Assembly (NCBI GenBank): GCA_015178975.1
Contig: WHVD01000004.1
Location: forward strand, 372,001 to 436,000
Direction: 5' to 3'
DNA length: 64,000 nucleotides
Source: Hysterangium stoloniferum
Lineage: Eukaryota; Basidiomycota; Agaricomycetes; Hysterangiales; Hysterangiaceae
Shown: positions 1 to 64,000 of the stretch, piece by piece
Numbering within the stretch: position 1 is the stretch's first letter
Layout of the letters: every line of letters starts with the position of its first letter
Notes under the pieces: model-generated
The model's database searches: none
What the model saw: only the letters and a program-made list of their open reading frames with translations
What the model was told of the DNA's origin: nothing
Position numbers and translations under genes: made by a program

Positions 1-1167
1 AAATTTGGACGGGAACTTCAATTACCTTCTTAGCCCTGTTGATAAATCGCTCGCGCCTCTCCTTGGGGAAATATTCCTTTCCGAGGAACTCCTTCGTCCG
101 AACATACTCATTCCCTGCGCGCTGACGGTACTCCTCAGGGACTCGCTCCTTTGCCCCAGTAAAACGGTCCAAGAAACGACCCTTTACCTCCTTCTTGACA
201 CCGCCAATATCTCCATTACTCCCCTTTGCTTTTGCTTCTTGTGCTTCCTGACGCGCCGTTTTAGCCTGTTCAATAATCTCACTCGCGGCGTTGCCACCAG
301 CTCCACGCGCTTTCTTCAGCTTCTCCTCTTCGCCGCTGGAAAGACCGGTTTTCCCACTCCTGTCCAAGAAAGCAGGTTGATTAGGGCTCACGGGTTCATC
401 TACACGATTGAGTGCCTCTTCATCTGGACGGATGGCGTCTGCGGATCTCACGAGGAGATCGCGGCCGATTACCGAGAAATCAGATATGAGTTTCCGGGCT
501 TCTGCATTGGTTAAAAACAGGGAAAGAAGTGTTCTGAGGTGGTGAGCGGCTACGCAATATACTAATATCAGCCAACTGAAAGAAATTGGAATTGAACATA
601 AGAATTGCTCGCCTTGCATGCTGTCATTTTTCACTTTATCTGCCGTTATGCCAATTGTATCAGCTGGATCACGCTTAGCGCCGTGACTCGCATCGACGCC
701 GCGTGTGTGCCAGATAAACTTCTGCAGCAGCTCATCGGCATTTTTCTCCTTCACGATCAAGCGAGCCTGTTCCCTGGTCAGTACGCGGGTGAGTCTCTAC
801 CTGTACCCTGCACTTACAGTTTCGATAATATCTCTCACATCGTTGACAAGCTGTTCACCTGATGGGCTGAGTTTGGAAACGTCTACTGGAGAGTTCCTTT
901 CGACATATTGCAGCGCCTCGTCTACCTGCTCATTGTCCGGCATTTTTCCTCCGCGCAAGGCTTGGATAACATGGTAGAGCTTCAGCTATAAATACCGCCA
1001 GATATCAACCTCATTAGCATTTAATATTCCTAACACAAAAGGGGAATTTGAGGGTACCGTACCTTTCTGCGGATATCTGCATGAAGCTTGTCTTTGTTGA
1101 CTGGGTCTGTTACGGCGTTCTTTCCTGGGTGCTCTGAAATTTCTCTGGTTGCTGCGGGGAGTGACAT
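1..1167 (-). CDS. HAM1_N (DUF5923) domain protein, 3' end cut by window
   Basis: Four exons join in frame: 1063-1167, 818-985, 613-766 and 549 to beyond position 1. The product starts MSLPAATREIS and continues with segments typical of the fungal HAM1 N-terminal domain family: DPVNKDKLHADIRRK, GGKMPDNEQVDEALQYV, NADELLQKFIWHTRGVD, then HHLRTLLSLFLTNAEARKL and SDFSVIGRDLLVRSAD. A charged, Gly/Lys-rich segment follows (EEEKLKKARGAGG). Family members are large fungal proteins linked by name to hyphal anastomosis; the biochemical role is unknown. I chose the ATG at 1165-1167 because family similarity begins there; an in-frame ATG at 1215 would add 16 residues. The third intron (550-612) reads best as a GC-AG intron, because this gives the family-like join Q-A-A-H-H-L-R. 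The C-terminal part lies outside the window. Confidence 0.85.
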
Positions 1168-1241
1168 AGTCAGGTTAGAGATGAAAAGGCGAAATGCGGG
1201 GAATTTGTTTTCCAACCTTTCTGACTGCTGGATGAACTACG

Positions 1242-1273
1242 TGACGTCAACTTCTGAAGGGAGCTTGACGTCA
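1242..1273. promoter_or_regulatory. two CRE-like TGACGTCA palindromes upstream of the HAM1-type gene
   Basis: Perfect 8-bp palindromes TGACGTCA occur at 1242-1249 and 1266-1273, 24 bp apart, about 75-105 bp upstream of the chosen start codon of the minus-strand gene. The core is the ATF/CREB bZIP site. Placement and spacing suggest promoter function; this is inferred from motif and position only. Confidence 0.45.
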
Positions 1274-1984
1274 CACGAGTCCCCTTTCTTTCCTTCCGCC
1301 TCTGCATCGCGTTGACCGCTGAGTCGCTAGTTCAATGATCCGTTATGTCTCAGATTTTATCTGGATCGAAGTTTCACACTGCTGTATGGGTAACGTTCGT
1401 GGTTGTCACACATTCAAGTTGACTGTTGTCGAATCGTGTATAGATCACCTGTCCAGCTATACCATTGAACTATACCTTTTCAACACCCTGCAACATCGAA
1501 TTTGTTCATAGTAGAATACCCCCCTTCAACCACAGATGATGAAGCCTCGTTGTTGTCGTAGCGAACTTAAACCATGCTTCCCTAAATGCCAGTTTTATGC
1601 CGAAGTATATCTACTACTGTACTGTATGTCTCGCAAGCTTTGATAACCATTGTTACATAGTTGCCTTACGTGCAGAACAAGCCAGAATCCAGCATCTGAC
1701 CAATTCATTCAAGTTTGATCCTTCGCCGTCGCTGCAGTCGCTGCTCCGATTGCTGTCTCGAACCCTCCATATCAATTGTCACAGGCCCCCAACCCTGGAG
1801 CATGTCTGTGGTGACCTACTATAGGCCGAACTTAGAAAGCGAAAATAAGGAAGGCCCACAGAATAGTTGCACTAGTGACGCTCAGTTGGACTATTACTTT
1901 CGCCAAAGTCTACATTATTTTGATGGGGAATCAATACTTGTACTAACCAATGTTTGTGGGTGTACATGTATTACAGGGATATAT
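1274..1984. other. intergenic, no gene recognised
   Basis: Short open frames of up to 94 codons occur on both strands, but none shows a recognisable motif or consistent splicing. The stretch separates the HAM1-type promoter from the duplicated amylase tail. Confidence 0.5.
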
Positions 1985-2770
1985 GCCATCACTAGATAAG
2001 TTGAACCATTTTCAACGCCAGGGATTATCCAAAGTCTGGGACCCTGATGAGGTAACGATCCCATCTCTGTTAGGGCCAGACTCCCATATAATCTGAACAA
2101 AGTTTCAGCTTCAGGCGAAATAACTAAAGCTTGCGTGACTTACGGATGTCTTTTTGATATATTTGTACTGGAAGGAGGCATCTGCCGGGAGCCCGACCGT
2201 CACTTTCCAGACAGGATAGCCGGAAGAAGACAATGAAATCTGAAAATTAGATATGTCATTGCTGAAAAGTCGTCGACGGACAAATTGTTGCAAACCGCTC
2301 CATTAGGACTCCAGTTCCCTAGCTGTTGGATACTTCCTATCACATATATACTTTACGATAATTGCAAGATGATGAGTTCTCCGGAAGAGGACGTGATAAT
2401 TCTTTGACATACATCACCGAATGTCATAGTGGCTGTTTCCGCAAAATTTATAGACACCAAACCGACAGTACTAGTAGGCAAGTTTGTAGCACTCGTTGCA
2501 GTGACTGAGGATCATTTGGCTCCAATATGGATTGCCAGAACGTTCCGAGGCCATATTACAGCAGTGAACGTCCCGAGATAAGATATGGAATAACTGGCAA
2601 GATAATGCTATGTACGGAATAATTTCAAATGCAATGCGATACTCACGATGAACCAGCGCAGACCCCGTTCTTGATGGGACCAACGACTATATCACAATAT
2701 ATCCCAGCTGGGAGCGACGTAAAACATGAGAATGTGGCACTCTATGCGGAATTATCGTTGTCTATTCGCC
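1985..2770 (-). pseudogene. duplicated 3' fragment of the alpha-amylase gene (CBM20 tail)
   Basis: This stretch is homologous, in the same orientation, to the last about 0.8 kb of the amylase gene (about 4018-4800). It contains the end of the amylase C-terminal domain and the starch-binding domain, including YPVWKVTVGLPADASFQYKY and the terminal IIWESGPNRDG...PWR followed by TGA near 2014. The Asp of the conserved WESDPNR has become Gly, and other substitutions have accumulated. Similarity stops abruptly near 2770, where the real gene continues into its beta domain, so there is no catalytic barrel and no start codon. It is a tandem partial duplicate that is unlikely to be functional. Confidence 0.75.
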
Positions 2771-3305
2771 CAATTGTTTGTGTGTCCCGACGCAGATTCT
2801 GCTTTTCAAAGTACCCTTTGAATTATTGCTGCTGGTTCTTGGCTTGATTCCTGAAACAAACCAAGAGCTATGAAGAAGAATTTGAGCCACTGAGGAGTCC
2901 GCATCATATTCCAATGGGGTGCGAGTTGAGCTCTTGGTCTCTCTGGGAAGAACCTAGCACCCTGACCAGCACGCCATGCCCTTAATAACTGTGGAGACTG
3001 TAGTTTACCCCGAGTTTGGTTATTTTTCGAAACCAAAATTTATATTCATTCTCCTTGGGCTCGTTATGTAAAGAAAGCTGATGGCGCAGCTGTTGACTTT
3101 TCGGGGATTTAGGTTCAGTTGAAAATCACCGTCACCTCACTCAGACAAACGGAAAGTTATATGGTCTAGGAACAGCACCACGAAAACTTCAACAGCAGCC
3201 CCCAATTTAGATTTGTCGCGGGTCGGACTGCAGAGGAACGCCACCTTTAGTTGCAGTGTTGGGTTGGCATAGCGGCGGTCCCGGTAATGGTTGGAGCAAT
3301 TCTAC
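2771..3305. other. intergenic, no gene recognised
   Basis: A 76-codon minus-strand frame (2806-3036) has no recognisable domain and no credible neighbouring exons. No repeats are obvious in this part. Confidence 0.45.
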
Positions 3306-3440
3306 TTGCCATTAAGTACCAAACATGCATATGCATGACTATATTGAAGGTCAAAGTTCGCACCTCAAGATATATTGACTTAGCCTTATGAATTTATCCT
3401 TTCGTTCATTGTAATACTAGTACAACAAAAGTAAGGTGGA

Positions 3441-3525
3441 GTGGTGTTCAGTATCTATTAGAATGTAGTTCTTACCAGACCGGATAAGAGTATTAAGGTT
3501 GCGGGTTCGATCCCTGCGTGAGGCT
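3441..3525 (+). other. tRNA-like, possible SINE head
   Basis: The sequence contains an A-box-like GTTCAGTATCTATTAGAATG and a good B box GGTTCGATCC within a T-arm GCGGG/CCTGC, followed by GTGAGGCT and a T run at about 3529-3536. The 5' acceptor strand does not pair with GTGAGGC, so it is not a working tRNA. A second A-box copy, TAGTTCAGTATCTGTTAGAA, occurs at about 3826-3846. Confidence 0.45.
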
Positions 3526-3865
3526 ATAATTTTTTTACATTGTTAAATCACGGGCCCCTTCCTACCAAGAGTTCCTATTGAACCAGGTATATATCGCTTT
3601 TTCCGAGTTCGTGAAATATTTTTAACCATTATGGAACTAGCCATTAAGTACCAAATTGCAGAACTATATAGAAGTTCAATGTTCGCATCCCAAGATATAT
3701 TGACTTTAGCCTTATGAATTTATCCTTTTGTCACTGTGAATGCTAGTACAAGGTGCATTATGACAAATGCCTGGAATGTGGGAAAAAATAGCAGACTTAA
3801 ATGTAGAACGTTACAACGTGGTGTTGTAGTTCAGTATCTGTTAGAATGTGGATGCTATCAATCAT

Positions 3866-3895
3866 GCCCTGCTAGCTCAACGGTAGAGTGTGAGT
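3866..3895 (+). other. 5' half of a tRNA-like sequence
   Basis: GCCCTGCTAGCTCAACGGTA begins a tRNA-like 5' half with a D arm (A box TAGCTCAACGGTAGAG). The anticodon and T arms do not follow; the sequence runs into the inverted repeat copy. It is a truncated tRNA relic or SINE fragment. Confidence 0.35.
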
Positions 3896-4037
3896 TGTAA
3901 TAGTATTTATAGCAACAAAAGGATAAATTCATAAGGCTGAGTCAATATATCTTGGGGTGTTAACTTTGAACTTCTATATAGTTATGGATATGCATATTTG
4001 CTACTTAATGGCACATCACTAGATAAGTTGGACCATT

Positions 4038-7688
<3,651 letters not shown>

Positions 7689-7867
7689 CCGCCAATCACT
7701 CGTCGGATCCTTAGCCATGTGATTGGCGGGTTTAGAATCCAACGAACTTTTGGATCCTTAAAAGATCTATAACCGAGTTAAAATTGGTTAAGGATCTAAC
7801 ATGTGACTGCAGGGTTTAGAATCCAGTAAACTTTTGGATCCTCAAAAGATCCCTAACCAATTTTAAC
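7689..7867. repeat. fold-back repeat with nested inverted and direct repeats
   Basis: An 11-bp perfect stem CCGCCAATCAC / GTGATTGGCGG lies at 7689-7699 and 7719-7729. A 20-bp inverted pair, GTTAAAATTGGTTAAGGATC at 7777-7796 and its complement at 7848-7867, differs at one base. The block GGGTTTAGAATCCA...GAACTTTTGGATCC is directly repeated at about 7728-7756 and 7812-7841. This looks like a small non-autonomous DNA element; no target duplication was identified. Confidence 0.5.
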
Positions 7868-9060
7868 TCTTATAAGAATTCAATAGACGATTGTTGGGGT
7901 TATATTAGATAAGGCTTTACTAAGGATCATAAAATTTTTTAGAGAGGGGGATTATCCCAGTGTGGGTTCCTAAAGAAACCTAAACATATACATCTCATTA
8001 TTACCTCCTCATACTTCGCAGAGCCACATGTACATCTGTACGTCACGCACGTCAATAACACACGACCTATTTCACACATCATCACGCTGCACACGCCGCT
8101 CGTCGTCGTGAACGGTGGGGCTCTATTCCCTTGGCTGTGGTTCCGCTAGATAGTAGATAGGGACAGTGGGAATCTTGTATGCAAGGTGAGAACTAGTATA
8201 ATCCCTCAGAGGTTGAGCCTTAAGTGAGACAAGGATGAGTAGAGTAGGTACGATACTCATATTTGAGGAAAAGACCAACTAATAAACAACAGGGAACTAT
8301 CACAGGCACAAATAATTACCTCCAGACATGCCTCTGAGACTAGCAACCATGAGTCATCCCCCCTTAACCCTATGACCCCTTGAACGGTTATCCAACCCCG
8401 CTTATGTATCGGCTCAGCCACCACTCGCCAACTACAGATCTCTGGTTGAATGTGCACATAGTTCTACCTACATGGAACATGCGGACCTAGTTATTGCAAT
8501 GATATTTAATACATACCTGCAAATCCACTATAAATTTTGAGGAATAAAACACGGAACATATGTGTATCAGCTGCTATACCCAGGTTTATCTAGACATCTG
8601 GGTGGTCGTCGGTGATTTAATAACCCAATCTTAGTAATCGGAAGCTTTAAAATAATACCAACATCATACCTTTGTTGGATGTTCCTAAGCAGCATGCCAA
8701 GACAAGATGTCATTGGCAAGCTGGTGAACAAGGCCGGTTCAACTACCATCAGATGATATGGCGGCATTGTTCCAATAAGGAGAGGGTAATGGCATCTGCA
8801 GGAGATCATGCTATTGGCATGAGGTGATGAGTCCGAGCTTCCAACAACGATTTTTACATTAAAATCCCACGTTGCAGCACAATTACCTGTCTTTCTGTTA
8901 AGGCAAGATGAGAGTCTGACCTTCATATTCCGGGAACGTGGCGTATCATGAGCCTTGAGGGTTTAATTGTAACTACGTGATGATTATCCTACATTGACCG
9001 TGAATGAAAAAAAAATCACATTAAAAAATGTTATATGGAGGTTATAATAGGGATTAACAT
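7868..9060. other. intergenic, no gene recognised
   Basis: A 119-codon minus-strand frame (8567-8926) is the longest. It has no motif I recognise and would need several frame changes to extend, so it is left uncalled. A 66-codon minus-strand frame at 8257-8457 is also unsupported. Confidence 0.45.
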
Positions 9061-9300
9061 GGTGAACATGAATTCCCGGAAGATGTACAAGGCCCTCGGC
9101 AGTCAAGGGGAGAGGTGGTCCTAAACTGCCACCGACAAACCGGCAGACGGATGTATCTTACAAGAAATTTCTCGAAGGAATATGACTGTGAGGATGAACA
9201 TACTGTTCTTATCCCCAAACCTGAAACTGGCGGTCACCTCGGTGGTGCATCATGTACCCAAATTCAAACTCGAACCTCTCAGCTATTGCATCTATAAAAA
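9060..9300 (+). other. short coding-like relic, unrecognised
   Basis: An open plus-strand frame reads EFPEDVQGPRQSRGEVVLNC and ends DEHTVLIPKPETGGHLGGA. The pattern vaguely recalls the RGQ...YVIPR...GG stretch of FAD-dependent D-amino-acid oxidase-like proteins, but that rests on a few residues only. No flanking exons with the nucleotide-binding motif were found. Treat it as an unassigned fragment. Confidence 0.2.
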
Positions 9301-9639
9301 CTCTAAACTTAAATGAGAAGCTTCATTACGCTACTTCTTTTAGGAAATTGACACAGGTCAGTAGAACTCTCCTCTTGTCTCGAGTTCTCTCAGTAGGACT
9401 CATTACTGGCGGCTCGATCTCTTCATTAGGAATACGGGGAGCTGACATTGCCGGAAGATTATGACGGCAGAGTACTGGTCCAAAAAGGAAACACGGTAAG
9501 TGAAATAGGCTGCGTTTCCTATCCAGAGTTCTGATCTTTGAGTATGTGCCACGAGCGGCTGTGGTAGTATTGAATGCAGAGAATACGATATGAAGGGAGC
9601 TAAAGTGTTTTTTAGGAACGAATATGAGCGCACAGCGTG

Positions 9640-9910
9640 CGAGGTGGAGCGAGTGGGAGCGAGATACTGTGGCGCGAAGGTCTGGTCGAGAAGGCTATTA
9701 TTATCTCGGACAATCAGGCGGGAATTCAAGCAACGGATATAACGGGGTCACAACTAGGCCACAATTTAGTAGAACCCGCGAGGCGTGCAAAAAGCGGCGT
9801 GTTAAGTAAAGGACAATTTAGTTCTAGTAGCGGTGCAATGGTTACCCGGGCACGCTGAAGTTGAACGAAATGAGCTAGCGGACGAAAAGGCAGAGGGAAT
9901 CACAAGAGGA
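9640..9910 (+). mobile_element. RNase H relic of a non-LTR retrotransposon
   Basis: Two characteristic segments in two plus-strand frames are visible: AIIISDNQAGIQATDITGSQ and QWLPGHAEVERNELADEKAE. These match the fungal LINE-type RNase H pattern (SDNQAAIQ ... PGH..V.GNE.AD..A). Frame changes separate them and no reverse transcriptase is adjacent, so this is a dead fragment. Confidence 0.6.
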
Positions 9911-9949
9911 GACAGGAGCCCTCTGGGGATTTTCCAGGCGTATTGAATG

Positions 9950-10488
9950 TCCGCCTTTTAATGAGCACACCAGTCGTTGAGGAGTACAAAGCAAAGACGA
10001 GAAAATAAGTGCAACGGAAAAGTATAAAGCCTCATAAAGATGCGTGAAGCTAGCGAAGATGGATATTCGAGTTTCTATATCATTTGTGTGCTGAAATGCT
10101 TCCACCATCTCGTAGTTTTCGGGACCCTAATTTAATGTTAATAATTGCTGTCCTTTGATAAAAGTCAGCCGGTTGAAAGGCAGGGACATCTTTGAATTGG
10201 CATTGGATCAGCTAGTGTTGAATTTTATTAGTGTAATATTTAATTAACAATCTCTCATGTTGATATTTGAGTGTCACACGCAGGAATGAAATTTCCTGTA
10301 CTTACAAGTGTTGTATGCCATGTCTCAGCGTTGCGTGCTGTCTCTCCCGGCAAGCTTGGCACACAATATGACTTAGATTATGTAATTTCACAACAACCTT
10401 GGATCACGTGTCCTGGGACGCGACTTTTAATAGCTCCTTTCCTACTTATACCTCTGGAGTCTTCAACTGGGGCTCTGTAGCTTCATTA
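9950..10488. other. myosin upstream region
   Basis: No independent gene is recognised. The 30 codons in frame upstream of the chosen myosin start (from the ATG at 10399) are open but do not look like a myosin N-terminus, so this is probably 5' UTR and promoter. Confidence 0.45.
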
Positions 10489-13400
10489 ATGCCTGCCCCA
10501 CGACCTTCGGAGAGTGCGGAGGCAGCGCGTGCTGCAGCACTACAAGCAGAATTCAACGAGAAGAAATGGGTATGGGTTCCAGACGACAAGGAGGGCTACC
10601 TGGGGGGGTGGGTAGTCAATGAGCAGGATGATATCGCAGAGGTTATTATGGCAGCTGGGGGAGAGGTATGTGCTTCTTCATTTACTGACATGCGATGCTA
10701 ACAGAATATAAGATACGGAAAGTAATGTTAGATGCGCTTTCCAGGATGAATCCTCCCAAGTTTGACCGTGTGGATGATATCGCGGATCTTACCCACTTAA
10801 ATGAGGCTAGCGTTGTACACAATCTCCGTTTGCGATATGGCTCTGGAGACATTTATGTCGGTATATCCCTGCAACAGCAAAGTACCTCATCCTAACTGCG
10901 TATTCATAGACCTATTCGGGACTATTCTTAGTTGCCATAAACCCTTATACCAATCTTCCTCTTTATACCGATGCAATTATCCAGCAATATCGTAACAGGC
11001 GCAGGGATGAAAATCCACCCCATATTTTTGCCATAGCGGAACGTGCTTGGACGAACATGGGCGAGGAACGAGAGAATCAGAGTATTCTTATCACGTAAGA
11101 CAAATTTGAACCATCTGTGATCTACTAATAATTGCTATTAGTGGAGAATCCGGAGCAGGTAAGACAGAAAATACAAAGAAAGTCATCCAGTACCTGGCAG
11201 CTATTGCGACGGATATGCACCACACACATTCCCCAGCACATTCTCGCTCTTCGTCCGGTCTTCTGCCCTACAGTTCCGTTCCTTCGACTATGGGTCGGCC
11301 CCGTGCGACCTCGTTTAAGAACAAGAATCCCCCTTCTAGTGGGCTTGTTAGCAAATTAGGTTTATTAGAACGTCAGATTCTACAAGCAAATCCTATTCTT
11401 GAAGCATTTGGAAACGCTCAAACTCAGAGAAATAATAATTCTAGTCGTTTTGTATGTCGACATACCTTCCATAAGCCTTTTTTTTTGCATTTTGACCTGT
11501 TCGCAGGGTAAATTTATTCGCATTGGGTTCTCTCCAGATGGCAGTATTGCGGGAGCTAACATAGACTGGTATCTCCTTGAGAAAAGTAGAGTTGTTGTCC
11601 GATCGGAAGCTGAGCGGAATTTCCATGTGTTCTATCAACTATTAGAAGGCGGCGGAAGTTTGAAAGGTTAGTCATAAAGTTTGGAGGAGATGAAGTTCTA
11701 TACTAAATTTTTATTTTAGATGTGCTTCTTTTGGAGGGCTCTGCTGAAGACTATGAGTATCTGAAGTTAAGTCGAGGTTCCATTGACGGCGTGGACGATC
11801 GAGAGGAATGGCGCCTTCTCAAAACTGCTCTCGATATAGTTGGCTTCACGCAGGCCGAGCAGCTGGATCTTTTCAGAATTGTCGCTGCCATTCTTCACAT
11901 TGGTAACATTGATGTTATGGCCGACCGCTCTGATCAGGCGCAAATCAAGAACCCTGCAGAGGTGGAGAAAGCATGCCATCTCTTGGGAATTTCCGTACCA
12001 GAGTTTATTAAAGCAGTCTTGCGACCAAGGGTGCTTGCAGGGCGGGAATGGGTCACACAAGCTCGGACCAAGCAGCAAGCCCTTGACGAGTTGTCTTCCT
12101 TATGCAAGACATTATACGAGAAGAGCTTTGGAGCGTTAGTTGATCGGATCAACCTCGCTTTAGAAAGACCTACATCAAAATCTACGTTCATTGGAGTGTT
12201 AGATATTGCAGGATTTGAGATATTCGTGCGTGTTCCGCCATCTAATTCTGTTTGTCGACTAACCGTTATTAGGAAACTAACGCTTTTGAGCAACTGACGA
12301 TTAATTACACCAATGAGAAACTCCAACAGTTCTTCAATCACCATATGTTCGTGCTCGAACAAGAGGAATACCAACGTGAAAATATCGAATGGGATTTCCG
12401 TAATTTCGGTGTTGATCTTCAACCTACAATCGACCTCATTGAGGCCAGTGGGTCGGTAATTGGCATTCTCAGTTGTCTAGACGAGGAATGTATTATGCCG
12501 AAAGCCACTGATCTGACATTCACGAATAAACTACACTCCTTGTGGATAGGCGAACTTCCAGAGGGAGAAGTACCACACCCAGGACGTACCAAGTATGGTC
12601 GAGCGAGGTTCGATCAAGGCGAAGGCTTTATCGTACAGCACTATGCCGGCAAGGTCGAATACAGAACTGATGGTTGGCTGGTGAAGAATAAGGATCCATT
12701 GAACGATAACCTAACTCGTGTGCTTGCTGGATCTACAGAACGCTACGTTACAGGGCTGTTTGAAGAATTTAGCGATTCTACTGCCTTAACTTCAGGAACA
12801 AAGGGTAAGAAACGAATTCTGAAGAAGGGGGCTTTCAGGACTGTTGGTCAAAGGCACAAGGAGCAGCTTGCTAGCCTCATGGCTCAACTGCATGCCACGC
12901 AACCTCACTTTGTCCGTTGTATTGTCCCCAATCAAAATAAGCGACCTGGTCGAGTGGATGTTCCCTTGGTCCTTGACCAATTACGATGTAATGGTGTATT
13001 GGAAGGCATTCGGATCGCACGACTCGGATATCCAAATCGACTGCCTTTCATTGAATTCCGTCAGAGATACGAGGTTCTTACGCCGGGTATTATTCCGAAA
13101 GGATACATGGATGGACGCAAGGCTACTCTTCGTATGGTAGATGCGCTGGACTTAGACAAGGCACTTTTCCGCATAGGGACGTCGAAGATCTTTTTCAAGG
13201 CAGGCGTTCTCGCAGAGTTGGAGGAACGCAGGGATGATCTGTTATACGACATTTTCTCCGGGCTGCAGGCGGCCGCGAGGATGTGGACTGCCCGTCGGCA
13301 GATGAAGAAGATATTGAATAGGGCAGTCGCCATACGAACAATACAGCGGAATGCTAGGATCTATGGTGACTTACGAGAATGGCCGTGGTGGCAACTATAT

Positions 13401-16400
13401 ACCAAGGTTCAAATTTATCTATTATCCTTGTTGTCGATCTTTTTCTAATTCTATTATTCAGGTGAGGCCGCTGCTTACCGCTACGCGTAACGACGACGAG
13501 CTTCGTAAGAAGCAAGCGGAACTGCAGCTCGCTCGTGAGCGTGCAGAACGCGATCAACGCGAGCGTGAGGCACTTGAAGCTCTGAAGATGCGCCTTGAGC
13601 AGGAGAAACGAAAGGTGGAGACTGAGCTTGAAGCTGAACGAAATCTTGCTATCGATAAGGATGCCCTTCTAGAGCGCAGCAAGAAGCGGGAATCCGAGCT
13701 TGAGGATGATGTTCTAGCCCTCCAGGCCGATATCGATACTCTGGATTCTCAATTGGATAGGGCGCTTAAGGCACACAAGTCCACAGAAGAGAAATATGAG
13801 GCTTTGAAGGCGGCCTTCGAAGAGGCTGCCCAGCATCTTGCCAGACTCGAGCAGGAAGGAACAACCTGGATGGGGAAGGAGGCCGAGTTAACAGACGAAT
13901 TAGCGGAAGCGGAGAAAGAGATTCGTGCACTTGCTTTGGAGAAGGAAGGCCTGGAGAAGACGAGCGAAGAGCTTAAGCGTATTGTCGCCGAACGCGAAGA
14001 AGATATTGCTCGTGTAAAGGAAAGGATGGAAGTATCGCTGTCAGATATGGAAGTCAAGCTTGCTAGTGAAATCGCGGCACGGTGAGTCGCACCACTGTAT
14101 CTTTATTACCTTCACCTCATTTAATTGTTCACAACAGGGATTTGGGCCACAACAAATCAGAGGCATTTGAAAAGGAACTTCGACAAACCAAGGAGCAAAT
14201 AGCTGAATTGACGCGTACGGCGACTGATTATTCTAATATGCTTCAGAAGAGGGAAGCCGACATTTCTCGTCTCTCTGAGGAACTTGTCAACTCTCGTCAT
14301 GAGCATGATTTGTCTAGGAAGCTAACTGTAGAGTTACAAGGGCGGCTAGATACATTGGTTGCGGAGTTAGAGGCCCAAGCTCACGATCGGGACCGAGAAT
14401 CACAAACCCGGACCAATTTACAAAGCGAGATCGATGAGCTGCGGACATTAATGGATGCCAAAGTATCAGAAGATAGCAAGCGTGCCGAGGTCGAACGTAG
14501 CAAGGAACATGAACTAAACGGTCTTCGCCAACAGGCTAATAATCTCAAAGAGCAACTTGCCGAGACGCGACGCTTATCTCTCGAAGAACAAAACAAGCTC
14601 AGAGTTGATGCTGACCGTTTACAGACAGAGCTGCGATCCTTGAAGAAGGAGCACGATAATCTCCTGGAACAGAAGAAGATTCTCGAAGGTCAACGAAAGG
14701 AAGCGGAGTTGGCCCTAATTGCTGCCGAGAAGGGAAAGCGCGCGACCGAATCTGAACTTCAAGCTATTCGAACGCGACAAATCGACGCTGATAGCCAATT
14801 GGCGGAAACAACCAAAGCTAAGGAGGTACATTGTCGAAATAGTTTGAAGACTTACACATACTGATACAGCCATTCAGTCTCTAGAACGTCAATTAAATGC
14901 AGCTCAAGCCAAGCATCAAGATTTCGAGGACGCCGTCTTACAGATTGAGCGCGAGAAGTCGTCTTGGGTTCGACAGATGGAATCCATCAAAAAGCAACTT
15001 GAGGCAGAGTCCAACAAGCGTGCGCAACTTGAACAATCGAATGTTGCCCATAATTCGGAGATTGTCAAATATAAAGATCGAACAGTGAAACTCGAAAAGG
15101 AGCTTAACAAGGCCTTGGATGATCTACACGCCCGAGATTGGGAAGTAACGCAGCTCCGATCGAAGCAGGATAAAACCATCGTCGAACACGTGCATGTTCT
15201 GGAAGAAGCCAAGAAAGTTACAGATCGTCAACTAGCTGAAGCCCAATTGGAACTACAGAGCCAGATTGCGTACATCCGCTCATTGGAGAAAACGAAGGTG
15301 CGACTTACTGGTGAAGCTGAAGATTTTGCTCGCGATGCGGAGCGCGAACGAGCGGAACTACGTGCTAAGGAGAAAGCTGCCAGGGTGCAGGAGGAACGTG
15401 CCACCAGAGCCCTTGCCGAAGTTGAGAAGGAACGTCGGGCGCGAGAGGCAGCAGAGGCTCATGCACGGAAGTTGCAATCAGATCTCAATAATTCAAAGAC
15501 CCAGCTATTAGATGCTGCACAGCAAATCGAAGTCGTGCAGCGCTCTAAGACTCATTTAGAAACCGAGCTGGCCACACTTGCGGCCGAGACAGATAGTCAT
15601 AGTGCTCTTCCCAAACTACGCCGACAGTATGAGACGAGAATATCTCAGTTGGAGTCTCAAGTCGAAGAGTCGGAGTTGGCTCGGACAACTGCCGAACGTA
15701 TCAAGCAGCGCATTGACCAGCAACATGCTGAGATTCGCCGTCTCATAACAAGCAGTGGTCCAAAAGATGATAGCTTCCGAACGCGTCTACTGAAAGAGCT
15801 CGCAGCGTTTGATGAAGATCAGACACGGGAGCTTTCTGCTCGTCATACGACTCCTCGCAAGGCCTCTGAGATTCGCACTTATGCCAACGTCACACCCACC
15901 AAGCGCGCTTCTACTGAAGCAAATGGCATTCTTCGCATGCGGAAGGACTCACAAGCTGAACCACCTCGCACTCCAGATCGTCAGGTGTCGGCCTTGAGAC
16001 AGCAGGTCCAGGTCCTTGAGCTTCGTATGATGGCGTCTGAGCGTGTACGACAACACTTGGAGGCGTCATTGCGTGAAATCACGGCTGAATTCGAAACAAA
16101 TGATGGTTCGAAACAATCCCTTCAAGCCCACAGGGTGAGATTGGCAAGGGAGAAAACTCGATTAGCTGAGTTATTGGAGGAAGAGGCTGAGGCCCGTAGA
16201 GCAGCTGAAGCATCTCAAATGGACGGTGTGAAGGCGATGTGGGATAAGTTCCAGTCGACGATATCTCATGAACGTGAAAGCTACGCGAAGCTGGAGGACT
16301 CACGAAAGGCTTTGGTAAACGGGATGTGTTGATCAGTGCTTTAAAGTACTAATGATTTCCTTCAGCTCGCCCAACAAAGAGCAGCCTTGACGGAGCTCGA

Positions 16401-18438
16401 GGACCAACGTCGTCAGGTTCAAGAGCTTTCTCTGTCCAAGAAACAGCTACAAGCGGATCTGGCGGACTTCAAAGAACGCCTTGAGGTGGAACTTTTAGCC
16501 AAAAATGAGGAGATTGGTAAGTAATTGCCCTTCTTAAGAATTTTGTCAATGTACTGAACCGCTCGCTCCAGGTACGAAACGCAAACTTCAACTCCAGTTA
16601 CAAGAGTTGGAAGTTTCAAATGCAACATCATCGACGATTCAAGGAGGTTCGTAACGGCATGAGTTACCGTGATCGCATACTCATCCCTCGTTAGAACTTC
16701 GAGAAGCCGTGGAGACCTACAAAGCCAAAGCGGAAGCTTATCTTGGTAGACTCGAAGCTGCAGAACTTGCCAAAGTCAAATCTGCTCGTGGTGAAGCCTA
16801 CGGTACGTACATCTATCTATCCGAGGCGATGATAATATCTTCAACTACTCGTTCTAGCACGTCGTGCATTGAATGACGCAGAAAAGGTGCATGTGCAAAC
16901 TACGGGAGAGCTTAAGGCGGCTGAAGAACGTCTGCGAGCTGCAGAACAGCAGATTCGAGATTTGGAAGCGAAGCTTGAGGATGAGAATCGGGAGCTTGGC
17001 GATATGGAACTTTTCCGTCGTAGGCTCACTGAGGAAATGGAGGATGAGCGAGATCAATACCAGAAGGATTTATCTGAAAGGGATTTCACGATTGACCAGA
17101 CTCGTAAGAAATATCAAAGTATGTTACTTGCGTTGGGCTGTTTCCCCTTTTACTGATTTTTTATTACAGCTGAGTTAGCGCAACTCAGCGAAGGTTCGTG
17201 TTGCATTCTAAGTATTGCATCATCACTAATAACTAGCAACAGAACTTCAATTCCAACGGGATAGTATGAGTCGCCTCCGAGAAGAGAATCGTGCCGTGCG
17301 TGCTGATCGCGATGAACTTCAACTCAGATACGATGATGAAGTCTACAACGGTGGCGCTTGGAAGAAGGAGAAGGAGCGGTTAGAAACCAAGATCAGCGAC
17401 ATTAACGCAGCCTATGAGGCATCCAACAACGCCAACGCAGAGCAGCAAGCTCAAATCGTGTCCTTACTCTCACAAGTGCGTGAACTCCGTGCTGTGCTCG
17501 ATGAAGCCGAGGCGGATCGCGCTGCACTGCAGAAAGCAAGGCGACAGCTAGAGGGCCGTCTAAACGATATCGCACAACATCATGTGGAGACGAGTAAGAT
17601 GACATCGGATCGTGCGCTGCAGGCGATGCATCTTGAAAAACAGGAGCTGCGCAGCGCATTAGAAGAACAAGAAGATCGAGTCAATATGGCGAATGAGCGA
17701 CTAAAGAAGGCGGAGGCGTTTGCGAATGACAGCCAGATTGAGCTGAATAAGGTTAGAGCTGAGAATTCAGAACTCGACCGACTTAATGTAAGTCCTGTTC
17801 CTGTGTAATGGGAGGTTATGCTCATAATTCTTCACAGGCAGGCTTGGAGAAGCAACTCAAGGAACTGAACGTCCGCATTGTGGATCTGGAAACTAAATCC
17901 TATGCAAGTTCCCCTCGACCAGCCCGCGAATCTCGTCGTCTTGAAACCCGTATCGAAGAGCTAACAAGTAAACTCACTCAAGAGTCTAAAGAGAAGAGCG
18001 AAACTCTAAGAATGAGTCGAACGGTAGATAAGAGCGTACGGGATACCAAGTTCCAGCTCATGGAAAGTGACCGTCAACGTGCTCGTCTGGAAGATGAAGT
18101 GAAGACATATGAGAAGAAGGTTGGAGACTTGAGGCAATCTGTTGACGCACTTGTACGTCGACGTCATGTCCATCTAGTCCATTACACTAATCTGACGTAT
18201 ATCATTATCAGCAAACGTCTGAGAGTGAGCTTCAACTGGCAAAGCGAAGAGCTGAACGCGAGGCCGCGGAGTTCAAAGCGCGGTCTTTAGGGTATGTGCT
18301 CCCAATAGCGAGTGCTTCTATCCCACTGACGGGCATATGTACAGGCTTGAACGGGAGCTAGAACGTCTACGCAGTCGTCTGGAACGACCATCCTCCGTTA
18401 TGTCTCCTGCAAATTCACCACGAAAGCCCGAGCCATGA
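10489..18438 (+). CDS. class II myosin heavy chain
   Basis: Myosin II is an actin motor that forms filaments through a coiled-coil tail and, in fungi, builds the cytokinetic ring. Nineteen exons join in frame: 10489-10665, 10713-10856, 10910-11094, 11142-11451, 11507-11666, 11720-12225, 12273-13406, 13462-14081, 14138-14825, 14878-16314, 16366-16516, 16572-16646, 16695-16802, 16858-17118, 17170-17193, 17243-17787, 17838-18152, 18212-18291 and 18345-18438. They give about 2337 aa. An SH3-like N-terminus ([18 protein letters not shown]) precedes the motor: P-loop GESGAGKT at about residues 170-177, switch I NNNSSRF at about 266-272, switch II DIAGFE at about 487-492, and an actin-binding region ([15 protein letters not shown]). 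One IQ-like motif ([10 protein letters not shown]) ends the motor. The remaining roughly 1450 residues are heptad-rich coiled coil, ending [11 protein letters not shown]. Odd points: intron 1 needs an AAG acceptor, intron 2 a GTCGGT donor, and exon 15 is only 24 nt. Confidence 0.95.
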
Positions 18439-18770
18439 TAATGATTTTAATGAAACCTACGAACCCGGGTCGCCATGATTCCGATTATTTTTAACTCATT
18501 TTTTCTATTATTTGGCATATTTCCGTCTCCTCTCAATCTGTCCTCGTCAACTGCTCATCATGATATCTCATGTCTTATACGCACACATACCTGTATGATA
18601 CTTACCAGTGATGTATCAAACCCATCCTCTTTCTCTCTACTTACGCCACAGCAACCTATGTAGTATTAGGTTTAAAACTTAATGGTATGACATAGTTGCG
18701 ATATCACTACAACATGATTACTAAGGAAATAGATAAGTAACAAATATGAAAACGAATCATCAGAATCTAT

Positions 18771-19933
18771 TCAGCGCTTGATAGAGATCCCGAGAGAAGT
18801 TGTCGTATGTCGATGTGTAGTGCCAGGCTTCGCAGGGAGACTTCTGGTCTGTGCGCTGGCAGCCAGACCTGATGTCAGCGGACTCGCATTCGAACTGCCA
18901 GTCAAAGTCGACCGACTCATTGGCAAACTCGAATTCGACCCCGAAGAAGCGGAATTGGGTCGCAAGATTGACGTCGTGCTTCTACCAGGCTTCCGTTGCA
19001 TGCCGCCTGCGGGTATGGTGGGTAGAGCAGACACGAGTGGTTTTTGTGGCAACGAGGACGGGAGAAGGGTAAGCGGTGCTGAAGACTGGGGTTTGTGCTC
19101 CATCTGTCGAAGTTTAGCTTCGAGTGCTGCTATCTTGTCTTTTGTACTATGTCAACGGATGAATAATTGTGAGACATTGTGATACTAAAATAATAGATAT
19201 CATTGGGAACGTGAACGTACGCTTCTGGGCGATTGTGTGTCTTCAGAAGAGATAATGTGGTGGGACGGGATGTGTCAGTTCCAAAACGTTTAGTAGGGTG
19301 AGAGGTGTCTATTTGTGGTGCCTGGATTAACTTAATAAGTATCGCGTGCGGAGAGCTCTACACAGAGAAACACACCTGATGCGCAAATGTAACAACTAGC
19401 CTCCGTCCGCGTAGTAACTTATCATGCAACGCCCCTAAAGCCTTTATCGCGTCCTATCCATGTTTCAACTCTATGAGACATACAACAGAAAGAATAAATG
19501 ACGAACATCTTTGGAACCATACTCCACAAAGGCATAACCCCGTGGTTTGCCTTTCGCAGGCCCTGTCTTGTGAAATAAAAAGTCCAGCTTGGAGACTTTC
19601 CCATGCTTTGAAAAGAGCTGCAATAAGGTGTATCTAGATTTACACGACGGCGTTTCTTAATCAATCATGTTGACATTCAACGTTAAATACTCACTCATCA
19701 ACGGTCGGATGTAGGTTCCCCACATAAAGACGGTCTTTGAGAACCTGACTAGAGGACGGTGGCGTTGGTTGAGGTATTGGGGGTGTAGGACTTCGAGTAG
19801 GATAGGATATAAGCCCAGATGTTGACGCTGTCGACTCGCTCATTAATGGTCGCAGGTCAAGTGAGGATCGCTTATGTAAGCTTTTTCGGGAGCTTTTCGA
19901 TTGAATCCATCCTCGTCGAAGTTGCCAGATCAT
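18771..19933 (-). CDS. RBM18-like single-RRM RNA-binding protein
   Basis: Five exons join in frame: 19695-19933, 19507-19633, 19376-19453, 19221-19321 and 18771-19146. They give about 306 aa. A Ser/Pro-rich N-terminus is followed by one RNA-recognition motif at about residues 70-150, with RNP2 LYVGNL and RNP1 RGYAFVEY. The segment LLQLFSKHGKVSKLDFLFHK resembles eukaryotic RBM18, whose molecular function is poorly defined. The C-terminal third is a short coiled coil plus a low-complexity Ser/Thr/Pro tail. Start choice is uncertain: a second in-frame ATG (MSESTASTS) lies about 30 codons in. The gene converges on the myosin gene; their stop codons are about 330 bp apart. Confidence 0.8.
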
Positions 19934-20334
19934 TTGGTACTAATACTTTGAAAGATTGTGCTATAGTATTAATGCGATAAGATGGTTCACTCTTCCTCGC
20001 GACATAGCACCAATGTCTTGTTGTACATTTTGAGGTTACTTATTAGACGCGTCAGTTCGCAGCCTGTCGGTCCGACAATTCACGGTTGACAACATGGATC
20101 TTGAAGGCATTTTGATGGTCCAAATTACTCCCAATTATGTGAGGATTTTACGTTATACTTAGACTGCTATTTATTTATTTACTATTCTCCAGAATATTCC
20201 TTGTATCTGAGTCCTCTCAGTTCTTTCAATCTGGAGCACAATAATCACTTATACCAATTTACTCGATTTAATTACAACGTTTTCACAAAGCCTTGTCCAC
20301 CTGTCTTTTTTCTTTGCTCAATGTAAAATATTAC
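19934..20334. other. intergenic, no gene recognised
   Basis: AT-rich spacer between the RBM18-like gene start and the next minus-strand gene. No motif or repeat noted. Confidence 0.5.
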
Positions 20335-20847
20335 TTATTTTAAGCGCCCCACAGCCACCTTCCCATCTCCAGTTGTCTTCCGACAGATCAGTGCATCATC
20401 AAGACCTAATATATTTCCGTAGATCTCGCGGTCTTGAGGCATTAGAAGAGAGAGATAAAGCTGTTCGTGTGGGGGCCAAGCCATGTTATGGCGCTGTAAT
20501 CGGTCGAAGAGTATGAATTCTGATATATATACTCTGGAAAAATATATTGCAATTGTGGCCTCATGGCTATTAAATTTCACTTACTTTGACCAAACAATGA
20601 CTGTAACTTGCAGCGGCGTGACAACTAAATACAGAGAACACCACATAGCCAGCATAAGTGAGAAACTACGATGCTGGCATAGACAATGAACATACCTCGG
20701 TGAAAAGGTTGGACCCCTTCGCTGAGGTGATACTACTACGAGAATCGCCGGTTTATATCATACCTGACTCTGAGAGAGAGTCTCTATGCGACCATATCGT
20801 ACAACCATGCGTAGGCTTGATACTCGTACACCAACTGACCAAATCCC
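20335..20847 (-). CDS. hypothetical small protein, family not recognised
   Basis: Reading on the minus strand, four open segments can be joined by plausible GT-AG introns: HGCTIWSHRDSLSES (about 20763-20820), AKGSNLFTE (about 20700-20725), LSRRCKLQSLFGQR (about 20595-20640), and a last exon from VYISEFILFDRLQRHNMAWP to VAVGRLK and stop at 20335. The last exon is open for over 65 codons and looks coding. No start codon was fixed, and the family is not one I know. It starts only a few bases after the stop of the HAD gene, so it could be a separate small gene or alternative 3' exons of that transcript. Confidence 0.35.
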
Positions 20848-20849
20848 TC

Positions 20850-21944
20850 CTACCCAGAAATATGTCCAGCCACCTCTTCCAAGCTATTCACAATGCACGT
20901 AGGCTGCCCCAACTGATCAGCCCACCCCTTTCCAGCCCTGTCAACCCAGATCGTGCGCATCCCAGCCGCCTGGGCACCGACGATATCGAATGGATTCCTA
21001 TACACATAAGATGTGGGATATATTATCAATATAGAACATGCTACTGATGAGACTCCAGGGGAATATACCCGAAACTCACCCACTGACAAGCCAGATATCA
21101 TCAATTTTGTCTTCTTTGCCCAATTTCTTGGCCAGATGTTGATACACAGCCGGGGATGGCTTGTAACTCTTCACATCACCGACGACGACGTATGGCAATG
21201 GGCTTTGGGAGAAATGTTTCAGTTCAGGGCTGTTATCAATGGCAGTTTCGACCATCTAAGGTGGTTTTTTTGACATTATTTAATGTCGCTGTTCCAAGCT
21301 AAATGAATCTTCAATGTTACCTTTTCAGTCCCTATACTCAGATTTTCAGGGAAATGGGACTATAAGAGACGATGGATTTAAGATGTACCATTAGTGAATA
21401 TCACGGTCTTAATTTTGTCGTCTGTTTCCAACCTTGATAACGTTCCGGGGACGTCTTCGAATCTATAAAGAATAACAACCTATTATTTATTGCGAAGTAG
21501 AGCGTCATGTAGCACGCACACAGTTAAATATTTATACGAATTTATTACGTCGTTGATAGATCCCTCAGTCAGCGGCAACCCTGTGTCTTTAGCTGCGTGG
21601 ATAAGGCTCTTTCGCGTAATCAAGTCGAAGGGTTCGTAGTTGCCTGGTATGTAGAACCGATCATCAGCTTCTTACCTGGGCTGTGGCTGTTCCCGCAGAT
21701 TTCAACTATGAGCTCACCCATTGCTACTAGTCTCCAAGTATACCTGGGTCTGTGTAAGACAATCTTAGAAGTGGATGTGTTCTAGATTTACTAACTCTAG
21801 CTGGTATTTTCGCCATTCCGTCGAAACAGCAGAAGCACTCAGGCTGAATGACTCGGGAATATGCTTTGATATTTCCTTCGTCACTGAGGACGTATCTAAC
21901 AGAGTGCCATAAAGGTCGAATGCGACACAGATGGTTGAGGACAT
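20850..21944 (-). CDS. haloacid dehalogenase-like (HAD type II) hydrolase
   Basis: HAD hydrolases use an aspartate nucleophile; this subgroup resembles 2-haloacid dehalogenases, though the natural substrate in fungi is usually unknown. The protein starts MSSTICVAFDLYGTLLDTSS, giving motif I (D.Y.T) right at the N-terminus. Later exons give NYEPFDLITRKSLIHAAK, TLSRLETDDKIKTVIFTNG (motif II, Thr before Asn-Gly), PYVVVGDVKSYKPSP (motif III Lys), DDIWLVSG and NPFDIVGAQAAGMRTIWVDR (motif IV region). It ends VAGHISG-stop at 20850-20852. At least five short introns interrupt it. All motif residues are in place, so it is probably functional. Confidence 0.85.
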
Positions 21945-22279
21945 GCTTGGTCACTCTGGGAAAAACGCTCGCCGCTGGGTGCCAAATCCGTACTCAGGGT
22001 GCATGACGTATCGGCAAGCCACAGTGGAGTACGAGTGTGTTAAATATTTTGGGAGTCTCAATGCATAAGGGTAAAGCATACCATTGTATAACGCTAACTA
22101 CATGATTTTTATATACCTAAATTTACTTAATTCAATCTCAGAATCATCTAAGACAACACGGGAGTCTCGCGGCTTCTACATGAGCTGAAGGGATTTTATA
22201 CATTTATTTAAAGACAGTGTTGATCACTTTGGATCAGTTTTTATCATGGCATTAATGGATCCTAGCTCACTTTTCATAC

Positions 22280-22725
22280 TCGTGGGTTGAGTGAAAAAGC
22301 TAAGACTGAGGCTCCCACATATCTATTTGTCTAGAATTACGAGGCGGAAGTATGGGAATTCGAACGACTGCAATATCCCCCTTCTTTGCAATATCCCGCC
22401 AATGAGCCATCCCACGCACTCCAACCGAACCTATCCCACATCTACATAATTGCGCTCAGGAACATATAAAAACCTTTCTTTCCACCAATCATTCCGACAC
22501 TGTGATGACTGGTCTTGGATTTTTGGAAGTCAAAAGTGCAACTTCGAAACAGCCTCGGCTTGTGGTCGTATACCAATTACTCTCTTTACAATATCTCCCC
22601 TTGGAATCCAGGGAGTCGAAAACCACTCGTAAGGCTCGCCATCCTTTGAACTAACTTTGCAAGAGGAAGTTGGGTTGGTCGTAGGGGGGATGCAATGAAT
22701 AATATTATAGTATAAAAGTATAAAA
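22280..22725 (-). pseudogene. decayed relative of the neighbouring 199-aa unknown protein
   Basis: Minus-strand frames read GEPYEWFSTPWIPRGDIVKR, then CFEVALLTSKNPRPVITVSE, then RGMAHWRDIAKKGDIAVVRI. These follow the order and pattern (WFEVAI..., ...EEGDMLVVRV) of the gene at 22979-23578. An in-frame TGA after KVFICS and at least one frame change break it. I read it as a tandem paralogue that has lost function. Confidence 0.5.
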
Positions 22726-22978
22726 GTCATGATATTGGCTGGTACTCTACTGCAGTAGACTTAGGAGTTTGTCATATAATGTTCATTTGTCAGATAAGAG
22801 GATTGGAGCTTGATGTATGAAATGGTCACACAAGATATAGGCATTTATCCTAAAGACAACTAAACAAGGCTTGAGCTAAACTCTGAACCTGTTAAGTAGT
22901 CACGTCAATATCCACAGCTTCTCGACATTCTCCTTGTGGGTTTTCTGTATACTTCAGAAAAAGAATTTAGAAGAATAA

Positions 22979-23578
22979 TTATTTCATTTGATGAAACCGC
23001 TCGTCTCGAACCTTTCTAGGTGGAAGCGTGGGTTCAAACCACTCCATAAATTGCAGGTGTCCATTTTGCGCAATGTTCTGCCAAGCACCAAACTGTGCAC
23101 ATACCCTCACCACGAGCATGTCACCCTCCTCCAGATACTCCCAAACCTCATGATCCGGCCCAAACATGTCGCCTATTCGCCAGTCCAGTTCTTGTGATGC
23201 GATAGGATTGCGATGACTGAGCCAGACAAGATCATTGCCATCAGGTTTCTGCTTGACAATATTCTCAGCACTCGAAATTGCGATTTCGAACCAGCTCCAA
23301 CTTCCAGCGGCTTCGTCATTGCACCATCCTTGATCGCGCGAGAAAGTCCTCAATTGCATGCTAGCGAGTCTGGCGATATCTTTTCGCTGAAGCGGGGGGG
23401 TGGACATCCATGGGATAACAACAGGCTCGTGTGACATTGCGCGTGCCTGGCAGTTGGACGTCGAAGAAAATTCGACGGGTGAAGGAACGATGCAGTGAGC
23501 CATGCGAAGGATCGGAATCACGAGTTCGATTGGAAGACCCGGACGTGTGGGTGTTCCTGCCTCAAGAGATCGTGCCAA
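22979..23578 (-). CDS. single-exon 199-aa protein of an uncharacterised basidiomycete family
   Basis: An uninterrupted frame starts MARSLEAGTPTRPGLPIELV and ends ERFHQMK. The N-terminal LPIELVIPILRMAH is F-box-like (family members often begin with such a helix). The centre contains RDQGWCNDEAAGSWSWFEIA and LSHRNPIASQELDWRIG, and the end EEGDMLVVRVCAQFGAWQNI. I recall this W/D-rich pattern from many uncharacterised agaricomycete proteins, where it occurs in multicopy families; no biochemical function is known to me. A decayed relative lies about 250 bp downstream. Confidence 0.65.
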   Translation of the reverse strand: MARSLEAGTPTRPGLPIELVIPILRMAHCIVPSPVEFSSTSNCQARAMSHEPVVIPWMSTPPLQRKDIARLASMQLRTFSRDQGWCNDEAAGSWSWFEIAISSAENIVKQKPDGNDLVWLSHRNPIASQELDWRIGDMFGPDHEVWEYLEEGDMLVVRVCAQFGAWQNIAQNGHLQFMEWFEPTLPPRKVRDERFHQMK

Positions 23579-23742
23579 TGCATGGTAAGAGCGCCTGGAT
23601 TCTCGTGCTTCTGGATGTGCCTAGTAGACTATAGTGATTAATATTCATTCACTTTATGACAATGGCTCGGTAACGTACTATTGCTATGTTGGAGTCTGAC
23701 ATCTCCGGAGTGTCCAAGTCCACCAACTCCGGTCACATGACC

Positions 23743-24039
23743 CCTTCACGAGGAGCACCGCCACACCCTCCGCACTGCCTCTCAAGACCTATCACTCCCC
23801 ATTATCCTCGGCACCTACAAGGGCCTTGAAGCCCTAGCTGTCATCGCCGCCTCTGATGCTTTCCGGAAAGCATAACTGGCCCACCATCCCTGCTCTTGCC
23901 CTACATTCGACCCTCTTGCCCATACCAACCAGCTACATACACATCCTGCTGCCCCCACCTACCATTAGGGTACTTTTCTCCCAACCGCTATGTATCTTAG
24001 TTATGCGATGCGGTATATAAATGTATTAAAAATAAAAAA
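23743..24039 (+). mobile_element. 5'-truncated LINE (non-LTR retrotransposon) 3' end
   Basis: The roughly 297-bp insert ends in an A-rich tail (AAAAATAAAAAAA at about 24027-24039) and is flanked by the 18-bp direct repeat aactccggtcacatgacc at 23725-23742 and 24040-24057. Target duplication, poly-A tail and 5' truncation are the signature of target-primed reverse transcription. A plus-strand frame reading HRTLRTASQDLSLPIILGTY and EALAVIAASDAFRKA would be the last codons of the element's ORF2. Confidence 0.8.
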
Positions 24040-24057
24040 AACTCCGGTCACATGACC

Positions 24058-24399
24058 AAGATCTCTGACCACAAGATGAGCCGGAAACCGGTAACTGAGG
24101 AGTTCCGACGCAACGGCATGGCAATGCAAGGAACACTAGTCCAGCCTTGTCCAATTCGGACTGATATGTGCGAAAGCTGTGGTTGGATAGGGGGCGAGTG
24201 TGTATGCGTGGGAAGACTCGCCGCTCGGGAGGGCGGGCATCCCTTTGCATTTACAACTTCGCAATATTAATCCGATAAAAGATCCAATTTCTTCAACCCT
24301 TAAGAATGACAACTATTGTATTACTGTCCTCGGCATGAGGGCAAGGGTGGATAAACTAACTCAGAAAGGTTTAAATGTGTAATGAGCGAAAATTCTAAT
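24058..24399. other. intergenic, right flank of the LINE insertion
   Basis: A 72-codon plus-strand frame with several Cys (CESCGWIGGECVCVG) begins at the LINE target site. It has no recognised domain or splice partners, and is noted but not called as a gene. Confidence 0.4.
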
Positions 24400-24510
24400 G
24401 ATTGTGAATCGATAGTCATCGTCAGGAAGCAGAAGGCGTGGGAGTCATCCATACGTTCAGCTGGACGTCGAGTGTCGCACTTTTCCCGGCAAGCGAGGGA
24501 TCGTGCGACA
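24400..24510 (-). mobile_element. LTR fragment with terminal hairpin (same family as 33570)
   Basis: On the minus strand it begins TGTCGCACGATCCC and contains CGACGTCCAGCTGAACGTAT. It matches the start of the LTR at 33570-33835 (TGTCGAGTGCCGCAC..., CAACGTCCAGCTGAGCATAT). The first about 40 bases fold into a GTCGCAC/GTGCGAC hairpin. The rest of the LTR is missing. Confidence 0.5.
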
Positions 24511-24534
24511 CTACTCGTATAATGAAGTTACTAG

Positions 24535-24574
24535 AGAGTATTTGCAACTAATATATATTAGTTGCAAATACTCT
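24535..24574. repeat. 40-bp perfect palindrome
   Basis: AGAGTATTTGCAACTAATAT is followed immediately by its exact complement, with no spacer. The flanks (TACTAG / GTAGTA) extend the symmetry imperfectly to about 52 bp. It lies between the LTR fragment and the duplicated segment. Confidence 0.85.
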
Positions 24575-24776
24575 GTAGTACAATGTTTTACTACTATCTT
24601 TGTAACATACTTACCAAAGATCTTCGGATAGTTAGTTGACACAGTTAAATACTGGCAGTAATCTGCCGAAAGAGAGAAATCTCCTTGAATCTCGCCTGTC
24701 TGTAAATCGTAACATACTTTATGCTAGTGATGGCAACGTTATATCTCCAATTGGTTCGTACTAACTACTTATATTA

Positions 24777-25125
24777 GAGCCATCTTGCGTGATGTGAATA
24801 TATTCGGTCCCAATCCCGAGGATTTCATCCCAGAACGCTTGGAGTGCCGGATCTTACAATTGCGTTTGGGTCTGGTCGCAGGTAAGTGTCGTTGCCAACA
24901 CAACAAGGAATCCAGATATTCATGAACTTCTTTGATACATGTGGAATATGTGCTAGTCGTTTCCTTGCCAAAGGCATCACTCCCATCACAATCGCATCCA
25001 CTCTGAAGGCGTACAACACCACATCGTCTGCGGACAGCCAAGGTAACGAATCCCCCCCCTTCCCTGCTAAATGCACATCCAGCTTCATGTCGTGCGTTTT
25101 TCAATTAATTTGTGGAAAGGATTTT
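24777..25125 (+). pseudogene. cytochrome P450 C-terminal relic, copy A
   Basis: The frame AILRDVNIFGPNPEDFIPER is a P450 PERF-region sequence. After a frame change, PDLTIAFGSGRR is the start of the heme loop, ending at a GT donor (24892). A second piece reads ICASRFLAKGITPITIASTL, KAYNTTSSADSQGNE and CTSSFMSC, matching the P450 C-terminus. The heme-loop CPGR is changed to CASR, the variable stretch before PDL is deleted, and no upstream exons with the ExxR helix exist. It is a dead fragment. Confidence 0.75.
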
Positions 25126-25936
25126 CAAGTAGGTAAACCCCCATTTTGATTACAGTTAACCTATTCCATTCAACTGCACAATTAAGTCTCGCTCTAATAC
25201 TGCCGAACGGCTGTTGTCCAAGTACGCCATGGAGTAAGACCGATCTCATTGGGTTCCGACGACCTATAAGAGCCGAATAGATGCCATTCCTCCATTCCTT
25301 GGGCTTAATAGCATCGACCACAGGACAAAATAGACAATTCTGACACCATACAAGTCTCCCGAAAGCTTTTATAACGTATAGTTTTAGTCTTATGTGATAA
25401 TAATTATTGTGCAGTGCACGTGGACCTTGCCCCTTGTTTATCCAAACACGGACAGAGATAAAGTACTATTTTAGACTACCCGGGTCGTCCTTACTTTAAC
25501 GCGTATATCTGAAGGACCGCAACTAAGTCTTATCGCCAGCACAACGCCAACACCATTTAATATAACATTTGTTTCCATCGTAGAAGAGGAATCGCATATA
25601 TCCGTGCCTGCATAAAATGAAGCTGTGAATGATATGTCTTGCTGCCTTGCCAACCATTAGGTTGATACAGTGTTCACTGCAGGCGGTGATGGTGGAGAAT
25701 TGGTCAGTGTGTAGATTGCGACAAACAACAGTGTACTTTGAGAAGATCATGACCATGACCTAGCACATGGCAGTACTGGAAGAAATCGCCACCAAAGTTA
25801 GCATCACAATATTAAATTTGAGGGCCTATAACAGAAAAAGCTTGTCTTTGTTTGATATTTAATGATATAGCATGAATGTGATTCCAGTAAGTAGATAAAA
25901 CGGACAGGTCTAAAAATCAATGATGCGCTCGATTAA
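25126..25936. other. no gene recognised between P450 relic and glycosyltransferase
   Basis: Frames of up to 78 codons occur on the minus strand without recognisable domains. The stretch is conserved in copy B simply as part of the duplication. Confidence 0.45.
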
Positions 25937-28068
25937 TTAAGGAAGAGACTCTGCTAAGAGCTTTCTAAGCTGTTTCAGCGCATCCCCGTTATCTTCGCTC
26001 CAGCTTCCTTGGATCGCGTCTCTCACAGCGTGAACATTCCTCCTCTTCCGGTCACCTATTATACCTCTTGCTTCCTGCAAAGTCTTTCGCATCTCATGTT
26101 CGATAGCCTCACGCGTCCCAGTTGGTTGAACGCCACGATAGAGCGGCTTCAGTCCACGTTCGACTCTGGTTTCGAATAATTCGAACGCAAGATCGACAAA
26201 CGAAAGACGGGCAGCGTTGGTGGGCTGATCCGCTTCTAGAGGCCACGCAATCCTGTAAATGCCAATGTGAATGGTCAGAATGAAATTGGGGGGGATTAGA
26301 AGCACGTACAAAGGTGTTCCCTGACCCAGGGCTTCCATTACACTATTTTGGCCACAATGCGTAAGGAACCAGCCGGTAGCCTATGGAAATACGTTACAGA
26401 TAGATATGCAAGGCAGGAGATGTTGAGCAAAATACTAACTGGGTGGTCAAGTATTAGCTGCTGAGGCGCCCAAGGCGAGAGGACGCCTGTTCCGGAAGCT
26501 TGCACTTTGAGTGATACATCGGGGGGGATAACTGCGTCTGGGGAAGCGTGAGCCAGGATCTGTTTTGATGTCAATTCTACATGTGTTCATATCAACTTAT
26601 TGTTTGGGAATAACTCACAAACGGAAATTTAAGTTCCAGAAGAATATCAATAAGTATCCAAATGTGCTCCGCTTCAGGCCAGAAAAAACTCCCAAAAGAA
26701 ATCTGTCAACAACAACAAAGAATAAATCGTAAGTGGCTTCCATGGTGTCTCGTGGTTTCAATGGACCAAACCGTACGTATAAGAGAGAGTTTGGTCCCAG
26801 TTCTTTCAGATTCTTGTCAAGGAATAAAATGATTTCCTGGTCATTGACAGAAGTATTCAGATCATTTGACTTGGTGCTTTGTGTAAGTGCTCCGTGTTCA
26901 ATCCCCGGAGGCAGAAATGGGCCAACGACATAACAGCGGCGATTAGTTTCGGCAAGCCAATCGCGCCATGCGTCTAGGCTCTCCCTTTCATAGGCGATGC
27001 TTGATGTAGAAACCATCCCATCACAAATTTGCATGAATCTGAGGGGTGTCTCACTGTCAGAATCTTGGAGGTTAAATATTAGCATATACGGACCTTTGAC
27101 CTTTTTTTTTCAAAAATCCACTGTGGAGTTGGTCCATGGACGACTGGAAAGATTATTATGAATATGATATCCTTTGCCAATCATACACTTACTTTCTTTT
27201 GTGAAAACTCGTAGTCGAACATAGGGGGTAATCCTGGAATGCTTATAACCTCGTTAGTTGGGGAGAACAGCTAGATAAAGACATATTAGTGATCGAAGAT
27301 GACTGATTAGAAAGTCACACACCTCTTGCTCGATTTCCAAAGCAGGTCTCCCTGTTGCAGCAGCTTCTTCAGACGCTTGTTTCGCGACATCCCCATACCC
27401 CCCTAGTTTCTCTGGTCCTATCGCGCGAAGACAGAACGCCGCGCTTGCCGTATTCCATGCCAGTATGGATACGTCGTTTCCGCTAATGTCGCGGATGACT
27501 TGTGCACTTTCTGGAAGGAAAAACTACCCCCACATTGAAATTAGTTGATACTGAAATAGCTTGGTAGGAACCTGACTTGGCGTACATCAAGGATTGCAAG
27601 GGTCGGTCTGGGCGCGGAGGCATACAGCCTCCCCGTGGTGCACAGTATAGGCTCGCTGTGGACCAACTTCCTATAGACCGGCTCAAAATTTTCAGTAATG
27701 GCACTCAAGTTCTCGAACATATCGTCGGGTTGTCCGCCTATGGTAATAACTCTACATCCAATGTCTGTGAAAGTCATTAGATGATAAATAAATGGTTAGT
27801 ACCTTATATTAGATTTCGGACTCCCGTTGGGAACATGTTTGTTAATCTCTTTCTCTAGGCGCTCCCTCACATCGCCAACCACAAGGATCGTGACCAATGT
27901 GTCAGAACGTTCTTGAATGATCTTGCTGGCCAATGCCGCTAGAGGTTTCTGGTGTCCTGAATATAAAAGTTAGTGGTGATTCACTGGGAAAGGCTACCAC
28001 ATACCCCAGAATGGAGCTGCAATCCCAATAATGTGACCAGAAATAGAGGAAGAGGAACTTGTAGACAT
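25937..28068 (-). CDS. UDP-glycosyltransferase (GT1), copy A
   Basis: GT1 enzymes transfer a sugar from a UDP-sugar to small hydrophobic acceptors. The start MSTSSSSSISGHIIGIAAPF at 28068 is followed, after a short intron, by GHQKPLAALASKIIQER with the acceptor-site His-type N-terminus. Later exons give DISGNDVSILAWNTASAAFC, RCYVVGPFLPPG, ISFGSFFWPEAEHIWILIDI and the donor-binding signature WAPQQLILDHPATGWFLTHC, GQNSVMEALGQGTPL, AWPLEADQPTNAARL. It ends KLLAESLP-stop. At least six introns can be removed in frame and I see no nonsense codon, so it looks functional. The signature is the fungal counterpart of the plant PSPG box. It is one of two near-identical copies; the other is at 45209-47340. 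Confidence 0.88.
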
Positions 28069-29733
28069 TGTCTTATAATGAAGTGAGAAATGTGATGTCG
28101 ACTGAAATCATCAATGGCAGGCATTTAAGGAACACGAGAAATGCGCGCTTCATCAAAGTTTGTTCATCCACACTCAACCAATAACTAAGATGGCTTTACA
28201 CATCTGCATTAAACGTAAAATGCAAAATGTGCTCCTCACAAAAATGCATGCAGCGATTATGTAACGCCACGATTATCTTAATTCTGAGCTTGGTCATCAG
28301 TATAGTAAGTTCTTAATATTCCATTAGAAACGCTGTAATACTTTTTACTCTGTATACAGACTGCTTCACTCGGCTCAAACAGACGCACTACTTACGATCA
28401 TCAAGGCAGGCACTGCACCAGGACTCAGGAGTTCACAGTCGATTGTTAAGACTCGGCATCCCGGCCCCAGATCTCATCCCATTAGCGTCAACTTAAGCTT
28501 TACTTGCTGTTATGCGCCGTACCGTCCCCCAGACACGCACTCAGACTTTTAAAATGTGTAATCATCAATTTCTAATAAAGAAATTATTCTCCTGCCATAA
28601 TGAGACAAATTTCTGTTGCTGTATTTAATTAAGTTTTTATAAAAAAAGTCTTATTATCTGGACCAAAAAGGAGATGTGTAAGAATAAAATTCATTAGGAT
28701 ATGACTCTGTGACATTAGTGTTGAAATAGAATGGATAGTAACTTGCAGGATTCCCGGTGTTGATGGCAGCGAGTTGAGGGGGTCGACCGGTGCTGATGGC
28801 GACAAGTTGAGGGGGTCGATTAAGCGTGTGGTGGCTGGACCATTTAACACTGGGTAAAGGGGGGCTATAGGATATGTTTATGAATTTTGTGTTAAAATTT
28901 CGGGCCCAACAAAAGGAAAGGAAATGGCGAGTTGTGGATTCGTGCAGGTACTTGTATTGCGATGATTGCGAAGCAGCATACCCTGATGGGATCCACTCAG
29001 CGCCAACGGGAATTTAGCAAATAATTCCTCATTCTCTCGCAAATCATTTCGACTCAGTCGATTGTTACGACTCGGCATCCCGGCCACAGATCTGATCACA
29101 TCAATATTCGCTACGTCGTACCGGTGTCATATCGCCTCATTGAACCCCCAGCTACTTTTATTTATTATAAATAAATTGATAAACTCCAGACAAATGATCT
29201 TAAAAGCAGTGTAGTCTAGCCGGAACACAAGCATTATGAAAATTAGAAGCAAAACCTCCTGGCAATGTCGAAAACTGCCATCAATATGAAAATTAGCCCT
29301 CAAGCATTAAAAGTATGTATCTAATTAATATGGCAAAGAAATGATTTGCGAGAGAATGAGGAATTATTTGCTAAATTCCCGTTGGCGCTGATGGTGACAA
29401 TAGTGGATCCCATCGCCAGGGTATGCTGCTGCTTCGCAATCATCGCAATAAAAGTACCTGCACGAATCCACAACTCGCCATTTCCTTTCCTCGTGTAGGG
29501 CCCGAAATTTTAACACAAAATTCACAAACATATCCTATAGCCCCCCTTTACCCAGTGTTAAATGGTCCAATCACCACATGCTTAATCGACCCCCTCAACT
29601 TGTCGCCATCAGCACCGGTCGACCCCCTCAACTCGCTGCCATCAACACCGGGAATCCTGCAAGTTACTATCCATCCTATTTCAACACTAATGTCACAGAG
29701 TCATATCCTAATGAATTTTATTCTTACACATCT

Positions 29734-30551
29734 TGTTACGACCGGACAATCCCACCAGACTCCGGGCACTAACCCGTACGCCCCCACGCGCTACAAGCAC
29801 CAATCGTCTGTTTATAGGATTTCCCGCCCGGACTCCGTTATGTCAAGACTTGTTACGTTCGACCTCATTACGACACATATCAGTCACCGGACTTCCCCGG
29901 ACTCCGTCTCTGTCTATGTCCGTCTTCGTCCCACGCATCAGTCACCGGTCCCCGCTTAGAATCCTGTTACCGCTCTAATCGAGCCCCGTTCCCGTTTTAG
30001 TCAAATGACCTGTCACGATTTAGGACTCCGCTCCCGCTCCGTTTCCCATTATGGGTTATGCTTTGTCACGATTCGGACTCCGCTCCGTTCCGTTCCGTTC
30101 CTAACACCAATTTGGTGTTTACTATTCCCGTTTCATGTTTTGTTAGTTTCGTTTCACCATTACTGGATTTGGTATGTCATTCACTCCATGGTCTATATAA
30201 ACTGGCAGATGTTGTACATACAATCCAGTCAGAAAATTAGCTTAGATTCCCCCCAGTAATCTAATAATATTTTCCGCTCTAAAACCTTACTTGATTCACA
30301 TCGCTCGCACTAGTCGGAGCCCACGGGCTCCGGCGCATCTATCTCTCTCAACCAACTCGACTCACGACCCATGACCTCCGACTTACGACCTACGACCCAC
30401 GAACCCCGCCCGGACTCCCCGGGATCCCCGTCCATCCGTTTGAAATTGGACAACACGATCTAGCGAGGGCGCAGCCTATAAGCTGAAGCCAAGTCCTACC
30501 GGATATCCCGCGGGTTTCTCCGGAAACCCGGCCTGTGTGTGTATCCTAACA
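29734..30551 (+). mobile_element. solo LTR, 818 bp, TGTTACGACC...CTAACA
   Basis: The element begins TGTTACGACCGG and ends TATCCTAACA, flanked by the 5-bp direct repeat CATCT (29729-29733, 30552-30556). The uninterrupted sequence survives in the opposite arm of the surrounding inverted repeat (about 28665), which proves the insertion. A TATATAAA-like promoter element lies at about 30193. A diverged partial copy in reverse orientation lies at 49728-50015. Confidence 0.85.
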
Positions 30552-30774
30552 CATCTCCTTTTTGGTCCAGATAATAAGACTTTTTTTTATAAAAACTTAA
30601 TTAAATACAGCAACAGAAATTTGTCTCATTATGGCAGGAGAATAATTTCTTTATTAGAAATTGATGATTACACATTTTAAAAGTCTGAGTGCGTGTCTGG
30701 GGGACGGTACGGTGCATAAGAGCAAGTAAGCTTAAGTTCATGCTAATGGGATGAGATCTGGGGCTGGGATGCCA

Positions 30775-30832
30775 AGTCGTAACAATCGACTGTGAACTCC
30801 ACTGCACGAGTTCACAGTCAATTGTTACGACT
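30775..30832. repeat. 25-bp inverted repeat
   Basis: AGTCGTAACAATCGACTGTG...CTC (30775-30799) and its complement (30808-30832) differ at one base and are separated by 8 bp. This is the right end of the large inverted repeat meeting another fragment with the same terminus. Confidence 0.7.
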
Positions 30833-31363
30833 AGTGGGTGAGCGCATGTGAAGGCAGGGAGCGGAATGCTTAGTGTAAAGTCAATGAAGATGTAAGTGGG
30901 TGTTCTGAGTCGATATTCTGATTGCCTAGTAACTACAACTACAGCGGGTTCATATACAAATTATCGGTGTCTAGAAAATACTAACTAAGGGAAGAGTGGA
31001 AACAGTATTTGACAAATAAACTTGATTAGGAACAGGAAGGTTACAATAAGTTCGGAGGCCATGATTAACCGAGAGCGGGATTACAGAAAAAAGAAATAGT
31101 TCAAGGGTTACAAGTATATATAGGCATACATATGTGAAACATAGGGTAGAATGGATCATCATAATAAAAAGGGACGTATCAGAGTATAACCAGATAGTAC
31201 GAGTATATTTTGATGGGGGTGTAAATGGGGTTTGATCACCATGAAAGCATACATCAGCATCGGGTGACCGACGGTTTCCGATGTGATGACTTGATCGATA
31301 ACTTGAAATGTCAATAGGTGGCAATAACCTCGGGGACTGTCAGGTTGCGACACAGTCATAACA
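30833..31363 (-). mobile_element. LTR copy, TGTTATGAC family
   Basis: On the minus strand it begins TGTTATGACTGTGTCGCAAC at 31363. It is about 80 percent similar by eye to stretches at 37190-37718 and 37733-38117. Shared landmarks include TATATATAGGCATACATATG and ACAAATAAACTTGA. The far end was not fixed. Confidence 0.55.
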
Positions 31364-31372
31364 GTCACACAA

Positions 31373-33962
31373 GTTGAGAGGACCATGCTATATTGTTCAG
31401 AACAGAAAAGCTATGATGGGAGTGCAGGAAAAAATGTATGCTTATCTAACATAGTTAAAGGTCTGCTGTAGTATGCCTGGGTGCCAGGCTTACACTCCCC
31501 CCCAAACAAAACTTCTCTCACAACCCCAAATTACCTTACAAAAAGTCAAATTATCTTTGGCAAAAATGGCATTCAAGTTCAGCAGCATCTGTGATTGGCC
31601 CACATCCCAGGATTCCCAGTGGTGATGGAAGTTCAAGGTGGCCTGCATGTAAAAATTAAAATGAGGTTGAAATGAATTTGAGGGGGGGGGATATTATGGT
31701 TGATGATTAATATTCAGAATCAGTGTCATCATCCTGATATACCCTGTCTGGTTGGTCTTCTCCATTATTGTTGGTAAGGATGAAACCAGCTGTCTCCTTC
31801 TTGACAGGGACAAAGTTGCAACCAGGTAAGATGCCAAGCATTGCATCTCCAGGGCATGTTCAACCAACATGGTCAGTCCAGCCATCATCTGTGGGAACCT
31901 TTCAGCACTTCCAGCATCCTGCAAGATCAGTGAGGTGTGTTCTCTCTGCATCTGTAAGGTGAGGAAGTCCAGTATGAGGAGCAGTTGTGGTTGGGACAGA
32001 GACAACAGCAGCCAGGGGTGAGAGTATGTGGAACAAGTGGTTATACAACCAGCAACACCTTTGGCAATGAGGCTCTCCTATTGCATGGAGAGCAGAGAAA
32101 CAAGATTGTCAAATCCAATAGTCTCCATGTTGAATTCTGGCATGACCATGATATGCAAGAGGGGGACAGGATGGGAATGAAATAGAAGTTGACAAGATGA
32201 CAGAAATACCAACTGCATTCCAGGCTTCAGCAAGGGCAGCAGCATAATCAAGGAATTGTGGTTTTACTTGTTCACAGAGGAAGAATGACCACAGAGCACC
32301 CTTTGGCATAAACCTCTCCTTAATCTTTGATTTAAATAAGTCCCATGACAACAACTTTAAAAATTCCTTCCTTCCACTGCTCTACCATGTTGCCATTGTC
32401 AGTTCAAGTAACTGAGTACCAGTCAGATGTATTTGTGTGGTGATGTTGAGTGCTGGTGTCTTGTCAGTCTTGGTGGATGCATGAAATGCATGAATGGTGA
32501 ATCCATCCTCACACTGGCCAAGCCAAGCCTCAAGTGCAATTGGAGTAAGGGGACCAAGGAAAGGGGATATTATCTTTGAAGCCATGGATTCTAATGAATG
32601 ATGAGGCTGGGTAGGTGTTAAGATCTAAGCCAGGAAGAGGGGGAAAGCTCTACTCAGAGGGCTGACAATAGAGATCATACTGCTCCAGTATTTCAAACAG
32701 AGCAGATAGTATGATATGAGTAGAAATCAACACTTAGCTTAATCAACTGGGGGGCCAGATCACTAAGGGTCAAAGAGTAGAAGGTTGCAGCTTGCCAAAG
32801 ACCATTTGTTAAGAATGTAGTGATGAGAGGAAATGGTGAAAGAACTAAGAGGGGCTAATCTAAGTTGATATTCTAACTGAAGAACTGTAGTGTACATGGA
32901 AGGAACTTTATACTACATCAAGATGGGTGATCAGAAGGCTGACCAGAGAAGTGAAGTGTAGGATGGATCAAAGGGAAGTGATGATGAGGTAGGGAGGGAC
33001 AGAAACTAATGTATGGTACTAAGAAACAATACTAGGTGGCAAATAAGGATATATGTGGAGACAGAAAAGGGAGGAGTGGATGGAGTGGAGATGGAATGGG
33101 GCTGGAGTGTACTATAAACAAGTATCAGGGGTGCCGTGAGGGATAATGACATGAGCAGAGGCTCCAATAACAAGATGATGAGGGTTTTCTAGTGAGAATC
33201 AAATCATGGGGGTCCAAAAATGATGGGATCCTAACAGTAGGAATAGGAGGTTGGGTATGGGAAACCTTCTTGGGGAGTGCCACCCAGTGTGATGAGCAAA
33301 TGGACAGGCTTGGGAGAGTACCAACAAATGCAGGTAGATCTTCATCAGATGATAACATGTTGTCAGATTCAGTTGGGGACCTGTGGTGGTGTTGAGAGGT
33401 CCTAGAATAGGAAGTTGATGTGTAGCAGCTGTATTTCAAGTAAAGTGGGTGCACTGATTGTCCTCCAGGGTGGAAAAGCAAAGTGGAAAGAAAAAAGGGC
33501 CAGTCTCAGGGGAAGAGTGTGGCTGTCATCAATCATCCTCACTGAGTGTCCATGGGTCACACAAGTTAGTGTCGAGTGCCGCACAATCCCTGGCATGCCG
33601 GGAGTAGTTCGGCACTCAACGTCCAGCTGAGCATATGTAGGATTCACATGCCTTGTGTTCTCGTATGACGTCGCTGTCGATCCTCAGTCCTTTCTGTTTT
33701 TCTCATCACTGACTTCTGATCCTTATCTCTACATATCTACACAATTATCTTCCCACGCACACGCGGAGAGCTAACGCTCTTCCTCTACCCAACCACTCAG
33801 CTCTTCACTGTCTAGTCTGTAATAGTCGATGCTGGATGAGAGGACCACACTATATTGTTGAGAACAGAACAGCTATGATAGGAGTACAGGAAAAAATGTA
33901 TGCTTATCTAACATACAGTAGTTAAAGGTCCACTGTAGTATCCCTGGGGTGCCAGGCTTACA
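31373..33962 (-). mobile_element. degenerate gag-like retroelement between ~115-bp direct repeats
   Basis: Nearly matching blocks (GAGAGGACCA ... GCTATGAT...GGAGT ... TATGCTTATCTAACATA ... GCCAGGCTTAC) lie at 31376-31492 and 33838-33962. Between them minus-strand frames give gag-like pieces: ISPFLGPLTPIALEAWLGQC, LLSWDLFKSKIKERFMPKG, LDYAAALAEAWNAVG and SQPQLLLILDFLTLQMQRE. Frame changes and stops separate them and no pol is present. A third copy of the terminal block lies at 49221-49311 and 49728-49740, split by the miniature element. Confidence 0.6.
33570..33837 (+). mobile_element. LTR with 5' terminal hairpin, inserted in the gag-like element
   Basis: The sequence from TGTCGAGTGCCGCACAATCC to about AGTCGATGCTGGA interrupts a stretch that elsewhere (48793-48843) continues directly from CACACAAGTTGAGAG. 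Its first about 48 bases form a hairpin: arms GAGTGCCG 33574-33581 and CGGCACTC 33610-33617, with an inner GGCATGCC core. It is the same family as the fragment at 24400-24510. No clear target duplication was found. Confidence 0.45.
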
Positions 33963-35329
33963 ATGATGTTGACTAGCTGGAACATGAATTAGAGTGAAGT
34001 CAAATAGGAGTATGCCTGTGATTTATCAATTGAAAGTTGCATTGGGGTGGAGATTGAGCATATCTTTGATGTATGAGGCAGCCACTTAGATGATGAGGTT
34101 CATGACTCCTGTGATATGAAGGAACAATGTTGTAAGGTTCTGCACATGCCATAGAGTTTTAATTTTGCTTGTCCGTATTTTGATTCACTGTTAAGACTTG
34201 TGTCTGGATTCTACCTGGAATCTGACACTCCCTTATAAGTACTCTCCATTTGACTCTAGCACTATCAGTCAAACATTCTTTACCTGCTCCAGAACCTGAT
34301 GCTCACCCATTTGTTTATTTATTTGTTCTCATTTTAGTCCACTCTTTGCCTGCTTGATTGTCATAATGCCTGCTCCTGGTATACATAAATACTGCAATGT
34401 AAAGTAGTTACACCTCAGTTTGGATATCAACTTTGAATCTGGTTTATTCTCTGTTTGTGTTAAGGTTAAAGTCTAAAGACAAGAGGGGAAATTATGTCAG
34501 AGGGCTGATGGGTATTTCATACTTAACTGAGAGGTCCAATTCAACAAAACAAGTGAAGCTTGGCTTCAACTTATGTGTTGTGCCCTCATATGAACTGTTA
34601 GGGTGCTCCAGTATTTCAAGAAGAGCAAGTAGTACAATTTGGGACTGAAGATGATACTTAGCTGAATCAACTGGAAGGCTGAAATGATAAGGTTGTAGAG
34701 GTAAGAGTCATGGCTGGCCAATGACATCTTCAAGAGTATTAGGAGCAAGCAAAGGGGCTTAAACACAAAAGGGGCAATCCAAGTCAATATTAGAACTGAA
34801 GGACTGTAGCATACATGATAGACTTTTTATACAAAAGTATAATGGAAGGCTGATCAAGGAAGTGAGAAGTCATGATAGGTCAAGGGAAGCAGGAAAAGGA
34901 ACAAGGATCAAACTAAGACTAAATGTAATGAAATACAAGTATTCTAAAGGTTGTGAGTCTAAGCAGAGGGGTAAAAGGGGGCTCTATGTTGGAGGGCTGA
35001 CAATAGAGATCATACTAGTTGGGAGGTCTGACTGGATAAAATGAGTGGAGCTTGGCTTCAACTTATGTGTTGTACCCTCATACAAACTGTTAAGGTGCTC
35101 TGGTATTTCAGACAGAGCAGATAGTACAATAAGAACTAAAGACAACACTTAGCTTGTTTGACCAGAGGGCTGAAATGTTAAGAGTTGTGGGGTAAAGGAT
35201 CATGGCTTGCTGGCAATGCCTTTGAGGGTATTAGGGAGAGAGTAAGGTGACTGAAGACTAAACAGGGGTAGTATACAATAAGTCAATATTAGAACTGAGG
35301 AGCAATAGCATACATGGTAGGGACTTTGT
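33963..35329. repeat. retroelement-derived DNA, several copies of one LTR-like unit
   Basis: The unit around GAGGGCTGA...ATACT..., CTTGGCTTCAACTTATGTGT and GGTGCTC..GTATTTCA occurs at about 34455-34700 and 34950-35160, partially at 32640-32830, and reversed at 40860-41170. No open frame longer than 75 codons is convincing. This is a graveyard of one LTR family. Confidence 0.5.
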
Positions 35330-36605
35330 ACAAAGGTATAATGGATGAGCAGAGGTCTAATCAAGGAAGTGAGAAGTAGTGATGGGTCAGGGGAAGCATG
35401 GGAAGGGGTAGGGATCAGCCTAGAACTAAATACAATGTAACAAAGGTATTCTAGAGGGTTTTGAGGTGGCAAATAACATTTACATGTAGAATGGGTGATG
35501 GGAGAGTGTCAGGATGGAATGACGAAAAGGGAAAACCATAGTGAACCAGGTATCAGGGTGCTGTGGGCAGTGATACCATAGTCAGGGGTACCAATAGTGG
35601 GACACTGGAGGGTGGGGAGAGTAAAATGAGGTTGTGGGGGGCTGAATGACTAGAATCCTAACAGTGAGGTGGCAAATAAAGCATACACCTAGAGCAGGTA
35701 ATGGGAGAGTGTCAGGATGGAGATGGGATGGGATGACCAAAAAGGTAATCTACAGAGAAACATGTGTCAGGATGCCACGGGTGGTGACACCATGGTTGGG
35801 AATAGCAATAGTGGAGTGCCAGAGGGTGATGAGGGTAAAACCAAGTTGCAGGGGTCCAAAATGATAGGATTCTAACAGTATCCCCCCATTAGGTCAAGAA
35901 CCTTTAAGGCCTTTCTAGGAAATGATGTTGGGGTGCCTCATACACTTGCTTGGGTAAATATCTGCACCTATGATTATAAGTCAAAACAGGCACTTGAGAG
36001 AATATAAAGATTTTGAAAATTCAAGTTCTTTATTCATTGCCTCTTGTCTTTTGTTATGATCCTAGTCATTTGGCCCCCTGTGACCTTGTTTTACCTTCCC
36101 CACCCTCTGGCATCCTGCGATTGGTACCCTAACCATGGTGCACTGGCTGTGGCACCCTGACACTTGGTTCACTATAGCTTTCCCTTTGTGCCATCCCATC
36201 CATCTTTGTCCTGATGCTCTCCCATCACCTGTTCTATGTGTAAACATTATTTACCACCTTATACCCTTTAGAATACTTTTGTTACATCATATTTAGTTCC
36301 AGTTTGATCCCTACTCCTTCCCATGCTTCCTTTGACCTGTCACTACCTCTTGCTTTCTTGATCAGACCTCTGCTCATCTGTTACACCTTAGTATAAAGTT
36401 CTTACCATATATGCTACTATTCTTCAGTTCTAATATTGACTTAGATTACCCCCATTTAGTCTTCAGCCACCTTACTCCCTCTCTAATATCCTGTAAGGCA
36501 TTGTCAGCAAGTGTTAGGACTGGACAACCTGCCACACAGACCTTCAATACACGTCTCCATCACTCTCTTTCATACAAATTGGTCACGTAACCCTGCCTGG
36601 AGATC
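35330..36605. repeat. inverted pair of LTR-like units (block A)
   Basis: Reverse-orientation units end TAACA at 35639 region and 35878; a forward unit begins TGTTATGATCCTAGTCATTT at about 36053. Both share TTTGG.CCCCTG, CCATCCCATCC and CTCTCCCAT..CCTG. The block is closely related to 50028-51300 (block B), including the spacer CCCCCCATTAGGTCAA. It looks like an old insertion unit present twice in the window. Confidence 0.6.
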
Positions 36606-36610
36606 CCAGC

Positions 36611-38117
36611 TGTTAAGAACTGGAATGGGAGGTTTGGGGAACCAACAGGGACTGAATGGAAGGACTTGGCTTCAGCTTATGTACTGCACCCTCACAAAGG
36701 TACCATCAATTGTTCTTAAATTTCAAATGTATAGGGTAATACTCAGTGATTGGAAACCAAGCTGTATGTGAACAGTTGGAAACTGAAGTGATGAATATTC
36801 AAGTCAAGGTTGAAGTCATAAATGTAGGTTGGGTCATGAAATCGGATGGCATTGGAATGTGGAGGTTGTGAGCAGATAGTGGAGTCAGAGACTAGAGGTG
36901 TATCTAAGTTGATATTCTGATTGCTTTGTAGCTACATTACAGCTGGGTTTATATATGGGTGTTAAGAACAGAAAACTGACTGATGTCGGTAGACTGATGG
37001 GGACTGAACAGAAGGACTTGGCTTCAGCTTATATGCTGCACCCTTGCAAGTTACCATTGGGTGTCCTTAAATTTCAGGTGGGCAGAGAAACTAATCCTGT
37101 CAAATAGTCCTTTCGGTGAGTCACCAATTGGAAGCTGAGGGATTGTTGGGGGTTGAAAGGTCAGAGACTGAGAATGAGCGAGCGCAAGCAAAGGCAAGGA
37201 GCGGAATATTTAGAGCAGGACTATGAGAGAGGTATACAAGTGTTCTGAGTCAATATTCTGCTTGACTTGTAGCTACATTACAGTAGGACTTAAATACTAG
37301 TTAATGGCATCTTGAAAATACTAACTAGGTAAGAGTGGGAATGTCCAATTGATGACAAATAAACTTGACTAGGAACTTGAAGGTTAGGATAAGATTGGAA
37401 GCTGTGATTATCTGAGAGTGGGATTATGAGAAAAGGGAATAGTCCAAAAGCTACAAGTATATACAGGCATATGTGAAACATAAAGTATGTAGAATGGATC
37501 AATCATAATAAAAAGGGATGTATCAAAGCATAACCAGATGGTATGAGTATAACTTGACAGGGGCGTAAATGGGGTTTGATTGCCATGAAGGTATACATCA
37601 GTGTCAGTATACTGACGGTTGCCGATATGATGACTTGACTCATGATTTGAAACACAGGGAAACCATTGTATCATCGGGGACTGCTGGGTTGTGACGGGGT
37701 TATGACATGGTCATAACAACAGGCTATCGGCATCTCAAAATACTAATTAAGGGAAAAGCGGAAGTGTCCAATGGTGACAAATAAACTTGACTAAGAATAG
37801 AAAGGTTATGATAAAGTCAGAGGCTGCGATCAACTGAGGGCAGTAACTACAAAAAAGGAAACAGTCCATGAGTTACAGGTATATATAGGGGCATACATAT
37901 GTGAAATGGATCATCAAAAGGATAAAAGGACATATCAAAGTATGACCAGATAGTATGAGTATAACTTGACAGGGTTGTAAGTGGTGTTGATTGCCATGAA
38001 AGTATACATCAGTGTTGGGTATACTGATGGTTGCCGATACAAGGATGTGAATGATAACTTGGTGTTGTAAGCTGGTAGTGTCATCGTTTACCTTCAGGTT
38101 GTGACATGGTCATAACA
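36611..38117 (-). mobile_element. LTR-rich insertion, absent from the homologous block B
   Basis: On the minus strand it begins TGTTATGACCATGTCACAAC at 38117 and ends CCAGTTCTTAACA at 36611. It is flanked by CCAGC (36606-36610) and CCAGT (38118-38122). The related site at about 51300 lacks it (CCTAGCTCTCATGCTATATG). Inside are two or three partial LTR copies: another minus-strand TGTTATGACC start at 37718, and a repeated GGACTTGGCTTCAGCTTAT at about 36660 and 37016. No coding remnant is recognisable. Confidence 0.6.
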
Positions 38118-38260
38118 CCAGTGCTCACACTATATGAAATATCTGCCCTGATCAGCTTTGGTACCTGGTTGTTAATTAGTTTATTATGTTCCATGTGTTT
38201 GTTCCTGGATTCATCTTGGACTTGCCCCAGACTTCAATCACCCCTGCTCATTTCCTGTCT

Positions 38261-38636
38261 CACTGAAGGCACTCCAAGGTTTTTGGAGCTTGAAAACTTT
38301 CTAGAAATCTTAATATTTGGCCAAATTGTCTAAGAATTTTTTGAACTGATGAACTGGTTGAAATTTTTAAGTTTTAGGAGGATTTTCCAAAGTGAAAAAT
38401 TATATATGAAAACCTTGCAAAATTTGTAACAGGAAACTCTGACTGATGATGTTTCCTCAGAGTTCTTGATGAAGATCTTTAGGGGTTTCAGATTTGATTT
38501 TCCACCTTGAAAAAAGCTATTAAAATTTCAAAATTTCAAACACTTTGCCAGTTGAAAAAATGTTTAAAAAAGTTGGCCAAATATTAAAAATTTCAGATGG
38601 TTCTCTAACTCCAAAAACCTTGGGGTGTCTCCATTG
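38261..38636. mobile_element. palindromic CACTG-end MITE, copy 1
   Basis: 376 bp, flanked by TCT (38258-38260, 38637-38639). It starts CACTGAAGGCACTCCAAGG and ends as the complement of CAATGGAGACACCCCAAGG. The two halves are complementary along almost the whole length, centred near the CTGACTGATGATG stretch at about 38440-38455. CACTR ends with a 3-bp duplication fit the CACTA (EnSpm/CMC) superfamily. No ORF. Confidence 0.75.
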
Positions 38637-38722
38637 TCTTCCATTCCACCTGTTTGTTTATCCATTCTGCTAGGATTGTAGTATGACTTGTCTATAAAAA
38701 CTAAACCAATTTGTATTTACAA

Positions 38723-39097
38723 CACTGGAGGCATTCCAAGGTTTTTGGAGTTTGAAAACCTTCCAAAAATCCTAATATTTGGCCAAATTTTCTAAGAATT
38801 TTTTGAACTGATATATTGTTTAAAAATTTTAAGTTTTAGTAGGATTTTCCAAAGTGGAAAACTATATCTGAAAACTTTAAAAATTTGTATCAAGAAACTC
38901 TAACTAATGATGTTTCCTCAGATTTCCTGATACAAATATTTAAAGTTTTCAGATATGATTTTCCACTTCAGAAAATCCTACTAAAACTAAAAATCTTCAA
39001 AAAATTTATCAGTTCAAAGAACTCTTAAATAATTTGGCCGAATCATAGGATTTTCAGAAGGTTCTCCAACTCCAAAAACCTTGGGGTGCTTCCAGTG
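38723..39097. mobile_element. palindromic CACTG-end MITE, copy 2
   Basis: 375 bp, flanked by CAA (38720-38722, 39098-39100). It starts CACTGGAGGCATTCCAAGG and ends CCTTGGGGTGCTTCCAGTG, and is palindromic overall. The homologous locus near 51900 reads TTTACAATCCAATCAG without the element, so the insertion and its 3-bp duplication are directly visible. Confidence 0.85.
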
Positions 39098-39166
39098 CAA
39101 TCCAATCAGAAAATCAACTAAGTTACTTGTACCTTCCATCAGCTAAAACTCTGTTTGTACCCTTGG

Positions 39167-40294
39167 TGTTGGAATAAAATCTCAAAGCACGCAACAATCA
39201 GAAACAAGGATGAATGTGATTTCCATTTGACCCTCTGTGTCTCATAGGAGGTAAACAGATAGCATAAGTACAAGAAATCTATACTAGTTATATACGCCTT
39301 GAGAACAATAGATGTATGGCAACAAAGGGTTTAGCCAAACTCAAAAGAACAATAGAGTGGCAAATTGCTGGTGTGGCACCTTATGCATGCTTGCACAGCC
39401 CTATATTCTAACACACTCCCCTCGAGCAAAACAAGGTGCCAAAAGCACTTCCTGAAATCGGCGGTTGAATCACTTCAACTTCTCTTCAGTCACTCCGAAA
39501 ATCCTCCAAAAAGCTCTCGTCTTCTTCAATACTTCCCAAATACCTCTAAAATCGTCAGGAGGCCCACTCAAGGCACTACCTGGTCTTCTGGAGGCCCACT
39601 CAAGGCACTCCCTGGTCTTTTGGAGGCCCACTCAAGGCCCTGGTCTTCTGGAGGCCCACTCAAGGCACTCCCTGGTTTTCTGGAGACCCACTCAAGGCAC
39701 TCCCTCGACAATTCTTCTGCTGAAATGGCATAAGGAGGCCCGCTCAAGGCTCCCTTCTTCAGTTCTTCTGCCCCCAGGCTCATGGAGGACTTCCTCTGCA
39801 AGTTTAGAGGCTGTGCAAGCCTTCTTCTGCCTCAGCGACAAGAGGACTTTGATCTGCACTCCGAGTGAGCAGCTTTCTTCTGCATGATGGACAATGGCAG
39901 GAATCAGACATCAGAGCGTGAGTCTTCCACTCCAGCGGCATCTGAAAGGTCAAGAAGTCGAGTTGGCAGTGGGAATGAGAGCCAGCGATGATGACAACTA
40001 TGAAGTGAATATGTTACTGACCCACTTGAAAGGACAGGATCTGTTTGTGTTGGAATAAAATCTCGAAGCTTGCAACAATCAGAAACAAGGACAAATGTGA
40101 TTTCCATTTGACCCTCTGTGTCTCATAGGAGGTAAACCGATAGTGTAAGTACAAGAAATCTATACTAGTTATATATGCCTTGAGAACAATAGATGTATGG
40201 CAACAAAGGGTTTAGCCAAACTCAAAAGAACAATAGGGTGGAAAATTGCCGGTGTGGCACCTTATGCATGCTCACACAGCCCTATATTCTAACA
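39167..40294 (-). mobile_element. 1128-bp non-autonomous LTR element
   Basis: Two 247-bp LTRs (39167-39413, 40048-40294; TGTTGGAATAAAAT...CTATATTCTAACA) differ at about a dozen bases. They flank a 634-bp interior, and the element is flanked by CTTGG (39162-39166, 40295-40299). The empty site ACCCTTGGAACCTG is present near 51975. Minus orientation is inferred from GGGGAGTG next to the TGTTAG end, acting as a polypurine tract. The interior has no gag or pol, only tandem repeats, so it must rely on another element's proteins. Confidence 0.8.
39558..39706. repeat. minisatellite inside the non-autonomous LTR element
   Basis: About five units of an approximately 32-bp repeat (GGAGGCCCACTCAAGGCACT, CCCTGGTCTTCT), one shortened to about 24 bp. 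A sixth diverged unit, GGAGGCCCGCTCAAGGCTCCC, lies at about 39735. On the minus strand the units encode a repeating ...RPGSALSGPPEDQ... frame, but no start or protein family supports translation. Confidence 0.7.
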
Positions 40295-40400
40295 CTTGGA
40301 ACCTGTGGGCCTTCTGCTTGTGAGTCTCTGGACTCCCCATCCCTCTCACCTCCCACTTACTATCCTTTTCGTCCTCTCAGACTCTCTAGGCCCCCCATTC

Positions 40401-40770
40401 TGTTAGAAAAGTAACTTAATAATAAACTTAGTTTCGTATATGTGTATAACAGACTGGGATTAAGTACCTAATAATAAACTACAACATGTGAATATTAGTA
40501 GAAATGTAGGAGAAGAACGACTCACCTCAGTCTCGTATATGTGTATAACGGACTGAGGTGTAAGGTTGTTAGAGTTACATTATATATACTAAAGATAACA
40601 ATGGGGAAATATGAACAAAGGAAATATGGAACAAAAGGAAGTCTGAGACATAGGGAACAAAAGGTTGTATCTCAGTTCTTTTGTTGCCAAGTGGTTCCTT
40701 TGTTATTTCGACCCTGTATGTGTTTTGTCCGTCCAAATATAGCTGTAAAGTTTGACTGTGTTATCCAACA
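40401..40770 (+). mobile_element. solo LTR, TGTTAGAAAAGTA...TATCCAACA
   Basis: 370 bp flanked by CATTC (40396-40400, 40771-40775). The uninterrupted sequence CCCCCCATTCATCCTATCC is present near 52065. Inside, CACCTCAGT...ACTGAGGTG (about 40524-40558) can form a hairpin. Same family as 48844-49220. Confidence 0.85.
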
Positions 40771-40775
40771 CATTC

Positions 40776-41175
40776 ATCCTATCCAAAATTGGACACAGTA
40801 ATCTCATGGGAGCATACAAGCTGAAGAAAAGTTCTACCTGTATAGCAGATTATCTACAGGTTCCCCACCAGACCCTATTCATATGCCCAGAGCTTACCAG
40901 TAAGCTGCAACCTTTTACCCCATGACTCTTAGCATTTTGGCCATCCGGTTGACTGAGTGAAGTGTTGTCTTTAGTTCCTATAATACTGTCTGCTCTGTTT
41001 GAAATACTAGAGCACCTTAACAGTTCATACAAGGTTGCAACACACACATTGAAGCCAAGCTCCACCCAGTTTATAAAGTCAGACCTCCTGACTAATACAA
41101 TCTCTATTGTTGGCCCTCTGACATAATGCCCCCTTATTCCCCCTTGTTTGGATCTTAACAGTATATTACAACTCA
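40776..41175. repeat. LTR-like unit, reverse copy of the 34-35 kb family
   Basis: Matches the reverse complement of the units at 34455-35160 (for example AAGCCAAGCTCCACCCAGTT). Its left part matches 58964-59095. It includes the empty site CCAAAATTGGACACAG for the gypsy element at 52088-58958. Confidence 0.6.
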
Positions 41176-41202
41176 AGCTCATAAACTGTTACCCTTTAGT
41201 CA

Positions 41203-42840
41203 TGGATAATTGGATCCCTCTGGAAGCAAGACAAGATGCAATCAGAAGGGTTACCCTTTATACTACTGATCAGCAATTTGTAGGATCCCCACTAACAACA
41301 CTTCTATAATATGCATTGAATGTGCAGACCCCTGCAACCTCACCTAGACCTCTTCCAGTACCCCTGAGTACTGGTGGGAGTGTCTTTTGACACAGTCCAC
41401 CTCCTCCATTGATTCACATGATCCACAATAGCCTGCATCACAGTAGTCATCCCAGTGATGGCCCACCTAGCTCTCATAGTAGTGGCCCACCAGCTCCCAC
41501 TGCAGCTTCAATGGCAGACCTCCAAGTTCACATCATAGCTCTCATTATAGTTTTGGTAGTGGACCTCCAGATTCTCATCACAGTTCTTTCCAAGGTTTTG
41601 GTGGCAGACCTCCAACTTCCCATCATAGTTCACATTATAGCTCTCACAGTTCTGTATCAATTCCCAAACCTAGTCTCAGAACAGCACTTGAAGGGTTCAC
41701 TGCTTTCCTCAAAAACAATTGTGGAAAGGCCATCTGGCATGCCAAGGTTAAGGAACCCAATGTTTTTCATGGATCTGACACTGAAAAATTGTGACCATTC
41801 CTTATGCAATGCAATTTGAACTTCAATGACCACCCTGATGAATTTGCCACCAACAGAAGCAAGGTTATATTTGCCTTATCATTTCTTCAGGGAACCATCA
41901 TGAATTGGTTTGAACCTGCACTCAACAACCTTGAAAACTATCAACCTGGTTGGCTCAACAACCACTCATCCTTCATCACAGAGCTCAGACTCAATTTTGG
42001 GTGTCATGATGTTGTCAGCAATGCTGAAGCTACTCTAGCCAACATTAGGATGAAGGACAGCCAGTGGATCACCAAATACATTGTCCAGTTCAACTCACTG
42101 GGCCACTCTTGTCAATTGGGTGATTCCTCCCTACACCAGAGGTTCTATTCTAGCCTTCCATCTCATCTTAAAGACAATATCTGTAGAGGTGATGGCAAGC
42201 TGACTACTCTCATTGATATGCACATCAAAGCTCAGCAATGTGAGACTGTACCCATTATTGGGAGTGGCAAACTGAGATCAATCATGAAACATCTTCAGAC
42301 CACCTGACAAAAGGCACCCAAGACAATGAACCAACATCCACATCAAATGGCAATACCACCAACACTGGTGACCACTACTCAAAGAAGTCCAAGAAGAAAA
42401 ATAGGACAGACTCGACTTCTAAAGATGCTGCAACCTCTAGCAACAGCACTGGCACCTCTGTGGCCAAGCCCAAAGATGACTTAAGCTCAAAGATTGGCCC
42501 AGATGGTAAGCTAACACCTGAGGAAACACAGTGATGAAAGGAAAATGACCTCTGCCTTTGGTGCAGCACCCCTGGTCACATGGCAAAAAAATATCCATTG
42601 AACAACACTACCAAGGCTCATGCTGCCAAGGCTGAGAAGCCCTCAGAGATCCTGACATTGGCAACCAAGTCAAAGTTGCCCCATGTCTCTTTTGCTTTCC
42701 TAGCTTGTTTTGGCCCTCCATTCCACTACTCAAGACACTTAGGTTCTTGTTTTATATCACTCTCAAAGACAATTATGGCCATGTTGGCCCTCTGCTTTCT
42801 TAACTTTGCCCTCACACCTTTTAGTCTGAAATAAATTATT
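41203..42840 (+). pseudogene. gypsy-type gag relic
   Basis: The frame opens MDNWIPLEARQDAIRRVTLY and soon meets a stop. A Ser/His/Pro-rich stretch follows, then a gag domain in a second frame: MQCNLNFNDHPDEFATNRSK, FLQGTIMNWFEPALNN, VSNAEATLANIRMKDSQWIT and SLPSHLKDNICRGDGKL. The nucleocapsid knuckle reads CLWCSTPGHMAKKY, with the last Cys replaced by Tyr. The domain order and the WFEPAL motif match the gag of the element at 52714. No protease or reverse transcriptase follows. Confidence 0.75.
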
Positions 42841-43366
42841 TCTCAATTTAAGGTACTAATAGGAGGTGCTCCCTCTGCCATTTCTTCATCCCCATCTACT
42901 ATAGCCTGTTCTATCCCTCCCCATAACACTTAAGGTTGTACCAGGCCAGTCAACCATCTCAAACCTATTCCAACTCAACTCCCACTGTCCTGGACTCTCT
43001 GCCTCCCTCTTACTGTCTTGGTGGCCCACTGCTGTTCCCTGCACTCACAATGAAGTACCAGCTCCTGTACCAATTCCAAGATTCCCTTCCATGTCTCACC
43101 AATATCCTGTAGGACCTTCAATACCACCTCCAACATCACAGTTGCATAACTGCAACCTTTCTTGCTGTGGTTGCATACAGGCACTATTCAGGCCCATGGG
43201 CATACAACCGGCCCCCAAAGCAGTGCAGCTTGCACATGCCAATGCCCCCAAGTTTGGCCCCTTGTTAAAGGAAAAACAAGACTCAGAACAATCAGGTTAA
43301 CAGAAAATGCTGTGGCTTACTGCTCAGACCCCTGTTTTCCTCTATCTTGTCCTTGTTACAACCCAT

Positions 43367-43730
43367 GCGCTCAGCACACCATTGGACCCGATTGGACCTC
43401 ATGCAAAACTCCAATTGCTTGCAAACTGTCAGTATCCCGACTAACCCCATTAAGGACCTTCATTGTTCCTGATTGGTATTTCCATCTGCCCCTTATCCTA
43501 TACAACCAGTTTACACCTTTTCCACCCCATAGTAGTCTACATCCATATTTATAATGTTCTGTCTATCGGTCTCTGTTTTTGCATCACTCTATATGTAGTT
43601 CCATCTTCTCCATTAGTACTTTCCTTTGTTCTGTTTTTGTTCAGATAAGCGCCGGATTTCTGTATATATGCTGCTCATGTATCATTGCAATGATATTTCA
43701 CTGAATATTAAATAGCCTGTCATAAGGGCA
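43367..43730 (+). mobile_element. probable LTR, TGTTACAACCC start
   Basis: The start TGTTACAACCCATGCGCTCA is similar to the 3' LTR start at 58209 (TGTTACAACCCATTCC). It follows the gag relic at about 0.5 kb. The end is not fixed and no target duplication was found. Confidence 0.35.
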
Positions 43731-43992
43731 AATATATACATATATATAGATCATACAATATCATACACATAGAATGCTATTATGCCTTAATTGCCACTCA
43801 TTCTGGAGATATGGCACAATTTGTCTGTGGCGGGATTTTTTTGAAATTCTGAACTCCGCCTTAGGTACTGCAGTAATCCACCGAAAGAGAGAAATCTCCT
43901 GGAATCTCGCCTGTCTGTAAATCATAACATACTTTATGCTATTGATGGCAACGTTATATCTCCAATTGGTTCGTACTAACTACTTATATTAG

Positions 43993-44345
43993 AGCCATCC
44001 TGCGTGATGTGAATATATTCGGTCCCAATCCCGAGGATTTCATCCCAGAACGCTTGGAGTGCCGGATCTTACAATTGCGTTTGGGTCTGGTCGCAGGTAA
44101 GTGTCGTTGCCAACACAACAAGGAATTCAGATATTCATGAACTTCTTTGATACATGTGGAATATGTGCTAGTCGTTTCCTTGCCAAAGGCATCACTCCCA
44201 TCACAATCGCATCCACTCTGAAGGCGTACAACACCACATCGCCTGCGGACAGCCAAGGTAACGAATCCCTCCCCCTTCCCTGCTAAATGCACATCCAGCT
44301 TCATGTCGTGCGTTTTTCAATTAAGTTGTGGAAAGGATTTTCAAG
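43993..44345 (+). pseudogene. cytochrome P450 C-terminal relic, copy B
   Basis: Same structure as copy A: AILRDVNIFGPNPEDFIPER, frame change, PDLTIAFGSGRR, then ICASRFLAKGITPITIASTL. The disabling changes (CASR instead of CPGR, missing 5' exons, frame change before PDL) are shared, so the P450 was already dead before the segment duplicated. Confidence 0.75.
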
Positions 44346-45208
44346 TAGGTAAACCCCCATTTTGATTACAGTTAACCTATTCCATTCAACTGCACAATTA
44401 AGTCTCACTCTAATACTGCCGAACGGCTGTTGTCCAAGTACGCCAGGGAGTAAGACCGATCTCATTGGGTTCCGACGACCTATAAGAGCCGAATAGATGC
44501 CATTCCTCCATTCCTTGGGCTTAATAGCATCGACCACAGGACAAAATGGACAATTCTGACACCATACAAGTCTCCCGAAAGCTTTTATAACGTATAGTTT
44601 TAGTCTTATGTGATAATAATTATTGTGCAGTGCACATGGACCTTGCCCCTTGTTTATCCAAACACGGACAGAGATAAAGTACTATTTTAGACTACCCGGG
44701 TCGTCCTTACTTTAACGCGTATATCTGAAGGACCGCAACTAAGTCTTATCGCCAGCACAACGCCAACACCATTTAATATAACATTTGTTTCCATCGTAGA
44801 AGAGGAATCACATATATCCGTGCCTGCGTAGATACATTAAAATGCTCCTGCGAAAAAGCGCCTAATATCCCTCCCCATAAAATCAGGCTGTGAATGATGT
44901 CTTGCTGCCGCCGGTGCCTTGCCAACCATTAGGTTGATACAGTGTTCACTGCAGGCGGTGATGGTGGAGAATTGGTCAGTGTGTAGATTGCGACAAACAA
45001 CAGTGTACTTTGAGAAGATCATGACCATGACCTAGCACATGGCAGTACTGGAAGAAATCGCCACCAAAGTTAGCATCACAATATTAAATTTGAGGGCCTA
45101 TAACAGAAAAAGCTTGTCTTTGTTCGATATTTAATGATATAGCATGAATGTGATTCCAGTAAGTAGATAAAACGGACAGGTCTGAAAATCAATGATGCGC
45201 TCGATTAA
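44346..45208. other. no gene recognised between P450 relic and glycosyltransferase (copy B)
   Basis: Same as in copy A apart from about 50 extra bases at about 44828-44878. No domain recognised. Confidence 0.45.
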
Positions 45209-47340
45209 TTAAGGAAGAGACTCTGCTAAGAGCTTTCTAAGCTGTTTCAGCGCATCCCCGTTATCTTCGCTCCAGCTTCCTTGGATCGCGTCTCTCACAG
45301 CGTGAACATTCCTCCTCTTCCGGTCACCTATTATACCTCTTGCTTCCTGCAAAGTCTTTCGCATCTCATGTTCGATAGCCTCACGCGTCCCAGTTGGTTG
45401 AACGCCACGATGGAGCGGCTTCAGTCCACGTTCGACTCTGGTTTCGAATAATTCGAACGCAAGATCGACAAACGAAAGACGGGCAGCGTTGGTGGGCTGA
45501 TCCGCTTCTAGAGGCCACGCAATCCTGTAAATGCCAATGTGAATGGTCAGAATGAAATTGGGGGGGATTAGAAGCACGTACAAAGGTGTTCCCTGACCCA
45601 GGGCTTCCATTACACTATTTTGGCCACAATGCGTAAGGAACCAGCCGGTAGCCTATGTAAATACGTTACAGATAAATATGCAAGGCAGGAGATGTTGAGC
45701 AAAATACTAACTGGGTGGTCAAGTATTAGCTGCTGAGGCGCCCAAGGCGAGAGGACGCCTGTTCCGGAAGCTTGCACTTTGAGTGATACATCGGGGGGGA
45801 TAACTGCGTCTGGGGAAGCGTGAGCCAGGATCTGTTTTGATGTCAATTCTACATGTGTTCATATCAACTTATTGTTTGGGAATAACTCACAAACGGAAAT
45901 TTAAGTTCCAGAAGAATATCAATAAGTATCCAAATGTGCTCCGCTTCAGGCCAGAAAAAACTCCCAAAAGAGATCTGTCAACAACAACAAAGAATAAATC
46001 GTAAGTGGTTTCCATGATGTCTCGTGGTTTCAATGGACCAAACCGTACGTATAAGAGAGAGTTTGGTCCCAGTTCTTTCAGATTCTTGTCAAGGAATAAA
46101 ATGATTTCCTGGTCATTGACAGAAGTATTCAGATCATTTGACTTGGTGCTTTGTGTAAGTGCTCCGTGTTCAATCCCCGGAGGCAGAAATGGGCCAACGA
46201 CATAACAGCGGCGATTAGTTTCGGCAAGCCAATCGCGCCATGCGTCTAGGCTCTCCCTTTCGTAGGCGATGCTTGATGTAGAAACCATCCCATCACAAAT
46301 TTGCATGAATCTGAGGGATGTCTCACTGTCAGAATATTGGAGGTTAAATATTAGCATATACGGACCTTTGACCTTTTTTCAAAAATCCACTGTGGAGTTG
46401 GTCCATGGACGACTGGAAAGATTATTATGAATATGATATCCTTTGCCAATCATACACTTACTTTCTTTTGTGAAAACTCGTAGTCGAACATAGGGGGTAA
46501 TCCTGGAATGCTTATAACCTCGCCTTTAGTTGGGGAGAAGAGCTAGATAAAGACATATTAGTGATCGAAGATGACTGATCAGAAAGTCACACACCTCTTG
46601 CTCGATTTCCAAAGCAGGTCTCCCTGTTGCAGCAGCTTCTTCAGACGCTTGTTTCGCGACATCCCCATACCCCCCTAGTTTCTCTGGTCCTATCGCGCGA
46701 AGACAGAACGCCGCGCTTGCCGTATTCCATGCCAATATGGGTACGTCGTTTCCGCTAATGTCGCGGATGACTTGTGCATTTTCTGGAAGGAAAAACTACC
46801 CCCACATTGAAATTAGTTGATACTGAAATAGCTTGGTAGGAACCTGACTTGGCGTACATCAAGGATTGCAAGGGTCGGTCTGGGCGCGGAGGCATACAGC
46901 CTCCCCGTGGTGCACAGTATAGGCTCGCTGTGGACCAACTTCCTATAGACCGGCTCAAAATTTTCAGTAATGGCACTCAAGTTCTCGAACATATCGTCGG
47001 GTTGTCCGCCTATGGTAATAACTCTACATCCAATGTCTGTGAAAGTCATTAGCTGATAAATAAATGGTTAGTACCTTATATTAGATTTCGGACTCCCGTT
47101 GGGAACATGTTTGTTAATCTCTTTCTCTAGGCGCTCCCTCACATTGCCAACCACAAGGATCGTGACCAATGTGTCAGAACGTTCTTGAATGATCTTGCTG
47201 GCAAATGCCGCTAGAGGTTTCTGGTGTCCTGAATATAAAAGTTAGTGGTGATTCACTGGGAAAGGCTACCACATACCCCAGAATGGAGCTGCAATCCCAA
47301 TAATGTGACCAGAAATAGAGGAAGAGGAACTTGTAGACAT
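45209..47340 (-). CDS. UDP-glycosyltransferase (GT1), copy B
   Basis: Near-identical to the gene at 25937-28068, with the same exon layout: start MSTSSSSSISGH at 47340, donor-binding signature WAPQQLILDHPATGWFLTHC, GQNSVMEALGQGTPL, and the last exon at 45209-45610 ending KLLAESLP. Visible changes are mostly conservative or silent: LQYSDSETS for LQDSDSETP, and LHRGVQPTG for LYRGVQPTG. Splice sites match copy A and no nonsense codon is seen, so both copies appear expressible. The acceptor substrate is unknown. Confidence 0.88.
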
Positions 47341-47696
47341 TGTCTTATAATGAAGTGAGAAATGTGATGTCGACTGAAATCATCAATGGCAGGCATTTAA
47401 GGAACACGAGAAATGCGCGCTTCATCAAAGTTGCTTGTTCATCCACACTCAACCAATATTACTAAGATGGCTTTACACATCTGCATTGAACGTAAAATGC
47501 AAAATGTGCTCCTCACAAAAATGCATGCAGCGATTAACGCCACGATTATCTTAATTCTGAGCTTGGTCATCAGTATAGTAAGTTCTTAATATTCCATTAG
47601 AAACGCTGTAATACTTTTTACTCTGTATACAGACTGCTTCACTCGGCTCAAACAGACGCACTACTTACTCACGATCATCAAGGCAGGCACTGCACT

Positions 47697-48838
47697 GCTG
47701 ATCAATGTAATGCCCCCACGGGAAGGCATGATTGGCGTAAAATGCAAATGCAAATGCGTTGCATTATTGGTAAGTCTCTGTGATTCCCGTATCGCATCTC
47801 ATAACTTCTGAAAGGAGTATGATCGTATATGCCTATGGCATTAGTTAAGCAGACCTACACTGTCTCAATGACAGATACTTTATTGGTAAGTGTTCAGATA
47901 AATGGACGGAGGATATATGTGAGCACCGAAGTCCTTCGACCAAAAACAGGTTCATTCTCTCTTGCTTTTTTTTTCTTCCCTTGGGAAAGGGTATGTAAGT
48001 TTGTGCCCTCCCTATCGACAAATCACCGCCGTTCTGGGAGACTCGACTTTTATAATAATAATAAAATAAACTTTGAACAAGTATATACTGATCCAACTTC
48101 TCCTTCCGAATATTAAACTTAAAGGAAAAGGAGTTGATAACGACTAGTCGGCTAGAACAACAAATTACTCACAAAGGGAACTTACATAATACCGCTGAGT
48201 GGAGTAACTGGATTTAAGCGCTTGGAAGAAGTCCCCTCGAAATAACCGTAGCCTTATAACACGAACGCTTATAACACTAAAGTGAGATATGTTGTACATT
48301 ACAGCTACATCTGTCGGTATTTTGTTAAGTTTTCGGTGAGGACCTCGATAGTTAACAATGAGTGATATTCGCGTTTGTCTGAGCTCTGTGAAACGCGTAA
48401 GGAAAACTAGCTACAGCGACTGAACTATCCCATAAGCCAGCTAACTAAGCTTCTTGTAAGCCTGGTGGCTTACGACATACTGATTACGTTATCACAGACG
48501 CGCATAGTAGTTTTTTCATATCGTTTTACTTACCGGCACTTGCAATACTTTAACATATCTAATGTATCCTCAGTTGTGGTGGACTTCTTTCATCTCATGT
48601 TTGTAGCTGGATGTCAGCACAATCAGTTTGGTGTCAATACTACACATACTTCTTGTTCAGATAAGGGATTGACCCTTGTAACTTCTTGGAGCCAGTCATC
48701 ATCTTCATCACCTTCATCACCTTCCTGTTCTTCACCTGTATCATCTTCTGCCCTTTCTTGTCTTAATAATACATTGGGAGCATGATTGTAAGGCTGTCAT
48801 CAATCAGCCTCACTGAGTGTCTGCAGGTCACACAAGTT
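47697..48838. other. spacer between the duplication and the retroelement nest
   Basis: A 95-codon plus-strand frame (47829-48116) overlaps an 83-codon minus-strand frame, and neither shows a recognised domain. From about 48790 the sequence (CTGTCATCAATCAGCCTCAC) matches the gag-like element at about 33527. At 48700-48735 there is a short ATCACCTTC repeat. Confidence 0.45.
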
Positions 48839-48843
48839 GAGAG

Positions 48844-49220
48844 TGTTAGAAAGTAAGACTAATAATAAACTCAGTCTCATATATGGGTATAATGGACTAG
48901 TATATAAAATACCTAATAATAAACTAAAGTACATGTAAGTATACCAAAACGCATAAATAAAAGTAAAGCGGCTCACCTCAGTCTCGTATATGGGTATAAC
49001 GGACTGAGGTGTGGATACGTTCTGGCTACAGTATATATACTGAATATATCAATTAGTGATAGGAACCAAGGAAATAAGGGGAATATGAGATAAAGAGAGC
49101 AACGAGACATGCGGCTACACCTTGGTTCCTTATGTGTCCACGTGGTCTCTTATTACTTCGACCCTGCATACTCTTGTTCATCCAAATATAGCAAGGGAGG
49201 TTCTACGGTGTTATCCAACA
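48844..49220 (+). mobile_element. solo LTR, TGTTAGAAAG...TATCCAACA
   Basis: 377 bp flanked by GAGAG (48839-48843, 49221-49225). The empty site CACACAAGTTGAGAGGACCATGC is present at about 31364-31386. It carries the same CACCTCAGT...ACTGAGGTG hairpin as the LTR at 40401-40770, from which it differs by roughly 20 percent. Confidence 0.85.
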
Positions 49221-49334
49221 GAGAGGACCATGCTATACTGTTCAGAACAGAACAGCTATGATGGTAGTACAGGAAAAATGTATGCTTATCTAACATAGTT
49301 AAAGGTCTGCTTGTTAAAAGTGTAGAAAATGAAT

Positions 49335-49405
49335 GGCCAGACTGGGGATTGAACCCAGGGCTTCTGCATATATAGCAGGGGTGTTAACCATTACACCACC
49401 TGACC
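49335..49405 (-). tRNA. tRNA-like gene inside LTR 1 of the miniature element
   Basis: 71 nt reading GGTCAGGTGGTGTAATGGTT on the minus strand. All seven acceptor pairs form (GGTCAGG with TCTGGCC, two wobble). The D stem is GTGT/ACAC and the T arm CTGGG-TTCAATC-CCCAG is perfect. A box TGGTGTAATGG and B box GGTTCAATCCC fit the Pol III consensus. The anticodon stem CCTGC/GCAGA has a mismatch and the loop TATATAT lacks the universal U33, so decoding is doubtful though transcription is plausible. Confidence 0.6.
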
Positions 49406-49617
49406 CTGGGAAGCACTGCTAGCATTACTCAATCTAACACACTCCCTTAATGCTAGCACTCAACTATACTATAAGCAGATATAGGTCCTCTCTGGCTCTT
49501 TTGTCCAGACTTGTCCACTATACCACACACAAATATAGCTGTTCACTCTACACACAGGAACCATGCCCTATAGCACACAGCGGGGCCCATAACCTGTTAA
49601 AAGTGTAGAAAATGAAT

Positions 49618-49688
49618 GGCCAGACTGGGGATTGAACCCAGGGCTTCTGCATATATAGCAGGGGTGTTAACCATTACACCACCTGACC
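49618..49688 (-). tRNA. tRNA-like gene inside LTR 2 of the miniature element
   Basis: Identical to the copy at 49335-49405, as expected for LTRs copied from one template. Same intact acceptor, D and T arms, same atypical anticodon loop. Confidence 0.6.
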
Positions 49689-49727
49689 CTGGGAAGCACT
49701 GCTAGCATTACTCAATCTAACACTGCT

Positions 49728-50015
49728 ATAGTATGCCTGGGGGGAATCTAAGCCAATTTTCTGACTGGATTGTATGTACAACATCTGCCAGTTTAAATAG
49801 ACCGTGGAGTGAATGTCATACTGAATCCAGTAATGATGAAATGAAACGAGCAAAACATAAGATGGGAATAGTAAACACCAAATTGGTGTTAGGAACGGGA
49901 TGGAACAGAGGGAAGTCCGAATAGTGACAAATCATAAACCATAATGGGAAATGGAGTGGGAGCAGAGTCTGAATCGTGACAGGTCATTTGACTAAAACAG
50001 GAATGGGGCTCTGTT
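49728..50015 (-). mobile_element. diverged LTR fragment related to 29980-30250
   Basis: The reverse complement resembles the middle of the 818-bp LTR (for example AACACCAATTTGGTGTTTAC, also GACTGGATTGTATGTACAAC in reverse). It ends at the junction with block B at about 50015. It is a truncated, older copy. Confidence 0.55.
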
Positions 50016-50027
50016 AGAGAAGGGACT

Positions 50028-51300
50028 TTGTACAAAGGTGCAATGGATGAGTGGAGCCAATCAAGGAAGTGAGAAGTAGTGATTGGTCAAGGGAAGCATG
50101 GGAAGGGGTAGGGATCAGACTAGAACTACTGTAAATACAATGTAACAAAGGTATTCTAGAGGGTTTTGAGGTGGCAAATAATATTTACATGTAGAATGGG
50201 TGATGGGAGAGTGTCAGGATAGAATGACAAAAAGGGAAAACCATAGTGAACCAGGTATTGGGGTGCTATGGGCAGTGATACCATAGTCAGGGGTACTAAT
50301 AGTGGGACACTGGAGGGTGGGAGAGTAAAATGAGGTTGTGGGGGGTTGAATGACTAGAATCCTAACAGTGAGGTGGCAAATAAAGCATAAAAATAGAGCA
50401 AGTAATGGGAGAGTGTCAGGATGGAGATGGGATGGGATGACCAAAAAGGTAATCTACAGAGAAACATGTGTCAGGATGCCACAGGTGGTGACACCGTGGT
50501 TGGGGATACCAATAGCAGAGTGCCAGATGAGGGTAAAACCAAGTTGCAGGGGTCCAAAATGATAGGATCCTAACAGTAACCCCCCATTAGGTCAAAAACC
50601 TTTGAGACCTTTCTAGGAAATGATGTTGGGGTGCCTCATGCACTTGCTTGGGTAAATATCTGCACCTATGATTATTAGTCAAAACAGGCATTGAGAGAAT
50701 ATAAAATTTTTGAAAATTCAAGTTTTTTATTCATTGCCTCTTGTCTTTTGTTAGGATCCTAGTCATTTGGCCCCCTGTGACATTGTTTTACCTTCCCCAA
50801 CCTCTAACATCCTGCTATCAGTACCCCTGACCATGGTGCACTGCCTGCAGCATTGACACTTGGTTCACTATAGCTTTCCCTTTTTGCCATCCCATCCATC
50901 TCCATCCTGACACTCTCCCATCACCTGTTTTATGTGTAAACATTATTTGCCACCTCATACCCTTTAGAATACTTTTGTTACATCATATTTAGTTCCAGTT
51001 TGATCCCTACTCCTTCCTGTGCTTCCTTTGACTTGTCACTACCTCTTGCTTCCTTGATTGGACCTCCACTCATCCATTATACCTTAGTATAAAGTTCTTA
51101 CCATGTATGCTACTACTCTTCAGTTCTAATATTGACTTAGATTACCCCCATTTAGCCTTCAGCCACCTTACTCCCTCTCTAATATCCTGTAAGGCATTGT
51201 CAGCAAGTGTTAGGACTGGACAACCTGCCACCCAGACCTTCATTACATGTCTCCATCACTCCCTTTCATACAAATTGGTGACCTAACCCTGCTTGGAGAT
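50028..51300. repeat. inverted pair of LTR-like units (block B)
   Basis: Collinear with 35330-36600. It retains TAACAGTAACCCCCCATTAG at about 50570 and the forward unit TGTTAGGATCCTAGTCATTT at about 50751. It lacks the insertion found at 36611-38117. Confidence 0.6.
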
Positions 51301-51444
51301 CCTAGCTCTCATGCTATATGAAATATCTGCCCCAATCAGCTTTGGTACCTGGTTGTTAATTAGTTTATTATGTTCCATGTGTTTGTTCCTGGATTCATCT
51401 TGGACTTTCCCCAGACTTGGGTCACCCCTGCCCATTTCCTGTCT

Positions 51445-51819
51445 CACTGAAGGCACTCCAAGGTTTTTGGAGCTTGAAAACTTTCCAAAAATCTTAATAT
51501 TTGGCCAAATTGCCTAAGAATTTTTTGAACTGATGAACTGTTTGAAAATTTTAATTTTTAGGAGGATTTTCCAAAGTGAAAAATCATATATGAAAACCTT
51601 GCAAAATTTGTAACAGGAAACTCTGATTGATGATGTTTCTTCAGAGTTCTTGATGAAGATCTTTAGGGGTTTCAGATTTGATTTTCCACCTTGAAAAAAG
51701 CTATTAAAATTTGAAAATTTCAAATACTTTGCCAGTTAAAAAAATGTTTAAAAAATTTGGCCAAATATCAAGATTTTCAGATGGTTCTCCACTCCAAAAA
51801 CCTTGGGTTGTCTCCAGTG
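51445..51819. mobile_element. palindromic CACTG-end MITE, copy 3
   Basis: 375 bp, flanked by TCT (51442-51444, 51820-51822). It is the orthologue of copy 1 in block B: same target, same duplication. It starts CACTGAAGGCACTCCAAGG and ends CTTGGGTTGTCTCCAGTG; the halves are complementary. Confidence 0.8.
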
Positions 51820-52087
51820 TCTTCTGTTCCACCTGTTTGTTTACTGTATCCATTCTGCCAGGATTGTAGTATGACTCATCTATAAAAACTAGACCAATTT
51901 GTATTTACAATCCAATCAGAAAATCAACTAAGTTACCCCTGTACCTTCCATCATCTAAAACTCTATTTGTACCCTTGGAACCTGTGGGCCCTCTGCTTGT
52001 GAGTCTCCCCATCCCTCTCCTCCCACTTACTATCCTTTTTGTCCTCTCAGACTCCCTGGGCCCCCCATTCATCCTATCCAAAATTGG

Positions 52088-52679
52088 TGTTATGACCTGT
52101 TCCCGGATGTTTCAATATCTGACTTCCAACCTCCAACTTCCAACCTCCAACCTCCAACCTCTGACTTCCGACTTCTGACCTCCGACTATGGAACATCATA
52201 GTTACCATATCTTCCACATTCTTCCCTTGTTCCACATTTGGTAATTTGTCCATTGACAAGTATTCACTCGTTTGTCTATTATATTTCCGTTTCGGATTAT
52301 TGTCTCCCCGATATGTCTTATTGTATTCCTGTTTCAGAATACTTCTATTTCCATTTTATTATGGTCTTAGTTTGTAGTACAATAACGAGAAGACTTATAT
52401 TGGTTTCCACAAATTTGTACTTTACTTTAGATCTGATATCAACTTAGTTTCTTATTCCCTCTTCCGTCTTTTTGTACGCTCAATATTCAGAACTCTTTGG
52501 AACTCTGAATATCTGCATCTTCCATTGTAAGTCTCACCTCTGAAATTAAGGACTTTGAGTGTTTGCGTAGAGGTGCAGCACATAAGCTGAAGCCAATGTC
52601 CTGACCCTATCTGATAGTTCCCGACTTCCCAGTGACTTTCTGATAGTTCTGGAATACGTTTCCGACACGGCACTTAACA
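52088..52679 (+). repeat. 5' LTR of the gypsy element
   Basis: 592 bp, TGTTATGACCTGTTCCC...CGGCACTTAACA. It contains a short run of CTCCAACTTCCAAC-like units at about 52126-52190, where copies differ in unit number. Confidence 0.8.
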
Positions 52680-52713
52680 GTATATTAGATCTTAATTCTG
52701 TGACTCCCTCATC

Positions 52714-53908
52714 ATGGGTCCCAAACACAAAGCTGCCGAAGGAGCATCTCAACTTCAATCCCTGTTGCAACTTTATCCCACCCAACCCAAAACCCCAAAT
52801 CAGCCAACAACATCAGCTTCCACCGAAGAAGTTACTGAGGTAACAAAGGATCCCAACAATCCCAACACTTCTGACAATGAAGCAGAAGATCAGCCAGTGA
52901 CATTGAAAAAGAAATCTTCCAATGAACCAACTGAAATGTTGTTTATCAACTCCATTGTGAAATTCGCTGACTATTTGAAATCTGCTGAGGATAGTAAAGA
53001 ATCATCCCGCACCAGAGTCAAAGAACCCAAACCATTTACCGGCATGGATCCGAAAAAATTGAAGAATTTCCTTCTCCAATGCCGTTTCAGTTTCTGTGAT
53101 CGACCCGCTGCATTTAAATCTGACAGTCGAAAAGTCAATTTTGTGCTCTCTTATCTCAAGGATACCGCTCAGGATTGGTTTGAACCTGGACTATCTGGAA
53201 TATCCAACGAGACACCCGTATGGCTCAATGACTGGGACACATTTGTGGAAGAACTGGAAACTAATTTCAGACCTTACGATCAATCCAGCGAAGTGGAAAA
53301 TGAATTAATGACGCCTAAGATGAAGGACAATCAACAAGTCTCCGATTATCTCATCAAGTTCAATACCCTCACCACACGATGTGGATGGGATGATTCTGCC
53401 CTCAGACACCATTTCTATATGGGACTTCCATCATGCCTTAAAGATGAGATGTGCAAAGATGGAAAGCTGAAAACTCTCCAACTCATGTGGATTAAAGCTC
53501 AGACATCTGATGCCCGTTATTGGGAACAAAAAGCTGAGGTCTCCCGAGAGAATCAGATGGAACATTCTCAGAACAACAAGGTCTTCCAGCAACAATTCAG
53601 GGAATAATACTGGCAACTCTGGCACTAATACTGGCAAATCAAACTCTGATCTGAAAAAAGACAAGAAATCCAACAAGGATAAACAGTCAACTTCCGACAA
53701 ACCTGACATTTCCCATTTGTTAGGCACCGACGGTAAACTCACCCTGAAGGAGAAACAACGATGTATGGACAACGACCTCTGCCTTTTCTGTGGGAAAGGC
53801 GGACACAAGGTTTCCGACTGTACCATTAAATCTAACTCTTCCAAAGCCCACGCAGCAACTTCCATTACATCTAAGGAAAAACCCGCTGCAGAGTCGAAAA
53901 AAGAGTAA
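52714..53908 (+). pseudogene. gypsy gag (capsid and nucleocapsid), frame broken
   Basis: The frame opens MGPKHKAAEGASQLQSLLQL and runs 297 codons to 53607, covering an acidic N-terminus and the gag domain (KPFTGMDPKKLKNFLLQCRF, DTAQDWFEPGLSGI, FRPYDQSSEVENELMTPKMK). Coding then switches to another frame (ends 53908) carrying an Asn/Ser/Lys-rich stretch and the zinc knuckle CLFCGKGGHKVSDC, which is a complete CCHC. A small indel near 53560 therefore separates capsid from nucleocapsid. Confidence 0.8.
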
Positions 53909-55129
53909 GCAACCCTCCAGAATCTGCATGGACAGAGGGTTGCATTGACTCTCTCCGTGTTTCCAAGATTATCCATCTCAATGCGTCTGTTCTCTCTAAT
54001 CCCAATTCATTATTTGTAAAACTTGTCTCTGACCTTCTTGGAAATTTAGTGTTCCGAGCTCTGATAGATTCTGGCTCCACACACTGTTTAGTAGATACCA
54101 CCTTTTCCATGAAACATAATCTGAAACTCCATTCTGTTCCCGCAATTTCTTTGCGTCTGTTTGACGGCACTAGCAATACAGCAATTACCCAAGCCTGCGA
54201 CATGTCTATCCAGTTCCCATGTGGAACATCCCAGACGGTTACTTTTTTTTTGTAACACAGTTGGACTCTAGCTGTTCAGTAGTTCTTGGATACAACTGGC
54301 TCATCTGATATAATCCATTGATTGACTGGGTATTGGGCAGTATTAATTTCTGGATTCCCAACACTTCCATTCCTCCTGCAGCATCTTTTCCGGCCAAAGC
54401 CTTTTCGGCCTCAACGGCACCTCCGGCTTCTACTGAAACCTCCGCACCTCCAAAAATCTCTCTCATCAACGCTTTGGCATTTGTTAGAGTGAGTAAACTG
54501 GACGGATCACAGTGTTTTTCGATCAGCTTAAAAGTTGATGAAGCATCTGGACATTTTGCAACTCTAGAACTATCTGAGCTAAAAGCCGACCTGGAAGGAG
54601 TTCCTGAAAAATACCATGATTTTGCAGACATTTTCAGTAAGCAAAAAGCTGACCAGCTTGCACCACATAGGCCCTACAACTTAAAAATTGATATTGAGCC
54701 CAGTTCAAACCCTCCATTAGGACCTATTTACCCATTATCCCAATCAGAACTTTCGTCTATTTGGGAGTTCCTGGATGAACATCTGTCGATAGGTTTTATC
54801 CATCCCTCAAAGTCTCTGTATGGAGCACCCATCCTTTTCATCAGAAAGAAGGATGGCTCCCTTCAACTCTGTGCCGATTTCAGAGGATTAAATTCCATCA
54901 CACGGAAAGGTAAGTATCCACTTCCACTCATTACCAATTTACTCAATGCCCCACGGAAAGCTCGGATCTACACCAAAATAGACCTCAAACACGCCTATCA
55001 TTTGGTCCAAATTGCCGAGGGTGATGAATGGAAAACTGCTTTTCGGACTCGCTATGGATCCTTTGAATGGTTGGTTATGCTGTTCAGCCTTACCAATGCC
55101 CCTTCTGCTTTTCAACGTTTGTTAATGAT

Positions 55130-55673
55130 TGTTATGACCCATTCCCGGATGTTTCAATATCCGACTCCCGATCTCCGACTATGGAACATCATAGTTACCG
55201 TATCTTCTGCATCCTTCCCTTGTTCCACATTTGGTAATTTGTCTGTTGACAAGTATTCACTCGTTTGTCTATTATATTCCCATTTCAGAATATTGTCTCC
55301 CCAATATGTCCTATTGTATTTCCGTTTTCAGAATACTTCCGTTTCCATCTTATTATGGTCTCAGTTTGTAGTACAATAACAAGAAGACTTATATTAGTTT
55401 CCACGAATTTGTATTTTACCTTAGATCTGATATCGACTTAGTTTCTTATTCCTTCTTCCATCTTTCTGTATGCTCAATATTCGGAACTCTTCGGAACTCT
55501 GAATATCTGTATCTTCCATTGTAAGTCTCACCTCTGAAATTAAGGACTTTGAGCATTTGCGTAGAGGCGCAGCACATAAGCTGAAGCCAACGTCCTGACC
55601 CTATCTGACAGTTCCCAACTTTCCGGTGACTTTCCGATAGTTCTGGAATAAGTTCCCGACACGGCACTTAACA
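55130..55673 (+). mobile_element. solo LTR inserted in the gypsy reverse transcriptase
   Basis: 544 bp, TGTTATGACCCATTCCC...CGGCACTTAACA, flanked by ATGAT (55125-55129, 55674-55678). It is the same LTR family as the host element. It interrupts the polymerase just before the YLDD motif. Confidence 0.88.
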
Positions 55674-56865
55674 ATGATATATTTTCCGACATGCTTGACA
55701 TATGTGTTATAGTCTATTTGGACGACATTTTGGTATTTTCCAAGGATCCCGCTCTTCATGATGAACAAGTCCATGAAGTCTTCTGAAGACTCTGCAAAAA
55801 CGGTCTTTTCGCCAATGGTAAAAAATGCTACTTTGACATGGATTCTATTGAATCCTTAGGTTTCATTATTGGACCTGAGGGTCTCCGTATGGACAAACCC
55901 AAGGTTCAAGTTATCCGTGATTGGCCCAAACCACAGAAAGTCAAAGATATTCAGTCATTTTTAGGTTTCGCCAACTTTTACTGTCATTTTATTCAGAATT
56001 ACTTGGATATTACAATACCACTTACTCGTCTTACCTGTAAAACTCAACCATGGGTCTTTGATGACAAATGCTGCTCTGCTTTCCAGACTTTGAAAAATGC
56101 TTTCACTTCCACCCCGATTCTTTCTCATTGGAAACCTGATGTTCCAATTATTGTGGAAACCGATGCTTCTGATTATGCAATTGCCACGATTCTTTCCATT
56201 CAAGATTCCAATGGTGAAATTCATCCAGTCGCATTCCTTTCTTGGACACTTTCAGTATCCAAACTAAACTATGACATTCATGATAAGGAACTTTTGGCAA
56301 TTTTTGAAGCTTTCAAGCATTGGCACCATTATCTTGAAGGTTCCACAACTCCCGTTGATGTTGTTACCCGATCATACAAAGCTCTAATATTTTTCTACCA
56401 CTAAACTTTTGACCTGCCAGCAAGCCCACTGGTCCAAATTCCTTTCCACTTTCAACATGATTATCCATTTCTGACCCAGATGCCTTGGTGGAAAACCAGA
56501 TGCCATGACTTGATGATGGGACGTCTATCCTAAAGAGGGGGAAAGTAACTACACTGTTGTTAATCCATATAACTTGAAACCGGTTTTTACAATGCAACAA
56601 CTTTCCACATCTATTCGAGCGACTTCACTCTACTATCCAATTATGTGTAGCATTATGATTATGGACATTGAGAAATTACATCAAGATATCCTTTCTGCAC
56701 TCACTTCCGATCCGGCTCTCAAGCCACACCTAGAAGTTTCCGATAATTCCGACCAACCCCAATGGTCACAAGACTCTCAAGGTTTTATCCGTCTCGATGG
56801 ACAAATTTACATTCCAGATTCCAACAATCTCTGACTCTGCGTAATTCAGTACAAACACGATCATC

Positions 56866-56925
56866 CAATCTCCAGACATTACGATCCAATCTCCAGACAT
56901 TACGATCTAATCTCCAGACATTACG
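56866..56925 (+). repeat. three 21-bp tandem repeats
   Basis: The unit CCAATCTCCAGACATTACGA occurs about three times with few changes, at the point where integrase similarity ends. It marks a rearranged junction. Confidence 0.7.
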
Positions 56926-56981
56926 GCACTTCCGATATCACGCTCAATTTTGAAATCATACAAGTCAAATTTTATTCGCAA

Positions 56982-58024
56982 CTACTTCAAAGTCTCTGAT
57001 ACCCCAAATCCTCCTTCCGCTTCAACTCCCGTATCATCCGCAATCTCCGCACTTTCCACCATATCCTGCACTTCTTCATCTTCACTTTCTGGCCCTTTTC
57101 CTGACTCCCACCTTTTCTCAACACATTCCGCCAATGGATCATTCGGCTGCTCCCTTGCCTTATCAGAAAACCTCTCAGAAACTGCGATAATACCGATGCT
57201 AACCATTACCTTCTCCAGAAATTCATTTTGTCTCCAGAAATTCTGGGTCAACGAATGGAAACCTTTTTCTTGGATATCATTATGGCACTCCAGTGCATCC
57301 CACATTTTCATAAGTTCCATTCCGATAAAAACCAACGTGTCAACAGTGTCCTTGAGGAGTTCAATGCCCGTACTATCCGTATTTGGCACCTCAGTTTCCA
57401 CAATTTTGGCCACTCCTGAACTTTCCACATCATTAGTTTTCTGAGCCTTCTCACCTTTCAGAACCCTCTTTGTGGTGAGAGTGCACGGAAGTTTGAGAAC
57501 CGTGCAGGGATAGCAAGTTCCGCCCCATTTTACCTTCTGTTTCCAACATGTCATATTCCGAATTGAACAATGATAACACGGACTGTTGTGGACAACTTCC
57601 ATCCATTCCGGAGCCTTGACCTTTTGTTTCTGTTTCGGAAGTTAATCAACTGCCGACCTTTTACAAATGGCACTTACTTTGGGACTTGAAGGCCCAGCCT
57701 CTCCCTCTACCTCCACCTCCACGGCTTTTCACTGTACCCAATAGTTATCAGATGAAAATACAGAAACTTATGGTTTAGACTTACCTTTCCTTCCCTTATC
57801 TCCTTTGCCACTTTTGCCTGCTCTAACTCCCATTTTTCCGCCTCTTCAGCCTCCTTCAACTTCCGCATCAATGCCTTTTCCTCCTCCTCTTGTCCTCATT
57901 TCATCTCCTCCATCCTCTGCCATTTTTGTTGGAGTTCTGTGACCTTCGACATTGTTTGAAGTACGGCCATCTCGGCATCTGAGTCTTCTGGGGTAGTGTT
58001 GAACAATGGCTGATGAATCGACAT
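56982..58024 (-). pseudogene. antisense accessory gene in the gypsy element, Cys-rich, with stops
   Basis: Opposite to pol, a gene-like structure opens MSIHQPLFNTTPEDSDAEMA at 58024. It continues as a Glu/Lys-rich coiled coil, then an acidic segment, and after short introns a 206-codon frame (56982-57602) with CYHCSIRNMTCW and CYPCTVLKLPCT. These two CxxC...C clusters recall zinc-binding proteins encoded by retroelement-associated genes of agaricomycetes, a resemblance from memory. Two TGA codons, after EEMK and at the start of the EKAVEV exon segment, stand where CGA (Arg) would be expected. The function is unknown. Confidence 0.55.
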
Positions 58025-58208
58025 GCAAGTTGTGGATAAAGAAACAAAAACGTTAATTCGAATAATTGGAGGTTTTTATACTCAGAACAGCAGCCGAAAC
58101 TCTCACCTCCAGAATTGTGTAAATTTCACGACACATAACAATCAGCTGTCGCTTCAATCACTCAGTACCTAATCACCTCTATGGGACTTTGGCCTAACAG
58201 GGGGGTAC

Positions 58209-58958
58209 TGTTACAACCCATTCCTGGATGTTTCAATATCTGACTTCCGACCTCCGACTTCCGACCTCCGACTACACAACATCATACTTACTGTATCTTC
58301 TGCATTCTTCCCTTGTTCCGCATTTGGTAATTTGTCCATTGACAAGTATTCACTCGTTTGTCTATTATATTTCCATTTCGGATTATTGTCTCCCTGATAT
58401 GTATTCCTGTTTCAGAATACTTCTATTTCCGTTTGTTAATGATTGTTATGACCCATTCCCGGATGTTTCAATATCCGACTCCCGATCTCCGACTATGGAA
58501 CATCATAGTTACCGTATCTTCCGCATCCTTCCCTTGTTCCACATTTGGTAATTTGTCTGTTGACAAGTATTCACTCGTTTGTCTATTATATTCCCATTTC
58601 AGAATATTGTCTCCCCAATATGTCCTATTGTATTTCTGTTTTCAGAATACTTCCGTTTCCATCTTATTATGGTCTCAGTTTGTAGTACAATAACAAGAAG
58701 ACTTATATTAGTTTCCACGAATTTGTATTTTACCTTAGATCTGATATCGACTTAGTTTCTTATTCCTTCTTCCATCTTTCTGTATGCTCAATATTCGGAA
58801 CTCTTCGGAACTCTGAATATCTGTATCTTCCATCATAAGTCTCACCTCTGAAATTAAGGACTTTGAGTGTTTGCGTAGAGACGCAGCACATAAGCTGAAG
58901 CCAACATCCCAACCCTATCCAATAGTTCCAGAATAAGTTTCCGACACGGCACTTAACA
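58209..58958 (+). repeat. 3' LTR of the gypsy element, mosaic
   Basis: The first 221 bp (58209-58429) match the beginning of the 5' LTR. Then come 14 bp, CGTTTGTTAATGAT (58430-58443), identical to the reverse transcriptase sequence at 55116-55129, and a second LTR beginning TGTTATGACCC at 58444 that runs to 58958. The second part is closer to the solo LTR in the RT than to the 5' LTR. Confidence 0.8.
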
Positions 58959-58963
58959 ATTGG

Positions 58964-59570
58964 ACACAGTAATCTTGTGAGGGTGGAGCATACAAGCTGA
59001 AGCAAAGTCCTACCTGTATACAGACTGTCTACAGCTTCCCACCAGACCCTATTCATAAGCCCAGAGCTTAATGGCAAGCTGCAACTCTTTACCCCTGTAT
59101 GTTCATGACATATGCAAGGTTTTTGGGCCAGAAACCACCAATAGCACATAGAAACTAAATAAGCAATTTTTAAGCAATTCAGATCTGAAATGTTTGAGGT
59201 ATACAACTTGGGACTGAAGACCACTAATATAGCCTGTACTACAATATACACCCCACAATGTACTGTAGTACCTCAGTGTTTCCACATGATAGTGGGGCTA
59301 AACAGCTGATGTATATTTACCTAGATAATGTAATTATCTAGGTGTACATAATGGTACAAATGTTGAGACAAATATAGGTATTGTAACTCACCTCAGTGTT
59401 TGCATGTGATAGCAGGGCTAAACAGCTGAGGTGAAACTACTGCACGAGTACAAGTAAGACCTGGAACTACAGAACTCATGGTATTGCAAGTGGGGAATGT
59501 AAAAGGAGCGTGAATATCAAGATGAGAAATTACATGACCAAGAAAGGAGAAATGAGTACAAGTACCGGAA
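58964..59570. repeat. retroelement-derived flank with a duplicated ~40-bp motif
   Basis: 58964-59095 matches 40791-40915. After that, CCTCAGTGTTT.CA...GATAG..GGGCTAAACAGCTGA occurs at about 59270 and 59392. The second copy can form a CACCTCAG/CTGAGGTG hairpin, as in the solo LTRs at 40401 and 48844. Probably another LTR fragment; its ends are not fixed. Confidence 0.4.
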
Positions 59571-61967
59571 CTACTCCTGTTAGGCGAAGCAGCACTTACG
59601 ATGGATTTGATAGTTCAACATAAATCATACTACTTGAAGAGAAATCGCGGATTTTGTGCGCGCAAGCAAAATGGCACTTGAAAAGCCAATTTGGCACCGC
59701 GCCTTAGGTGCCCGGGAAAGCTGGTAAAGGCTCGAATATTTCTATGCAGCGACAGAGAATAGTCGAGGGTTTGAAGAGTACTGATCGAGCCCTGGTCGTG
59801 TTTTGGGCGCCGGACCCCCTTAGTAAGGGATAATTAATTTTGGTAGCGGCGTTGTATGTCGGCAGGCCCTGCGTTCAGACACGTGCTCGTGGCGTGATGG
59901 CCATAAATCCCAATCACTGCAGGGTCGCGAGAAGCCGAAGCAACGAGTTGCAATTTGGCGTTTGGTTCTTTGGTTCTTGGCCAAGTATGGTCGAGGGATC
60001 GAGTGAGGGGGCGCCGGCAGACTGGCGACACTGGATGATCGGATCATGCCAGTTGCATAGTCATACACTGGCAAAACCCGGTGGGAAATCTGAATTAGGT
60101 ACCGCGCGGGGAGGTAGGAGAACATATTCCCAGCCGGGTTGCACTACCGATCACTAGAACCAGATCACCATGATAAAACCTCAACGGAATTGATATGCAT
60201 CTTGGTCCATATATAACTCTCTACGGTTGCGGGCACGTGATGGGCGTAAACAAAGTGAGTCGGTATAAGGAGGTTTCGAATATCTAAACAATTATCGGTG
60301 CCCTCAAATTGCATACAATGGACAGCGTACAAACCGGAAATCAAAGTAATAATAACTTGAAACGGGCCGGGAATTGGACTTCGGAGTGTTCGGGATTGGC
60401 AGCTTCGGATATATTGTTATAAGTGGATACATGTATATAAATACAAGTGCGTTCGGAGCGCAGGGAGTCTGGCTCGGAATGACGAATATCATTATTAATT
60501 TTGGCGGAATAACGAATATCATTATTATTCTTGGCGGCAGCCTTAGGCTTGAACGATTAGCAGGAGCAGTGTGGGTTTGGTGTTGCTCCCTAGCGCTGCC
60601 GTAGTTGGCGTTATTCAACTTGAGGTTTATGAGTGGTTTCTCAACGTTAGACTATTTTTGTTTTTGAGATATTATAACCTTGCGTCCTTTTAAATATTCG
60701 TTAGTCGCCATGCACGATTGAGCATAGTTTCATACACACGGTTGTGACAGCATGATAATACCCAGTCACACATGTATGCACTTGAAGTTTGGCAACACCG
60801 AGCACAGCTTAGCTTCGTTATCACTAGTAAAAAGCATGGTGGCCATCCAGCACCGCCATACTATCCAATTGGGAAGAGACGATCGATCGTAAGGGCGGTG
60901 AGCATAACGCATGACTTCTCCTTGGTTTGTGAACCTGTCCAGTCGCAACTCTTATCACCGTCGCGTAGTTTCGGCTGCCCTCCCTCCGGAGAGTGGAGGT
61001 TCGACTGTACCCTTTAAAATTGAGCAAATCGGTATTATATGATCGACATGTAAATGGAGCCCTCTCACTGGCAGGCCATCACAACAATCACATGAGCGGA
61101 GATCTCGAGTGACAAGGTTTGTTTTCCGAGTCGGGAAGCATCGATCAAGCAAAGATGGGCTCTGTGACTAGCTGTGACGAGCTGTGACTGCAGACTCGGA
61201 GGCATTATGTCCGGATCCGGGGGATGCGCACGCCGATGGATGGTGATATACTGCTGCAGATGGGTGTTACCGACGAACTCTAAGGGATAGCATGGACTTG
61301 GATTGAATCGAGTGTACAAAGTGTCCGTCGGTCACGGTGTGCATCAGGAAGGTACTACAAACCCTGAGTCGACGGATCAGCGGGGATGCCTGTATCTCAT
61401 TGGTCAGAGGATCATTAGAATGAGAATTCGAATGACTAATGTTGTTGGTTTGAGTCGCATAGGTCGCAATCGCAGTGTCTACTTTAAGTTTGGTGGTGCA
61501 AATGCTGTACAGCGATGATATCGATCGCAGACGTCAGCCACAGCCCACAATCACAACCAACGTTGGACAAGTGAGAACGGACAAAAAATAACACAGGGAG
61601 GCTCGGAGGATCTCCAAGAGAGTTGGATTTAAAATATTTATTCGGTAAAAGACAAATTGTTCCAGGTGAATCTGAAACGTAAGCCAGTTCGGCTTAGATG
61701 AGTAACGCCCCGGTGAATGAGCCCGCCGGGTTGGATCGATACAGGTTTCACACTTGTAGCTGACCGCCAGCCTTCTGAATCATTTTACGCTTTTTTGCCC
61801 TTGTACACAGCCTACCATCGGTTTCTCTACGTCCCGACCCACCCTAATTCCTAATCCTCAAATACAGTCACCACCCTCACCTACCAGATACGACCTCGAC
61901 ACGATACCGACATCCACACTACTCTCCACCGTCACCGACGTCACCCTCCGCACCGACACGATATCGT
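59571..61967. other. gene-poor intergenic region and promoter of the next gene
   Basis: Frames up to about 105 codons occur on both strands (59820-60157, 60304-60618, 60772-61017, 61065-61319) without recognisable domains or splicing. The last few hundred bases before 61968 are pyrimidine-rich and C-rich, as in fungal promoters and 5' UTRs. No RNA gene was recognised. Confidence 0.45.
60479..60538. repeat. two ~30-bp tandem repeats
   Basis: AT(G/A)ACGAATATCATTATTA followed by (A/T)TT(T/C)TTGGCGG occurs twice in tandem. Short local duplication. Confidence 0.7.
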
Positions 61968-64000
61968 ATGGATAGGGACGATGGCAGCTATGACCGTCGG
62001 AACACCCAGACTCAACGGCATATCTTAATTAGTGGTGGCAACCGCTATAACCCGCAACAATCCTACGCGTCTTCCACGACCTTCTCGGCCCCAGCCCCAA
62101 TCCCGGCCTCTTCCGTCCCATTCCCCAGTTCATCCGCCTCCGCCTCGACCCCAACCTCGACCTCCGTCTTCCCAAATACACCTGCGTCTTTCCCGTTCTC
62201 GACTACAGCTACAGCTGCGTTTGCACCACAATTACCTGTACTGCTTAATCCAGCCCAACAGTATCGCGTCCCGCATACCCCCCACCTCGGCGGCATTGCC
62301 AGCGGCACATCCTATAATTATGGCACACGTGTTCCAGTGACGCAGTATCATGCGCTGGGGAAGGTGAGCCTCCTGCCGGAAGGTGCACAGCAACAGCAGC
62401 ACCAAATACCGGTGCCAACGTCAGTCACAAAAGGTCCACAACAAACACCAGCCTCGGGTTCTCGTCGAGCCGTCCTGCAGCTCTCGCCACAATCCTCGTC
62501 TCCTACCCCCAAATCCAAACCGAACAACATCCCTATGCCAGGCACCTTTTCTCGGTCTTCTAACGCGAACATCGCTAGCACGAGCAATGTGAGCGTCAGT
62601 GCCCCTGCGTCCAGCTCTGGCTCATCAACCGCTTCGTTTCCTATATATCCACAGCAGTATCAACAACCACCGACATCGCCACCGTCGTTAACATCCTCCA
62701 AACTATCACTCAGTTCTAGTTCTTTACCAGCCTACTTGCCTACGCCACAGCCACCACAAACCCTCCGAGTACCCCAACCGCTTCCATCCCAATCGCAATC
62801 TCAAGCCTCGCAGTCCCTGCCGCAAGCACCAGAGCAGCCGCACGAAGACGAATACTACCATTATTCCGACTCGTCCTCCGCGTACAACGACGACGACGAC
62901 GCGTATGGATATGGATACGGCGACGAGGATGAGGAGGACTATTCGGTTCGCGGGAAGAAGGGGCCCAGAGGCAAGGGCAAGGCGCGGGCGGGTGTGGGTG
63001 CGAGGGCGGTGGATATGCAGGGACAGGGGACTGCGAAGAAGCGAAAAGTCGGCGAGAGCCGCTTGGGTGGTGCGAGGGCGTGAGTGTTGTTTTCATCTGT
63101 TTATTTTCCTTTTCCTTTTCTTTCGTCGATGATGCGACTTGGCGCCTTATCTGATCGAACAGCGTCATCCCATCCCATCCCGATCAGTTATCGATCGACT
63201 GTATGCGCGTATGTTCGCACCGGGCGCGCTCATGACTGTCTTCTTCCTCTTTCTTCATCAGTGACTCTTTGTTTTTTAGTTTGGTTCTCGTATCTTTCAA
63301 CTCTTCCATTGATGAAACAATTAACTAACCCGCCCCATTCATTCCTCTCTTCACAGACCAGGCGCATGTGAAGCATGTAAAGCGAGCAAGGTACGTTCAC
63401 GTCCGCGTTTCGTGTCCATTCCACTTTTACTTTGTCTTTGTCTCTTCGAGAGAGAAGTTCTGTAGTCTAACGATAAATTCCATCATCTGTAGGTCAAGTG
63501 CCAATTCAACACTTCCAATCCTAATTCCGCCGCCGCCGACACGAAACGGAACACCAACACCAGCGCATCGCCGATGAGGAAAACGACGCTGAGCCTCAGT
63601 CCGGGAGGAGGCGGGTTGGGTCTGGGTGTTGGCGGTGCTAGCACGCGCACGACAATAGGCACAGGGGCAGACACCGCTATCACCGCATCGGCGTCGACAA
63701 TGAAAACAGAGGCAGACGGCGACGACGGCGATGGGTTTGAGATTATTATTATGAAGGGTGGAGAAGAAAATGTGACGATGAAGGGGAAGAGTAGGAGTAG
63801 GAGTAAGAATATGGGCCCGGGCCCAGGTGGAAGGCAGAAGGGGAAGGGACAAAAGGCCACCGTTCCCCACAACACTGGCACCAGCGCCGCCTCCGCCGCG
63901 GCCGCGGAGCAGAACCGCGACGTGTCAGACTCGGCGGGGTCAACGTCGACATCGACATCGCCTATGCTGCCGTCGCCGACGCATACGGCGTCTACGCTCC
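61968..64000 (+). CDS. low-complexity protein with a partial Zn(2)Cys(6)-like motif, 3' end cut by window
   Basis: Three exons join in frame: 61968-63079, 63357-63390 and 63493 to beyond 64000. The first exon starts MDRDDGSYDRRNTQTQRHIL and is rich in Ser, Pro, Gln and Ala for about 300 residues. It ends with an acidic Tyr/Asp stretch and a basic segment (GKKGPRGKGKARAGVGAR, AKKRKV, a likely nuclear signal). The tiny second exon and the third give PGACEACKASKVKCQFN: the first CX2CX6C half of a fungal zinc cluster. The expected second Cys trio does not follow in the visible 150 residues, which are again Ser/Thr/Gly-rich. It is probably a transcription factor of the basidiomycete GACxxCK..K.KC type, but incomplete as read. 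Confidence 0.6.

Follow-up and report, generated by a model that had tools for sequence, protein, structure and literature searches.

Between positions 49307 and 49727 of the window, a stretch of 64,000 nucleotides (G000:C334:372001-436000 of the 111-Mb assembly), lies a short element whose two identical terminal repeats each hold a tRNA-like unit. The locus raises the question of what kind of element this is and how it is transcribed and moved. We consider it very probable that it is a recently inserted LTR retroelement of the Helenus (TRIMp3) type, without coding capacity and mobilized by Copia; with less assurance, we suggest that it is copied from an RNA started by RNA polymerase III (Pol III). 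This reading builds on features that can be read in the sequence itself, namely LTRs, target-site duplications, a primer site, a purine tract with an inverted repeat, tRNA-like units, near-identical copies and fusions with Copia elements.

Architecture of the element

The element, here called family A, has its sense strand on the minus strand and measures 411 bp between the duplications. Its features are as follows, with LTR bases counted in the sense direction.

49307..49311, target-site duplication CTGCT, left copy
49312..49439, minus strand, 3' LTR, 128 bp, no difference from the 5' LTR
49334..49405, minus strand, tRNA-like unit of the 3' LTR (ARAGORN, Rfam RF00005)
49394..49401, minus strand, purine-tract look-alike AGGTGGTG, LTR bases 39-46
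49417..49427, minus strand, right arm TAATGCTAGCA of the inverted repeat that flanks the purine tract, LTR bases 13-23
49440..49447, minus strand, polypurine-type octamer AGGGAGTG, abutting the 3' LTR
49448..49458, minus strand, left arm TGCTAGCATTA of the inverted repeat
49440..49594, minus strand, interior, 155 bp
49583..49594, minus strand, putative primer-binding site GGTTATGGGCCC, read in the sequence and fitting the type described in PMC10886601 as complementary to the initiator tRNA anticodon arm
49595..49722, minus strand, 5' LTR, 128 bp
49599..49602, minus strand, T4 run near the LTR end, LTR bases 121-124
49609..49612, minus strand, T4 run 4 nt past the tRNA-like unit, LTR bases 111-114 (TTAT in a subfamily)
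49617..49688, minus strand, tRNA-like unit of the 5' LTR, LTR bases 35-106, named tRNA-Ile(TAT) (ARAGORN, Rfam RF00005)
49628..49638, minus strand, B-box-like GGTTCAATCCC of the 5' LTR, LTR bases 85-95, read in the sequence
49671..49681, minus strand, A-box-like TGGTGTAATGG of the 5' LTR, LTR bases 42-52, read in the sequence
49723..49727, target-site duplication CTGCT, right copy
31376..31481, paralogous empty site, 100/106 identical
33838-33949, second paralogous empty site, less clean, 96/112 identical

The initial annotation had described a 5-bp duplication, two identical 128-bp LTRs with TG...CA ends, an interior of 155 bp that holds a polypurine tract and a primer site of the half-initiator-tRNA type, and an empty site elsewhere in the window. 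All of these are borne out: CTGCT stands at both ends of the element, the LTRs were re-read at their listed positions with the termini TGTTA...AACA, the interior holds both motifs, and a closely similar target, free of the element, is found at 31376-31481. The interior has no open reading frame of 150 aa or more. With two LTRs, a length of 411 bp, which is below 1000 bp, and no protein genes, the element has the makeup of a terminal-repeat retrotransposon in miniature (TRIM).

A Ty3/gypsy-type element is also represented in the window, by stretches of gag, reverse transcriptase and RNase H at 52696-56404 (Pfam), and short hairpin repeats of the kind CTCAGTC...GACTGAG lie at 48870-49011. By eye, similar hairpins occur in the LTR of the fusion partner at L127 and ahead of the interior at L104.

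Copies of the element in the genome

A search with the first 30 LTR bases, allowing up to 3 mismatches, gave 246 genome matches, and the first 30 interior bases gave 80 under the same threshold; the backward-pattern control gave 0 for each. The loci that were fetched cover the 80 interiors and 30 LTR places (coverage checked by hand). Viral contigs showed no exact match to a 30-mer of the LTR.

Perfect 5-bp duplications flank 34/37 simple full copies of a first set, drawn from L002-L108 and the window (L001 was dropped as the window locus), with 33 distinct duplicated sequences. In this set, duplications are also found at 13/15 undeleted solo LTRs and all 3 three-LTR arrays. The duplications of L102 and L106 were read by eye. 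A copy's own flanks match over 5 bp in 34/37 cases, compared with 2/1332 mismatched flank pairs. Two of the three copies without a duplication, L097 and L100, have their flanks in common and probably represent a single locus present in two contigs. In the later set (L109-L132), judged by eye, six of the seven copies with both LTRs are duplicated (L110, L112, L123, whose 3' LTR is cut at its start, L128, L129 and L130; L114 lacks a duplication), as are the arrays L115 and L116. The initial annotation had proposed a TRIM whose LTRs each bear a tRNA-like unit, a reading to be given up if other copies lacked LTRs or duplications. The further copies have LTRs, and the duplications of the simple full copies support the proposal.

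The LTR pair is identical in 31/52 full copies, insertions being disregarded; here the full-copy set holds copies spanning bases 2-410, and the LTR set used below holds matches spanning bases 3-126. As judged from its sequences, family A is young and the window copy was recently inserted. LTR bases 7 and 113 are subfamily markers, and all four combinations occur with matched LTRs, so recombination between copies is likely. These markers are too few for mapping the boundary of the R region, which was attempted with them.

Two copies are of separate interest. At L018 (G000:C25:178148-), the 3' LTR is reduced to bases 92-128 and the TTTCA duplication is intact. At L037/L073 (G000:C141:38801-39215), a family A copy sits inside the tRNA-like part of an opposite-oriented family A copy, with the duplication GCAGG.

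Known relatives and related families

Helenus TRIMs were described in 2024 by Kojima from fungi, animals and plants, among the agaricomycetes from Agaricus, Coprinopsis and Amylostereum; the longest has 1263 bp, and the initiator tRNA anticodon-arm primer site is the commonest in fungi (PMC10886601, in the sections consulted). Family A shares with them LTRs that each contain a tRNA-like unit bearing A and B boxes (the same sections give the box consensus for such units), a polypurine tract before the 3' LTR and the 5-bp duplication of fungal members, present in 34/37 simple full copies. Its primer site fits the initiator type in sequence, and a genome search for the host initiator tRNA gene with one pattern gave no match. 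Placed by its described features, family A fits Helenus and is no new kind of element.

The primer-site motif CAGGTTATGGGCCC occurs at 856 genome sites (control 0), and a B-box-like word 16-46 nt before ACAGGTTATGGGCCC at 135 genome places (control 0). Two related families, B and C, each carry a tRNA-like unit of their own. Family B (L138) has an LTR of 255 bp, an interior of 66 bp and the duplication CATGT (by eye), and family C (L136, L137) forms an array with alternating interiors. For both, the comparison with Helenus covered LTRs, tRNA-like unit and primer site. Among the Copia reverse transcriptase matches listed, at least 9 of 21 carry such a primer site on their own strand, 2-5 kb upstream (counted by hand).

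Cassandra, as portrayed in parts of PMC7215508, is alike in having a Pol III small-RNA gene in its LTRs and tandem arrays with common LTRs, but it is a plant element and carries 5S rRNA where the present families carry a tRNA-like unit; the same parts call its autonomous partners unknown. In the literature searched, including the main text of PMC10886601 as far as consulted, we found no description for Helenus of the fused insertions, the insertions starting at LTR base 47 or the limit on T runs reported below.

The tRNA-like unit

Both units in the window are 72 nt long. The covariance search recommended in the initial annotation matches both with Rfam RF00005 at 46.8 bits, compared with a gathering score of 29. 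The annotated 71-nt unit at 49335-49405 is thus recovered by ARAGORN and Rfam, but with a length of 72 nt (49334-49405). As had been seen, the acceptor stem is paired at all seven positions, with two wobble pairs, and the odd loop without U33 reads TATATAT; by eye, pair 27-43 is C-A. Measured by U33 and a normal anticodon arm, the unit does not qualify as a functional tRNA gene. We call TGGTGTAATGG and GGTTCAATCCC A- and B-box-like by the box consensus. Only 34 bp of LTR sequence lie ahead of the unit. The minimum-energy fold of the whole 128-nt LTR shows no cloverleaf, and its stability is not unusual (z -1.37, with 22/200 shuffles equally good).

The name tRNA-Ile(TAT) given by ARAGORN would suit two tandem genuine tRNA-Ile genes with conserved flanks, a reading to which we assign practically no probability. 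The absence of U33, the LTR ends, the duplications and the 246 LTR matches all speak against it; the copies with duplications and the LTR matches rule it out. The 40 places scored were all at 100%, counted irrespective of whether they lie in an LTR. The suggested spread in the form of extra tRNA-like genes is true only insofar as each full insertion brings along two units that ARAGORN can call, and such elements inflate tRNA gene predictions.

The initial annotation had suggested selection for the fold rather than for decoding. Among 136 distinct LTRs, stem variants present in at least 3 LTRs keep pairing in 6/6 cases and rarer ones in 2/21 (Fisher one-sided 9e-5), a split that was chosen after the data had been seen and that concerns LTR copies related by descent; with thresholds of 2, 4, 5 and 6, the Fisher values are 3e-4, 0.004, 0.019 and 0.30. 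The stem variants thus give modest support to selection on the fold. Between the family A unit and those of B and C, pairing is kept at 16/16 positions of the acceptor, D and T stems, with both partners replaced at 6 (by eye); an equal pattern would follow from two different tRNA origins, so these pairs alone are no proof of selection. By eye, a mismatch or bulge interrupts the anticodon arm in families B and C. The A and C units are 72% identical, and among 9 host tRNA predictions shorter than 80 nt the A unit reaches at most 59% identity and the C unit at most 68%, the 68% match being tRNA-Cys. By these identities, the A and C units may have separate origins.

Four LTRs without a tRNA-like unit were found at L116 (G000:C520:240840-242170), an array with three interiors. 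Their unit is deleted between CCCAG repeats, and the outer LTR pair differs from the inner pair. The array sits inside a TTTAT repeat, which indicates that the tRNA-less form inserted at least once. A genome search with one exact gapped pattern gave no further tRNA-less LTRs besides this contig. The tRNA-less form could, on this pattern, insert but has not visibly spread.

Fusions with Copia elements

At four loci (L021, L036, L121 and L127), a family A block of interior and LTR has a foreign LTR on one side and, on the other, a second GGTTATGGGCCC that leads into different sequence. The element at L036 encodes a copia-type gag and the one at L127 (L134) a copia-type gag and integrase core (Pfam). 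The L036 fusion on contig C135 is flanked by GCCAT, with an additional T on the left side, and the L127 fusion on C533 by TGAGA. No far LTR was found for L021 and L121 within 1.4 and 2.7 kb, respectively.

Family C is fused in a similar way to an element named Copia X here. Copia X has 66 5' junctions, of which, among the places listed, at least 6 follow a family C tRNA LTR (by hand); its RVT_2 frames reach 1386 aa on C14 and 1385 aa on C35. The layouts at three loci were taken from their ends and junctions only. C35 shows LTR_C-Copia X-LTR_X inside AGAGA, a repeat that lies in GA-rich DNA; C2 shows LTR_C-Copia X-LTR_X-interior C-LTR_C inside TTTTT; and C14 shows LTR_X-broken Copia stretch-LTR_C-Copia X-LTR_X inside GGAAC, where the Copia stretch breaks off near the end of the reverse transcriptase region. 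At C259, interior C comes ahead of the tRNA LTR that stands before Copia X, and the fetched stretch L147 holds no LTR_X. L145 is a normal Copia X copy with LTR_X ahead of the primer site. One-sided junctions for which no duplication of their own was seen are found at L104, L113 and L136 (within C2); L113 has Copia RNase H-like coding before the primer site (by eye).

A 5-bp repeat thus stands outside the fusion at 5/5 loci with both ends read (C135, C533, C2, C35 and C14). An internal LTR together with a single outer duplication was used as the criterion of a single integration for plant template-switch complexes (Sabot and Schulman 2007, parts of PMC1950507), and by it each of the five fusions is best explained by a single reverse transcription and a single integration. 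The logic and the layout are the same, but the plant complexes join two similar elements, whereas here a TRIM is joined to a dissimilar Copia element at the primer site. The fusions point to the reverse transcription of TRIM and Copia in one Copia particle. TRIM RNA would enter Copia particles, a half tRNA would prime it at GGTTATGGGCCC, Copia reverse transcriptase would copy it and Copia integrase would insert the cDNA; if cDNAs of both kinds came together in one particle, strand transfer could splice them at the primer site that they have in common. Mobilization by Copia, a trait proposed for fungal Helenus members, thus follows by inference from fused insertions in single 5-bp repeats. Dependence on Copia is inferred for both groups, in PMC10886601 (sections consulted) from the primer site and interior similarity and here from the fused insertions.

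The fusions might instead postdate insertion, if a one-LTR circle or an interior-LTR cDNA recombined at the primer-site region of a resident element by single-strand annealing, independently of integrase, and they would then be no sign of a shared particle. The observed junctions do lie in about 20 bp of common sequence, annealing at existing elements is described in parts of PMC12786077, and the outer LTRs of C135, C533 and C2 come from one family each, as such a route predicts. However, C35 begins with LTR_C at its left end and closes with LTR_X at its right end inside one repeat, and C14 has LTR_C after a broken-off Copia stretch, again in one repeat; a circle entering a resident element would not directly yield either. 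Moreover, family A shows 4 two-sided fusions over about 20 bp (L021, L036, L121 and L127) and 5 same-family arrays over 128 bp (L078, L082, L088, L115 and L116), so that fusions are nearly as common as arrays, against what recombination would lead one to expect from homology length. We regard a post-insertion origin as unlikely; it stays in contention for the fusions whose outer LTRs match.

What is new here is evidence on how the element moves, to which the TRIM-Copia fusions point. Fused insertions within one duplication can indicate the autonomous partner from genome sequence alone, and the same test is applicable to Pucciniales, to Cassandra and to animal Helenus.

Purine tract and insertions starting at LTR base 47

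The purine tract is surrounded by an 11-bp inverted repeat, whose left arm ends at the start of the octamer AGGGAGTG and whose right arm lies inside the LTR. None of 5000 shuffles was equally good for the window element, and the full copies form 11/11 pairs in 47/52 cases and 10/11 in the remaining 5. Equally good shuffles number 31 of 5000 for family B, 12 of 5000 for family C, 285 of 5000 for the gag-only partner and 7/2000 for Copia X of C14; the C533 partner, with 29 nt of left side, has only a 5-bp stem (1060/2000 shuffles). An inverted repeat with a purine octamer at the loop border is reported for Ty1/copia elements in parts of PMC2829016. The layout is alike in that the left arm ends at the octamer and the right arm begins shortly inside the LTR, 12 bp here compared with an average of 18 in the classic elements of that account. 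Unlike those, the present repeats are in TRIMs, and the family A arms are unrelated to those of families B and C.

Four insertions have a 5' LTR that starts at base 47, each with a complete 3' LTR and a 5-bp duplication (C104, ATCAC; C57, GTCCG; C335, GAAGG; C540, GTTTT). The 8-mer just ahead of this base, AGGTGGTG, matches the octamer at 6/8 positions; counting the true tract, 283 nt hold three 8-mers of this quality. Base 47 could also be read as the 5' end of the RNA. To our knowledge, Pol III would not be expected to initiate within the A box, and because of this and the 6/8 match we hold that reading less likely and suggest second-strand priming at the look-alike tract.

Transcription of the element

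Directed by the A and B boxes, Pol III would perhaps start the RNA shortly upstream of the unit, cross the 5' LTR owing to its having T4 stops only, and end within the 3' LTR or beyond it. Over the 22 bases that follow the unit, T runs are no longer than 4 in 134/136 LTRs and in 115/115 young ones, and the window interior has no T4. Among 38 host tRNA predictions, 23 of which form one Lys-type group, the first run of T4 or more is T5 or longer in 30 and T4 in 7, and 1 has none. As a Pol III stop, T4 is negligible in S. pombe (parts of PMC4982682) and causes very little pausing in S. cerevisiae (parts of PMC9278858); with such weak stops in yeasts, a transcript from the 5' LTR could cross the LTR and be whole. 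The latter source, as far as consulted, also reports that an RNA hairpin, for example an acceptor stem, aids T4 stops, which would favor a stop within the 5' LTR. In 51/136 LTRs the first T4 is missing (T113A), so this stop is not needed. From these runs, a leaky Pol III transcript across the 5' LTR appears plausible.

A rival reading makes the tRNA-like unit a passenger or relic fold and derives the TRIM RNA from Pol II, started at a TATA box in the anticodon loop or at flanking promoters. The loop TATATAT at LTR bases 66-72 could be such a box: TATAWA occurs within bases 63-76 in 111/115 young and 13/21 older LTRs, compared with 0.8% of 14-nt window stretches on one strand. The exact TGCTATATAAGCAG is present at this place in 5/136 LTRs, families B and C have TATATAAA and ATATAAAG at the TATA-like place, and partner LTRs carry TATATAAG (L021, L145) or TATAAAT (L121). 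Against a passenger role stand the stem variants, the common ones pairing and the rare ones mostly breaking pairs, the restriction of tRNA-less LTRs to one locus (by one exact gapped pattern) and the mere 34 bp of LTR ahead of the unit. On balance, we find the Pol II reading conceivable but doubtful and retain the Pol III start as a less certain part of the preferred reading. A bolder proposal makes the LTR a tuned double promoter, in which the Pol III fold and boxes, leaky runs of T4 kept below T5 and a TATA-type loop would yield uncapped RNA in Copia particles, and repeated splicing at the primer site would give rise to Copia elements with a tRNA 5' LTR; we think this quite unlikely. The very young copies make Pol III use testable in one organism.

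Apart from this family, G000:C112:987000-1219000 and also C68, C526 and C290 hold many ARAGORN predictions of 94-97 nt, mostly tRNA-Lys(CTT). They have similar downstream sequence with a T4 or T5 run, and represent an expanded tRNA-derived repeat or a gene array.
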